Source: an uncultured bacterium (GTDB lineage: Bacteria; Patescibacteriota; Gracilibacteria; Absconditabacterales; Absconditicoccaceae). Taken from it: a stretch of 64,000 nt of DNA. The stretch lies in contig CAMJSB010000005.1 of the NCBI GenBank assembly GCA_946408385.1, forward strand, positions 22,435 to 86,434, given 5' to 3'. Below the pieces are notes generated by a model, which saw only the letters and a list, made by a program, of their open reading frames with translations, made no database searches and was not told the DNA's origin. A program made the translations under genes and the position numbers. Below are positions 1-64,000 of this stretch, piece after piece. Position 1 is the first letter of the stretch; each line of letters begins with the position of its first letter.

Positions 1-1007
1 AGTACAGCAAGTATAAATGCACTCATGTATGTTCATTTTTTTGTAACATATTCCAAAGTTGGTTTTGCCCATTTAGGAATAGCGAGTGAAACTCATTTTC
101 CATATCGGAAGAAATCTTTTATCTCGATTAGTCATAGTATGATAGCTAATCCTCAGATTATGTATTTTACTGTAGATATATATTCCAAGAAAAAGTCTGT
201 GGAGAATAGCAATCTATGCATTCCGTACATTATTGCAGAATATAGCACGAATGTAGTTACCACAAATATTAATCCTGAATACAATACTTTCTTTCTAGAT
301 CCAACTGAAACCAAGTAAGTTAGTAAGAAAATCAGAACTCCAAACATACAAGGATTAATTCCATCCGCGAATCAAAGAGCTATTCCAAATAAAATTGGTC
401 CAGCTTTTTTTAATGATATTTCTTTTCAAAAAATTTTAGTAGTTTGATTTTCATCTGATTCATCAATATTTCATTGTAGCTCGCATCAGTTTTCATCATT
501 TCAATCACAGCTATATTTTTCTTCCTGAGCCTCTTCATCACTACATTCTATGACTAAGTTAGTATTTTGTTCATCTTCAATTTCATCTGGAAGACATTCA
601 TCATCACCTTTTTTAGTCGCATACTTTTCTAATAAGTTAACTGTTTTATCATAGTTGGCTCATATAAAGTAATCATCTCACATAACCACGACAGGAACAC
701 TATTAAATTCAGTTCAAAATTGTTCTCCATATTCTTTCATCATTTCTCTATTCTCTTTACTATAATACACTTCATATCATGTAACCTTGAAGTTGTAAGT
801 TTCCTTCAAAGTATCTAAATATCACTCTTCAGCTTTACAATGAGGACAAGTCTTTCAATAAAATAAAATAAGTTCAGCTGCATTTGAATTTAAGTCAGGG
901 TTATTATTTCACTTTTCATTCATTTTTGGAATAAAGATAGCTAAACAAATTCAAACAATAGCTATCAAAGCAATCACTATACTCAAAACTAAATTTTTAT
1001 TTTTCAT
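1..1007 (-). CDS. Thioredoxin-like domain fused to CcdA/DsbD-type membrane domain (partial)
   Basis: The gene starts at 1007 and runs off the left edge, so its C-terminus is missing. An N-terminal membrane anchor (about residues 5-27) is followed by a thioredoxin-like domain with a CPHC redox motif (54-57) and a downstream VPVVV cis-Pro-type segment. After an acidic, Cys-containing linker comes a polytopic region starting ALGFADGINPCMFG, typical of the CcdA/DsbD transmembrane family, which moves reducing power across the membrane. I infer thiol-disulfide exchange outside the membrane, with thioredoxin and transporter in one chain. The order is the reverse of classical DsbD, where the thioredoxin domain is C-terminal. 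Several glycines are UGA-coded. Confidence 0.85.
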
Positions 1008-1085
1008 TTAACAAAATTATCGGATAAATACCAATAATATAACTGTATGATTATGGCCAAAAAAATCAACATAAAATCTGGTTGA

Positions 1086-2546
1086 CTAAAAGTTGTTTGC
1101 AAAATATGTAACTGTAATCATAAAAATTATAAGCAAGACAATCCAGAAAATGATTTTTCTATGTTTTTTTCTTTCAGTGTAGAGCGTTCATATAAATTCC
1201 CTAATAAAAGCATTAATCCAGAAATATCTTTTGGTCTTAGATCACATTCATTCAAAGTATAATCACTGTTCAGTAGCCAGTAATCCTGCTCTAAGTATAT
1301 GGTATTTAGTCGTAGAAAATGCAATATTAGCATTTTTATTATTTATCAATTTGTTTGAAAATTTGATATTCTCATATGTATTTTTGGCTTTATCTTCTAT
1401 CAAAATATTTTTTTCATCAATTCATTTTTTTATTAAATAATTCTTCATGGCTTCAGCTTCGGATATTATTTCATCACTACCTTTACCACCAGATGGCACA
1501 AAAATCAGATCTTTTCATCCAGCTTTTAATTGCTTATTTCTAAAATCAATTGCTTTATCTACTCTTCATTTTAATAAATTAGTTAGGCTTCCATCTTTTC
1601 TCATCTTACATCATAGTATTATTATATAATCTTTATCAAAATTCAGCTTTTTTCTGGCAGCTTTTAGAGCAATTACAATCGTACCAATGAATATACATTC
1701 TAGATACACAACAGTTAAATAAACCAAAGATTCCACAAAATCATATATATAAACTCATGGTCAATTCTGATTGTAGATATCAAGTCTGTGAAATTTGAGT
1801 AAAAATCTATATACCCAGTCAGGTAGAAATGTGGATACACATAGGAAAATTCACATGAATAAACCTAATAAATTTTTTACTGAAAATCATTCTTTTATAA
1901 TCAAGACAATATTACTTATGGTTACAAAAGTGAAAGTTATTAGAGCGATAGGAAGCAGAATTATAGAAAAACTAGACATAGAACCGATAGATTTTGTGAT
2001 AGTGTCATAAACTCAATTATAATTAAAAATGGAGAGAAAATTACTTAATACAAAGAATGAAACGAAAATAATTACTCATAGGTATGTAATATTTCTATAT
2101 TGATACAGATTTTTCTTAATACTTATTTTATAGCTCTTAATTAGCATGTAGAGGATATATGAGAGAAGAATAGTGAAGCAAATCGGAAGAATTTCGCATC
2201 CATTACTTTTACCAAAATAATTATTATCAGTTATAATCATTGATTTATGTACATAAATTGATTTACTGGAAAGAGTATCGCCATCAGTTTCTAGGCTCAT
2301 AAAAACCTTACCAGGCTTTTTGGATTTGATAGTTACCAAATATTTTCCTTTCTCTATCTTCTCTTCTAGAATTTCTATATTATCTTGATGGTCTAATATT
2401 AAGTTATAATTTTCATATTGTTTTCCATATAGTTCAAATGGAACAGTATATGTATTACCTTTTGTCAAAATCACAAAAGCTGAGATAATCACTAAAATGA
2501 TTGTTAGAATTAGTAAAGTTTTCTTTTCTTTTTTTAATTCTTTCAT
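1086..2546 (-). CDS. Large membrane protein with C-terminal YdcF/SanA-type (DUF218) domain
   Basis: This is a 486-residue chain read through many UGA glycines. The N-terminus has one membrane helix (about 10-28), a beta-rich extracytoplasmic segment to about 115, then several further helices. From about residue 304 a DUF218 domain begins with the IIILGCK strand and contains a PSGGKGSDEIISEAEAM segment and a STTKYHILRA-like core. A last helix lies close to the C-terminus. YdcF/ElyC/SanA proteins are linked to envelope maintenance but their chemistry is poorly defined. Most relatives are 200-350 residues, so the front extension is long. The gene lies 78 nt upstream of the thioredoxin-CcdA gene and could share its transcript. 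Confidence 0.8.
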
Positions 2547-2915
2547 GATTAAGCAACTTTAAATAACATGATTTAATTATACAAAAACGGATTCCAAAAT
2601 AAAGCATAGATAATGCATAGATAAAACAAAAAATGGCTATCTACCAAATAGCCATTTCTTCTATAAGGTTCTACCACACGCACATAATGATATAGATTTT
2701 TTTAAAAAAAGCAAATTTTTTAATACTTTTTATAAAATGTCAATAACTTGTCAGAAAATTCAAATTCTGAATGGGGTTTATTGATTGTAACTAAAATGTG
2801 AAATGTAGACATGTTTTGAATTATATTAGACAGAAGTGTAAAATCAGATTTTTTCTTTATTTTATTAAAAATTTTGATATATGTAAGATATATTTAAATT
2901 ATCACTACAAAAAAC
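2547..2915. other. Divergent intergenic region
   Basis: No gene was found between the divergently transcribed YdcF-like and flavin-type genes. The region holds one strong hairpin (2631-2657) and, next to it, the stretch TAAGGTTCTACCACAC around 2664-2680, which closely matches part of the ncRNA at 18840. Otherwise it is AT-rich sequence where promoters for both flanking genes would be expected. Confidence 0.5.
2631..2657 (-). terminator. Intrinsic terminator-like hairpin
   Basis: A perfect 10-bp stem (AAATGGCTAT pairing with ATAGCCATTT) around a 7-nt loop is followed on the minus strand by a T-rich tract. It lies upstream of both flanking genes, so it should terminate a short minus-strand transcript or act as a leader structure. 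Confidence 0.55.
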
Positions 2916-3308
2916 ATGAACGAAGTATTAGAATTTCTCAGGAATTGTTGAACTTATTATTTAGCAACTGTTGAATGAGATCAGCCAAGAGTTAGACCAT
3001 TTGGGACTATAAATGTTTTTGAAGGTAAACTTTACATTCAAACTTGAAAATCAAAGAATGTTTCCAGACAAATTCAATCTAATCCAAAGGTGGAGATTAG
3101 TTGATTTTTTGATGGAAGATGGATTAGAGTTTCATGAGAATTAGTCAGAGATGATCGTGTAGAAGCAAAAAAATCGATGTTGGATAGATATCCAGAGCTT
3201 AGAGGAATGTACGATGAAAATGATGATAATACAGAAGTTCTGTATTTCAAAAATGCAACTGCAACCATATACTCGTTCACAGAAGCTCCTAAAGTTATTG
3301 ATTTATAA
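2916..3308 (+). CDS. Pyridoxamine 5'-phosphate oxidase-like flavin-fold protein
   Basis: A 130-residue protein beginning MNEVLEFLRNCGTYYLATVE, followed by PRVRPFG and a KLYIQTGKSKNVSRQI-type strand. These are typical of small split-barrel proteins of the pyridoxamine 5'-phosphate oxidase/general-stress family, which bind FMN or related flavins. Residues such as WIRVSGE and the final EVLYFKNATATIYSF strand fit the fold. The substrate cannot be inferred. Length is normal for this family. The 3' end abuts the convergent small gene at 3310 with a single intervening base. Confidence 0.8.
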
Positions 3309-3309
3309 T

Positions 3310-3525
3310 TTATTTTTTCTTTCCCGTTTGTTTCACTATCCCATATTTTTCAAGTAGTTCAATAATTTCATCATGTTTATCTGAAATTTCATTTTTTAGA
3401 AAAGTATCAGCATGTCGAACAGCGATATTCAGATTTTCATAACCTTTCAGAATTCCATCAATATCAGATTCAGACTTTACTTCAGATTTAAATTTTTTTG
3501 AAAAAAATTCAAAAAGCTGATTCAT
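3310..3525 (-). CDS. Small helical protein of unknown function
   Basis: A 71-residue Lys/Glu-rich protein (MNQLFEFFSKKFKSEV start, ending KQTGKKK). It has no membrane segment or recognisable motif and is probably all-helical. ATG at 3525 is preferred over an in-frame TTG at 3531. It is convergent with the flavin-fold gene and follows the Nudix gene on the same strand by about 35 nt, so it may be the second gene of that transcript. Confidence 0.55.
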   Translation of the reverse strand: MNQLFEFFSKKFKSEVKSESDIDGILKGYENLNIAVRHADTFLKNEISDKHDEIIELLEKYGIVKQTGKKK

Positions 3526-3559
3526 ATCCAAGATTCTATGTCAATTTAGGATTAGTTTG

Positions 3560-3991
3560 TTATTCACTAAAGTAATCATCGAGATAATAATCGACTAAAT
3601 GCTTCGTTGGAGAATATAGATTCTTTGGTAGATTGTTTAAGTCAAATCGCTTCCATTCATCTTCTTTAGTCGGTTCCATACATTTTAATTCTCAGCTAAA
3701 TTTTTCACATAGCAATCATATTGTCACAAAGTGTCTATCTGAAGCGATATCATCTAAGGCAGCAAAAACTTTTGGATTCAAAATATCCAGATTTGTTTCT
3801 TCTTTGACTTCTCTAATGGCAGCCTGAATTATAGTTTCGTTATATTCTTGCTTTCATCATGGGAAACTCCGAGTGTCTGGTTCATGGATTCATCATGTAT
3901 CTTGTTTGTTTTTACATCTATGTCAGAGTAAAACTTTATTTCAATCCTTTATAATAATTCAGACTCAGATTTTGATGTGATTGGTAGTCAT
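3560..3991 (-). CDS. Nudix hydrolase
   Basis: A 143-residue single-domain protein carrying a full Nudix box: G-x5-E-x7-REV-x-EE around residues 52-74, with Asn where Gly is usual near the end. Nudix enzymes cleave nucleoside diphosphates linked to another moiety using Mg2+ held by the REVKEE glutamates. Two adjacent UGA codons encode the FPGG glycines just before the box, which is good evidence for UGA as Gly. The N-terminal KIGVGIIIKDGNKVLLGHR strand resembles NUDT15/MutT-type housecleaning enzymes, but specificity cannot be read from sequence. The start ATG at 3991 follows an AT-rich leader. Confidence 0.9.
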
Positions 3992-4093
3992 ATAAGGTTA
4001 TAAGAAAACTAAACATTGAATTCTATATAGTTATTTTGTTTTAGAATAAAAGACTAGCAATAAAAAATTGTTTCATAAAAAGTCTTTAAAAAT

Positions 4094-4122
4094 TTGACAA
4101 AATTGATGAGATTTATTATACT
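4094..4122 (+). promoter_or_regulatory. Sigma70-type promoter
   Basis: TTGACA (4094-4099), a 17-nt spacer and TATACT (4117-4122) lie about 35 nt upstream of the ATG of the decayed L,D-transpeptidase gene. This near-consensus promoter suggests the locus is still transcribed. Confidence 0.75.
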
Positions 4123-4157
4123 ATTTGTAATATGTCTTTTATTTATTATTTAATAAA

Positions 4158-4981
4158 ATGACTATAGAAAGACCTGAGCCTAAAGATTAATTTAAAAATA
4201 CTATATTAAAGTTAAAGAAATTAAAATCTGAAATAGAGAAATTAGAAAATCCAATAAAAAAAGCATGAGAAAAAATAAGTGAACTACAAAAAGAAAAATT
4301 GGAAGAGTCTACATTAAAAGAGGTTAAAGATATTATTAAATCAGATTATAAAAATTTAAATGACGAAGTTTTGTCAGAATTAAACATAAAATTGGATGGT
4401 AAAAAAGAAGAACTAATGGAATGCTGGTCTAAATATGAAGAATTGAAAGGGCCAAAACCAAAATTCCTTCCTTTTTTTATGTGATACCTTTGATATAATG
4501 TATGTAGCGATAAAAATGATTATTTATCAGTTGTTGATTATTCGATGGGTGCAAAGTCTAATAGATTATTTTTGATAAATATGAAAACTAATGAAGTCGA
4601 GATAAATACTACATGTATGCAATGACAGTGAAAAAATTGAGTACAAACATTTTCCAACCAAAATGAGAGTTGGCAGTCAAGTATCGGATTGATGCAGATA
4701 TCTAGTGAAAGAGATCTTAGAGATGAGCGTACATATGGATGAGTTCAACCTTATAAAGAAAAAGACAAAAAGCTTATAGTTTATTGAAAAGAGCAATGAT
4801 TTAATGATAATGTTTGGAATCGTTATATCTACATGCATACTTGAGATGCAAGTAAGTGATGTTTTACATTGCCTCAAAATAATATATGACATGATATACT
4901 GAAAAAATGGCATTTTGAGGTGTGATAATGTCATTTTATCCAGATGCAAAATATTTAAAGAAAACTAACTTATTGAGTTAA
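4158..4981 (+). pseudogene. Decayed murein L,D-transpeptidase-like gene
   Basis: The catalytic region is recognisable: LSVVDYSMGAKSNRLFLINM, then HTGDASKGCFTLP, whose His and Cys match the conserved H...S-x-GC pair of YkuD-type L,D-transpeptidases, which crosslink peptidoglycan through 3-3 bonds. Two lesions are visible. A UAA (4188-4190) follows the only good ATG (4158) by ten codons, in frame with all later coding sequence. At the 3' end the frame closes at 4926-4928 after WHFEVG, while the expected C-terminal tail FYPDAKYLKKTNLLS continues in the -1 frame to 4981. An intact protein could start only at a weak TTG (4299), losing part of a coiled-coil. A consensus promoter remains. I judge it a recent pseudogene; sequencing error at two sites is the alternative. 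Confidence 0.7.
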
Positions 4982-5064
4982 ATTAAATACAATTATATTT
5001 TTTAATTGTTTATTTTTAGGATTTCTTTATATTCAATTCATTATTTATATAATGAAATTTTTGA

Positions 5065-6207
5065 ATGCACAATAAATTAAAGTTCACAATCTTGAAACAG
5101 AAATGAAATGCAAGAGTAGGAGAAATCGAACTAAATGGAGTAAAAATCCAGACTCCTATTTTTATGCCAGTTTGAACTAAAGCAACGATAAAATGAATAA
5201 TTCTTGATTTACTTCGTGATTCACATTATATTTGAACTCATATCGAACCTATAAAATTGATTCTTGCAAATACATTTCATCTATATTTACGTCCAGGGAA
5301 TGAATTAATTAAGGCGGCTTGATGATTGCATAAATTTGAAAATTGGAATGATTGATTAATTTTGACAGATAGTGGAGGATTTCAAGTTTTTAGTCTATGA
5401 CTTGGAAAGAAAGATGATAAATGATTTTCTCATAATGTAAGAATGAAGTTGACCGAAGAATGAGTAAAATTTTCATCTCCACACGATGGAAGCAAACATT
5501 TTTTTACTCCAGAAAAGGTAGTAGATATTCAGTCAGATTTTGGTTCAGATATTATGATGGTATTGGATGTATGTTCTCCATGAGATGCAGACAAAAAACA
5601 TACAGCTAGGCAAATGCAGATGACTCATCGCTGGGCAAAGAGAGCTTTTGAGCATTTTGGACCAAAATATGATGAAACGAGGGGAGTTTTGTTCCCAATA
5701 GTTCAATGATGAACATATCTAGATTTACGTCAGGAGTCTCTTGAATTTTTATCTCAATATGCACGAGATGGAATAGCAATTGGGGGAGTTAGTGTTTGAG
5801 AAGAAAGATCGAAGATTGAGGAAGTTATTCAGTATACTGCACCTAAGTTACCAAATGATAAGCCGAGATATTTGATGTGAGTATGAACTCCTGCAGATTT
5901 TCGTTTTGCGATAGAACAGTGAATAGACATGTTTGACTGTGTGAGTGCGACTAGATTAGGGAGACATGGAATTATATTTTCAGATGAATGAAATATCAAA
6001 ATAACTAATGCAAAATATGCTTCAGATTTTTCTCCTTTAACTTCAAGTTGTGACTGTTATGCATGTAGAAATTTGACTAAAGCATATTTTCACCACTTAT
6101 TGCGTGAAAAGGAAGTGCTTTGATGAGCGTTGTTATGACTCCATAATATCGTTTATCTCGAGCGTATTTTGGAAGATTGGAAGAGAAAATTTTTAGCAGA
6201 ATGATAA
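5065..6207 (+). CDS. tgt: Queuine/preQ1 tRNA-ribosyltransferase
   Basis: A 380-residue TIM-barrel enzyme that exchanges guanine-34 of GUN-anticodon tRNAs for preQ1 or queuine. Visible landmarks are TPIFMPVGTKATIKG, the [11 protein letters not shown] catalytic-base segment, [11 protein letters not shown], the [12 protein letters not shown] segment holding the nucleophilic Asp, and the zinc site C-x-C-x2-C...H in [16 protein letters not shown]. The usual DCVLPTRNARHG is changed in several positions, but the Asp is kept. Length is normal. ATG at 5065 is the first start after an in-frame UAA. Stop and next start are 2 nt apart, so tgt is probably cotranscribed with the following gene. Confidence 0.93.
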
Positions 6208-6209
6208 AA

Positions 6210-7010
6210 ATGAATAAGGAAGTTTATCCAGAAGCATATGTGGATGTGAAAAGTCTTAATCCAAATCGGATCACTGAAAATTTTTTGGATTTTATGAGTT
6301 TGAATGTAGAAGAATTGAAAGGTAAAAATATAACGAGTATTGGGTGATGATTTTGAATATTTGAAATGGATATGGCAAAAAATTGAGCGAGTGTGACGGT
6401 AGTTGATCCAATGTTTATGAACAAACAATGAATTGATGCAAAATTAAAAGAAAATATTAATTGGATGAAATGAAAAAGTAGATGGAAACTTGAAAATAAG
6501 TTTAAAGAGATGAAAGCAGAAATAGCTAAAATTCTTTTGGAAAGTGAGGATGAAAAAGAATTACTGGAAGCTCAAGAAAGATTAAAACGATACGATGAGC
6601 GTCAAGTGGAAATTGAGGAGTGTTTGCGTAGACGTAAAATATTAATGGAACATTTAAAAACTCGAAAAGAAAATCAGAGTAAATATTGATTGATTCTAAA
6701 TCCATCTTCATGAGATGCTATAAAATGAATAGATAATGGTAGTCAGGATATAGTTCTTATAGCGCATACTTTATCGCATATTTATAATAAATCGGATTGT
6801 GATATTGTAAATTTTTTATCTGAAGCTTCAAAAATATTAAAATCTGATTGAAAATTTTATATTATAGATTATATACGAGATATTCCGGAAGTGGAGAAAA
6901 TTCTTGAAAAAACTAAGTTAAAAAATTATTATAAAGTGAATAAATGAAGTTTTGTGTGTTGCTTCGATAAGGAGTGATTGGATGGATTTTTGGATAAGGA
7001 GTTGAAATAA
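6210..7010 (+). CDS. SAM-methyltransferase-like protein with coiled-coil insert
   Basis: 266 residues. Residues about 40-62 read ITSIGGGFGIFEMDMAKNG followed by VTVVDP, a class I methyltransferase motif I with the acidic residue of motif II. Near the C-terminus DIVLIAHTLSHIYN and LKSDGKFYIIDY fit the later strands of that fold. Between the halves sits a highly charged helical stretch of about 90 residues (roughly 85-175), predicted coiled-coil, which is not part of ordinary methyltransferases. The substrate is unknown. It follows tgt by 2 nt, so a role in RNA modification is possible but unproven. Confidence 0.65.
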
Positions 7011-7060
7011 AGGTTATTATATGATGAAATAAAGCTTTTTATTTTAGTAATTTCTTTATT

Positions 7061-7774
7061 ATGGAATATCCAAAATATCAAATTAATTTTATGCCTGAAG
7101 CTTATTATTGATGCTGTAGTACTGCCTGTTTTATGGGGATACTCAATTATTTTTGGTATACTCAGTTTAATATGAAAGATACTCGAGATGTTATGAAAAT
7201 TGCTAAAATGGGTAGATATGAATATGGTAAATGATTGAATGAGGTGGAAATGGCGTATGCTCTTTCTAGATTATGATTTAAGGTAACTTATGCTAGTAAC
7301 TCAACATATGAAAATGATTTGGCATATGTTCAGGATCCTAAAAGTTATATTGATAAGGCGTTTGAGAATTATGAAACTGAAGAGTTTCTAAAAGATGGGG
7401 TGTGGACAGATATGAATTGAAGCAATACGTTTGATTTGTATGATACATTTGCTATGAAAAAAGTTTTAGAAAGTGATGAAATTGACAAAATATATGAAAC
7501 AGATTTGGTATCTGTTGTAAAAAAGTTTCAGGATGAAGATACCTTATTTATATTGGCTTTAAATTGGTATGCTTTATATGATCAGCCTCGTGAAGAATGA
7601 ATTAGTGGTGGCCATGTAGTGCTTTGCAAATGATACAAAGATTGAATGTTTGAAATTTATGATTCAGGACCAGAGAAAAAACCTGAGTTTATATCGGAAG
7701 AAAGGGTAATGAAAGCAATGTTAGATCAAACTGATGAGTATGATGTAATAGTTGTGCAAAATAAAAACGAGTAA
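7061..7774 (+). CDS. C39-like cysteine peptidase family protein
   Basis: 237 residues without a signal peptide. Residues 15-30 (YYGCCSTACFMGILNYF region) resemble the papain-fold Q/C-G-P-A/C nucleophile helix of peptidase C39-like proteins. A GGHVVLCKGYKDG segment (about 185) supplies the His, and EIYDSGPE just after supplies the Asp. Such proteins include bacteriocin-leader peptidases and acyltransferases of the BtrH type. Which reaction this one performs is unknown. It lies between RNA-modification genes but separated by about 50 nt on both sides, so functional linkage is doubtful. Confidence 0.6.
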
Positions 7775-7830
7775 TTGAAAGTCCGCAGTATTTAGTTATA
7801 TTAAATTTGTTTATTCTATTATAGAATACT

Positions 7831-8874
7831 ATGTATTTCGCAGTAGTAGGGAATTTCCCAGAAATTACATTAGCAGAATTAAAATTGATTGATGCAAAAG
7901 ATATCAAAAAAGTTTGAAAGCATTTGATAGTTTTTGATACAAAAAAAGAGGATCAGATTCCATCTTTGGCTTCACTTGTGAAATGGTGAAAAATAATCTC
8001 AATTTCTGAAATTCAAAATTACGTTGGAGATAAGAGAATCCTTTGAATGGAAGATAAAAATCAAGCTATAAAATTCAAAAAACAACTTAATCTAAAAAGA
8101 TATAAAGAAGTCTGACTTTTGCATACGGATATGGATGTAAAAAAGAAATGAATTGAACTAATCAAAATTTGAGCAGAATGGTGAATCGTCCTTGGATATC
8201 AAAATATAAAACTGTATGAATTAGCAGATTTTGATAAACCTGGTCGTAGTATGCAGATGTGAATGATGCCTGCAAAACTTACACATACAATGATAAATAT
8301 CGCATTATCACAGGCTGAGAATAAGAAATTTAAGTTAATCTACGACCCATTTTGTGGAACTGGAACTACATGAATTATAGCAAATTATTTATGATATGAT
8401 TTTATAGGTTCAGATATCAAACTTTGATTTGCACTCAAAAACCAAGAATGGTGGAAAAATAATAGAAATTTCCATAATCAGATTTTTGATTTTTTTGATC
8501 AAGATATTTCAAAGCCATTGGATGAAAAATTATTCGCTCCATTGCTTGACCATGAAACTTTGATAGTAACTGAGGGATGGCTTTGACCAATTATTAAGCA
8601 GTCTACTACAGCAGAGCAAGTTTATGAATATCAGCGTTGGGTAAAGAATTTATATTTACAATTTATCCAGACTATCGCAGATTTCTATGACCAACATGAT
8701 GCAAAAAGACCAGTAATGGTATTTACGATACCGGTTTATATTGGTCATGAAAATATAATTCAAGACTTGATTACATTATTATGTGAGAAATTACAATGGA
8801 ACTTAGATGTGATTGATGAACTTTATAAAAGAGAAAATCAAAAAGTCTGAAGAAAAATTATGATTTTAAAATAA
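7831..8874 (+). CDS. Trm11-like RNA methyltransferase (UPF0020 family)
   Basis: 347 residues. The second half holds a Rossmann methyltransferase with MMPAKLTHTMINIAL, then YDPFCGTGTTG (about 170-180), the AdoMet motif of the UPF0020/Trm11 family. A TEGWLGP motif stands where this group usually has a TEPYLGP-type catalytic loop. The N-terminal part is a likely THUMP-like RNA-binding region (begins MYFAVVGNFPEITLAELKL). Trm11 makes m2G10 in tRNA; the bacterial targets of this branch are uncertain. Gly in the motif is coded partly by UGA. It ends just before a bidirectional terminator. Confidence 0.78.
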
Positions 8875-8887
8875 TTAATATTAAAAT

Positions 8888-8917
8888 AAAATAGCGCGGG
8901 AAATCCACGCTATTTTT
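8888..8917. terminator. Bidirectional intrinsic terminator
   Basis: AAAATAGCG pairs with CGCTATTTT around a short loop, with A-tract and T-tract on either side. It serves the Trm11-like gene on the plus strand and the small membrane protein on the minus strand, whose UAG stop lies inside the stem. Confidence 0.8.
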
Positions 8918-9179
8918 CTTTGGAGTGGCTGGTAAGGCTGAATACAGCAATTAAGCCTGTCAGTAATACTGCTACGAAAATGAATTTCCGCAGTATACCA
9001 CTCTCTGTGAAGAGATTGACTGTAGCATACGGTGTTACTAACATTTGTCCTGTGGCGAGCAATGCCCAGGTGCTTTTTTTGGTGGTGCCTTTGGTGGTCC
9101 ACAGCTGGAAAATAGCTATGCAGGCTAGGATTGCTCCTATAGCACCCATAATCCATAGAACTACTTGAGTTGTTGTCAT
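8910..9179 (-). CDS. Small three-helix membrane protein free of UGA codons
   Basis: 89 residues with hydrophobic helices at about 5-27, 38-55 and 62-82. I do not recognise the family. The N-terminus TTTQVVLWIMGAIGAILACI resembles small SemiSWEET/MtN3-like or PQ-loop proteins in size and helix spacing, but no decisive motif was seen. All six glycines use GGN and none uses UGA, and G+C is visibly higher than in neighbours. It has its own promoter (9212-9240) and terminator. The stop codon is inside the terminator stem. Confidence 0.7.
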   Translation of the reverse strand: MTTTQVVLWIMGAIGAILACIAIFQLWTTKGTTKKSTWALLATGQMLVTPYATVNLFTESGILRKFIFVAVLLTGLIAVFSLTSHSKEK

Positions 9180-9211
9180 AACTTTAATTATTTTTTGGTT
9201 TGAGCTTTGTT

Positions 9212-9240
9212 AATATAAGCATTTTTCAAAAAAAAGTCAA
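9212..9240 (-). promoter_or_regulatory. Sigma70-type promoter
   Basis: On the minus strand TTGACT (9240-9235), a 17-nt spacer and TATATT (9217-9212) lie about 33 nt upstream of the small membrane protein start. Confidence 0.65.
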
Positions 9241-9260
9241 CCTATATTAAAAATAAAAAA

Positions 9261-9281
9261 AAGTGCCAGAAACTGGCACTT
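9261..9281 (-). terminator. Intrinsic terminator
   Basis: AAGTGCCAG pairs with CTGGCACTT around a 3-nt loop, followed on the minus strand by eight T. It is a second, downstream terminator for the ncRNA transcript at 9344-9530. Confidence 0.75.
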
Positions 9282-9343
9282 GCGAGAGTTTGTATAATTA
9301 ACTAATAGATTTGACTTTATTATTTCAATATGAAAAGAAAAAT

Positions 9344-9364
9344 CCCTCCACGAAACGTAGAGGG
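9344..9364 (-). terminator. Intrinsic terminator of the SRP-like ncRNA
   Basis: CCCTCCACG and CGTAGAGGG pair around AAA; on the minus strand the stem is followed by ATTTTTC. Confidence 0.8.
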
Positions 9365-9530
9365 AACAGAGATTCGGAATGCATACTGGCACACGCAATT
9401 TCAGAGAATGGCTGCTACCAAGCCAACTCACATTCTGTCATTATCTCTGAAGATTAGTTACTTTCTTAACTCCACATTAGCTCGTACGCCATAATGTGTT
9501 GATGAGCGAAGAGTTAACTTATCTAACGTA
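9344..9530 (-). ncRNA. Structured ncRNA, possibly SRP RNA
   Basis: A non-coding unit bounded by a promoter (9537-9564) and a terminator (9344-9364). The transcript contains GTGAG...GTAGCAGCC, comparable to the GTCAG...AAGCAGCC Ffh-binding loop of SRP RNA, then GCGTGTGCCAGTATG, which resembles the GCGTGTGCCGGGATG segment of E. coli 4.5S RNA. A closing stem CAGAGAT/ATCTCTG encloses this part, and the 5' half has its own long stem (GTTAACTC/GAGTTAA with inner CACATTA/TAATGTG). A canonical GGAA tetraloop is absent, so the SRP assignment is tentative; that it is a structured RNA is much firmer. Confidence 0.5.
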
Positions 9531-9536
9531 GTTTAC

Positions 9537-9564
9537 GTTATAAAGATTTAACCTTTTATTTCAA
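9537..9564 (-). promoter_or_regulatory. Sigma70-type promoter for the SRP-like ncRNA
   Basis: On the minus strand TTGAAA (9564-9559), a 16-nt spacer and TATAAC (9542-9537). The predicted RNA start is near 9530. Confidence 0.6.
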
Positions 9565-9583
9565 TATCAATACAAAATAAAAA

Positions 9584-9610
9584 AAATAGCGGCCTAAGCG
9601 ACCGCTATTT
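9584..9610 (-). terminator. Intrinsic terminator downstream of valS
   Basis: AAATAGCGG and CCGCTATTT pair around a 9-nt loop; the minus-strand side is followed by a T-tract. It lies 15 nt past the valS stop. Confidence 0.8.
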
Positions 9611-9624
9611 TTAATATGTAAATT

Positions 9625-12069
9625 TTATTCAGCTTTTTCTTCAGGCTTAACTACACAATCCACAGTCAAATCTCATGCTTTCCACTCGATGCTGTCAGCT
9701 TTAGTTACTCATAATACATCGTCCTCAAATAGTTCTATGCTCTTTCTATCTTCATCGTTGCAGTAAATTACTATCTTTTCGAGAGCTGTTCACATTGAGA
9801 TTTGAGATTCAGTTTTGAATCTTCTAACTGCTTCGATAACTTCACTAACTTTTTCAAATTCTGATATAACTTTTTCTGAATTATCGATATTTAATATTTC
9901 AGTAGGGAATGCACATTTATGGATAGATATTTCATTATCAGAATTTTTGAATTGATTCTGATAAATCTCCTCAGTGATATGTGGTAAATATGGAGCTATC
10001 ATCTTGAGAGTAGCGAATAATACATTGTACAAAGTCCATTGTCATGCTAATTTTTTTATTTCTCAGTTTTCAAATAATTCAGGTTTATATAATCTTACTT
10101 TTACTAATTCAAGATAATTGTCACACAAATCATGCCAGAAGAAATCTTCAAAGGCAATTTTTGCTAAACCATATTCGAAATTATCTAAGTATTCTGACAT
10201 TTTTTTGATAGTTTCGTTTGCTCTAGCTATAATCCATTTGTCAGTTTCAAGCAAAGTTGAAGTATCGAAATCTGCTTTTGGATCAAATCATTCAGTCAAC
10301 ATTCCTACGAAACTTGCTGCATTTCGGAGTTTTGTAACTAATTTTTGTCAGTTTTTGAATTCATTTTCTTCAAAAAGCATATCTTTTCCGAGTTGTCATC
10401 CAGCAGCCCAATATCTTACAGCATCTGCTCATCGTTGGTCGATAAGTGTCTCTGGATCAAATTTAGCATTTCATTTTGATTTACTAAATTTCTCTCATTT
10501 CTGAGCCATTACAAAACCTGATATCATTACATTTTTGAATGGTACATCATTTTCTCTGAGATAACTATGTAATGTAGTATATAATAACCAAGTTCTGATA
10601 ATATCGTGTGCTTGAGGCCTGAGATCCATAGGAAAGAAATTTGAAGTATCAAATCCATCTCTTTCAAGCATTTTTTTATTAATCAATGGAGACAGTCCAG
10701 AGGTAAACCAAGTATCCAAAACTAATGTTTCTCATCTTACTTGGTCAGCTGTATATCCATCTGGCAAGTCAACACTTGGATCTACAGGTCATCTTTCTAG
10801 CTGTTCTTCACTTGGTAGAATTATTTCATTTGTATTTACATCATACCATACAGGAATAGGAATTCAGAATTTTCTATTTCTTGAGATATTCCAATCCCAG
10901 TGTAAGTTTTCAATCCAATCGTTTGATCTCTTTTTCATGAAATTTGGATACCAATTCATTTTGTTGTTTTGAGTCAACAAAATATCTTTTTTATCCAAAA
11001 TTCTTACAAACCGCTGATGAACTGGTAAAATTTCTACAGGGACTTTTCATCTTTCAGAAATAGCTTTACTCTGAATGATAGGAGTTCTAGCTCTAACTAC
11101 TCATTTTTCAGTCAGAATTTCCATCATCTTTTCTCTAGCTTCTTCTACTTTGAGTCCATCAATTTCAGGTAATCATGTATTTATCATTCTTCCGTATCTA
11201 TCGATACAGATTTTTGGTTCTAATTCGTGTTTTTGAAACCAATAAACATCTACTTCATCTCCATAACTACAGCACATTACAAGTCAAGTTCCTTTATCGA
11301 TTTTTGCTTTATCATCTGGTAAAAGAGGTACAGTATCTCCGAGTGGAGTAGTGATTTTATGTCCAAAATATGGTTGATATCTTTCATCATCTGGATGAGC
11401 AAAAACAGCTTTACAAGCTGGAAGTAATTCAGGTCTAGTGGTAGCAATTACGAGTTTTGTGCCATCATCTAGAGTAAATTCTATATCATTGAAAAATTCG
11501 TTGAATTCTTTTTCTTCAGTTTCAGCTTGTGCAATTGTTGCTTGCAATTTAGTACACCATAAAGCAGGAAAATCCTTGGAAATGATTTCTCATTTTTTGT
11601 ATAATTTTACAAATTCTTTTTGAACTAATTGTTGAGTAGAAAGCTGAATTGTGCTATAACATTTGGTCCAATCTACTGAAAGTCACATTCTAGTCCATAA
11701 ATTTTTGTAGATTTCTACATACCTTTCGTTAGTTTCCAAACATTTTTTGATGAAATCTTTCCTTTCCATTTCTTTAATATTTATCTTCAAATCTTTTTCT
11801 ACAAGCTGTTCAGTAGGAATTCAGTTATTATCAAATCCCATAGGATAGTATACATTAAAACCTTTCATCCTTTTGTATCTAGCGATGATTTCAGCTTGAG
11901 TATACGATGAAATATGTCCAATGTGAAGTTTTCCACTTACTGTTGGAGGAGGTGTATCTATTGAAAATGTAGGTTTACTACTTCATTTTTCGTATGCATT
12001 GATTTGGTTTTCTTGCCAAAATTCTTGCCATTTAGGTTCAGATTCTGTAAAATTGTACTTGTTTGCCAT
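9625..12069 (-). CDS. valS: Valyl-tRNA synthetase
   Basis: An 814-residue class I aminoacyl-tRNA synthetase that charges tRNA-Val. Landmarks are [17 protein letters not shown] (HIGH signature near residue 47), the CP1 editing region with [40 protein letters not shown] and the KMSKS-type loop GEKFSKSKGNAKFDPE. The C-terminal anticodon-binding domain contains [12 protein letters not shown] long Arg-tRNA-like coiled C-terminal arm is absent, giving a compact enzyme (most bacterial ValS are about 880-950 residues). Glycines use UGA only part of the time. It is a single-gene unit with its own terminator. Confidence 0.96.
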
Positions 12070-12162
12070 AATGTTTAATTGACTGAAAAATAAATTTCGA
12101 ATAAGAAAAAAATATTTATTGAAATGTGAATTTCAAGAGAAAAGGAAAAAGTCTCCGAAAAT

Positions 12163-12191
12163 TTGACAAAATTAAAAATTTTATGTATAAT
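12163..12191 (+). promoter_or_regulatory. Consensus sigma70 promoter
   Basis: TTGACA (12163-12168), 17-nt spacer, TATAAT (12186-12191): a perfect consensus, 34 nt upstream of the peptidoglycan-binding-domain gene. Confidence 0.85.
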
Positions 12192-12225
12192 AAAGTGTGA
12201 TTATTTTATAATTTAGTTTTTAAAA

Positions 12226-13383
12226 ATGGTATGAATTGAAAAATCTTCATCAGCATCAGTAGATGTGAATGAGTTGAAAAAAGAGTATGCTACATTGACA
12301 GATAAGGATCATAAAATTGCTTGGGCAAAGGAACGTATGAATAAGGTTATAAATTGAAACGTTTCTTTATCTGATGTCATTAATAAAATCAAGAATAATG
12401 AATTGACTAAACGACCTGCATGCCAGGAAGTTGTTATGGGAGTTCAAGCAGCTTTAAATATTTTGTGATACAATGTAGGAGGAGTCGATTGAATATGGTG
12501 AAATAATTCTAAGGCAGCGATGGAACAATTTTGAAAAAAATATAAATGTGAAGGATTGTCACTAAAATCTTTACAAACGCTTGTTGAGGCAGTGATAAAA
12601 TCTTGAGAACTTGAGCGTCTTTCAAAGGAAGTTGAGAATGTTTCTACGTATAAATTTTGAAAAAAAAGTAAAGTAGAAAGAAAAGATGTCGTAGCATTGA
12701 TTGATTCTTTGCCTAAACCATTTGATGGAATGCTTTTGAATTATGTTAAGACAAAGAATATTAAATGATTACAGCATTATTTAAATAGTGTTATTATCAA
12801 GGCATCTGATAAATATAAGACGAATTTGGTAAATCATCTTAAAGACAAATGAATTTGGTTACAAAATAATCAATTAATTGAAGATAATAAATTTTGACCG
12901 CAAACTTTAGAAACAATAAACTTTTTGGTAGCTAATCCGGAACCTTTATTCTCAGTTGGTGCTATGTCCAGAACGATGAAAGAACTTAATAATCTTGAAT
13001 GACAGATTGATACTAAAAAAAATTGAAAAAAAGAGTGACAAGGGGTTGAAAAGAAATCTCAGAATAAAAATGATGTAAAATTATATGGTTGGGGAAAAAT
13101 GGAAAAAGTAAAATGGAGGGAATTAGCTGGAGTTATAGTGAAAGTGAATCTAAAATATCCACAATTTGCGGAAAAAATGAATAAATTTGTGAAGGAAAGA
13201 AATGTTAAGTGATTGCAAACTGAGCTGAATAAGATGTTGGATAATATAACGCCTCAAAATAAAAACCGTATAAAGAAGAACCTTGAGAATAAGTGAATTT
13301 GGTTAAATAATGGTCATATCTATGAGGATTGAAAACTTTGACAGCAGACTATGGAAGTTTTAAAAAGTTTTCTAGATAACTAA
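12226..13383 (+). CDS. Protein with a peptidoglycan-binding-like domain
   Basis: 385 residues. Residues about 70-105 (VQAALNILGYNVGGVDGIWG, then NSKAAMEQF) match the PG_binding_1 repeat, which grips cell-wall peptidoglycan. Two later segments with KGLQHYLN / GIWLQNNQLIEDNKFGPQTL and KGLQTELN / GIWLNNGHIYEDGKLGQQTM form a related, diverged pair, so there may be three such modules. No signal peptide or catalytic domain was seen, leaving localisation open. Many glycines are UGA. A perfect consensus promoter lies in front and a strong hairpin terminator follows. Confidence 0.7.
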
Positions 13384-13393
13384 AAAAATATAG

Positions 13394-13420
13394 AAAATCT
13401 TAACAATTTGTTAAGATTTT
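13394..13420 (+). terminator. Intrinsic terminator
   Basis: AAAATCTTAACAA pairs almost perfectly with its complement around TTTG, followed by CTTATT. It ends the peptidoglycan-binding-protein transcript. Confidence 0.75.
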
Positions 13421-13500
13421 CTTATTAATTATAGATTTTGAATTGGTTGTTTTTGAATAATTTGTAATATATTTAGATTTTAGCTGTGTATAATTTGAAT

Positions 13501-14091
13501 ATGTCGATTTGTATATGAGTAGATTGTGATGAAGTGCTTTCTGAGACACTAAATGAATTGATAAAATATCCACCACTCAAGGAAAAGAATCTGAAAAGAT
13601 CTGATATCACTTCATATGAATTATATGAAGTAGAGAAAATCTGATTATCAAAAGAAGAAATGGTTCAGGCTTTTTTTTCCTTTTTTGAATCGCCAGAATA
13701 TTATCTATGTCAGCCAGTTTCCTGAGCATATGAAAAATTATATGAACGGAAGGAGGCAGGACACAAATTGTTTGTAGTGACTGCAAGGAAAAAGCCACAT
13801 GAAGAATTGACTAGAAAATGGGTACAATCCCATTTTCCGTGAATATTCTCGGATTACTTATTTATGTGACAGTATACAGAAAACGAAATCCCCAAATCTC
13901 AGTTATGTAAAGATAGATGAATTCAGCTTTTGATAGATGATAATACTTTCAATATTGATGATATGAACTCGGTTTGAATACCATGATTTTTGTTGGATAA
14001 ACCGCGAAATCAAGGGGTAGATGATTCTAAGTTGTTACATAGAGTTTATTCGCGAGATGAGATTGATTTATCCCAATTTTTTAGAGTTTAA
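13501..14091 (+). CDS. 5'(3')-deoxyribonucleotidase-like HAD phosphatase (NT5C family)
   Basis: 196 residues with HAD-superfamily motifs: GVDCDEVLSETL (nucleophile and acid Asp at about 8 and 10), FVVTARK (motif II), and LLIDDN (motif III). The spacing and the YEKLYERKEAGHKLFVVTAR helix-strand fit the NT5C cytosolic deoxyribonucleotidase group, which hydrolyses (deoxy)nucleoside monophosphates. Exact substrate is inferred from family only. The first codons include a UGA glycine immediately before VDCDE. It stands alone between two hairpin-bounded units. Confidence 0.78.
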
Positions 14092-14124
14092 TTTTTGATA
14101 TATAATATTAAAATCAAGCTAAAC

Positions 14125-14152
14125 TTGACTTTTTGATTAAAAAACATATAAT
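14125..14152 (+). promoter_or_regulatory. Sigma70-type promoter
   Basis: TTGACT (14125-14130), 16-nt spacer, TATAAT (14147-14152), 36 nt before the 102-residue UGA-free gene. Confidence 0.7.
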
Positions 14153-14188
14153 AATTATATTACAGATAATAAAAATAATAAAAACATT

Positions 14189-14497
14189 ATGGAAAAGATT
14201 TTTAAATCGTTTGAGGAGCTTCTAGATTTTGATTTCTCAGAGCTCGAGCCCCAGAAGAGCAATTACTTAAGGCTCATTCCCTCTGACGAAATTCTTCCAA
14301 AAGTAAGGGAAGAATTTGAACCAAAAAAATGGAGAATCATAGAAAGACACAATGCTTCGACTCCGGGAATCATTATGGAGATAACACCAAGGTGGATGAC
14401 AATCACAATCCATCGAAAAACGGGTTTTACAAGAAGAAAGGATTTTCCCATCTTCGGAAAAAATCCAAAGGATGTTATCCTGGATATCTTTGAATAA
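14189..14497 (+). CDS. UGA-free hypothetical protein
   Basis: A 102-residue soluble protein rich in charged and aromatic residues (MEKIFKSFEELLDFDFSELE start; middle ITPRWMTITIHRKTG). I do not recognise it. Its three glycines are GGA, GGT and GGA, with no UGA, and its codon use is more GC-rich than flanking genes (AGCTCGAGCCC near the start). It has its own promoter and terminator. Together with the genes at 8910 and 24400 it forms a set of small UGA-free singletons. Confidence 0.7.
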   Translation: MEKIFKSFEELLDFDFSELEPQKSNYLRLIPSDEILPKVREEFEPKKWRIIERHNASTPGIIMEITPRWMTITIHRKTGFTRRKDFPIFGKNPKDVILDIFE

Positions 14498-14507
14498 AAT
14501 TTAAAAG

Positions 14508-14538
14508 TGGCTAGGCAGAAAATTTCTTGCTTGGCCCA
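14508..14538 (+). terminator. Intrinsic terminator
   Basis: TGGCTAGGCAGAAA folds against TTTCTTGCTTGGCCCA with one mismatch, followed by a T-rich run. Confidence 0.7.
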
Positions 14539-14619
14539 TTTTTATTTTTGATTAAAATATTTGATTAAATTCATAAATTTTATATAAAAAATTAGATTTA
14601 ATATTCTAATCAGGCTAAT

Positions 14620-15357
14620 ATGGTGAAAGAACACTATAAAACAGTTTTTATTTCAGATATTCATATCGGTAATCCTAAAAATCAATCAGATAAACTTATC
14701 AGGTTTTTAGATTCTATATTTTTTGAAAATCTGATTATTATTTGAGATTTTATAGATTATCGACGGATAAATTGATACTGAGAATGGAAAGAAAAAGAAA
14801 AAAAAACTTTAAATTACATAAACAATTTATCCACAAATTGAGTAAATATCACATATATCCAATGAAATCATGATAGACAATTAAAATGCTCTGAAAAAAT
14901 TCATTTTAATAATATGACAATCTGTAAAAATACCTACTACACCACTACCAAATGAAAAACTTATTTCATACTCCATTGAGATAGCTTAATGTCCTGATTA
15001 ACGAATTCTGACCTAATTTGAATTTTATGGACTAAAATTTGTGGTTTATCTCTAAAATTTGAAAATATTTTAAATAAACATATCAGTAAAAAATCCCATA
15101 TTTCACCTTCAGAAAAAATAAATAAATACATAAAATCAATATTGTTTTCTCAAAAAAAAATCGAGAAGAGAATTAATAAATTTCTAAACAATTTAAATTG
15201 TGATTGAGCAATATTATGACATTTTCATAATCCTCAAAATTATTCACTTAATTGAGTTGATTATTTTAATACATGAGATCGAATAACCAATTGTTCTGCT
15301 GTAGTAGAAAATTTAGAATGAGATTTAAATCTGATTTATTATAAAAATAAATTTTAA
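14620..15357 (+). CDS. Metallophosphoesterase, LpxH/MPPE-like
   Basis: 245 residues with all calcineurin-type motifs: FISDIHIGN (D-x-H), IIGDFIDYR (GD), YIQGNHDRQ (GNHD), FILHGDSLM and AILGHFHNPQ (GH-x-H). These coordinate a dinuclear metal centre. The arrangement resembles UDP-2,3-diacylglucosamine hydrolase and related phosphoesterases. CPR cells of this kind normally lack lipid A, so LpxH activity is unlikely and another phosphodiester substrate is probable. The codon context is very AT-rich with many UGA glycines, including the GD and GH glycines. Start at 14620. Confidence 0.83.
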
Positions 15358-15367
15358 CCTAAAAAAT

Positions 15368-15396
15368 TTGCAAAAAGAAGTAAAATAGATTATAAT
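15368..15396 (+). promoter_or_regulatory. Sigma70-type promoter
   Basis: TTGCAA (15368-15373), 17-nt spacer, TATAAT (15391-15396), 34 nt before the secreted-protein gene; it probably also drives the pilin gene. Confidence 0.75.
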
Positions 15397-15430
15397 TGTG
15401 AGTGTGTAAAATTTATATTGATTTATTTTA

Positions 15431-16495
15431 ATGAAAAAAATAAATAAAACATTAATTATTGGTGGTGTGTTAGCTTGTTTTATTTTTAATTTAACGATTG
15501 CCGATAATTCGGATTGTCAGTTTTTTGAAAATCATGTTTATAGCCAGAAGGGTGCTAGTTCTAATTGATTTGATATTGTGAATCAAATTCGAGAAACAAC
15601 AGATTATCCATATACAAATTTTTTAACAGTGGAACAGCAGAAAGCAATTATTACAAAAGATGATCTTAATACGGCTCTTTTGAATCTTAAAAAATATTGT
15701 TGTAGTAAGGAATGATGATTAGCTAAAACATCAGAAACATGCGAAAAGGATAAAGCATTTTTTAATGATAATGTGGTTGATAGTAAATATTTATTTGATC
15801 ATATATTTGATGTTGTAATGAGGAGGTTAAATTGAATGACTTGAGATACAAATATTTATACAAAGACAAATATGACAGTAGATGATAGGTGATATGCTCG
15901 AAGACAACGGATTAGTAATCAGGCTATATCTATTGAATGATCTTCTCCTCAAAATTTTATAAATAAATATAAAGAGTTTTGGCAAAAAAGTTCATCAGAT
16001 TTGTGATATGATATTTCACAAAATGTTAGTAGTAAATTTATGAATCAGAGTTTATCAAATTTTTTGGAATATGTGAAATGATGATGAGGTTCCTCAGATA
16101 CTGAAAATGTATCAAATGCTATGAAAAGATACAATGAATGGACTTTATATGATAGATATATTAATGCATGTGCATTAAGTGAATATTTTTATGCTTTGTT
16201 GGCATTAACAACTGAGGATAAATATAACTATAATAGTAGAGATTTGATAATTCAAAAAATATCAAATCATTCGTGTGATAATGTGGTTTCTAGACAAATA
16301 ATATGAGAAAATAATTATGTTTCATCAGTGATGCAAAATTCTTTTAATGTTTTTTTGTCTAATTATATGGAAGGATATATGAATTATTTAAATGAGAGAC
16401 AGTTTAGATCTCAAAGCCTTTTTAAAAATGCGAAGGATAGATGGTTAGACGTGATTAGAGCTACATCTTGTTTGCAATCTAAATGTAATGCTTAA
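15431..16495 (+). CDS. Secreted Cys-containing protein of unknown function
   Basis: 354 residues beginning with a signal peptide (MKKINKTLIIGGVLACFIF, likely cut after IADN). The mature part is helical and has about eight cysteines (DCQFF, KYCCSKEGG, TSETCEK, CALSEYF, SHSCDN, TSCLQSKC), which suggests disulfide bonding outside the cell. No known domain was recognised. The gene is followed after 31 nt by a TrbC/VirB2-type pilin gene on the same strand, so a role with surface pili is an inference from position only. Most glycines are UGA. Confidence 0.65.
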
Positions 16496-16526
16496 TAACT
16501 TTTTATTTTTTATAGAAATATTTAAA

Positions 16527-17048
16527 ATGAATTGAAAAAAGATATTAGGGAAAATTAAAAAGATTTGTATTGTTACTGTATTTTTTGTTTTTAATTTGAT
16601 TTTTATTCCAAATTGTATTTATGCTCAGGATAATAATGATTTGGAAGTTGATTGATTTAATATTACACCAGAGTTGACTCAGAATGAAATGGATGTTGTT
16701 AATAATTCCATTGAAGAAATATGAATGACTTGATGAAAAGTATGGGAAAAATATAACGAAATTGCAAATTCTTGAAATTTTACAACTTCACAGCAAATTT
16801 CATCATGAATAATGAATTGGGATACGATTTTGCATTATTTAGTTTTTGTGGTTCAATTTTTGAGTCAATTATGATTGGTTGTTTGAGCAGGATTTATAAT
16901 ATTCGCATGATATAAATATATGCTTAGTGTGTTTAATGGATGACAGACTAAATCTAGTGTAATAACAAATGCAATAATATGAGTTGTTATAGTTATATTT
17001 TCTTATGCTATTTTAAAAGCTCTTACTTCAATGGTTGGTTTATCTTAA
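16527..17048 (+). CDS. TrbC/VirB2-type pilin-like protein
   Basis: 173 residues: signal peptide (about 10-35, ending CIYAQ), a polar stretch, and two C-terminal hydrophobic helices (about 105-130 and 145-170). The segment LGLVVGAGFIIFAGYKYMLS, then FNGGQTKS and AIIGVVIVIFSYAILKAL, matches the TrbC/VirB2 pilin architecture that is widespread in CPR bacteria. In known systems the two helices assemble into type IV secretion-like pili. No VirB4 or other secretion genes are in this window. UGA codes most of the small residues in the helices. Confidence 0.8.
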
Positions 17049-17079
17049 TTATATTAGTTTATGCAGAAATGGTGTATTT

Positions 17080-17859
17080 TTATTTTTTTTCGTTTTTCAT
17101 TTTTTCAAATAATTCTGGGAAACTATTAATTGCATGTAATGTTAATGGACTTGCAGATTTGATAGTGAAGTTTTTTACATTTCAGATGAAACTTAGCGTA
17201 GATACGACATCTCACCAAATTTTGTAGGTTGTGATGTGTTTAGTTCGTTCTTTCTTAAGTAGAGTATCTTTCATCATTCATATGAAATTTTTTGTAGGAC
17301 TTGCTCAAGGGTTAAAAACGATACAACGTTCAGGGTTTCTGTGTTTTGTTACGATATAACAAATAGTTCATCATAGAGAGTGTCCACATATCCATTTTTT
17401 TGCATCAGGATATTTTATTTGGATTTCATCGAAAAATTTTAAAGATTCTTGTACACGTTCATCGATTCAATTTACTCAGAGAACGATTTGTATATCGCTG
17501 AAAATATCTTTTATATCTTTAAAATCTGTTCACCTATAACAAATTAAAATAATATTTTCTGTACGATGTTTATATGCAGCATGTACTAAAAAATTTGTAT
17601 CTTTATCTAAAATCCAATTTCATACTTCTTCTGTGCGTTGTTCGGGTGGAAGGTATACTTCTTTAACAACTGAAACTATTTGATCATCATGTTCTTGTAT
17701 ATCAGATTTTTGAAAGTTTTTTTTTCATAAAATTTTAGCAAATCATTTGGCTATTCTCTGTGAACTTTTACTAGAATCTCAAAAATTTTGATATTGTGCA
17801 AAATTGTTTTTATCATTGAAATTGTTTTGATTATCTGTCGAAATAAGAGGTCTTATCAT
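17080..17859 (-). CDS. Class 3 lipase-like alpha/beta hydrolase
   Basis: 259 residues. ILICYRGTDFKDIKDIFSDI followed by WICGHSLGGTICY forms the lipase class 3 pattern: the RGT oxyanion strand and the G-x-S-x-G nucleophile elbow with Ser about residue 175. Both adjacent glycines after Leu in the elbow are UGA. A later NPGASP and an IWGDVVSTLS (acidic residue) fit the catalytic triad; LHAINSF may give the His. No signal peptide. Its ATG directly follows the UAA of the upstream gene with no gap, so the two are translationally coupled. Confidence 0.78.
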
Positions 17860-18651
17860 TTAATCTAGGCTAAATACAGATAAAAATTCTGGCAAGTGAA
17901 GATAGCTTAAAGTTTTTTGTTGAAGTTTAGCTTTTTCCTGTTCTGAATATAATTTAGATGATCACGATAGTCTATTTCATTCATGGTCGTGTATATCTTG
18001 TAACAAATATATGCAATTTCATGTGTAACAAAATTTGACAATCCAAAAATCTTTTTTCAAAATTTTTAATATTTTTACAACTTCGGGAGAGAGCATTAAT
18101 GCATCAGTTTGATTATCGTAATTCGCTGAGAATCATCAGTAATTTACTCTTTTAGTCTTTAATTTATTATATCAAAATTTGGATATTTTTCGTATTAAAA
18201 CTAATAATAGAATTCCTCCTCAAATTGTGTTTAGCCAAAATAGAATATTCCAAAGTCCTCATTTGTTGTATAGCCGTGAAAGTAGTCCAAATATAGCCCC
18301 CCATCATAAAAATCACCATAATAATGGTAAAAATGATGGGTTATCTAGTAGATTCTTTTTCAGATCCAGAGAAAGTTGAAATATGTTTTTAAATTTAGGG
18401 TTGAAAAATCAGATTTTATAAATTATTCATTGTTCATTGATGTCGTGGTCGGCGGTTAATCATTCAAATTCACCCCCTTCTATAAAATAGTTATTTCCGA
18501 TTTCTTGGAAAGTGTATTTAAAATGGATATCTATGATTATAGGAGATATAAATCAAAGTTTTTGAAGTATTTCATTTTGATGCTGAAAATATAGTTTTGA
18601 TGGAGAAAACTTAAGATTTGTTTGATTATAATTTTGTGTATTTCCTAGCAT
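17860..18651 (-). CDS. Membrane protein, DUF3137-like
   Basis: 263 residues with two helices in the middle (about 108-125 and 135-155, rich in Trp/Gly/Leu). The C-terminal part, YDNQTDALMLSPEVVKIL then a short strand, is reminiscent of DUF3137 proteins, where a similar segment follows the helices; the match is weak. It is the first gene of a two-gene unit with the class 3 lipase, and the stop-start junction is TAAATG. A function in presenting or controlling the lipase at the membrane is only a guess. Confidence 0.55.
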
Positions 18652-18803
18652 TATTTACTACTTTTTATAAATTTAGTAGATATTAAATTATATTCAATTT
18701 TTGTATAAAAAGCAAAAAAATATTAACTTTTTTGAATTGATTATAAGTAGATATATTTATATAAAAAAGTCAATCTGTTTATGTGGTAAATACATCCAAA
18801 AAT

Positions 18804-18832
18804 TTGCAAAATTTTATGTTTTTGAGTATAAT
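18804..18832 (+). promoter_or_regulatory. Strong sigma70-type promoter
   Basis: TTGCAA (18804-18809), 17-nt spacer ending TGAG, TATAAT (18827-18832). It precedes the ncRNA by 7-8 nt. Confidence 0.8.
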
Positions 18833-18839
18833 ATATGCG

Positions 18840-19090
18840 AGATAAGTTACTTACCGTAAGGTTCTACCCACACAGTATTCCCTTATACTAGGTTGCTTAC
18901 CTCAAGGATGTATTCATCCTATTTTCATCTCAGTGTACTACCCATTAGACTGGGATGAGTTAGGATCAACCCGAATTGATTTTTTATGGATCTATGCCTT
19001 TGTCTTGAATTTTAAGGTAAAGAGATCGATCCATATAATGGATTGCCTTTCGGGTTGGTCATAAACGGAAGGGTTGCCTTCCGTTTTTTC
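18840..19090 (+). ncRNA. About 250-nt structured ncRNA of unknown family
   Basis: Bounded by a strong promoter and a strong terminator, with no ORF. Clear stems: AGTAT/ATACT (18875-18891), GGATG/CATCC (18914-18928), a 9-bp CATCTCAGT/ACTGGGATG, and a long closing stem TCAACCCGAA/TTCGGGTTGG enclosing GGATC/GATCC. The sequence CTACCCA appears twice, once in the loop of the 9-bp stem and once near the 5' end. I compared it mentally with tmRNA, RNase P, 6S and SRP RNAs; none fits. The 5' motif TAAGGTTCTACC-CACAC recurs near 2664. Confidence 0.65.
19064..19090 (+). terminator. Intrinsic terminator of the 18840 ncRNA
   Basis: AACGGAAGG and CCTTCCGTT pair around GTTG, followed by TTTTTC. Confidence 0.9.
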
Positions 19091-19194
19091 TTTTGTAGAA
19101 ATATTTTAAGGCTTTTGATAGATAGTGATTTTGCTTGTTTTTTTTGCATAAAAGTATATTAAATTATTTGTTTTAAATATGTTTTTATGTGCTG

Positions 19195-20166
19195 ATGGCT
19201 ATTTATCAATGAATGCAAAGTTTTAAGGAAGAAAATCAAAGAAAAACAGTTTTGTTGTTAATTCTTTTTCCTGCAGTTTTGTTTGTGATTTTTTGGGTGG
19301 TGTTTACTTTGTTTTTTACGAATACAAAGTCTTGGGATGATTGATTAAGTATGACGTTAGGTATTTTCCCATTGGTATTTATATGATTGGGTATTCGATG
19401 ATTGGTATCATTTTTTTTACAAAAAGACATTATGTTTTGACTTTCTGGAGCTAAGCCAATAACAAGAAAAGAAAATCCTGAATTATATAATATTGTTGAA
19501 AATTTATGTATTTCTAAAGGGCTTCCAATGCCAAAAATTGCAATAATGCAAGAACCTTGAATGAACGCATTTGCTACATGATGGAAAAAAGATGATTCCT
19601 GGGTGGCTTTTACATCTGGATTAATTCAAAATTTAGATAAAAAAGAAATTGAAGCTGTAGCTGGTCATGAATTAACTCATTTAATAAATAAAGATTCACT
19701 TTTGATGTATGTCGCTTATGTATTTGTAGGGGTAGTGAGTTTAGTTGGGCAATATATATTAAGGATTGGATATTCTGGTTCATCTTCTAAAAAGACTTCG
19801 TGAATCTATATTTTTGGTATAGCTTTCTTAGTTCTTTGATACTTATTTTATCCATTAATTAAATTGGCTATTTCACGTAAAAGAGAGTATATGGCTGATT
19901 TAGGGTCAGTGGAGTTGACTAGGGATAATCAGTCGATGATTTCAGCTTTGAAAAAAATCTCTAGCAATTCATATGTAGCTAAGGCGAATTCTTGAATCTC
20001 ATCATTTTTTATTGCAGAACCGAAAATTTCAGAATCACATGTAAATAATTATGTGTATTGAGTGGAAAATTATGCATCGAGTGATTGAAAAATAAAAACA
20101 TCGATATGGGATTCTCACCCTAGTATTCATGATAGAATTGAAAAATTACAAAGTTATTGATGATAA
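19195..20166 (+). CDS. htpX: HtpX-like M48 zinc metalloprotease
   Basis: 323 residues. Two N-terminal helices (about 20-42, 55-75), then the catalytic motif [13 protein letters not shown] (HExxH around residue 158) and two more helices (about 170-190, 205-225), followed by [15 protein letters not shown], which supplies the third zinc ligand. This is the M48B/HtpX layout: a membrane protease degrading misfolded membrane proteins. Length is close to E. coli HtpX. The C-terminal [14 protein letters not shown] motif is also typical. Two UGA codons precede the UAA stop. Specific name is by similarity. Confidence 0.88.
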
Positions 20167-20169
20167 AGT

Positions 20170-20538
20170 TTATTTGAGCATCTCTTTTCCTTTTTTGAGT
20201 ATCTCTTTTTTCTTATCCCTGTTTGTTTTTAGGTAGTGCCATTTTTTAAAAATTAGGTATACGTACGTAATTACGGTTAAATAGATTTCTCATAATGTTA
20301 AATATATTAAGGTTGTATATTGAAATTGTGATATTCATAGTAGAAAAAATAGTAAAGAAGAAATTAATCGGAAAGAATAATTTGATTTGTTATTATATCA
20401 CATAATTTCAGCATCATTTTTGGTACATCCAGGAACGAATGCTATAAAATTTCAGATTCAAGCTGCTCAATAGGCTGTAATTAAAATCCAAAGGACTATG
20501 TTAAATCGGAATTGATCTAAAGGTAGAGGTAAAGTCAT
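20170..20538 (-). CDS. Small membrane protein
   Basis: 122 residues with helices at about 12-32 (NIVLWILITAYGAAGIGNF), 60-78 and 80-105, and a Lys-rich C-terminus (KKKEILKKGKEMLK). Unknown family. It begins 20 nt after the sortase stop on the same strand, so it is very likely cotranscribed with it, and it converges with the HtpX-like gene 3 nt away. Confidence 0.6.
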
Positions 20539-20558
20539 TAAGATTTTTTGATATAAAA

Positions 20559-21386
20559 TTAAATTTTTTCAGCGAAAATTATCATCCTTTTGTCGGTTCT
20601 TCAAATAGGATAACATCACATTAATGTGATGTATTCAGTTCAATCTTCTCAAAAATTAGTATAAGTATCATTTACATCTTTTGGTCTTACAACTACTGTT
20701 TTTATAACTTTGTATTCGTATAGTATACCATCCCATACAACCTGGATTTTATCATTTTCTTTTAGTTGAGGAATATTACGAAAAACTGTTCAATATGGGT
20801 TCTTTTTCCAATATTCTTGTGAAGTGTGTCCAAAAAAGAAAGCATTTCATCATTCTCATGGGTTTGGTGTGGTTGGATATTTAACCACTCAATTTTCTAA
20901 ATCTGAATCGAAACTGGTTTCTGTAAAATCTTCTTGGTTTGTTATATGGCTTTCAACCAAAGGGACATCTAAATTTATGGCAGGAATTATTAATCTATTT
21001 GTTGGTGGTAACATATTAAATGAAAGGTCATAGCTGTCCAAATTTTGTTGTAGGTAATGGTCCATATCCGTTGCTACCTCTTGTTCCATGGAAATTACTC
21101 CTGCATATTGTTCCACTAGATTTTCAACTTGCTGATTAGATCAATGTTGTCCGTTAAATGAAGAATTAATATCGTCTTCAGAAATTCAAAATACTTCGTT
21201 TGGAGAGAAACGATCTGTGAAATTATCGATTACTAATTGCGCGTTTGTAATTAGATAAGTTCATAGAAATAAAACAGTGAAAATTAGTCCAAGAACTTTT
21301 AGTTCTTTAAAGAATTTTGAAAATTTATAAAATTTATTTTTAGGTTGAGTTAGTACGTATTCAAGATCATTTAATGTTTGATACAT
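20559..21386 (-). CDS. Sortase (class D/E-like) with N-terminal membrane anchor
   Basis: 275 residues. One N-terminal helix (about 33-52) anchors a sortase domain: NRLIIPAINLDVPLVES, NAFFFGHTS (catalytic His about 185), then YITLMGCYPIGRTDKRMII containing the nucleophilic Cys (about 253) and the Arg. Sortases cut sorting signals and join proteins to the wall or to pilins. The usual TLxTC is here TLMGC, with Gly (UGA) in place of Thr before Cys. No LPxTG-type substrate was recognised in the window. It is followed by a small membrane protein in the same unit. Confidence 0.87.
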
Positions 21387-21556
21387 TCAAGTAATAATTG
21401 GATATAAAGTGATACATAATTATATTCTTAAAACTGAAAAAATGCAAAAAATCGGCCACTTTTTCTCAGATTTCTTTATTTAATTTAAGAACTTGATGTA
21501 TTTTTTGTTGACTTGGTGAAAATTATAGGAAAATTTGATAACTATTGGTTATAAAA

Positions 21557-21578
21557 AACCGACATTTTGGTGTCGGTT
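21557..21578 (-). terminator. Intrinsic terminator
   Basis: AACCGACA and TGTCGGTT pair around TTTTGG; the minus-strand side has TTTTTT. It lies about 95 nt past the HIT gene and ends that transcription unit. Confidence 0.8.
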
Positions 21579-21672
21579 CATTGTTTTATGTTGGTAATGT
21601 TAATAATCCACATAAGATTTTTCGCTAACGTACAGAATGACATGATTTTACTACATTCTGACTAATAAGTGT

Positions 21673-22137
21673 TTAATTCAAGGCTGCTGAATTTGTGATT
21701 TGAACTTGAATTTCTCAAAGTTCTTCCATGTTGGCTTGATCTCACATTTGAGTAGTTAGATATCATGGGTATTTATCGAAAAATACGTGTCATGGACATT
21801 CGTTTATTTGCCAATCTTCACCTAGTCCATACATTGGATAGAGCTTCAAGTGTAGGTGATTTACTCACATTCATTCCATAATCATTCATACACGCTGAAC
21901 TTTTAGACTTTTTTTGAGTATATCGATTACTTCTTTGGCGGTAGACATTAATCTTCAATAAAACTTTTCATCGTCAATCAAAAATAAATCTGAATCATAA
22001 TGTTTCTTTGGAATAACTAATGTTTGTCATTTTACGTTTGGCATGATATCCAAAAATGCTAAGAATTCGTCATTTTCCCAAATTTTGAAGCATGGAGATT
22101 CTCCATTGGCGATTTTACAGAAAATACAGTCAGACAT
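21673..22137 (-). CDS. HIT-family nucleotide-binding protein
   Basis: 154 residues beginning MSDCIFCKIANGESP and containing FLDIMPNVKGQTLVIPKKH, the standard HIT N-terminal signature. The active-site stretch is NHLHLKLYP, so the HxHxH triad appears as H-L-H-L-K, the last His being replaced by Lys. The C-terminus is slightly extended (TTQMGDQANMEEL). Family members hydrolyse dinucleoside polyphosphates or AMP-lysine adducts. The Lys change may alter activity. It is the last gene of a four-gene unit with sufD. Confidence 0.85.
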
Positions 22138-22163
22138 GATTATATTATTTTAGTAAATAAATA

Positions 22164-22580
22164 TTAGCAGAATATTAATTCACAATTGTTATTTTTTGCC
22201 CAATCTTGAATGATTTTTTTGTCGTTATTTGCTAGCCTTGCAAAGCTGATATTGTCGAGGATGAATAAAGCATTTTCATAATCATTTTTTCATTTAATTA
22301 TTCAATTTAGTATTTCAATTGAAGATTCATTCGTTTTTGAAATGTTTTTTTTGCTTGTAATGTCTCATGTAGCTAAGAATTCATCGAATGTAATCTTTTC
22401 GTTCAATAAATCTTCATAAGCTTCGAAAATAAATCAAAATTTATGAGCAATTTTCAGATTTTTATTTCATCTTTCTTCTAGTTTTTTGGCAGTAGCTGAA
22501 ATCTTTTTTTTCTCTTTAATTACAAAATCGTCATCTTCTGGCCGTAATAATTCGAGTAATAAATCAAAATATTTTTGCAT
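22164..22580 (-). CDS. Hypothetical protein in the suf unit
   Basis: 138 residues, mostly helical and charged, with no membrane segment. The C-terminus reads ENALFILDNISFARLANNDK then IIQDWAKNNNCELIFC. I do not recognise a family. It begins 3 nt after the sufD stop, strongly suggesting cotranslation, and is followed by HIT 26 nt later. The final Cys could bind a metal or cluster but this is speculation. Confidence 0.6.
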
Positions 22581-22583
22581 TGT

Positions 22584-23204
22584 TTATTGTATCATAGAAT
22601 AAAATTCTTCTTTTCATTTTTCATCCAATCATAATTTATCCACAATCTGCTCTGAATAAGAATTGATAACCATATTGATTGTTTTCTCTTCAGACAATCC
22701 ACGACTTTGCATATAGAAAAGTCTTTCTGGAGATATACGTTGAATTTTTGCTCAATGGGATGCTTTTACGTCTGGAGAATCCACTCTAAGTCATGGAATG
22801 AGAGAAATGTATTTCGCATTTCATAGTAAAAGGGTTTCTTCGTAAAGTTTAGCCTCGACATTTTTTATGTCTTTTTCTATGTGTAAATTTCCATTTAAAG
22901 TAATAGATGCATTATCTGAAGCTAAAGCAATGACATTGATTCAGACTTTTGTATTGCTTACTTTAAAATTTGTATTTATATCTAGTTTTATATTTTGATT
23001 CTCAATTGCAGGAATTAGAAAGTAACATTCAATTTTCGAATTTTCATTTTGGATATCAAAGTGGAATGAAATCTGACTGCTCTTAATTACGGCTCAAAAT
23101 TTTATATTTGAGTTAGAATCTGGAATAATTTGAAAATCATTTTCTTCATTCTCAAATTTACGCAAAATATTTTTTTCAGAATTTTTCCAAATGATTTTTT
23201 GCAT
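22584..23204 (-). CDS. sufD: Short SufD/SufB-like Fe-S assembly protein
   Basis: 206 residues. The C-terminal half has the SufBD core signature: NAKYISLIPGLRVDSPDVKA then SHGAKIQRISPERLFYMQSR, ending with the helix GLSEEKTINMVINSYSEQIV. SufD works with SufB and SufC as scaffold for iron-sulfur cluster assembly. Typical SufB/SufD are 400-480 residues, so this protein keeps only the second half of the beta-helix and the C-terminal helix. A sufC gene lies 1.6 kb away on the opposite strand. The start overlaps the upstream stop by one base. Confidence 0.8.
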
Positions 23205-23491
23205 TATTCATTTTCTGGATTTGTAAATCAAAATTCTCATTCAACATTTTCATATCCATTGTTATCATTGAAAAATCACTCTAAATCTTTCATAACATCT
23301 TCTTCAAAGTCTCATTCTTCATTCTCTGTGATGTTGATTTCGGATATTTCTCATGTCTCTGCAATATTTTCTGTTGTTATAGGTTTATCACTTATATTAT
23401 TATTTTCTCTACTTCAAAATCATAAGTATAGTATAATTCATATAATTATCAGTAATATTAATAGTAGAATGACTTTTAATTGTTTTTTCAT
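23204..23491 (-). CDS. Small acidic membrane-anchored protein
   Basis: 95 residues: a single N-terminal hydrophobic helix (about 6-24, LKVILLILLIIIGIILY) followed by an Asp/Glu/Asn-rich tail (NITENEEGDFEEDVM, ENVEGEFGFTNPENE). No family recognised. The UAA stop shares one base with the ATG of sufD (TAATG), so the two are translationally coupled. Many glycines are UGA. ATG at 23491 starts the helix directly. Confidence 0.6.
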
Positions 23492-23582
23492 TTTTTACGG
23501 TAAAAAATATAAAATGAATATAATTAATATATATTTTCATATGTTCAATTCAAATATTGGATTTTAATAAAATGATTTCAAC

Positions 23583-23611
23583 TTGACTTTTAATGAAATA
23601 TTATGTATAAT
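23583..23611 (+). promoter_or_regulatory. Sigma70-type promoter
   Basis: TTGACT (23583-23588), 17-nt spacer, TATAAT (23606-23611), 34 nt before the next plus-strand gene. Confidence 0.75.
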
Positions 23612-23645
23612 ATGCATATCTTTATCTTTATATATACTATATATC

Positions 23646-24365
23646 ATGGGTGCAACAAATAATCTTAGTTATGATGCATGGAAAGAATATTTAAAAAATG
23701 ATAAAGACATGAATTCGAAGTGGAAATCTTTGATTGAATTATGAGAAAATGTTAAAAAGGATTTAAAAGAAAATTTGAATTCTTTACCTTATTCAGAGGC
23801 TTTAAAAAGAAGAAGATTTTTAACTGCAAGAAATATTTTTAATATAATCAGTACTGCAAAAGAAAAACCAAATTTTGACTGGAAACAAAAGCTAATTTTT
23901 AATGAAAAGGATGAACGTGATGAATATGTTATTCAATGTAAAAATCCTTCAAGCGATTATATTTTTAGGAGAATTAAAGAAGAAAGATGAGTGGCAAATA
24001 TGCATTGAGAAAGTATAAATAAGTATTTACAACCTGTAGCGGATAAAATTTGGGCATTAAAAGAGACTCTTAGAGTTTCTATTCAAACTGAGACTAAACC
24101 ATCAGATTTGTCTTATGAAGCCATGAAAACTGAAGTCAAAAAAGATGAATGAGCAGAAAATCATTATGGGTGAGATGATGAAAATATTATGAATGATGAT
24201 GGAGATATAGTTCTAAATCCAAAATATGAACACATTCCTAATGAAGAAAAAGTTCAAGAGGAGGGAGATGTAGAAGATAAGACGAAAACTGGAGATAAAA
24301 AGGTTGAAAAAGAGAAAAAATCTGATTCAAGACAACTAGAAATTCCATTTGACTATGAAGATTAA
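23646..24365 (+). CDS. Hypothetical protein with acidic C-terminal tail
   Basis: 239 residues with no membrane segment or signal. The first 150 residues are basic-to-neutral and helical (LKRRRFLTARNIFNIISTA; KYLQPVADKIWALKETLRV). The last 80 are very acidic with Lys/Glu runs and end in RQLEIPFDYED. Such a tail can be a protein-binding element; the ending also looks like short interaction motifs. No family recognised. It has its own consensus promoter. Most of its few glycines are UGA. Confidence 0.6.
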
Positions 24366-24399
24366 AATAAAAAATATCAAAAAATAAAAATTTAAAATT

Positions 24400-24711
24400 A
24401 TGAAAAAGGTATTATTATTCATTTGGCTATGTATAACAGGTTTGCTATCAGTAGTAATATCCGTGTTATGTGTAGACTGGTGGCTTGGTGGAGGCTATGC
24501 AGGGATTCTTAATCACAACTATGAGCCGGCGTATCTTTCACAAGTTTGGGAAATTGTATCTCACATCTACACTTGGACTCCAGAAGGAACATTGTTTAGG
24601 GGAATTTTCTTTCTGGTTGCATTCGTCATAATGTTTGGATTGCCCATAGTATTAGCAGTGTACCTTTACAAACAAACTCTAAAAATTTACAAGAAGTATC
24701 GGGAGCTATAA
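24400..24711 (+). CDS. UGA-free two-helix membrane protein
   Basis: 103 residues with an N-terminal helix (about 3-27, KVLLFIWLCITGLLSVVISV), a Trp/Gly/Tyr-rich outside segment (DWWLGGGYAGILNHNYEPAY) and a second helix (about 68-92) before a basic end (YKQTLKIYKKYREL). Unknown family. All eight glycines use GGN, none UGA, unlike both neighbours, and the gene has more G+C. The stop codon lies in the loop of a terminator hairpin. It is one of three small UGA-free genes in the window. Confidence 0.68.
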   Translation: MKKVLLFIWLCITGLLSVVISVLCVDWWLGGGYAGILNHNYEPAYLSQVWEIVSHIYTWTPEGTLFRGIFFLVAFVIMFGLPIVLAVYLYKQTLKIYKKYREL

Positions 24712-24726
24712 CTCTCGATATTTTTT
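24697..24726 (+). terminator. Intrinsic terminator
   Basis: TATCGGGAG and CTCTCGATA pair around CTATAA, which contains the stop codon of the 24400 gene, followed by six T. Confidence 0.8.
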
Positions 24727-24757
24727 AAAAAATTAATTTGTTTGTATTTCAATAATA

Positions 24758-24785
24758 AATTCCTATCCTATGGTAGGAATTTTTA
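24758..24785 (+). terminator. Second hairpin, terminator or sufC leader element
   Basis: AATTCCTA and TAGGAATT pair around TCCTATGG, followed by TTTATTTT, 16 nt before the sufC start. It is either a tandem terminator or an attenuator-like leader for sufC. Confidence 0.5.
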
Positions 24786-24800
24786 TTTTGAATTGTATTT

Positions 24801-25517
24801 ATGCTTTCAATCAAGAATTTATCTGTATCTGTATGAGAAAAAGAAATATTAAATCAGATTTCTTGTAATTTTGAGTTAGGTAAAAATTATTGTATACTAT
24901 GAAAAAACGGTAGCTGAAAATCATCATTGGCTATGACTTTGATGTGAAATCCAAAATATAAAATCATAAACGGAGAAATTACTTTGGACTGAGAAAATTT
25001 ATCGGATTTATCGCCAGACAAAAGAGCTAAACTCTGAATTTTCTTGGCATTCCAAAATATCCCAGAGATTCCATGAGTTAAGTTATTTGAATTTTTGAAA
25101 TGAGTTTATGATAATTCGGTCAAAACTACGACATTTATGGAATTCAAGAAATTGATTGAGCCAATTTTGGATGAGCTTCAGCTTTCCAAAGACTTTCTTT
25201 GGCGTGATCTGAATGTGGGATTTAGTGGATGAGAACGTAGAAAATTAGAAATCCTTCAGATGAAATTATTAAATCCTAAATACATAATTCTCGATGAAAT
25301 AGATTCATGACTAGATGTGGATGCTTTTAAAGTGGTTGCAGAAATGCTCAAATCTCTTTCTACAGACCAGAATTCATTCATCATTATTACACATATATTC
25401 ACGATATTGAATTATTTGAATATTGATGAAACGATAGTCTTGGAAAGATGAAAAATTGTAGAAACTTGATGATGAGAAATTGCTCAAAGGATAAAAGAAA
25501 ACTGATTCAAAAAATAA
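24801..25517 (+). CDS. sufC: Fe-S assembly ATPase SufC
   Basis: 238-residue ABC ATPase. Walker A is CILGKNGSGKSSLAM, the signature is VGFSGGERRKLEILQMKLL and Walker B is YIILDEIDSGLDVDAFKVV. The SGGERRK and DEIDSGLDVDA forms are diagnostic for SufC, which energises the SufBD scaffold. In Walker A two of the three conserved glycines are UGA-coded, as is one of the signature pair. Normal length. It is the first gene of a unit with alr (27-nt gap), and away from the sufD gene. Confidence 0.93.
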
Positions 25518-25543
25518 ATTTTATGTTATAAATTATAAACAAA

Positions 25544-26680
25544 ATGTTCTCTTTCATAAAAGATCGATTCAAACCAAACATCGAACCTATGAATCATATT
25601 TATATCAGTAGGTCTAATTTGTTATATAATTATAAATATTTGCAGTCACTAAAACCAAATGCGGATTTATTTCCTGTGATTAAGTCTAATGCTTATGGAC
25701 ATGGTATAGATCAGATTTTACAGATTTATAAGTGATTGCCTATCAAATATATTGTAGTAGATTCTTTCCCTGAATATAATATCGTGATGCGTCATAGCAA
25801 ATTTAATGTACTACTTTTGTGAGAAACTTTGCCTGTAAATTATGAAAAGTTTAATTTCAAAAGAACTACATTCTGTGTTTATAATTTGGAAACTTTACAA
25901 GTTTTAGCAAAACTAAATAAAAAGCTGAAAATCCATCTATTCTTGAATACAGGAATGAATCGTGAATGAATAGATGCAGATTTATTACCAAATGCATTAG
26001 AATTTTTGAAAGATTATCCAAAAATTGAAATTGAATGAGTAATGTCGCACTTATTTTCTGCAAATTCTATGGATATAGAAAAGCAAGTGGATGCATTCAA
26101 AATGATGTATCAGCAAGTTTTAGATTATTGACATAGTCCGACTTATCGTCATATTGGAGCTAGTATTTGATTGTTAAAACTTCAGGACGATTTTTTCAAT
26201 GCATATCGTCCATGATTAGCTCTTTATGGATATAATCCATTATCAGAGGATGATTCAGATTTCGATTTATGAGAAAAATTGCAGCCAGCTTTGTCTCTGT
26301 CTTCAGTTATAGTTGCGATAAATTCGGTGCCATATAATGAGTGAGTTTCTTATGACCCACAGTGGAAACAATTAGACAAATCTGACAAAATCACGGTTAC
26401 AGTTCCATTTGGATATGCAGAATGAATGCCTCGCTCAGTTCGTGAAAAAATAGAGATTAGTCATGAAGATGGAGATTTGAAACAAATTGGAAATGTGTGT
26501 ATGAATCTCTCATGTTACTTATGAAATGAAAAAGTGCTTATTTGAGATAAAGTTTGGCTTTTGGGAAAAGATCAGAAACTAGATAATTCAGTTTCATGAC
26601 GGGCAAAAGCTGCAGGGACTATCCCTTATGAGATATTAGTTCATTTGGATAGAGGAATTAGAAGGGAAATTGTAGATTAA
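25544..26680 (+). CDS. alr: Alanine racemase
   Basis: 378-residue PLP enzyme making D-alanine for peptidoglycan. The PLP lysine is in FPVIKSNAYGHG (Lys 47). Other landmarks are FLNTGMNREGI, GVMSHLFSAN, RHIGASIGLL, RPGLALYGYNP and TVPFGYAEGMPRSV, the last holding the catalytic Tyr of the GYADG segment. ICG/C-type stretch GNVCMNLSCYL is also usual. Length is normal. It is downstream of sufC and ends at a bidirectional terminator. It fits with MurF (34276), which uses D-Ala-D-Ala. Confidence 0.94.
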
Positions 26681-26698
26681 GATGATCTTATAATGAAT

Positions 26699-26730
26699 AA
26701 AAGCTATCCATATAGGATAGCTTTTATTTT
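26699..26730. terminator. Bidirectional intrinsic terminator
   Basis: AAAAGCTATCC and GGATAGCTTTT pair around ATATA, with T-tract and A-rich flanks, between convergent alr and the zinc-protease-like gene. Confidence 0.88.
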
Positions 26731-26739
26731 TTAATTTAG

Positions 26740-27558
26740 TTAATCTTGTAATGAACAAATTGCTTTTTTATAAGATTTTTTATTAACCCGATTTTTGTAT
26801 TCTTCTTCATCCATATATCATTGTTGAATGTAGTTTCATGCAATTATAATTCCAAGATCATTTAAATGCTTTATAAATTCAGGATTCTCTTGTATTTTTT
26901 CTTTGATAAGGTCATAAATATTTCCATTTAAGTAATCATTTATCATTTTTTCTCAATCTTTAGTTCAATACAAAAGTTCTGAAAACTTTAAAGCAAAAGG
27001 TTCTATCTCTCAATACCAAAATAAATCAGAAAAATTTTTATTTAGGATATCCCCTTTGAATTCTAGTTTACATTCTTTTTTTGGATATTTTTTGTTGTAA
27101 CGAAGTGATATTATTTTTTGTGCGATTGCTTGAGCGAAATATTCAAATAGTAGTGTGAATCCTCGTATATTTTCATCTGAATAATCTTCTTCAAGTTGCT
27201 GATTATTTATAGATAAAGTATGAGTATATTCGTGGAATAATGTCTCATAAAAATATTCTTGATAATTTCTTCTTAGTTTTTTGGCTTCTTTTTTTAATTG
27301 GGAGGTGTTTATTAGAATTGTATATTTCCCATTATCGTATTGTGTTTTTCATGCTCGAGACTCATCATCATATTGTACTTCTACAATAGTGGCATTTTTT
27401 AGATTATCATAAAATCTAGGTAATTCTCAAAATATAGCTTCTAAATTTTGCAAATAATCTCATTTATTAAATGCATAGCATATATTTGCTGTATCCGGAT
27501 TCTTTGATAATTTACATTTATTACAATTAATACGACCCGTCCTACATTCAAGATTCAT
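26740..27558 (-). CDS. Putative zinc metalloprotease of unknown family (HEYTH)
   Basis: 272 residues without signal peptide. The N-terminus has a Cys cluster (CRTGRINCNKCKLSK, then NICY) that looks able to bind a metal. TLFHEYTHTLS (109-113) is a HExxH-type zinc site, preceded by ILINTSQLKKEAKKL. About 25-35 residues later LLFEYFAQAIA supplies a Glu that could be the third ligand (inference). No known family recognised. A second HExxH protein in the window (47151) is not similar apart from the motif. It stands alone between terminator and ppsA. Confidence 0.6.
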
Positions 27559-27616
27559 AATAAATATTTATGTATTAAATTGATATTATAGAATCATTTA
27601 TAATGTTCAGATTTTT

Positions 27617-30076
27617 TTATTTCTTTGTAACTTTCTTAGTTACTTTTTTTGTAGCTCATTTCTTCAATTTTTTTTCGATTTCAGCTACTGCTAATCTTGT
27701 CTTAATCATTGTGTCTGGATTCAAAGACATTGATTCGATTCCACATTCTACCAAAAATTTAGCGAATTCTGGATAATCAGATGGAGCCTGTCCACAGATT
27801 CAGATATATTTTTTCTTCTTTGTAGCTACTTCGATGACTTTTTTAATCATCTTTTTGATAGCTTCATTATTTTCATCGTAAATATCTGAAACTAATTCTG
27901 AATCTCTATCTACTCATAGGATTAATTGAGTAAGGTCGTTTGAACCGATACTAAATCCGTCAAATACTTCCAAGAATTCTTCGGCAAGGATTACATTTGA
28001 AGGGATTTCACACATTCACATAACTTTTAGTCCATTCTTACCTTGCTTTAATCCAAATGAAGCCATGGTTTTAATTACTTTTTTAGCTTCATCTACTGTT
28101 CTTGGAAATGGGATCATCACATCTAGATTATCTAATCCCATTTCTTCTCTAACTTTAAGAACAGCTTTACATTCTAGACCGAAAGCTTCTTTATAATTTT
28201 CTGAATAGTATCTAGAAGCTCATCTCCATCCAATCATTGGATTGTCTTCCTTTGGTTCAAATTGTGCTCATCCAATAAGATTTGCATATTCATTAGATTT
28301 GAAATCTGATAATCTAAGGATTACTCTCTTTGGATAGAATGCAGCAGCAATTGTAGCTACTCATTCAGCTAATTTATCGATAAAATAATCAGCTTTATTT
28401 TTGTATCCTACAGTTAAATCAGTAATTTGTTTTTTAACATTAGCATCTTTTAGTTCATTGAAACGAAGAAGTGCTAATGGGTGAACTTTAATATAAGAAT
28501 TGATGATAAATTCTTCTCTAGCAAGTCCAACTCCATCATTAGGAATGAAACTTTCTTCAAATGCTTGTTCAGGAGAACCTACATTCATTGTAATATGAGT
28601 TTTTGTTTCTGGAAGTTTTGCGATGTTGATTTCGTTTACTTTAAATGGAAGTTTTCCTTTATAAACGATACCAGCACTTCCTCCACTACAGTCTACTGTA
28701 ATATCTTTTCATTGAGGGATAACTTCTGTTCCGTTGTTAGTACCTACTACACAAGGGATTCCTAGTTCACGAGAAATGATAGCGGCATGACATGTTCTTC
28801 CTCATCTATTTGTTACGATAGCTGAAGCAATTTTCATGATTGGTTCCCAGTCAGGATCAGTCATGTCAGTAACTAGTACTTCTCCTTTTTTGAATTTGTT
28901 AATATCTGCTACATCTTTAATTACGTTAGCTTTACCTGCCCCAATTTTTTCACCTACAGATCTTCCTTGAACGATAACTTCACCTTTCTTTTCTAGTTCA
29001 TAAGTCTTTAGAACTGACATATCTGTATTTGAGTGAACAGTTTCAGGTCTGGCTTGAACGATAAATAATTCTCCAGTTTTACCATCTTTAGCCCATTCTG
29101 TATCCATAGGACAGAATTTTCATTTCTTTTTAGAATAATGGTCTTCGATAATAACTACTTGTTTAGCAAGATTCAAAACTTCATCATCTGTAAGAGTAAG
29201 TTTTTTTCTATCAGCTTCAGGTACTGAAATATTCTTTGTTGGAGAAACTCCAGAATTTGAGTAAATCATTTTGATGGCTTTTTCTCCGACTTTCTTTGAA
29301 AGGATAGCTTTCTTTCCTTTTCTAAGAGATGGTTTGAAAATATACCATTCATCTGGATTTACTGCACCTTGTACTACATTTTCTCATAGTCAATAAGCAC
29401 CAGTCAAAAGTACGGCATCTTTAAATCCTGACTCTGTATCTATAGAAAACATCACTCCACTACATGCAAGATCACTTCTTACCATCTTTTGAACAGTAAT
29501 TGAAAGTGCAATAGAGAAGTGGTCGAAATGCTTATCTTGCCTATAGGAAATAGCTCTATTTGTGAATAATGATGCAAAACATCTTTTACATGCATCGATA
29601 ATTGATTCATATCCAAAGATATTCAAATATGTATCTTGTTGACCAGCAAATGAAGCATCTGGGAGATCTTCTGCAGTTGCAGAACTTCTAACAGCTACGT
29701 CTACATTTTTTCAGTAGATTTTTTCCATTTTTTTGTATGATTCGATAATTGCTTTAGTCAAATCTTCAGGGAATTCGAGAGATTTAATCAAAGATCTTAC
29801 TCTAGAACCTCTCTGAGCTAAATTATCCATATCTGAAGTATCCAAATCTGATAAAATTTCTTTGATTTTTTTATCTGCTCATGTTTCTTTTAATAAATAA
29901 CGATAAGCATATGCTGTAATAGCAAATCCGTTTGGAATATTTACTCCTTTTGGAACGAGATTTCTATACATTTCTCCAAGTGAGGCATTTTTACCTCCGA
30001 CATAAGGTACATCTTCGATTCCGATTTCATCGAATCGTAAGATAAATTTGTTTTCTTTTCAGTTTGTTTTTTTCAT
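27617..30076 (-). CDS. ppsA: Phosphoenolpyruvate synthase
   Basis: 819 residues. The N-terminal ATP-grasp part contains [15 protein letters not shown] and [20 protein letters not shown]. The swivelling domain has [21 protein letters not shown] with the phosphorylated His (about 428). The C-terminal PEP-binding barrel has [10 protein letters not shown] and [12 protein letters not shown] then VDRDS. The enzyme makes PEP, AMP and Pi from pyruvate and ATP, or runs in reverse. An Ala/Lys-rich tail ([15 protein letters not shown]) is extra. Glycines are mostly GGA here, with roughly a dozen UGA, fewer than in envelope genes. It is last in an operon with pyk and AMP phosphorylase. Confidence 0.95.
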
Positions 30077-30103
30077 TTTGTTATTTTTTTATATATAAAA
30101 ATC

Positions 30104-31111
30104 TTAAATATATTTCTCAGCTTCATTGATAATTTTGTTCATCACTTTGATACAAGCGACTGGATGCTTTCACATTGATGTTTCTCATGAAAGCATGAGA
30201 TAGTCAGCTCACTGTGAAACTGCATAAAATATATCAGATACTTCAGCTCTAGTTGGAAGGTTATTTGTTATCATACTTTCAAGCATTTGTGTGGCTACAA
30301 TCACTTTTTTCCCTTTTCTCTTTGTTTTTTGAATCAGATTGATTTGATGAGAAGGAATTGTTTCTACAGGTACTTCTGCTCATAAATCTCATCTAGCCAC
30401 CATAATCGCATCAGCACTTCTTATAATTCATGCAATATTATCAATTCATTCTTGATTTTCGATTTTTGCGATTACTTTCAAATGGGCTCATCCATTTTTA
30501 TACATAAATTCTTTTAACTCTTGGATATCTTCTTCTTTCCTAGCAAAACTAAGTGCAACATATGACATATTTTGTTCAATTCAGAATAGAATATCGTCTT
30601 TGTCTTTATCTGTGAGTCATGGTAATCTGATTGGAATCCCAGGTAAATTTACATGTCTTCTAGATGTGATGGTAGCATCATTTTCTGCAACTCAGATTAC
30701 ATAATTAGTTGCTTTTTTGGTAATTCTGATATCTAGAAGTCATGATTCTATCCTTACTAAACTTCAGATTTCTACGTCTTTGATAATATATGGATAATCC
30801 ACATACATGATTTTATCATTTTTTACTAGAGATGAATCTACTACGATTTTGATTTCTTCTCATTTTACATAATCTACTGGATTCTCAAGTTCTCAAGTCC
30901 TAATTCCTGGACCTTTTGTATCCAAGAGAAATGCAAATTTGTTTCATACAGCACGTTCAACTTCTCTTGCAGATTGGATTACTTCTTTCATCCAATCATG
31001 AGTGGCATGAGAACAATTAAATCTTAGAATTCTGACTCAATTCTCGTATAGCTGTTTCAGCTTTTCTGGGGATTGTGTTGCTGGTCAGATTGTTGCAATA
31101 ATTCAAGGCAT
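30104..31111 (-). CDS. pyk: Pyruvate kinase, short form lacking the C-terminal domain
   Basis: 335 residues. Landmarks: ATIGPATQSPEKLKQLYENG, RFNCSHATHDWM, FLLDTKGPGIRTG, NLPGIPIRLPGLTDKDKDDI, VIAKIENQEGIDN, MVARGDLGAEVP, KKVIVATQMLESM and ADYLMLSGETSMGKHP. These cover the A and B domains with the K+/Mg2+/ADP sites. The chain ends at NKIINEAEKYI, where most enzymes (about 470 residues) continue into the allosteric C domain. It converts PEP plus ADP to pyruvate plus ATP. Spacing is 27 nt to ppsA and 22 nt from the AMP phosphorylase stop, so one operon. Confidence 0.93.
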
Positions 31112-31133
31112 TTTCTTTCATTAAAATATAAAT

Positions 31134-32816
31134 TTATCCTTGTTTTTTAGTATCTTTATTATTTTTACCTTTAATCTTATCTGTTACTTTAGATATAGCT
31201 TTTAGAATTTTTCAGCCTCCATTCTTTTCTTTTGAAAATGGAGAAAATCATATCTGGAATGGATTCTTTTCTTTTATTGCTTTGATTCCTGCATTTAAAT
31301 TGATTTCATCCTGAGCGTATAATCTTGCAATAACTTCATCCTTTTTTACAGTGCTTCATAGTTTTTTGTAAATATACATTCCAGCTTCATCTATGATAGG
31401 ACATCCTAATCTTCTACAAACGGCATTTACATCATGTAAATCCATTCACGTAATTTTTCAATCTTTTTCAGCGACTACGTCATATGTATATTTACCTAGT
31501 TTAAGTGATTCAGAGTCTATGTTAGGATTCCCTCATTGTGCAGTAATAATTTCTTTCATTTTGTTTCGTGCAGCTCCAGTTTGTAGTTGATGCCTAGCTA
31601 AATTCATTGCGCTTTTACCAGTTACAAGTCAAATATTTTCAATAAGTTTACCTCCAAGGAAAACTATTTTATCTTCTAAATCTTTTGGTCTATCTGGATG
31701 CTGTTGTAGCACTCTTAAAACTTCACGAACTTGAAGTACGGCTCAGACTCCGTTTCAAATAACTTCATTAGCTTGAGTAATTTGAACTGACATTTTCATT
31801 CAGAGTTTTTTTCCAACGATTTCAAATCTTTGTTTCCAGTCTTTTGCTTCTTCCATGCTAGTTACTTTAGCTGTTGGTCAAACAGGAATATCTATAAGTG
31901 AATGGGTAACTCACATTGCATATTTTTTGGCCATAATTGAACTGACGACTTTTGCTTTTGACTGCATAGAAAGAGGATATTGAACTTTAATTAGTTTATC
32001 ATCAGCTGGAGCTAAATCTAATCCTCATCACCAAACCAGACAACAGTTAGTTTTCTCTACTAATTTTTCGATCCCTTCTTTGTCGAAATTAATATTCATA
32101 AGTACATTTACACATTCTCATGTGGCAGCAGGAGAGGTAATAGATTTAGAGAAATTTTTAGGAATTTTTATTCCTAAACTTGCAACAAGTGGAATTAGAG
32201 CCATTGTTGTTTCATTTCCAGGTACTCATCCGATACAATGTTTATCTGCAATGATTTCTCATTTTGGGTATCTAAACATAGATCCACATTCGGCCATAGC
32301 TTTAGCTGTCAGATAAGTTTCTTCATCTGTTGTTGGATAAAAATAACTAGATGCAACATAGTATGTCATCATTGTATCATCAAGTTTGTTTTCTGATATA
32401 TCTTTGATGATTGCGTGTATTTCTTCATAAGTAATTGGTTCTCATCTCATTTTTTTTCTAATGGCATTAGTAGTTACAGATGCTCATTCAGTAAGACAAA
32501 CTCCTACCATTTCTAAATTTTTGATTTTATATTTTTTTGCTAATTCATCAGAAACGGCGATGGTTCAAATTGTTACTCTGTTTGAAAAAGATACATCAGC
32601 AACAATTTCTTCTCAATTAATTCTTATGATGTTTACTTTATTATGTACGGTAATTCCGTAAGCCATTGCTTGATTCGGATTTAAAAAAGCAATCATTCTT
32701 TCTCCATCTTGCATATCACTTACGATAATCCTTGCGGTGAAATATGAATCAGGATCTTCTCTAAAAGCATGGTAATTTTTTCTTCGTTTATCAATTTTTT
32801 CAGCAAATCGTCCCAT
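31134..32816 (-). CDS. deoA: AMP phosphorylase (thymidine phosphorylase family)
   Basis: 560 residues. DKHCIGGVPGNETTMALIPL, then KSITSPAATGECVNVLMN and VWGGGLDLAPADDKLI identify the AMP-phosphorylase branch, which converts AMP plus Pi to adenine and ribose-1,5-bisphosphate. The extra N-terminal domain (first about 85 residues, ARIIVSDMQDGERMIAFLNP) is characteristic compared with plain thymidine phosphorylase. In archaea and SR1 bacteria the product goes through R15P isomerase to RuBisCO. Neither of those genes is in this window. The C-terminal 40 residues are a Lys-rich extension. First gene of the operon with pyk and ppsA. Confidence 0.88.
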
Positions 32817-32985
32817 TTTTTGTTTCTATTAATATAAATAAAAGATGATTAAGTATACTCCAAAATGGAAAAAAATGCAAATTTTAAGGTAGATTTTTTA
32901 TATGAAATAATTGATTTTTTAACTATTTGAAATATTTGTATAAAACTGTATATATGATTTGTTTTGATTTTTTTGGATTTTCTTG

Positions 32986-34257
32986 ATGTTATCTTTGTAT
33001 ATTCATATTCCATTTTGTGTAAAAAACTGTCCATATTGTAGTTTTTCTGTAGTTCAAAATCCGAACGATGAAATGATTCAGACATATTTAGATAATTTGC
33101 ATAATGAAATTGATGGATGGTGAAAAGTGTTTTGAAGCGCTGAGATAAGAACTATTTATTTTGGATGATGAACACCGAATTTAATCTGAGCAGAAAAAAT
33201 AAAAAATCTGATTCATCACTGTGAAGAAGTTTTTGACTGTGAAAATGTAGGAGAATTGAGTTTTGAATGTAATCCATTCCCACAAGACCAAGTTTATGAA
33301 TTTGTTTCAGATTTGCAGAAATCGTTTAAAAAATATCCAAGAGTTCGTTTTTCATTTGGAATTCAGAGCTTGGATAATTGAGTATTGGAAAATGCATGAC
33401 GTCCTTATACATTTCCAGGAATGGTAGATTTTTTGCGTGGATTGCGTGATTTAAAATTAGAAAATAGTGTGTATAACTTCGATTTTATGGCATTTGGAGT
33501 CTTTAATCAAACTAAAAAATGAGATTTGCAACTGTGGACTCCATCAGCTTTAGAATTTTTTCAGGATTTTGTGAATTCATGATTTGCTGATAGCTTTTCT
33601 CTGTATATGCTAGAACTTTTTGAGCATCAAAAATGGAAGAAAAATCCTGATTGAAATTCTTCCGTTGTTCAGCAATCTGGTTTGTTTTGAAATGAAGATG
33701 AGATATATGAAGAATTTGATATTCTCAAAAATATAATTCAAGAGTGAGGATATAGACGTTATGAGATATCAAATTTTGCGGCAGTAGGAAAGTCTAGTAT
33801 TCACAATAGAGTTTATCGAGAGATGGAGGATTATTTGTGACTATGACTTTCTGCATCATCATTTATAAATGCTAAAAGTTCATATTTTTGATCTGTCGTT
33901 GAAAAACTAAAAAAAGTGGATCCTTCACTTAGTTTAGAGTGACTAAATGGAATACGTTGGATGAATACACCATATTTTCCAAAATACATTTGAAATGAAA
34001 ATTTAGTAGAATCAGCTATTCAACCTATGTTAGAATCAGATTATTTAATTGAATCATTTTTTTTATCTTTACGTACTGATAGATGAATTGATGATGTATC
34101 AAAGTTTGAACCAGTTCTCGTTAAAAATTATGCAGAGAAAATAAAAATATATGAGGAAAATGGATTTTTAAAATTATGTGGAAATGGATTTGTACTTACT
34201 GATGAATGAATGGACTGCTATAATGGAATAATTACGGAATTGCTGAAAGAAATTTAA
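32986..34257 (+). CDS. hemW: HemW-like radical SAM protein
   Basis: 423 residues. SLYIHIPFCVKNCPYCSF carries the radical-SAM cluster motif C-x3-C-x2-C (11, 15, 18). Next come IRTIYFGGGTPNLIG, LSFECNPFPQDQV and RVRFSFGIQSLDNGVLENAGR, the HemN/HemW signatures. The C-terminus has FFLSLRTDRGID, as in HemW. HemW is now thought to be a heme chaperone rather than coproporphyrinogen oxidase. No heme pathway genes are present here, so the role in this organism is open. The second Cys motif expected of HemN is absent. It converges with murF. Confidence 0.85.
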
Positions 34258-34275
34258 TAAAAAGTTTGTTTGAAG

Positions 34276-35637
34276 TTATTTTAAAAATTCACTCTTTTTC
34301 TTCATCCAAAATTCTGATTGTCTAGTCAGGAATCCTTCATCCTGTTTATTTTTCAAGAAATGTTTTACGGATTCTTCAAGGAAAATTGTATTCTGGCTTC
34401 ATTTGAAAACGAGAATAATTGGATTTTTATCATTCCTTTCTTTTAATCTATCTTCAACAGTTTTGTTTAGGTTTTTCAGAGTTTTACAAACTGTTAAATT
34501 ATCAGTAGCTCAGATTTTTTCTAGTTCATCTGCTAAATAATCGTTCATAAATTTACCCAAAAGAAAAAGCTGATCTCCTGATTGTGAAACATATCCAGCC
34601 AATTTACGATGCTCCGATTCAGTTAAATCTCAAAGTTCTCTCATATCTCAAAGTATAAGCCAGATTTCACTTTTTGGAAAACAATTATTCCTGATAGTAT
34701 AAACTGTATCAATAGTTTTCCTCACGCTTAAAGGTGAAGCATTATATGTAGAATCAATGATTAATGTGTTATATTTTCAGTCAAATACAGATAATCTACC
34801 AGGTTGAAGTTTATACATTAATTCTAGTTTATCTTTATTTTTCAAATGCAAATCAGTTTTCCATCGATATGCTAGAATCTCAGTAATTCCAACTGCAACT
34901 CCGATATATCCATAGTTCATTTTCCCAAATAGGTTAGTCTCAATATTGTATTCTTGCTCTTTGATATGTAAAACAAAATGAGATTTCAAATCAGCATTTT
35001 CTTCTCATTTTTTAAATGAATGAGATTCGAAATATATATCAGCTTCTATATTATCGTTATCAAATGTTTTATACATAAGTTTATCAACCTTAATTCTAGG
35101 TGCTAACTGTTGAGCATATTCATCATTTGCATTCAGAAAAACTAAGGATTTAGTATTCAAAGCCATCTTGATTTCTTCACTAGCAATTTTTTGAGGATTT
35201 CAGAATTGTTCACTATGAACTGCATCAATTGCCGTAAAAACTCAGATATCAGGATGTGCAACTTTGAGTATAAAATCCATCTCTCATGGATTATCTATTC
35301 CATATTCCAGCACTATCGCATCATAATGTTTTCTTCCAAATAATGACATGAATACAGCTTTACAGCAAACTTTCATCATATTTCAAATTGATGGTGATCG
35401 TGATGTGATTTCAAAAACACTCAGTGAAAGTCAGAATTCCCCATTAAAATTTTTGGGAGAAGTGGATATTTTTTTGTTTGGAAAAAACTTCTTTAAAGTT
35501 TGAAAAATAATCATACGACAAGATGTTTTTCATACGCTTCAATTTATTCAGATTACGGTTGGTTTATGGCGTTTGATATAATGATGTGCACATTTTACTA
35601 AAAAACAATAACATGCACGGAGTAACTTTTTTTTCAT
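34276..35637 (-). CDS. murF: Mur ligase, MurF-like
   Basis: 453 residues. VIGINGSVGKTSCRMIIFQT (30-39) is the Mur-ligase ATP P-loop. Further landmarks: STSPKNFNGELGLSLSVFE, IVLEYGIDNPGEMDFI, FTAIDAVHSEQF, STYNASPLSVRKTI, WLILGDMRELGDLTESEH and FKGSQNTIFLE. These match UDP-MurNAc-tripeptide:D-Ala-D-Ala ligase. The usual N-terminal UDP-binding domain seems very short, since the P-loop is at residue 30 instead of about 110. It is the third gene after rnpA and the AI-2E exporter, with a 24-nt gap. The P-loop Gly codons include UGA. Confidence 0.85.
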
Positions 35638-35661
35638 ATTTTCATATCGATTTATTAAAAT

Positions 35662-37014
35662 TTAGCTTTTTTTATTTGTGATTTTTCTTTTTTTAAATTC
35701 AGTATTATTTTCGACTTTTTTAATTTCTTTTTCTAGTTCTTCTGATTGAGGTATACGGAAGGCTAAGGATACTATTACGGCTATTGGGACGGCCAAAAGA
35801 ACTCAGAAAAATCACATTATAGTTCCGCACAAAATCATACATATAAATACAATTAGTGGGCTAACTCATAATGTTTTTCACATTAATACTGGCACTAAGA
35901 ATTTTTCTTCAGATTGTTGGATTAATGTATATAAGATTATCACAGCTAAGAATCATCGTCATCCTGAAAATATAAGAGCAGAAATTGCTGCTGGTAGTCA
36001 TCATAGAAATGGGCCTAAATATGGGATTATTTCAAATAATCATGCCAATATTGCTAGAGTTCATTTTTGAGGGATACTTATATTAAATAGTTCTAACATC
36101 CATAATCATAGGTAGGACATTATTCATATAAACAAGCAGAGAAAAAGCTGACTTTTTAATCGTTTTGTGATTCCAGAATATGCAGCATCAATTCTTGGTA
36201 ATATGCTTGTATAATGACGGAATATGTATTTTAGTCAATATTTGATATCATAATGTGCTACCGAGAAAAATATACATAAAGTGAGTACTATAGCAAAATC
36301 TACAATAATGGAAAAAATGTTTCCAAAAAATATCAAAGCTTGTCATGCAATTGTTTTTATATATCCGCTTGATGTAGACATAATACTTCAAATATTGTCA
36401 GAAATGGCAGTTAGTATACTATCAGAATTTGAATTTTGTATTCGCTGTATAAGCTCAGTTTTTAAGAAATTAGGCATTCGACTTGTTTTTTCAATGTATC
36501 AAGGAACTCATAGTTGAGATATTGATGATTGAAAGCTTGATAATCATGATGTTAAGGATTGTAATAATTCTGTTCATCGATTAAAAAAGAATGGTATTAG
36601 GATAACAAATCAAGCTAGGACAAAAAAAGTGGCTATGAGATATGTTATAAGTATTCATAATCCTCTACTTTTTGTAAGTCTTTGTCGAAAAACAACGAAT
36701 CATTCGAGAGCTAATGAAATTATGAAAGCCGCAATTACCATGTATATATATGACAATGAAATGTACATCATATATCATAAAATCACAATAGCCAGTCATA
36801 TTAGCCAAAATTTTAAAATCAGTTTTGTAGTTTTTGTAGATTCGGTAGTTATTTCGATTTGATTGCTTTTTAATAGATGATCTGTTGATTTTTCTAATTT
36901 TGGTTTAGGAAAACGTTTTCCATATCTTTCTTTAACTTTTTCTTTTCGTATGTGAAATTCTTTTTGCATGACTTGTTTTTTTTCTTCTCGTTTTTGTTTT
37001 AATTCTTTCCACAT
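35662..37014 (-). CDS. AI-2E family (DUF20/PerM) transporter
   Basis: 450 residues. A Lys/Arg-rich soluble N-terminus (about 1-70) is followed by about eight helices in the PerM arrangement: two pairs, a long amphipathic loop, and the conserved cluster LFEIIPYLGPFLGGLPAAISAL (split here over two short blocks) with FLVPVLMGKTLGVSPLIVFI and FGVLLAVPIAVIVSLAFR. Members export small molecules such as AI-2 or act as cation/proton antiporters; substrate unknown here. It overlaps the end of rnpA by 16 bases and precedes murF by 24 nt. Confidence 0.88.
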
Positions 37015-37403
37015 ATGTATGATTGAAAGGATGTAAAAGCGGATTGGAATTCTTTTTGAAAGTATGTTTTTCGTTCATGTTTTTTATGCTCTTGGATGTA
37101 TTGTGATGATTCTGGTAATTTATTTTTATTTAAGTTTATAAATATTTTGTAAAACTCTCAGTTTATCATATTTGATTCAATTTTATTGTCTCTTATATAA
37201 TTCATAATAGTTCTTCTGATATAATTTCTTGTAGTTGCATTTTTACTTAATTTTACTCCAATATGGCATGAAATTTGATTAAATTGTTTATTTGGATATT
37301 GTTTAATTCGCCAAAAACCAAAAATTCATCTTGTACAATATTGTCTTTTTTTGGTTAAATAGCGCACATCTTTGGTTCTTAAACGAAATTTGTGTTTAAT
37401 CAA
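36999..37403 (-). CDS. rnpA: RNase P protein component
   Basis: 134 residues. CHIGVKLSKNATTRNYIRRTIMNYI, read as two blocks, corresponds to the conserved RNR motif (SKK...A..RN-x-IRR) of RnpA, which binds the 5' leader of pre-tRNA. The upstream FRLRTKDVRYLTKK also fits the family start. No ATG lies in frame; the best start is TTG at 37403 (IKHKFRLR follows). rpmH, the usual neighbour, is not upstream. The end overlaps the AI-2E gene by 16 bases. The RNA subunit gene is at 44239-44568. Confidence 0.8.
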
Positions 37404-37489
37404 AATACATAAAAAACATTTAAATTAGAAATTTATCACGATGTTAGATTAGTAAATTTTGTTTTCTTTGCAAGTTATTGTTAAAAAAA

Positions 37490-37512
37490 AGACCTATCAT
37501 TATGATAGGCCT
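37490..37512 (-). terminator. Intrinsic terminator
   Basis: AGACCTATC and GATAGGCCT pair around ATTAT; minus strand continues with eight T. It ends the lipoprotein transcript. Confidence 0.85.
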
Positions 37513-37533
37513 ATTTTAATTGTAATGGATTTT

Positions 37534-38817
37534 TTATTCTGTGACTTCTTCTGGATTCTCTACAGGTGTTGCAAGTCATTCTGTATTTGTATCTTCTAAT
37601 TCCTCACTATTATATAAATTTTCGTAATCATAGTCTTCGTCATATTCATAATCATTTCAACCCATAGCCGATCAAAGATAAGAAGATAATAATTCAGTTA
37701 AATCTTGAGCATTTTCAGGGATAGTTGTCGTAAATTCTGAAATTGTATTATATGCCCAAGAACCTTTGAGTGGAATAACTGTATCTTTTCATCCATTTTC
37801 TTCAGATTTTATTGTTAATTTTAAATCAAAGCCTATTTTGATTGAAGATTTTGATAGTTTTGGGGAAACTGTTCAGTTTAATTCTCCTCAAGGCATTGTT
37901 ATAGAAACATTGTATTTTGAACCTTTTTTGTCTGCAATAATTTTTATTATTGATTCTCAGTCTTGAGATATGTTTATTTCAGTGTCTTCTCCAGCAAATC
38001 AATTTATAACTAAAGTGCTAGCATCTTCATCATTTTTCATTTCCATATTTTCAATAACTGTTGTTACTTTGTGTTTTCATGTAATAACTAGATATCATTC
38101 AAAATTTTGAATATTTATTTCAGGTGTTTCTTGAATAGAATCTTCATCTAATCCACTGCTTATTGAATCGTAATATTCTTTCATTAGTTCATTCAATTTT
38201 TCATTATCTATTGAGAATTTTCGAGCATTATATCATTCAAATTGAGTAAATTTTCAGCTATAAACCATAAATCATTCGTTTCAGAATATTTCTTTTGATT
38301 TGTCATTTAAGTCTTTAGAATCTTTTAACATAGAAAATGTATTAGGCATGTCATTTAATCCTGACATAGGGATGGAGAACCATTGATTTTTAAATCCTGC
38401 AGCAATCATTTCTATCATAGCCAAATCATCACTTCATGTTAACTCGAAAGATGAGATGTTTAAATATATTGCATCATTTGCTAATTTTATATCAAGAGTT
38501 CAATTTAATTTAGTAGTTTCTCCTGAAGATGTGATGTTTGCGTTAAAATCAGTTGAAGATTCAGAATTTTTATTAACAAGATTTTGTTTGCTGTTTGATG
38601 AAATCTTTGCGTCTACTTTAATTTCATCTGTATTATATTTACCAGCAATGTCAAAACTTTGTTCAAAGTTATCATTTTGGCTTAAAATGTCTTGGAATTC
38701 GGAATGATTTGCAGTTTCTAAGGCTTCTTCGAAAGTCATATTAAAATTTTTGGATCCACATGCAGTTAGAGAAATCGTTGTTGTTAATAGTCATAACAAG
38801 AAAAGAGACTTTTTCAT
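37534..38817 (-). CDS. Predicted lipoprotein of unknown function
   Basis: 427 residues with a lipoprotein signal (MKKSLFLLGLLTTTISLTAC, lipobox LTAC, Cys 20). The mature part is beta-rich and resembles general secreted LolA/LppX-like or CPR lipoproteins (IAGKYNTDEIKVDAKISSNS; SFELTGSDDLAMIEMI; FEGYLVITGKHKVTTVI), but I see no decisive domain. The C-terminus is acidic (YEYDEDYDYENLYNSEELED). Single gene with its own terminator. Presumably anchored to the outer face of the membrane. Confidence 0.72.
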
Positions 38818-38967
38818 TTGTGTATAAAAAATATAAAAAATAAAATTTTTATCGAACTCATTGTATGATAAATTATATAAAAATCAAGAAAATTTGTTTC
38901 TAATCGTGTTTCAACAAACACATACCCAACATATGAGTGCTACAATTGTATTTTATATTTTTTATAA

Positions 38968-39423
38968 TTATTCAATTTTAATTTCAATTTCTTCTTGGTT
39001 TCATTCTGTTGCATCTTCAAATGGCATTTCATCCAATTTTGACAGATTTATTCTATTTCATTCCATTTCTAGTTGATCTAGTTTCTTAGATACAGATTCA
39101 TCTGGGAATATCCAGGTATTCATATCACAAACTTCGTCTAATTCTAAAACTTCAGGAGATTGAATTATTGCAAAAGTTGCTCATTCGTACGATATTAAAA
39201 AATTCAATTTATTTCAATTTCATATGAAAACCCTTATAAAAGCTCAACTAATATCATACTCTCAAGGAAAGTCGATTGATAATAGATTTCCTCTATCATA
39301 AGCCATTTCTTCTCCAATTGTGGCCATTAAATTAATAATTCAGACTTCTATTTCTGTAGGATTAAATAAGAATTTATTTTCAATCAAAATTCCATTTTCT
39401 GTTTTTTTAATATCAATAGCCAT
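38968..39423 (-). CDS. Hypothetical protein with short FPGEYDISG motif
   Basis: 151 residues, soluble. The segment LLSIDFPGEYDISGAFIRVF resembles the PGEYE-x-x-G strand found in UlaG-like metallo-beta-lactamase-fold proteins of CPR bacteria, but no HxHxDH metal motif is present, so this is at most a fragment or a structural relative. The C-terminus is acidic (EGNQEEIEIKIE). It is divergent from the Na/Pi transporter. No other clue. Confidence 0.55.
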
Positions 39424-39577
39424 TTTAATGCTTATATCTAATAAAACTATATATCTTATAGTATAATATATCAAAAAAAAATTGCAAGAGATTTAATTTT
39501 AACTTACTTGCATTTTCTTGCAGGATTAATACACTTAATTATTATGTTAAAAACTTTTATCATTCATTCACAGATAA

Positions 39578-41269
39578 ATGCGGGAGTGAATACTACAGTT
39601 TTTATGAGGAATCGGATTTTTCTTGTTTGGAATAAATTATATGGAACAAGCAGTATCAGGTTTTTCGAATTGATGATTTAAGAATTTTATGAAGAAATTT
39701 ACATCATCAGTATCAAAATCTTTTTGAAGCTGAATTTTAATTACAACGATTTTGCAGAGCTCGAATATTATGTCTGTACTGGTATTAGCATTTGTCTGAG
39801 CATGAATATTATCTTTAACTTCAGCATTAGCGGTTATCCTTTGAGTAAATATATGAACAATGATTCCTACTTCGATTTTATGAATAGTCTGATTGAGTTT
39901 TGATGTGTCAATAATAGCATTTCCATTAATACTTTTCTGAGCAGTTTGTATAAATTTTTTTTCTCGTTGGAACAAAGTAGAATCGTTTGGAAAATTCTTA
40001 CTTAGTTTAGGTTTGATTTTTTTGGCATTTTCTTTTATGAAAAATGGATTGAGTTTCTTAACGGATATAGATCTTTCAATATTTACATGAATGAGTCCAT
40101 GGCTATTTTTTCTTTTTTGACTTATGCTAACTCTTTTGGTGCAGTCTTGAAGTATAACATTTATTATTGTGTTGGCAACTGTTGGCTCATGAATTTTGTC
40201 TCCTACATTAGCATTGCCAATAATATTTTGAGGATATTTATGATCAACAATAACTATAATTATATGAGCGATATGAAAAAATTCGTTAGCGATAAAGAAA
40301 CAGGTTGCATTTCGACATGTTTGATTTAATTTGGTTACAGCATTAGTATGAATGTTAATGCTTCCATTGATTGTTAAATTCTTTATATCCGTATTGGAAC
40401 CAAATGTTTGAATCGTAATCTGATTTACTATTTTACGAGTATGATGGCGTAGCTTATTTGCTTTAATCTTTTTGCCTTTTGTAGACTCTATCTCAAAAAT
40501 TTTGAAAAAGAGAGTAAAAGACAAAAAACAGGTTGTAGATTTGGCGATTCAGAAGGTGTTTAATGTTGAAGATCTTACACCAGCAGTAGCACAATTAGTA
40601 GCCAAGCAGGATATGTTAGTACTATTTTGGAATGCAATTAGATATAATTTAAATGTTTGGGACTTTTCTCCAATGGCTGTAAAATCATGAGATTCTACGC
40701 AAGAAGAAATCGCAAATACATTGTCTTTTAAATGAAATTTTGATAAAAATGATTTATCAAAAGTATATCATGATGTAAAATACATTCAGAATGAATTATT
40801 AAAGTTTTTGGTATCATTGCCAGTTTCTGAAAAGAGTTCTGAAAATGCAGAATTATATCAAAGTGTTTTAGCAGTTTGAGATTCGTGTAAGACTATAAAG
40901 GATGTTTGGTGACATATCGAAGATTGGCAACGAAGTAGTAGTGATAATTTACAAAAAGATTATGACGATACACGTGAAATGGTTATAGTTTTTTATAGCA
41001 CAATTCTACATTTATATCAACGTTTTGATAGTAAAAAAGCTTTAAGTGATGCTCAAGAAGCTTTAGAAACTCTACAAAAAGAGAATGATGAATATCTAGC
41101 ACAACTCCGTCCACACAAAAGTGATGATATTCCATTGACTTCTTTGATTCAAGTAAGACGTTATTTTGTACAGTCTTGTAAAGAATTATTACATGCAATG
41201 GAACTATATAATGCTGGCCCTGATGAAATAAAATACTTTAAAGAAAATCTATCAAACATTATGAAATAA
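39578..41269 (+). CDS. Na+/phosphate cotransporter with PhoU-like C-terminal region
   Basis: 563 residues. The start MREGILQFLGGIGFFLFGIN matches the NptA-type first helix. The two inverted repeats each carry a QS motif: TTILQSSNIMSVLVLAFVGA and LLVQSGSITFIIVLATVGSG, the hallmark of SLC34/NptA transporters. About eight helices fill the first 320 residues. The remaining 240 are helical and soluble (KVYHDVKYIQNELLKFLVSL), like the PhoU-type regulatory domain of bacterial members. The ATG is preceded by in-frame UAA. ABC-F follows after 21 nt. Helix glycines are mostly UGA. Confidence 0.88.
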
Positions 41270-41290
41270 TTTTATGAAATAAGATAAAGA

Positions 41291-43192
41291 ATGACACTTG
41301 AAGAAGCAATTGATGAATCGATAACTAAAATATTGGAGCTAAATCCAGATTTAACATATGCTGAAGTTTATGAATTATGTTCAGACTATCTTTTAAAGTT
41401 TAATAAACCAACAAAAGAAGAAACCAAAATAAAAAGTCTGAAAAAATATTTAAGTAAGTTTTTTGAAATTGATTTGTTTGCCGATGAAGAACCTAAATTA
41501 GAAGATATTCAGCCTAGTATGTCGCCTTTGCAATCTATCCCAAAGCAATATTTTCAGGAAAGAAGTCGAGCGAAGAAGGATTATATAATCAAAATCCATC
41601 ACTTAGATAAACAAATCTGAAAAACGATTCTTTTTGATGATGCAAATTTGCAACTACGTTTCTGAGATGAAGTAGCTTTGATATGAAAGAATGGAAGCTG
41701 AAAATCCACACTTTTAAAAATGTTGATATGAAAAGAAGAATCAGGATTTTGAATGATTGAGATAGCTGATTGAGTTAAAATCTGATATCTTTCTCAGGAT
41801 TTATTTTGGGCAAATGATGAACATACAGTTGAGGAGGAAATGAAAACATGTTTCCCTGATATCAAATTGGCTATGGAAAGGTTGGAAGAAATTGAAAAGT
41901 TATTAACTGAAGGAGAATCTGATTATCATGCATTGATAGAAGAACAAAATAAATTACAAGATTTTTTAAGGAAAGAGAATGGATATCAAAAACGATGAAT
42001 GCAAATTGAAATTTTGAAATATTTCTGATTTTCAAAAGCTATGCTTAACTTTAAAATTAAGCAACTTTCATGATGAGAGCAGACCAAACTTCAAATTGCA
42101 AAGTTCCTAATTCAAGAAGTGGATTTATTATTACTTGATGAACCTACAAATCACTTGGATATTGAATGAATTTTCTTTTTACAGCGTTTCTGTGAATTGT
42201 GGTGAAAAACCTTAATTTGTATCTCTCATGATAAAAAGTTTTTGAATTCATGTTTTAATCGTGTGGTAGAAATTAGCCAGAAAAAACTCCATCTTTACGA
42301 ATGAAATTATTCAGACTATTTGCGTCAAAAAGAAAAGAATCTGGAGATTCAGCATAAAAACTATGTTGCACAGCAAAAATATTTACAGCAGCAAGAAAAG
42401 TTTATTACAAGATTTCGCTATAAATCAACCAAAGCTGCACAGGTTCAGAGTAGGATAAAAATGTTGGATAAGATTGAGAGAATCGAAGCTCCAGAAATTG
42501 AATCAGATCCAAAGAAAATCAATTTCAAACTTTCACAAAGATTGCCAAATCTGATTATGCAGATTGAGTGATTGACTGTTTGATATCCTTGAAAAGAATT
42601 GGTTACTTTACCAAACAAAATCGAAATCACAAAAGAAATGCATATCTGAATAATATGAAAAAACTGAATCTGAAAAACGACTTTGATAAAGACAATTCTT
42701 GGTCAGATTTCTCCTTTACATTGATCTGTAAAAGTTCATCCTGAATTACGTATTGGTTCATATTCACAGGTTTTTGACGATTTACATCCGGATGATACTG
42801 TGATAGAAGCAGTAATGTGAGTGGGAATTTCTTATCAAGATGCGAGAGCTTTTTTATGAACATTGAAAATCGATGTAGAAAAGATGGATCATAAAGTTTC
42901 ATCACTTTCATGATGAGAAATGGCAAAAGTCGCAGTAACCAAAATGTTGTTACAAAAACCTCATATAATCATAATGGACGAACCGACAAATCATTTGGAT
43001 TTAGGTTCAAAAGAAACTATCAAAATGATGTTACAATGATTTAATGGTGTGACGTTGATTGTTTCACATGATAGAGATTTTCTAGAATGAACATCAAATA
43101 TGCTTTGGTGAATATGGGACAAGCGTTTGACAATTTTTCATGATTTACAAAGAGGTTTCCAAGAACTAGAAAGTAGCTGCTGGAAGGGATAA
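41291..43192 (+). CDS. ABC-F ATPase with N-terminal extension
   Basis: 633 residues with two ABC domains. First: Walker A LIGKNGSGKSTLLK (about 135), signature QLSGGEQTKLQIAKFL, Walker B LLLLDEPTNHLDIEGI. Second: IGIIGKNGIGKTTLIK, SSLSGGEMAKVAVTKM, IIIMDEPTNHLDLGS. The inter-domain linker (RQKEKNLEIQHKNYVAQQ) matches the ABC-F P-site tRNA-interaction motif. ABC-F proteins act on ribosomes. About 95 residues at the front (LTYAEVYELCSDYLLKF) are not part of the usual fold. Conserved P-loop glycines are partly UGA. Confidence 0.92.
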
Positions 43193-43195
43193 ATA

Positions 43196-44083
43196 TTATT
43201 CAACTTTTTTTAGATTTTCAACAAAAGATATTATTTTTTCTTTCACATGTTTTGCTTTTGATCTTTTTTCTACGAATCAGATTCGAATATTAGCTTTTCA
43301 ATCTCAGTCGTATCTGTAATCTATTTTATATTTTACTCAAATATAACTTTTAAAATAATCTACATCTGAAGCTGATCTTAATGGGAATATGTCATCTAAA
43401 AATTTTTTCAGATTTTTTGAAAAATCTTCAAATGATATATTAAAATTTTTCGGCTCATAAATTATTGTCAGAGAATCTTTAGCAAAGTTATCTAGAGATA
43501 GATCAACTTTTACAATAGGATTATTCCACATTTGATAATTTGGAATTACGAAAGATTCTCAAGTATTTTCCCCAAAATCATTTTTACCAGACATTCATAC
43601 ATGGAGAAGCTTTAAATATAATATTTGTCATTGGATAGTATCTCAATTCACTTTTAATCTGATTGTATCTCAGACTTTGTAATTTCTTATAAGTAAAAAA
43701 TATGTAAATAAAGACACAGAAAAAGTCTGAAAAGTAATTAAGATTCATCATACTCATACTGCCCAAACAGCTCAGACGATTGTATCCTTTGTCAATAAAT
43801 ATACAAATATCAATAAAATTCATATGAAAGCTCAAAAAAAGTCTACATACTGAATTTTTTGGTAATATTTTACATAAAAATCTTTATTATCAGTATTTCA
43901 TGACCATTCATACGGTTCTATATATTTCTTTTTTAGGCGTTGCTTGAATATATTAGAAACAAATGATAATATTAATAAAATTAAGATTATTATAAAAATA
44001 AAAGGTTGTTCGTAGATAAATTTATAGATACTATTTCAAACATATTCGAATGAATTTAAGATTTGATTTCCTCGAGTTTCCAT
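43196..44083 (-). CDS. MscS-like mechanosensitive channel
   Basis: 295 residues. Helices at about 25-45, 82-100 and 102-130 are followed by the MscS beta-domain: NYKVGDTIRLKVNGDTIQGQ, LYLKLLHVGMSG and GESFVIPNYQMWNNPIVKV. The C-terminal domain (LRSASDVDYFKSYIG) has the usual mixed fold. Short MscS members open at membrane tension to release solutes. The pore helix is less Gly/Ala-rich than in E. coli MscS. It converges with the ABC-F gene 3 nt away and is downstream of tRNA-Trp on the same strand. Confidence 0.8.
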
Positions 44084-44106
44084 GAGATATATTAAAGCAA
44101 ATTAAA

Positions 44107-44127
44107 AAGGCTTTTTGGAGCCTTTAT
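44107..44127 (-). terminator. Intrinsic terminator of the rnpB-tRNA transcript
   Basis: AAAGGCT and AGCCTTT pair around TTTTGG; minus-strand downstream is T-rich (TTTTTAATTT). It lies about 30 nt past tRNA-Trp. Confidence 0.75.
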
Positions 44128-44157
44128 TTATTATTAAAATTAAATTTTTTCTAATTC

Positions 44158-44229
44158 AGGGCTGGCAAGAATCGAACTCGCGACGCGCGGCTTTGGAGAC
44201 CACCGCTCTACCTCTGAGCTACAGCCCTA
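44158..44229 (-). tRNA. trnW: tRNA-Trp (CCA)
   Basis: A complete cloverleaf: acceptor AGGGCTG/CAGCCCT with discriminator G, D-arm GCTCAGAGGTAGAGC, anticodon loop CTCCAAA (anticodon CCA), T-arm GCGAGTTCGATTCTTGC. The CCA end is not encoded. The anticodon reads only UGG, which agrees with UGA being assigned to glycine and not Trp. It begins 10 nt after the RNase P RNA on the same strand. Confidence 0.96.
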
Positions 44230-44238
44230 TTTTTAATC

Positions 44239-44568
44239 ATCCAACCAATAAGCCTGATTCTGTGTTTAAAGCACGATATATCTAGCAAAGAGCATCAGTC
44301 TTTGATCTCGCACTCCTCCTAAGAGGAAGCTTGCATTGGGAAGTGGTTTGCCCCTCGAATAGCAATCTGCTAAACTGAGTAGAAGTAAGTAATCTAAATT
44401 ACTATCTTCACGTTGCATCTTTCATGTGAATAAAATCACACTAGTTTACGTTTCTGTGGCACTTTCATTTGAGCTGTCGCTGTCCAGCATCCGTGAGATG
44501 CCTCCCATTTTTCAATGTCAGGACTTTCCTAATTTTGGTTATCCAAAACTTTGTGCTTTGATTGAACA
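44239..44568 (-). ncRNA. rnpB: RNase P RNA
   Basis: Universal elements are all visible on the minus strand: AGGAAAGTCC (CR-I), CTGGACAGCGACAG-type P3/P4 region, GCCACAGAAA, TAGCAG and the 3' end ACAGAATCAGGCTTATT. ATAACCAA near the 5' end pairs with TTGGTTGGAT at the 3' end to form P1. Length is about 305-330 nt, depending on the true 5' end. It cleaves 5' leaders of pre-tRNAs together with RnpA (36999). A promoter is at 44575-44602, and tRNA-Trp follows directly. Confidence 0.95.
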
Positions 44569-44574
44569 AAATGG

Positions 44575-44602
44575 ATTATATAGAAATTATATTTTTTTTC
44601 AA
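44575..44602 (-). promoter_or_regulatory. Sigma70-type promoter of rnpB
   Basis: On the minus strand TTGAAA (44602-44597), a 16-nt spacer and TATAAT (44580-44575), with a predicted start near 44568. Confidence 0.75.
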
Positions 44603-44646
44603 GTTTTATTGTTTTCTTGATCTATAAAAAAATAATTAAAAAAAAG

Positions 44647-44697
44647 GGTCAGATTAAAATTTTCTCTTATTTGATTTATGTTTATCTGACTCATTAG
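44647..44697. terminator. Long-loop terminator hairpin
   Basis: GGGTCAGAT and ATCTGACTC pair around a long AT-rich loop; minus strand continues into eight T. It probably ends the transcript that comes from the surface-protein gene. Confidence 0.6.
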
Positions 44698-44702
44698 ATT
44701 TG

Positions 44703-46802
44703 TTACTTTTCAGCACTTCTCATTAACATTATCATTACATATCATCTCAGTTCTTGTATATTTGGATCAAGCATGGTCATAATTTCTCCTTCTTTTAATT
44801 TTTGGAAGTGTGGAGTATAATATTCATCAGTTTTTTCATATATTCAGTCAGAAGTCTGATATAGCATTCTAGATAAGGCGGTACCAAATTCACTTCTAGG
44901 AACCAAATCAAAAGGTCTAAATTCATCAATATTAATTCACATTATTCATAGTTGATATGCTAGTGTCACAGCATTTCAAAATTCCTCATTTAATTCTGGA
45001 GTTACGTCTGGAAAAGCAGGAACTTCAATACTTGTATCAGGAGTTTTTCAAAGTACATTTATCGCATATTTTGATAGCATTTTTGCCATAGATATCCTAT
45101 CTAAAGGTCCAAACATATCAGCCTCTATAATAGTAGGCATAGTGGTAATCTTGTTTTTATAAGCAAATTTATAAGCATCGTGCATTTCAGGAGTTAATCC
45201 ATCAGATAATGTTTGCTGATTAGCAGGTAAATTTGGGTTATAGTTAACTACCTCAACTCAATCTAAGTCTCCATCATTATTTTCTGAATCAGAATTTGTG
45301 GTTTTATCAGGATTTTTATCATCAGCAGATCAATGAGTATCTGTTTGAGAATCGGTTGCTTTTGAGCCTCTTCATCTACCACCTCATCAACTGCTACCAC
45401 CACCAGAAGGCTTACTATTTTCTTCTCGAATAGGGCTAAACTCTAAGACAGCTCCATTTTCTGTAGTTAAATTTTTAACAGTAGCTCAATCTCCATAAGT
45501 ATTTCATTGTCCATCTTTCCATCATTTGAAAGTGTATCATTCTTTGGTGCTAGTGTTCGTTGGAAGAGTTGCTTCTTGGTCATAAGTGAATCCACCAGAC
45601 ATTATTTCAGTACCATTTTCATCCAAAAAGCTGATTGTATATTTATTTGGCTCTATCTTTCATGTGAGGGCTAGATTTCAGGTGATAGTTCCTTCTGATA
45701 CAGCTTCATCTAAATCAAATCCAGTTTCTACTCATTCATCATCAGCATACCATTCAAAGTGATATCCTGTAGCAAGATCTATCTCATTAGAAAGCCAATC
45801 GATAGCACCAAAAACTTGTCCAGAGGTGAGAGGTTCATCATTAGTGAATGATACTCATGTACTAATTACATTTTCGCCAGATAGGACATTAAGAGTTAAA
45901 GTTTTAGAGGTATCTCTATATACGCGTTCATTCTTAAAACAACGAACAGACATGGCAGTAGTACGATAATTATCATTTGCTAGATATGCAGCATTTTTAA
46001 TTAATCCTGTTTTTCCGTTTCGTAGCGTAAAACTCAAAGTATGTCACATACCAGAGAATGGAGTAGAAGACCAAAACTGACCTGCAATATTATAATAATA
46101 TGGTTCAATTTCTCACTCATCTCACCAATATAACGATGCAAAAGGCATAAACATATCATTCGAAAAATCTGCAGCTACATTAATACCTTCCTCCTGTAAA
46201 GTATCTGAGTTGATTAAAGCTCATGTTGGCAAATCAGCATTATATTTATGATTATACCACATTACGACAAATTCATCAATTTCTCATACACTTGGTATAT
46301 GCCATCACTCTGGACATGGTCATTGTCTACCTGTAATAGGATTGTCAGATTCTAACCCCCATCAATTTGTTTCGTCATCTCATGTTCATCATCGTAGATT
46401 GTCATTACGGACACTACTCCAATCTGAACACCATTTATTATAATTTGCACATCCTTTTATAAAAGTACCACTAGAATATGGATTTTCTGGTCAGTACGAT
46501 GATGCATCAACTTTAGTTGATGAAACAGTTATAGTCGCACTTGGCTCTGATGGAAATCCATAGTTATTTCACCACTGATAATAATATCAATATGATGCAG
46601 TAGAAGCTCATGTTCATCCTCATAGTTCAGTCGCTCATAAATTTTTGTCTTGAATAACTATTCCATAGCTACCATCAGCTGAATAAACTGTAACAGTTCA
46701 TGCATCCGCATCATGTTCAATCCAATCACTTTCCTGTGCAAAAGTGAGTCATCATACAGCAAATAGTGATATTGCTATCAGACTTAGTAAAACTTTTTTC
46801 AT
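44703..46802 (-). CDS. Modular surface protein: FISUMP-like domain, InlB-type repeat, SLH-like C-terminus
   Basis: 699 residues. Signal peptide (1-23, cut near TFAQ). Residues about 45-290 look like a FISUMP domain (IVIQDKNLGAT, YYYQWGN, CPEGWHIPSVGEI, FWSSTPF, MSVRCFKN). Then YTISFLDENGTEIMSGG and TSTKEGYTFKGWKDG form an InlB/Listeria-Bacteroides repeat (about 400-450). A Gly/Ser linker (SGGGSSGGGGRGRGS) leads to a C-terminal part with DMFGPLDRISMAKMLSKYAI and DEFRPFDLVPRSEFGTALS, which resemble S-layer homology motifs. I infer a wall- or S-layer-bound adhesin. Most linker glycines are UGA. Confidence 0.75.
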
Positions 46803-46862
46803 ATTAATATATGAGAATATAAAGTTAATTAAAATTTTATATTTCCGTTCAAATTTTGCAAA

Positions 46863-47009
46863 CTATTTTTTGTTTTTAGAAAACTTTTTACCTAAGAATT
46901 CAATCAATAACACAATTCCAATTCAAGTTAAAAAATAAATGATAGCTCATAAAATCTGATTACTATCTCATGTAATGGCTTCATATTTTCTTCATATATT
47001 TATAGACAT
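46863..47009 (-). CDS. Short fragmentary copy of the DUF368 C-terminus
   Basis: 48 residues with one hydrophobic helix. The part [20 protein letters not shown], then [11 protein letters not shown], is almost the same as the last 38 residues of the DUF368 protein at 48188 ([21 protein letters not shown] then FLGKKFSKK). Both copies are minus strand and 1.3 kb apart. ATG at 47009 is in frame. It is either a gene remnant after partial duplication or a free-standing one-helix protein. Similarity at nucleotide level is high, pointing to a recent event. Confidence 0.65.
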
Positions 47010-47150
47010 CTTTGTTCTTTTTAATATCTTGAGCTTGACTTTTATGTGTTTTTATGTAACTATATTATAGTATAATTTTATCTTGTATTTCTTTGTTTTA
47101 GATTATAACTTGTGTCCGATAATTATAATAAAGTTTTATATGATGTATAT

Positions 47151-48098
47151 ATGTGAATGGAAAAGCCTAATTTAATAAATAATAAAAAGAGAGACTCTTC
47201 ATTTATGAGACCAAATTATCAGGCTATGATATGAGATACTATAAATTGAAGAAGAGAAATAGTGTCTGAAGAACAACTAAGTCAAATGATTGATCAATGC
47301 GTCAATGAATGAGCAAATCTATATTGATTGAATGGTCGCTTGGAGCGTCAAATTATCAATCAGGCTTTTTATTCAAGAAAGTCAGATTTAGTAAAGTTTT
47401 GAGATTTATGACAAAATAAGGGAGAGTCTCATTTTAGAATGGGGATGCAACATAATCCACTAATGCCATTATACTTTCCAGAGATTAAATTAAACCCAAA
47501 TTTTTTGCACTCTCGTGTGGATTTTTACGCTACATTATATCATGAAATAGATCATGCATTGTATAATATAAAATATTATTTAAGTATATTTGAAAAGGCA
47601 AGGACTTTAGATGAATATGAAAATCTAATGAGAGAATGAATAGATAAAAGAAATAATAATGTCTTTATTTTTGAATTTTTTGCACGTATAAATACAGCAA
47701 ACGAATTGATGAGAAAAGCAGTTAGTTGGGATGAAGTTTGGAATTATTGACCATGAAAACCAAATTGGAGAGGATGAAATACAGAAAGAAAAAGAAGAAT
47801 TTATTGAGAAAGTATAATTTATGCTAGAAAATTTTTAGAAATGAATAATATGTTTTATAACATATTATTAAGATCCTTCTGAATTAATAAACATTGAAAG
47901 ACAAATTGTCAAATTGCAAATCCTTGAAATGAAATATTCCAAAAACGAGGAACTAAAATGCGTAACTTCTTTTTTAAATGCCAATTTGATGAAAATTGAG
48001 TTGAAAAAATGAAAAGAACTATAGATAACCACTATAATATCATAAAAAATGATAATAATATTTCTTTACAAGAATATATTAACAGATATTGCCAATAA
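47151..48098 (+). CDS. Putative zinc metalloprotease of unknown family (HEIDH)
   Basis: 315 residues, no signal peptide. Residues about 125-140 read DFYATLYHEIDHALYNIKYY, a HExxH zinc site in a long helix. FEFFARINTANELM follows some 40 residues later and may provide the acidic third ligand. The Cys at FFFKCQF and CQIAN are scattered. The C-terminal region is basic with many UGA glycines. No family recognised; it may be a domesticated toxin-type or minigluzincin-like peptidase. Two ATGs (47151 and 47157) are in frame; the first is used here. Confidence 0.6.
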
Positions 48099-48187
48099 TT
48101 GTAAAATAAAGGATAAGATATATCCATATAAGTAAATCGTTATAATTTATCATTCTTTTGAAATTAGGAAATTTTGAAGTCTGAATA

Positions 48188-49087
48188 CTATTTTTTGCTA
48201 AATTTTTTCCCAAGGAATTCAATTAATAACACAATTCCAATTCAAGCTAAAAAACAAACTATTGCTCAAAAAATTTGATGGTCTCCATTATATTGATTTG
48301 GTAAAATATTTTTTGCAGTTCATAAATTAACATCCAAAGTCTCTTTCCATGGCCAGATTTTATTCAAAGATCCAAGCATAAACCCAGTCAAAGAAGCCAG
48401 AGTTATCATTTTATAATGTTTGAATAACCAAGAAAGGACATTTGAAAATAGTACAATTCAGATTACAGCTCATGCTCAGAAAATGCATAATGTAGCGATG
48501 TCGAAATCTTTTACAGCCAGCATTATAGTTTTATACATTCATAGTAAGACGAGCATGAAGCTACCAGAAATTCCAGGCAAAATCATTGCGCAAATTGCTA
48601 TAGCTCCACAAATGAAAGTCCACCGCCAAGTAGAAGTGATGGAAAGGGGAGTATTAGTTGGAGCAGTTATGAAAAAAGCTAAAATTCAGAAAATTATCAA
48701 ACATAAAACAGTTTTCCAATTCCATTTCACTTGTTTTCCTAGGAATACTGCAGAAATCAGAATTAGTCCAACGAAAAATGACCAGATTAATATTGGATAA
48801 TTTTCCATAGCACTTGTTATTATGTTTGCAAAAAGCACTATGCTAGTTCAGATTCAAAGAATTAAGCATAATAAAAAGTTTCCATCGATATTTTTCCGGA
48901 AAGTTTTCCATTTTCATGTGAAAAATAATTTCAAATTTGGAACTATATTTTTGATAGCTTGAATTAGTCTTTCATAGATTCCAGTAATCACAGCAATTGT
49001 TCATCAGCTCACTCATGGAATTACATCACAGGCTCACATTAGTATACCTTTTAGATATATCAGAATTTTGTCTCGTATTTTGTTCAT
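48188..49087 (-). CDS. DUF368 membrane protein
   Basis: 299 residues with about eight helices. The DUF368 signature is present twice as internal repeats: GILMGACDVIPGVSGGTIAV (with GVSGGT) near the start and [20 protein letters not shown] in the middle. The family is now linked to undecaprenyl-phosphate flipping (UptA/PopT-type transporters), which recycles the lipid carrier for cell-wall synthesis; assignment of this role here is by family. Many glycines in the signatures are UGA. A short, near-identical copy of its C-terminus is at 46863. Confidence 0.88.
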
Positions 49088-49344
49088 TATATATGTTTTG
49101 ATTGTAAAGTTAGTGATAACTACAATAAGGTAATTTTGATTAAAATCAATTGATAGATTTATTAGATTAGAACTGTATTAAAAAAATTCACAGATTATTC
49201 TATATTTTTCACACTTTTAAAATTTATGTTATACTTGTGATAAATTATTTGTTATAGAAAGATAAAAAGTGTTCAAAAATTTGCAAAAACTTTTTATTCT
49301 GAATATAATAAATACAACTTTTATAATTTAGCAAAATATTCAAA
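49088..49344. other. Divergent intergenic region
   Basis: AT-rich region between divergent DUF368 and lytic transglycosylase genes. Apart from the promoter at 49281-49309 no structure was seen. Confidence 0.4.
49281..49309 (+). promoter_or_regulatory. Sigma70-type promoter
   Basis: TTGCAA (49281-49286), 17-nt spacer, TATAAT (49304-49309), 35 nt before the lytic transglycosylase start. The whole promoter resembles the one at 18804. Confidence 0.75.
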
Positions 49345-50919
49345 ATGACAAATAAAAGAAAAAAAGCTATTGATAAGGCTAAAGAATCATGAAAAAAGAC
49401 TCTAAAATGATGAAAAGAAATGTTAACTTGAGCAGTCGATGTAGTATGAGGAACTGCATGAGCATTGTGATATACTCTTTTATCAGCATTAGAAAAATGA
49501 GGTGAAATAGTTACAAAACCTGGTTGAGATAGTGAGTTAATTACACCAGATGAGCAGGAAAAGTTTGATAAAATGGCTGAGAAATATTCTAAAAAATCAA
49601 AAGAACATATAAATAAAGCTTGAAAGTACGGTACAAAGGCTCTTAAATGAATAAAAGAGATTGTTGAATGATTACTAAAAGCTTTATGATATGGAACAAA
49701 AGCTGGGTATCATTTGATTGATGCATGAGATAAAGCGATTGGAGAGCAGATAGAAAAGAAACAATTAAAAAAATGAAAAAAATCATGAAAAATTTGAAAA
49801 TTTTTTAGGGATAATGCTATAAAATTAGCTATAGCACTATCTGCACTGGGTTTTTGATGATATAAAGTTAATGAAACAGTGAGAGATAATAAACACTGAG
49901 ATAAAAAAGAGATTGTAATTAAAGATGAAGGTAAAAATGAAATTTGAAAATTGTCAGAGGCCGAACAAAGTGTTAAAGATTTTTTTGATTCACAGGATAT
50001 TATTAAGGATTTTAGATCTTCATGAAAAGAATATGAGGATCATTGGGTAAAAAGATATTTGTGAGAAGGTGATGGTTGGAAAAATGGATTTTTGTATGGT
50101 GGGACGAGAGGTGTTTTAGAATGAATGTGTAGAATGATCAAAGCTTGACACTTAAAAATGGTACTAGAAAAAGCAGATGCAGCATGAGTACCTAGACAAT
50201 GTGTCTTTTTGGCGTTGGCTGAATCATGTTGGAAGGCATGAGCTAATTCTGGGCAGGCGAGATGATATTGGCAATTTACTGAAGGTACGGCTATAAGTTA
50301 TGGATTGATTGTTGACTGAAAGGATTATCGTTCAGATCCAGAAAAAAGTACAGATGCGGCCATGGAACATTTAAAAGATAATTATGAAAGAGTTTGTAGG
50401 TATGCTAAGGAACTTTGATATAGTATAACGGAAAGTGATAAATGGATTTTTGCATTTTATATGTTTAATTGAAGTCCTGGATTGGTAAAATCGTGAATGA
50501 AAGCATGTAAATGAGATGTTAATGAATATTCAAAGAAGTTAGAAAAATTAGCAGAGAAAAATGGAGGATATATAATGATAGGGAAAGAAAGGAAAAGGGT
50601 TGATGCTCCACAAAATGCTAATTATGTTCCTCGTATTTTAGCAATACAAGATGTGTTGCAGCAAATATTTGAGGAATATTGATATAATGTCCAAAAAATC
50701 GAAGTCGATTGTTTGAAACAAAAAATTAAAAAAACATCAGCTGATTTGATGTATGAGGATTATGTAAAAAAAGGAGAAAGTTTAACTAAAAAAGAAAAAG
50801 TTAATAAATTAAAAGAAATTAAAGAAAAATACAAAGAAGAACATGATGCAAAATTGATATCTGATTCTTACTATAATTGAGCAATGCATATTATAGATGA
50901 TGAAATGGAAAGTTATTAA
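49345..50919 (+). CDS. Lytic transglycosylase-domain protein (SLT/MltD-like)
   Basis: 524 residues. A Lys/Gly-rich N-terminus (about 1-150) and one hydrophobic helix (about 155-175) precede the catalytic domain: QCVFLALAESCWKAGANS (catalytic Glu near 292), ARGYWQFTEGTAISYGL, WIFAFYMFNGSPGLV and NYVPRILAIQ. This is the GH23 transglycosylase pattern, which cleaves the glycan strands of peptidoglycan. The C-terminus is a long charged helix region (KKGESLTKKEKVNKLKEIKE). UGA is the main Gly codon. It is convergent with the NlpC/P60-like gene. Confidence 0.82.
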
Positions 50920-50939
50920 AAATATAGTAGTGATTACTG

Positions 50940-51794
50940 CTATGCTACACCTCACTTATATCTTAGAATATATTTTGGATTTCGATAACTAAGTGAAGAT
51001 TTGACACTTCTTACTGATATTTCTTCTCAACCACTATCTCAGGCTTTTTTATCCTTATTGGAATGTGCTCATGCAATTTTATCTTCGGATATGCACATTT
51101 CGGTATGTTTTTTTGGATCAAGTAATATGTCTCATGGTTTGAGCTTTTCACTTTTGTTAAAAGTTATACATTCAAATCATTTATCTTCAAACTGTTTTAA
51201 CATAGGACTACATCATCATGATGGTGGTACGTCAATTCATGCTTGTATAAAACAATGGCGAACAAAACTTTGGCAGTCAAATCATTTTCTACCATTCTTA
51301 TTCCCAGTTCCTCATAATTCATATCAATAGCTATTATCCTCAGCAATTTTCATTGCTGTTTGTATGGCAGATTCGATAACTCAACTATTAGATTCTACTT
51401 TTGATTCAGTAGTTTTATTATTTAAAGAATCAGCTTCGTATTTGAGAGATTCTTTACTCTGAATTTTACTTGAGCTGAATGAATTATTAGTATCTGAATT
51501 ATGATTTCACTGTTTAAGTTCGCTAAGAAATTTTTTAAAATCAGGGAAATAAGAACAAGAGAGAGATAACTTCAAATCCAAAAGTTTTAATTTTACAGAC
51601 TCTCCCAAACTTAGCTCCTCTTTCATAGCTAATTCAGCATATTTTAGTAAACCAGCATCATTTCTTACCCATTCAGTCAAAAATCAATCCTTGATTTCTT
51701 TATCTAAGGATGATAAATCAGCAACTGTATTTCATGTCAGTTGCTCTTTTTCTTGTATGTAATTTTTTATTTTAGACTCTTTTTCCAATTCCAT
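50940..51794 (-). CDS. NlpC/P60-like peptidase
   Basis: 284 residues. A soluble N-terminal region (about 1-145, charged helices) is followed by a papain-like NlpC/P60 core: KGFDCQSFVRHCFIQAGIDV with the nucleophilic Cys (about 173), LKPGDILLDPK and KHTEMCISEDK with His (about 227), then SLSYRNPKYILRY. Such enzymes cleave peptide stems of peptidoglycan. No signal peptide was seen, so export route is unclear. It sits between a transglycosylase and a DUF1846-like gene, with a 29-nt gap to the latter. Confidence 0.78.
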
Positions 51795-51823
51795 TTTATT
51801 ATGTTTAAGAGAATAAAATAGAA

Positions 51824-52774
51824 TTAAATTTTATCCTTTAAATCAACAAATTTTTCTTGAAGAGTAGGAGAATCTGCTTTTTCAATTTCTTCTTGCAAAA
51901 CTTTTGAAAGATTAATGATATCTTCATCATCAAATTCAATCTTTCAAACTGTATAATCTTCAATCTTTGCTGGGATCTTAACTCCTAAAGATTCATTAAA
52001 CTTTTTTAAGAACTTAAATTTTTCTTCAGATTTTTCTATTACATTACGATTTTCAATAATATCATCCAATTGATATTCATGCAATGCGCAGATATCCAAA
52101 GTCTGAGCCGCAATATTTCTTGGAGCATTTTTATCCAGACTGTAATCAGGAATTGGATCGAGTTTTGCATAATCTGAGTTAATTCAGATTTCTTTATCTT
52201 GATAAATCTGAGCAGCAGCTGTAGTTAATTTTCCAGATTCAGGAGTCAATCCACAGACTAAAATCAGCTTTTTACTTGTTGGAATGTGATCATCATTACC
52301 AAATCAATCCTCACTTAATAAGCGAGACATTGGAGTTTCATATGCTCTAACTTTATATTTTTCCCAAACTCTATATCACTGTTTCTGAAAATAAGTTTCA
52401 AAACTGAAAATCAAATCGTACATATTTTCTACATCGATTCCGTTAATTACTACATGTGGTTTTGTTCCATATTGGTTTTCAATCTTTTTTAGATATATCA
52501 CCAAGAAATCTTTAAATTCTTTTCCACCAGGTCGCTCTTTATATTCATTCAAAATATCTTCCGCTCTTACGCAGAAGAAAATTTCCATTTCATACTTAAA
52601 ATGAGAGAAAACTCTTTTCCATAAATCAGCAGGAAATCCGTTGATAATGCGAGAAAAAGCTGATTGGTCTATACAGTTTCCAACCACTTCCAAATATAAT
52701 TTATTTACATTTGAGAGCTTATCCTCAATCTCTTTGATTATTTGTGTTTGATATTCTGAAACGTTAAATCACAT
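51824..52774 (-). CDS. DUF1846-like protein (UPF0371-related)
   Basis: 316 residues. SEDGFGNDDHIPTSKKLILV, then CGLTPESGKLTTAAAQIYQD and SDYAKLDPIPDYSLD, parallels the DUF1846 core (GYGKNDYIETSRPLVVV, PGPGSGKMATCLSQLYH, AKFETFPIWNL). The N-terminal LYLEVVGNCIDQSAFSRIIN and MEIFFCVRAEDIL also match by position. The family is P-loop-like with unknown reaction. The usual length is about 500, so the C-terminal third is missing. The start is ATG-TGA, so residue 2 is UGA-coded Gly. Confidence 0.68.
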
Positions 52775-52863
52775 GTTTTTGTTTTTGTAAGAATAAAAAT
52801 CCCTTTATTCAAGTATACACGAAAACATACTTTTTGTCAAAAAAATGAGGACTATTTATATTG

Positions 52864-54464
52864 CTATTTTGTCTTTTTATGTATAAAATTATTTATTTTC
52901 TCTTCTTCGATTTTTTGAATTAAGTTTTGGATGTTAAGTATTTTAATTTTTGCATTCATTGGAACTCTTCACTGAGTCATATGATTCATATCTTTAGGAA
53001 TATCAGATATATTAACTATTTCAGCAGTTTCTCTTGCTAATTGCATAAATCTTTCAGGGGTCATATTTGAATCAACTTGACATGCTAAAGCATAGTATCA
53101 TGCAACAGCTGGTATGGTCCAACTTGTACCTCAAATAGCATCATGTCTATATGATGATGGTGAATTAGGATCTGCAACAGTTCTATCCCCAGAGTTTATA
53201 AAAATTAAATTTTCTATATCTATTTCCTCATTATTATAAAATTCTTTAGTAAAATCACGTTCATATTCCTCATTTTTATCTTTTGGTTTATAAGAAGGAT
53301 TTAATAATTCTTTTCTCCTATTTATACTCCTTTGGTCAGGCCAAGTTACTTGATAATTTTGAAAATCTTCAATATCTCACATAGGATTCTTTTTGCCAAG
53401 AATCCCAAAATTTTTAATAAACTCATCTCCAGATAATACCCAGGTTCATTTCTCATTGAATTCTTTTACTAGTCATGAAATTTTATCTTTCTCTTCGGGT
53501 TTTTCAGTCATCCATCATTGATATAAATTTGAAGATATTGAAATAACTTTTATATTCTTATTTTTTAATTTAGATAAATTATCATAGATATCCTTATTAT
53601 CAGTTTCAGAGGAACTTTCTATATAATGTAAATTTGCACTTGGAACTATTCCAGTTTGTTTTCATGAGAGAATACTGGCAACAGCTGATCAATGAAAATG
53701 AGGCTGTTTTCACGATTTAACATGTTCTAACGGTTTTATATCATCATGAGGAGCTAATGGATTATCAATTATGGCAATATCTACTCACTCTCATGTGTAT
53801 CTTTCGTGTATTTTGTCTATTCATAATCCAATGCTTTTTCATTTTTCAAATACTTCGTGTGGATTATATCACATTGGAAATTTACAGTCATTTCCAAAAG
53901 AATTATCATAAAAAGAAATATTGTTTAATACATCTTGAGAATCAGACCAATCTCAATGCATTATTTCTCAATATGGTAAAGAAAAACTTAAATGCTTTTC
54001 TCCGATGGTAGATTTGATGAAATCAAAAGATATCGGAGATTTTATTTCCACTTTTTGTAACCTTTGTTGTATTTTTTCAAAAAATAAATTTGGAGTAAAA
54101 TCAGGTTCGTTTACTATCGTTTGTGCTATTTGAAAAAATAGCTTTTCAAAAGCATCTTTATCTTTCGTTTTATATCAATATTTTGAATATGTATTATCTA
54201 TAAATTTAAATAATTGTTCCTTAAAGTTTTGGGATAAATTTGAATTTTTTATCTCTTCTCAATATCAAGCTTTTATTAAACTAATAGCAATTTCTTTATC
54301 TTCCTTGCCAGCATTTTTTCTTGTTCAATAAAATCATTTATGGGCACTTTAGGTTTAAGAACATCACCAGACAAATCTCATAATTCTGAGTGAAAATTAT
54401 CAGTAATATCACGAATCTCTTGTTCATAACTGCTAATATTTTCATTAGTATCTGTAATTTCCAT
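52864..54464 (-). pseudogene. Subtilase (S8) gene with a frameshift at an A6 run
   Basis: The catalytic part is complete: VDIAIIDNPLAPHDD (Asp), HFHGSAVASILSG (His), AIGGTSWTIPAVAGYYALA (Ser), so this is a subtilisin-like protease of the S8 family. But the reading frame from the ATG at 54464 (MEITDTNENISSYEQEI) closes at 54276 after 62 codons, while the protease frame runs open from before that point to 52864 without a start codon. Both frames join without loss at CAAGAAAAAATGC (54310-54322, six A). A -1 slip there would give one 533-residue protein. It may be a mutation, a sequencing error or programmed frameshifting. No signal peptide was seen. Confidence 0.75.
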
Positions 54465-54549
54465 GAATAACTATCAATATATAAAATATCATTTTAATTA
54501 TAGTCAAAAAATGAAAATTAATCAAAATTTTACTTACTTTTTGTTATAT

Positions 54550-55839
54550 TTAGAATGAAATATTTGTACGATTAATTTTCTCTAGCAAATTATTTCTCGT
54601 CTCTTCTCAAACAATTCAAAATAGTCCATCAGTTGTAGAACTGAACTCAATTTGATCCAGGTTTATATCTATTCATCTCATCAGATTTCTTTCAAACTTC
54701 AGTCAGACTAACATAGAAATATAAGTCGGAACATTATTCTTTTTTAAATCTGCATCATAAAAATAGCTATATCCTCATCATCTTTCACGTTTTCATCGAG
54801 ATTGATCAAAAAGAAAATTTCCTAATGAATAGAAAATATATTTTCCATTATACATTTCAAATTCTCATGGGATATGCGAATGTCATCCAAGGATTAAATC
54901 AGCCCCAGAATCTACCAAACTATGTGCTAAATTTTTCTGCCAGTTATTAGGTGAGAAACGATATTCAGCTCATCGATGAAGTGAAACGATTTTTACATCA
55001 CAGTTCATATCTTTCATTTTCTGTAAATCAGATTTAATTTCTTCTTCATTTATTCCATTCCGATAAACTATTCATCCACGAATTCTAGCAGATTTTCCAT
55101 CATAAGAATAAGCTCATAGACAGAATTTCATATTGTTATTTTCCCATGAAAAAATCTCTCTACTTTCTTCCTGAGTAAGTCCTGCTCACACATAACCAAT
55201 GTTATGTTTATCAAGCAAATCTTTCGTGATAGTCAATCACAGATATCATCAGTTAGAAAAATGATTATTAGTTAATGCGAGAAGTAATGGCTTATCCTGG
55301 CGATATTGTAGCAATGTTTCAATGTTTTTGGGATTAGAACGGAAATCAAATCCTCACTTTGGAACATCATTATCTGGTTCACAGAATAGACTTTCCAAAT
55401 TTAGAAAAAGCAGACAGTTATCAGATTTACAATTTTCAAATTCATTTAATGGATTGTAATTTCATTCCTTGAAAATGCGGTCATATCACTCTCTTTTTCA
55501 TAAGGTCCCGATATATCTACTTAGCATCACATCTCCTCCAGCTACGATATAGCTCGGATTTGAAAAATTAGGAAGTTCAATATTTTTAAAAGAAGTTCAT
55601 ATGCAGGCTATATCATCATGCTCTAAACAATACAATTCGTGTTGCTGTTGTTGTATTTTTGTGTATGTTAAAAATAAGTTTTCCATTCACTCAGCAAAAA
55701 TTTGAATGAATCGTACAAAAATTGAGCAAATAAATAATACAAGTGTACAAAAAACCAGACTATTTCTTTTTAATCCCTTTTTAGAATTCACTTTTTTTCT
55801 GCGAATTTTAGAAGTTTTGAAGCCTGATTTTTTTGGCAT
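54550..55839 (-). CDS. CapA-family metallophosphatase-like protein
   Basis: 429 residues. One N-terminal helix (about 28-50) anchors a CapA (PGA_cap) domain: SYIVAGGDVMLSRYI, LFLNLESLFCEPDN, LALTNNHFSNGGYLGL, IVSLHRGAEYRFSPN, ADLILGGHSHIPGEFE and YSLGNFLFDQ. In Bacillus CapA takes part in poly-gamma-glutamate synthesis; elsewhere the family is a calcineurin-like phosphatase on the cell surface. Function here is open. It begins 5 nt after the stop of the Memo-family gene, in an operon with it and the flavodoxin. Confidence 0.88.
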
Positions 55840-55844
55840 GTGAT

Positions 55845-56660
55845 TTAGTTATACCACATAAAAATTCTGGATGTATTTTCGGCTCACATATCTTGATTCA
55901 GAATTGTAGAGGAACTATCACGATATCGAAACTCAGCTTTTTTTCAGTTTTTGCTTGCTAAAGTTTGTAGCAAATATAAGCAAACAGGGCAGTCGGCATC
56001 AATTCAATCAATAAATTCTGACTGATTTAATGTCATACTTTTTAATGTTTCTATGGATTTTTGGTCGTGTTGCAATGTTTGTTGTTCATTTTGATAATGA
56101 GCAAAATCTACCGAAGCAATAACCAAAATATTTCAGTTCAAACCTTTCAAGTTTGTTAAAAGATTTTCTACAGCAGAAAGTTGAAAACATGGAGATATAA
56201 TCGGCAAAACTTCACTATCCGGGAAATACTTATTTATCCACTGAAAATGTTCTCAAATTCAATGTTCATTTGTTTTTAAGCTATTTCACCACACCTCAAA
56301 GACTTCTCCATTTTTATCACATTTCATTCAAAATTCACTTAATTCTGAACTCAATTCTCTCGTATTAGAATTATAACTCACATATGCTGATTCGCATATA
56401 GTTAGTATTTCTTTTGTATGTGAGTGAAAATGATTTGGAGAAATCAGAATTATTTTTCCAGGTTCTCAACCGTGATAATATTCATTTTTGAGAAAATTAT
56501 AAAATTTGTCTACCTTTTCACTATCCAGCATAAAATGTGGAATAATCGCAAAATTCCATCCAGATTTTTTATTCCATTTTAATCAAAAAAATAAGCATAG
56601 AATTAAAATAATTCATAGTAATACAATTCAGATTATATTTGCTGTTTTAGAAATTTTCAT
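55845..56660 (-). CDS. Memo-family protein
   Basis: 271 residues with one N-terminal helix (about 8-25). KIILISPNHFHSHTKEIL, then KTNEHGIGEHFQWINKYF, VLPIISPCF and VIASVDFAHYQNE form the Memo pattern, in which His residues at PNHF, EH-x-I and SVDFAHY come from a nonheme-iron-dioxygenase-like fold. In bacteria relatives occur as AmmeMemoRadiSam protein B. No radical SAM partner is near. The CapA gene follows with a 5-nt gap, suggesting a shared envelope task. Confidence 0.8.
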
Positions 56661-56677
56661 ACATGTTAAATATTGGT

Positions 56678-57187
56678 TTACAACCAATTTTCAACTGTTT
56701 CTTTTGCTTGATAAACTGAGCTACCACGAATAGCTAATCAATCCAAAACTTCAGCTCATTTGCAGAGATTTTTTAATTGACCTGGAACTCAAGCTAAACC
56801 AGAACCTTCATGAGTAGTAAATGGTCTAACGATTTTTCACTCCCAGTTAAGTTTCTCTAATTGAGTAACCATTGGTTGAGGTAATTGTCATCGATAGATT
56901 GGTCCTCATACATAAATCACTTCGTAATCATCAATACTTTCCAAAGTATTAACTATTTCGGGCCTTTCGTCATTATCAATTTCTTCTTGAGCTTCTTTGA
57001 TGCAAGTGGCATAATCTTTGGCATAAGGAGTTTTTCTCTCCACTTTGAATAAATCTGCTCAAGCTAATTCCTGGATATATTCAGCGATAACTTCTGTATT
57101 TCATTTCTCTATATATCCAACTCCATAATTTTCGTCAGCTCTAGAGAAGTAAATCACGATACTTTTTTTGTCTTTTAAGTCAGTCAT
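56678..57187 (-). CDS. Flavodoxin-family protein
   Basis: 169 residues. KSIVIYFSRADENYGVGYIE is a Flavodoxin_4-type FMN phosphate loop with extra residues; YEVIYVGGPIYRGQLPQPMV and FTTHEGSGLAGVPGQL complete the pattern. It likely carries FMN and passes electrons or reduces quinone-like molecules. Soluble, normal length. It is the first gene of a unit with memo and capA (17-nt gap). The C-terminal end KETVENWL resembles that of the membrane-anchored flavodoxin at 62521 (EEVQQWLESL). Confidence 0.85.
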
Positions 57188-57272
57188 TGAGTTCTTAGTT
57201 AAGCAAATAAATCTGAATAAAGAATATGGGAAAATGGAGAAATTACAATATTTTTTTAAATGGAGGATTTAT

Positions 57273-57300
57273 TTGATTTTTGAGAAAATATTGATATAAG
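57273..57300 (+). promoter_or_regulatory. Sigma70-type promoter
   Basis: TTGATT (57273-57278), 16-nt spacer, TATAAG (57295-57300), 6 nt before the 6S-like ncRNA. Confidence 0.6.
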
Positions 57301-57305
57301 GAAAG

Positions 57306-57458
57306 AGCCAACCAAATTTTACCTAAGAAACTTTTTAGTCGGTTTTTTAGTTGCTATATGAAGACGATTGGTATTATCGTTTTCTTCATTAGCAGCTGAA
57401 AAGCTTAGGTAATCTAGAAATTTGGTTTGGCGACTCGGTAATATCAGTCGTCTTTTTT
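57306..57458 (+). ncRNA. ssrS: Rod-like ncRNA, 6S RNA candidate
   Basis: The 5' part GCCAACCAAATTT pairs with AAATTTGGTTTGGC, and TACCTAAG with CTTAGGTA, giving a long closing stem. After an internal loop (5' side about 22 nt, 3' side about 7 nt) the apical arm has GTTGCTA/TAGCAGC, ATGAAGA/TCTTCAT and CGAT/ATCG. A rod with a large central bubble is the shape of 6S RNA, which binds sigma70 RNA polymerase. The 3' end is a terminator (CGACT/AGTCG then TCTTTTTT). Family identity is from shape only; a structured RNA is well supported. Confidence 0.6.
57430..57458 (+). terminator. Intrinsic terminator of the 6S-like ncRNA
   Basis: CGACT and AGTCG pair around CGGTAATATC, followed by TCTTTTTT. Confidence 0.75.
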
Positions 57459-57465
57459 AATATGA

Positions 57466-57510
57466 AAAAATAGTTCGGCTGATTACTTTTAGTCGCTAAA
57501 CTATTTTTAA
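57466..57510 (+). promoter_or_regulatory. Leader hairpin in front of the methyltransferase gene
   Basis: AAATAGTT...GGCTGA pairs with TAGTC...AAACTATTT, with a T-tract, ending 2 nt before the methyltransferase ATG. It could be a second terminator or, since it covers the translation start region, a control element for the R-M genes. Confidence 0.5.
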
Positions 57511-57511
57511 T

Positions 57512-58531
57512 ATGTGAAGAAATATAAATTTACAAAATGCAAAAGCTCAAAAGAATGATGAATTTTATACACAATTACCAGATATTGAAAATGAATTAAG
57601 ACATTATAAAGAACACTTTAAATGAAAAACTGTACTTTGTAATTGTGATGACCCCAGAGTAAGTAATTTCTTTCATTATTTTGCATATAATTTTGAGCAA
57701 TTAGGACTAAAAAGACTAATTACAACTTGTTATAAAAATCAAAATCCAAGTCTTTTTACGACTAATGAAAGTGAAAAAGCAGTTTATCTGATATATAATT
57801 GAGATAAAAATTGAAATAATATTCCAGATATGAATGAAATTTGAGTTCATAATTTAAAATGAGATTGAGATTTTAGAAGTGAAGAATGTATAGAACTTTT
57901 GAAACAAGCTGATATTGTAGTTACAAACCCACCATTTTCATTGTTCCGTGAATACATATCGCAATTAGTAAAATATGAGAAAAACTTTTTGATATTGTGA
58001 AATATGAATGCTATTCCTTATAAGGAAGTTTTTCCATTAATAAGAGATAATAAATTATGGACTTGATATGGTTTTAATATGTCTATGGTATATAAAACAA
58101 CGTATCCAAATTTATTAGAAGCTAATCGTAAATTTGTGATTTGAAAATGATATAATCCAGATGACTGATATGTAAAAGTTCCAGCTATTTGTTGGTTTAC
58201 AAACCTAGATATAAAGAAAAGACACGAAGATTTGATAATGTATAAAAAATATAATCCAGAAGAATATCCCAAATATGATAATTACAATGCAATAGATGTA
58301 AATAAAATTTCTGAAATTCCTATTGATTATGACTGAGTAATGTGAGTTCCTATAACATTTTTGGATAAATATAATCCAAAACAATTTGAATTATTGTGAA
58401 TTTGAACAGGAGATAGTGCAAAAGAATTGTGAATACAAAAAAATTATAGATGAAGAACTGATTTAGCATATACAAAGAATTGAAAGTCTTCTTGTCCATT
58501 TTCTCGTATTTTAATTCGCCGTAAAAAATAA
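57512..58531 (+). CDS. EcoRI-family adenine DNA methyltransferase
   Basis: 339 residues, close to M.EcoRI (about 326). NDEFYTQLPDIENELRHYKE and VLCNCDDPRVSNFFHYFA are the family start. IVVTNPPFSLFREYISQLVK contains the NPPF catalytic motif (about 139-142), and LILGNMNAIPYKEVFPLI follows. The family methylates adenine in DNA, in EcoRI at GAATTC; the site here is unknown. The second codon is UGA. It is followed after 28 nt by a DUF262-HNH gene, so the pair looks like a restriction-modification system. Hairpins directly upstream may regulate it. Confidence 0.87.
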
Positions 58532-58559
58532 TCAAATTTTTATTTTTTTTCTTGTTATT

Positions 58560-59645
58560 ATGAAAATTGAGTTAAAAGAAATCCCTATTCGTGATTTGGT
58601 AAAGTGATACAAAGACGATGCTGAAGCTTGAGTAAGAGGTTATGACTGAAAACTTGATATTCGTCCTCCGTATCAGAGAGAATTCATTTATAACGATGTC
58701 CAAAGACAAGCCGTAATTGATACGATTACGAAAAATTTCCCTTTGAATGTGATGTATTGGGCTGTTCGTGAAGATGGGACTTATGAAGTGATAGATGGTC
58801 AGCAGAGAACGATTTCCATTTGTCAGTATATCAATGGAGATTTTGCATATATGATGAAATATTTTCACAATCTGCAACCAGATGAACAAGAAGAAATTCT
58901 GAATTATAAATTGATGATTTATTTTTGTAGCGGAAAAGATAGTGAAAAATTGGAACGATTTAAAACTATCAATATCGCTTGAGAAAAACTTACAGACCAA
59001 GAACTCAGAAATGCAGTTTATGCAGGAAGTTGGGTAAGTGATGCGAAAAGATATTTTAGTAAGACAGGTTGTCCAGCTTATTGAATGGCGAAAGATTACT
59101 TGAATGGTAGTCCGATTCGTCAGGATTATTTAGAAACTGCGATTGATTGGATTTCTAAGTGAAATATTGATGTTTATATGGCAAATCACCAGCACGACCC
59201 AAATGCGAGTGCGTTATGGAGATATTTTCAAGATGTGATAACTTGGCTTGAATCTATATTCACACATAAACGCAGTAAATTTATGAAATGAGTGGATTGG
59301 TGAGCTTTGTATAATAAATTCAAAGACCAAATTTATGATACAAATAAAGTAGAAGAAGAAACAGCAAAGCTGATTTTGGACGATTCAGTTGGGAATAAAA
59401 AATGAATTTATCCATATATTCTCACTCGTGACGAGAAATATTTAAATATTCGTGCATTTACTGAATCCGAAAGACAAGCTACGTATTTGAAACAAGATTG
59501 AATTTGTGCTAAATGTGGAAAACATTTCCAGATTGAAGAAATGGAAGCCGACCATATCACTCCACGAAGTCAGTGAGGTCAGACTGTTTTGGAAAATTGC
59601 CAAATGCTTTGTAGGGATTGTAATAGGAGAAAAAGCGATAAATAA
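58560..59645 (+). CDS. DUF262 + HNH endonuclease, probable restriction partner
   Basis: 361 residues. The N-terminal DUF262 (ParB/sulfiredoxin-like) part has DIRPPYQREFIYNDVQRQAV and YEVIDGQQRTISICQYI with the DGQQRT motif (about 79-84). The C-terminal HNH nuclease reads GICAKCGKHFQIEE, MEADHITPRSQGG and NCQMLCRDCNRRKSDK, with four zinc Cys and the catalytic His (from about 317). GmrSD-type enzymes use the same two domains against modified DNA. Here a methyltransferase of the EcoRI family stands 28 nt upstream, which suggests the nuclease cuts unmodified sites; this is inference. It converges with the next gene 2 nt away. Confidence 0.85.
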
Positions 59646-59647
59646 TT

Positions 59648-60505
59648 TTACAATCACAAATTTTTCAACCACTGAAGTGCATAATCTTCAGCATCTCTAG
59701 CCATTTCTTTTTGTTCAGGTCTTTCTCCAGTTACAGCTTCGCGTTCAGGGTTATTACTCTCAATAAATCAGTGCATAGCTCCCGAATACTCTTTAATCTC
59801 TGTTTGAATTCAGTTTTCTCTTAATATTTCTTCATATTCCAGTGAAGTATCTCAAATTAAATCATTATCAGCCAAAATAAATAGGGCAGGAGCGATAGAT
59901 TTTTGCTGTTGTTCAGATAATTCTAAGTACATATCGTCAGCATCTCAAATATAAGCATATCACAAAATCTGAGCGAAAACGTCGATATTTTCTTTTTTCA
60001 GAGTTATACAGGCTTCCATTGCATAATCTCATCCAGCAGAATATCACATAACTATCATTTTATTTGGGTCAATATTGTATTTTTCAGCATTATTTTTGAA
60101 ATATTTGATAGTATCCACGATTTCGTCTAAAGCATATGAAATGGAATAATCCATATTGAGTAATTTATAGTTGATATTTACTACCATCACATTCCAGTCT
60201 TTAGCAATTCTTTCACTTTGTGTATCTAGTGTGTCTGCACTTCAGGCGAAAAATGCTCATCAATGAATATTAAAAACTACAGGAAGTGCTCATTCATAAG
60301 TATCAGGGTAGTATAAATTTACATTCACAGGTTCTTCTCCCATCCTTGGTACTTCATAACGGTCTCAAATCAATTCTTCGTCAGGTTTAATGATTGTATT
60401 TCTATGCATTCTATTAAAAAGATATACTCATACCACAAGTAGGATAATGAATATCAAAATTAAAGTATCTAATGAGATTCTGGCTATTTTTTTAGCTTTT
60501 TTCAT
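59648..60505 (-). CDS. Membrane-anchored alpha/beta hydrolase (HSL/esterase type)
   Basis: 285 residues. One N-terminal helix (about 10-30) is followed by an alpha/beta hydrolase: VVFNIHGGAFFAGSADTL (HGG-G oxyanion motif of the hormone-sensitive-lipase group), MIVMGYSAGGDYAMEA (nucleophile Ser in G-x-S-x-G), LFILADNDLI (Asp) and YSGAMHGFIE (His). It acts outside the membrane on an unknown ester. UGA codes glycines in HGG, the nucleophile elbow and the MHG loop. It is alone, with a terminator region upstream belonging to the lipoprotein gene. Confidence 0.88.
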
Positions 60506-60593
60506 AATTGTTTGAATAATTAACCGTAAAATTAAGCGATTTGAAATATAAGGAAATGACATCTTTTTTCAATTTTAATAATTCTGAATCAAA

Positions 60594-60617
60594 AAAATGG
60601 AGTATAAAGCTCCATTT
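60594..60617. terminator. Intrinsic terminator
   Basis: AATGGAG and CTCCATT pair around TATAAAG with A-tract and T-tract on the two sides. It ends the lipoprotein transcript coming from the right. Confidence 0.75.
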
Positions 60618-60646
60618 TTAGTAGTGTTATTATTATAAGTTTAGTT

Positions 60647-61282
60647 TTATTCAACTACTTCTTCATGATAATCGTTCTTTCCTTGAGGTTGCTCTCAACT
60701 ACTTTTAATATCTTCTAAGAATTGATTATAATCTTCATTTTCAATCAAAAATTCCTCACCATATGTTGTTCAATTACTTCCATCTACAAAGTTTGCTTCA
60801 CATCTTCATGGCAATTTCCAATGTTGTCAGTCTTTATCATATTTTGCATAGAAATTTCTAGTAATCATTACTAAATTTCACTCCTCATCTTTTATTTCTT
60901 CTTCATCTCCATCCCATTCAATTCCATAATAAACAGCTCATTCCATCATATCTTGCATCCATCAGTCAACATTATTTTCACATCAAATTTGACGTTCTTC
61001 AGCAGTATCGATATCACTTATATCTGGTTCCCAATTACATTCTCATTCTAGAATCATATCATCCCAACATCAAATTCAACTAGGAAACATACATTCTCAA
61101 TGTTCTTCAACTGGAGAAGTTGCCCATAAATAAGTTCATCATTTACTTAAACAAAATTCTTTTGCTTCATTTGATGCTTCATTAAGGGAATTACAGTCAT
61201 TAGTTACATTTACATTACAGTTACATCCTGTAAGTAATAAACCACCAACTAATAAAGTAGTTAAAAGTCAGATTTTTTTCAT
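60647..61282 (-). CDS. Lipoprotein with DUF333-like Cys motif
   Basis: 211 residues. Lipobox LLTGC (Cys 20) in MKKIGLLTTLLVGGLLLTGC. Residues about 38-82 (EFCLSKGGTYLWAT, HGECMFPSGIGCWDDM, ILEGECNW) resemble the DUF333 pattern C-x-x-x-GG...C-x-F-x-(D/S)G-x-x-C...G-x-C, found in small extracytoplasmic proteins. The rest has further Cys and Trp, with an acidic end. Its signal peptide is nearly identical to that of the next gene, although mature parts differ. Stop to start distance from the upstream lipoprotein gene is 11 nt. Confidence 0.72.
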
Positions 61283-61293
61283 AGTTAGCTAAA

Positions 61294-62484
61294 TTATTTA
61301 TTTAAAACTCTGACACTTTCCAAAGCTTTTAAAAAGGAAGTGAAATTATAAGCCATCCACGGAATATCATTTCATTCATATAAATTGTATTCTTGTGTAA
61401 AAATAGTTAATGGGTCAAAATGTTCTCGTTTTTCGCAAGTTCATGGCCTATCATTATATCAGAATAATATTGGATATCTAGGGAATAATACATATCAATA
61501 TTTTTCACACTGTCACACAGGAATTCGTTTTCAATTTTCCAGCATTCGAATTATGAAATGGAATTCTCATGACCCAGCTCCATCTCAGAGGATTTGATAA
61601 ATAAAATCTCTACCATATTGGTCTTTTATGTGCAATAATATTGGTCAATCCATTGGAGAAGTTCAATACATGATATCATCATTGTATATTGGGAAAGTAT
61701 ATCAATATTCGGATTTAACCCATTCTAACATTTGTCAGTTGATAACTATTCATGAAGCTATACTCGTGATAACATCTTTTGTTTCTTCAATTCAGTCTAT
61801 CATAATATTTCCTGCTCAATATGTATAAAATCCTGTTCAATATTTTTCAACAAGTTCACTTCATTTTTCTTCGTCATTTCAATATTCTCAATTTTCAAAT
61901 TGAATAATCGGTCAAATATTTGGATATTCTGGTAATGGTCCATAATCTCAAAGTCAGTCTTTAATTTCTGTATATAAATCTACAAAATAACGAACAAATG
62001 GATGATCTCAATTTAAATCATTATAATATGATAACAAAACTGGATCATCTCATAAATACACAGTTCTTGGATTGTTAAGTTCAGTTTTAAGTTTTTCATA
62101 TAAATCCGAAATATAATTATCCACACAAACATCTCTTTCATACATTGTTCATGTCATAGTTTCATAACCAGTTCAATATTGTTCACATGATTTCAATAAA
62201 TCATCATGGATTATATCTATAAATTTATTTACAGCTGTAGAAGTATCTGTCTGATATTTTAAAATCATATTTCTATCATTTTGTAGAGCTTCATATTCGG
62301 CTTTGTCTTCTTCATTTGTTAAATCTAAATTTTTATAAAGATATCATCATGAAATTATATTTTCATAATTTTTTTCTACATTTGTATCATTTTTAATTTC
62401 AGGATTTTGTTCTACAGTCTTATTACATCCTATAAGTAATAAACTACCAATCAATAAAGTAGTTAAAAGTCAGATCTTTTTCAT
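61294..62484 (-). CDS. Lipoprotein of unknown function
   Basis: 396 residues. Signal MKKIGLLTTLLIGSLLLIGC with lipobox LLIGC (Cys 20), nearly the same as in the following gene. The mature protein is rich in Tyr, Asn and Gly, most of the latter UGA-coded (YGTGYETMTGTMYERDVCV; GDDPVLLSYYNDLNGDH; ENGKRIPVGQCEKYG). No known domain. Start at 62484; end 11 nt before the next lipoprotein start, so one transcript. Together with the membrane flavodoxin upstream it may belong to a four-gene surface unit. Confidence 0.68.
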
Positions 62485-62520
62485 TCTATTATAAATTAAC
62501 AGATAAACTCAAAATTAAAA

Positions 62521-63615
62521 CTATAAACTTTCGAGCCATTGTTGAACTTCCTCTTTTGATGCACCTTGAGCAAATCTCTTACTTCAAATAATGTTTAAGT
62601 TGTATGGTTCTAAATATTCAAAGCTACCTTCAATTCAAGATGATCATGAAGTACAGAAAAGTACAATATTTTTGTCAGAGAAATCATATTTTTCAAGTAA
62701 TGTGAAGATAATATTTGGAGTTCTACCAAACCAGATAGGAAATCATAAATAAATTGTATCATATTGATCAAGATTAAAATCATTCCCAAATTCTGGTCTA
62801 ATTGATAAGTCTTGGTACTCTTGGTATGACCTAGATTGTTCATTTCTCCAATTTAAATCTTCTTCTGTATAAGGATTTTCAGGTCAGATTTCATTTAATT
62901 CACAATCAATTATTTCAGAAATGTATGTAGCAATCTGTTTAGTGTGTCCAGTTGGAGAAAAAACGATTACCAAAGATTTTTCTCATTCCAATGTTGATGT
63001 AAGGAATAATTCTTCTAATGTATCAATACTAACGGCATTGTAATAATGAGTTCCAGCTGCTCAATCTATACCATCGAGTTCTCATTTGAATAAAACTGAA
63101 TCTCCATAAATCATTTTATGTGGATCTACATAATTTTGCCACATTTCTTGGTCTATAAAGATAACATCAGCATGGTCTTCATATTCTCATCTCAAAACTA
63201 ATTTTCCAGCTTCAAGCTGTTCATCAAATCAATTTTCTGGTCACATAATAATATAAGTCTGAGCTTCTTCATCAGGAGTACCTGGAATTTCACAAGCTTC
63301 TCATTCACAAGTCTCATGAACTGGCTCTAAATCTAAATCAACATTATCTTTGCTATAAACTTTACATGAGAAATTGTAATTTACTCATTCACTAGTTACA
63401 CTTCATGTGTAAATATAAGCTCAATCTAATTTAGTAGCATTTGGCATACTGACATTTTCAAGATATTCTCATAATTCTTGTCTTAGCTTATCTCCACAGT
63501 AAACAGAATTTTGTTTAAATTTGTTTTCATTTTGAATAAATAGTCATGCACATACGATTCATGCAATCAAAATAAGTGCCAAAATGCACCATAAAACTTT
63601 TTTTCGTGTTTTCAT
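62521..63615 (-). CDS. Membrane-anchored flavodoxin-domain protein
   Basis: 364 residues. N-terminal helix (about 5-27), a region to about 210 with Cys and acidic segments (CEGEACEIPGTPDEEAQTY), where a short part (EYEDHADVIFIDQEMWQNY) looks like an independent domain, and then a flavodoxin: LVIVFSPTGHTKQIATYISE (FMN phosphate loop), DTIYLGFPIWFGRTPNIIF and FCTSGSSGIEGSFEYL. A flavodoxin tethered outside the membrane is unusual. It begins 26 nt after the cyclophilin-like gene. The anchor and outside domains suggest redox work at the cell surface. Confidence 0.8.
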
Positions 63616-63641
63616 TTATATAATAAGTAAAAAAATAAAAA

Positions 63642-64000
63642 TTATTTCAGTAATGAAAATACCAAAGTTACATCTCAATCTCATAGAATTTCTTTCAAGC
63701 TATCTTTAGAAATCATTCCGACTTTTCAGAGTTTAGTATATGACCGAGAATTACTTTCATAAAATAATGAAATCTGATTTCATTGATACAAAACAATATC
63801 CCCAGGTTCGGTTGTGATTTGTTTATCTGCTCTAGGTAAATCAAATCATAAATTTCCTACTTTTTCAAATCATCAATATTCACGAGCATTTATTGCTATA
63901 TCTCATTCATGCAGTTTTTCAATCAAAGCTTTTGTGGCTGAATTTTTTTCCAAAGGTAAATCAAAAGTTTTATCTCAAATTTTTAGATTTATAACATAGT
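63642..64000 (-). CDS. Cyclophilin-like fold protein (partial)
   Basis: At least 119 residues; the start lies beyond the right edge. INLKIGDKTFDLPLEKNSAT, EGDIAINAREYGGFEKVGNL, TTEPGDIVLYQGNQISLFYE and SNSRSYTKLGKVGMIS match the small cyclophilin-like family often found beside flavodoxins in gut bacteria. It is probably not a true peptidyl-prolyl isomerase. It precedes the membrane flavodoxin by 26 nt on the same strand; this pairing supports a functional link. Confidence 0.75.

Follow-up and report, generated by a model that had tools for sequence, protein, structure and literature searches.

A single-copy structured RNA gene represents a new non-coding RNA family in Absconditabacteria

A segment of about 250 nt in the genome of an uncultured member of the Absconditabacteria, bounded by promoter-like and terminator-like sequences, raises the question of whether it is a discrete non-coding RNA (ncRNA) gene and, if so, to which kind of RNA it belongs. 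The window, which is the whole stretch of 64,000 nucleotides that we analysed, had previously been read from its letters alone, and this sequence-only reading had claimed a strong promoter, a terminator, several stable stems and a discrete ncRNA gene, all of which we recovered with coordinates (Table 1). The predicted transcript begins at ~18837-18840 and ends in the T-run of the terminator. Promoter-like matches alone occur at chance level in this AT-rich region (17 observed vs 18.8 expected); the position of this promoter is kept in homologs from related genomes, and the spacing from its -10 element to the RNA start is constant among them. The terminator, a 10-bp stem at 19063-19086 followed by the T-run, was detected by automatic scan in 27 of the 31 homologs, and the remaining four carry a hairpin and T-run farther downstream. 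Conservation thereby establishes the predicted boundaries of the gene. The segment contains stops in all three frames under code 25, with TGA read as glycine in the genes of this genome.

Table 1. Features of the ncRNA locus, with positions in the window
Feature	Position	Strand	Evidence
GTCAA box, 58 bp upstream of -10	18769-18773	+	27/31 homologs; genome-wide excess in complete relative
Sigma-70-type promoter, -35 TTGCAA, 17-bp spacer, -10 TATAAT	18804-18832	+	sequence, scan, position kept in homologs
Structured ncRNA gene	18837-19091	+	fold z -9.9, homologs, covariation
P1 helix, 18839-18853 paired with 18889-18903	18839-18903	+	95.6% of cells paired; two-sided changes in 8/13 pairs
P2 hairpin, 18856-18861 paired with 18881-18886; loop contains CUACCCACACA	18856-18886	+	fold, alignment, covariation
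H2 hairpin, loop UAUU in motif G-UAUU-C, abuts P1	18905-18920	+	two-sided changes in 5/6 pairs
H3 hairpin, CUACCCA loop at 18938-18945, family motif UACCCAA	18924-18959	+	two-sided changes in 13/13 pairs
H4, either one long hairpin or a branched domain; its outer stem pairs GATCAACCCGAA with TTCGGGTTGGTC	18964-19060	+	fold, homolog folds
Intrinsic terminator	19063-19090	+	terminator scan, recurrence in homologs

The claimed stems amount to a fold far beyond chance: the 254-nt RNA reaches -94.8 kcal/mol compared to -56.8 ± 3.8 for its shuffles (z = -9.9), and all 31 homologs are more stable than their own shuffles (z from -4.6 to -10.3, median -7.3). The 13 pairs of P1 start where transcription is predicted to begin, and the inner part of the helix (ACUUA/UAGGU) is nearly invariant, with a conserved U-G wobble. 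The P2 loop carries the family motif CUACYACACA, present as CUACCCACACA in the window RNA, H2 takes the form GGAGGUAUUCCUCC in many relatives, and the H3 loop is nearly invariant across homologs. A long H4 hairpin folds in nearly every homolog, with stem sequences that differ. An extra, optional hairpin, UUGAGACGC...CGUCGAAAUUAU or close variants, lies in the interval between H4 and the terminator in four genomes (G009, G019, G060 and G061) and is common to two genera. Kissing contacts of H2 (GGUA) with H3 (UACC), and of the P2 loop with that of H4, were considered and rejected, as they show no covariation and are broken in two loci (L043, L058) and in one genus (g1).

The alignment of the 31 homologs indicates that this fold is maintained while its sequence changes. 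In the homologs 86.8% of cells are paired, compared to 73.9% in shuffles; two-sided changes affect 30 of the 38 core pairs (17.5 in shuffles), and 139 cells are changed on both sides (38.9 in shuffles), none of these three values being reached in any of 500 shuffles, in which relatedness nonetheless remains. Model-fitted alignments supply part of the covarying pairs counted, and they are biased in favour of the model. When the strands are shifted by 1-3 columns, pairing falls to 32-49%, and independent single-sequence folds give an identical architecture in 17 diverse cores, which together answer most of the concern over relatedness and alignment bias. The ncRNA fold is under selection, with compensatory changes that preserve a structure common to the homologs. 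The loops are the least variable parts of the alignment, even though the stems around them have been rewritten.

How far does this RNA extend? DNA similarity leads to same-genus relatives: three match in part and two almost completely, at 89-90% identity. With a covariance model built on the core (P1-P2-H2-H3), 24 of the 49 genomes of the same GTDB family (SR1/Absconditabacteria) yielded a single locus each, and models rebuilt from these matches raised this number to 34 of 49 genomes in 13 of 22 genera (G016 counted as a probable member), again with one homolog per genome. The conservation in related genomes foreseen by the sequence-only reading was thus found with the covariance model that it had proposed as a check. 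Weak model matches in G004, G031 and G067 were rejected on inspection because they are without the loops or domains, and nine genera of the family gave no match, reflecting loss or divergence. No member appeared in other families of the class in covariance-model scans, whose sensitivity outside the family is limited: across the class no more than 10 candidates were scored in each genome, and the scans at laxer settings took in 23 genomes from other families. A pattern scan of a named-species genome collection followed by a model check kept 15 loci, all from SR1, Gracilibacteria or Patescibacteria or from unnamed bacterial assemblies, while pattern matches in SAR86, Alphaproteobacteria and others were dropped for want of model support. 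The earlier proposal of an undescribed "RNA of these phyla" therefore stands as to an undescribed RNA of the SR1 family, but was too broad as to SR1/Gracilibacteria as a whole.

If the gene is real, is its product a known RNA in disguise? We scanned with Rfam 15 (4227 models), taking the gathering threshold of each family as the criterion for membership, and found a single tRNA as the only match in the window and nothing at the ncRNA; a permissive scan of the element returned only chance-level matches to eukaryotic RNA families, and at 20 homologous loci no Rfam model matched the element with E <= 0.5. The locus had been said not to fit tmRNA, RNase P, SRP or 6S, and this proved correct. That it is a strongly diverged version of one of these housekeeping RNAs accords with its size and single copy, and with the failure to find SRP RNA elsewhere in these genomes, yet we consider it very improbable and largely refuted. 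The genome has its own RNase P RNA gene (rnpB, RF00010, 89 bits) at 44233-44569 on the reverse strand of the window and its own, separate tmRNA gene (RF00023; G000:C5:2221-2593). The 6S model (RF00013) matched neither the ncRNA locus nor the homologous loci; 6S-like matches, all below the Rfam cut-off, occur elsewhere in five genomes; of these, G008 and G070 also carry the ncRNA. The SRP RNA models (RF00169, RF01854) gave no match in 40 family genomes, where the controls were positive, and the SRP GTPase domain PF00448 was above cut-off in none of the 49 family genomes, compared to 14 of 14 controls. The complete relative G032 gave the same answer when its six frames, read with code 25, were searched for motifs. 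With Ffh and FtsY undetectable, the family would lack the protein for an SRP RNA, consistent with the absence of the two SRP subunits that is reported for Vampirococcus and numerous further CPR bacteria (PMC8080830). An SRP substitute was also rejected on sequence, the ncRNA being without SRP features. Two side observations concern these other RNAs: the rnpB match falls below its gathering threshold (89 vs 100 bits) and sits beside a tRNA-Trp gene (44156-44229, reverse strand), and the five 6S-like loci (L095-L099, from G010, G008, G068, G031 and G070) have the motif GCYAYCCACCUU or close variants in common and may represent a diverged 6S RNA of the lineage.

Like 6S RNA, the ncRNA is of similar size, single-copy and equipped with its own promoter, but it consists of separate hairpins in series whereas 6S is one long interrupted rod; like SRP RNA, it is structured, of housekeeping size and single-copy, but it has neither the helix-8 sequence nor a model match, in a family without detectable SRP GTPases. 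OLE and raiA are orphan ncRNA families of bacteria that are long, highly structured, lineage-restricted and conserved. The ncRNA resembles them in all of these respects, but belongs to a different lineage, has another architecture and matched no Rfam model, either in the window or at the 20 loci. Our literature search found no paper describing it, and no ncRNA study of Absconditabacteria. Taken together, the lack of an Rfam match, the separate RNase P RNA and tmRNA genes, the coexisting 6S-like RNAs, the undetectable SRP components and the covariation argue for a new family of trans-acting structured RNA, and as an RNA family it is categorically new.

Another rival is a cis-acting leader (riboswitch or attenuator) of the gene downstream, and at first sight the window allows it: an M48 peptidase gene (19189-20166) comes next in the same orientation, with a divergent gene without known function (17860-18651, reverse strand) on the other side of the ncRNA, and the terminator closes the structure. 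Between genera, however, the neighbours differ and stand on either strand, which counts against a leader, while the promoter and start of the ncRNA, its fold and its terminator are retained; the downstream gene varies by genome and is often on the opposite strand, as with a convergent GluRS gene, and the family genomes compared have no functional partner gene in common in this neighbourhood. We regard a leader as highly improbable, and judging from this gene order the ncRNA is an independent and presumably trans-acting gene. The modular, optional 3' hairpin of some genomes could recall an RNA of a mobile or defence element, such as a guide or retron-like RNA, but one copy per genome, housekeeping neighbours in some groups (gltX-, nusA-, recJ- and serS-like genes, named from sequence only) and the absence of any match to the ncRNA in phage and plasmid records make this scarcely credible. 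A more serious contender is a base-pairing regulatory sRNA, which would bind G/U-rich sites in mRNAs through its C-rich loops, UACCCAA and CUACYACACA. The sequence-only reading had pointed to two copies of CUACCCA, one near the 5' end and one in an exposed loop, as a sequence that could pair with G-rich targets or bind a protein. Both copies exist (18864-18870 and 18938-18944, the second in the 8-nt loop of H3), but only the H3 copy is conserved, as UACCCAA; the 5' copy is the genus-specific form of CUACYACACA, unconserved outside the genus, so that the repeat is incidental and we dropped it as a functional duplicate. The exposed loops are nevertheless almost without G and their sequence is kept, and many sRNAs have their own promoter and terminator. 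Loop complements are, however, unenriched at the 863 translation starts of G032 (TTGGGT 0, TGGGTA 1 and TTGGTA 5 vs 5, 9 and 17 in coding controls), a result from one complete genome with the variant H3 loop UACCAAA, which lends no support to pairing with G-rich targets and speaks mildly against a broad antisense role. Loop and fold constancy across the order is, moreover, more typical of protein-bound RNAs, and we hold the sRNA reading to be rather unlikely. In the same genome, the Shine-Dalgarno-like GGAG is depleted at starts (22/863) compared to gene interiors (86/863), which suggests that Shine-Dalgarno sequences may be little used there.

The constant loops carried by covarying stems, the single copy in each genome and the lack of ties to neighbouring genes fit a protein-bound, trans-acting RNA, and we think it probable that the ncRNA is the product of a single-copy gene of a new Absconditabacteria family, a structured trans-acting RNA that presents loops on a scaffold to a protein partner. 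Transcription would proceed from the gene's own promoter, starting at the first base pairs of P1 and ending at its own terminator; P1/P2, H2 and H3 would then form a scaffold displaying the near-invariant, G-poor loops CUACYACACA, UAUU and UACCCAA, and these loops, along with the conserved wobble helix, would engage a candidate protein partner in a lineage-specific ribonucleoprotein. We infer the expression of the ncRNA, its binding of protein and the role of the particle from these features. The ncRNA family is conserved in an uncultured lineage of host-dependent bacteria, and its covariance model and precise gene ends make transcript, partner and role directly testable.

The promoter has a conserved element upstream. 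In 27 of 31 homologs a GTCAA box precedes the -10 element by 56-58 or 67 bp (-66 to -68 or -77 from the RNA start), the two distance classes being one helical turn apart. Across the genome of G032, GTCAA is overrepresented at spacings of 56 and 57 bp from TATA[AC]T (17 and 8 occurrences vs a mean of 2.8 per spacing), compared to at most 6 for a control word. The box is common to ~20 promoters of this complete relative, many of which precede surface, pilus or secretion genes. Among the proteins encoded behind these promoters are a T2SSE ATPase, a TraG-type ATPase, a RuBisCO large chain, an M23 peptidase and PKD, S74 and beta-propeller proteins. In the genomes with ncRNA homologs, the box was not seen at the promoters of rnpB or tmRNA. 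We rejected GTCAA as the -35 element of a divergent promoter, as a perfect divergent -10 occurs in only 8 homologs. These observations suggest that the GTCAA promoters, including that of the ncRNA, may form an activator-dependent class, and the box offers a first handle on gene regulation in Absconditabacteria. A bolder idea, which we consider improbable, is that the RNA forms the core of an Absconditabacteria ribonucleoprotein that would be co-expressed, through the GTCAA class, with surface, pilus and secretion genes and would act in protein export or in the cell-surface programme of a lineage that has lost SRP. The window itself holds a second GTCAA promoter, with the box at 9236-9240 and the -10 element at 9293-9298.
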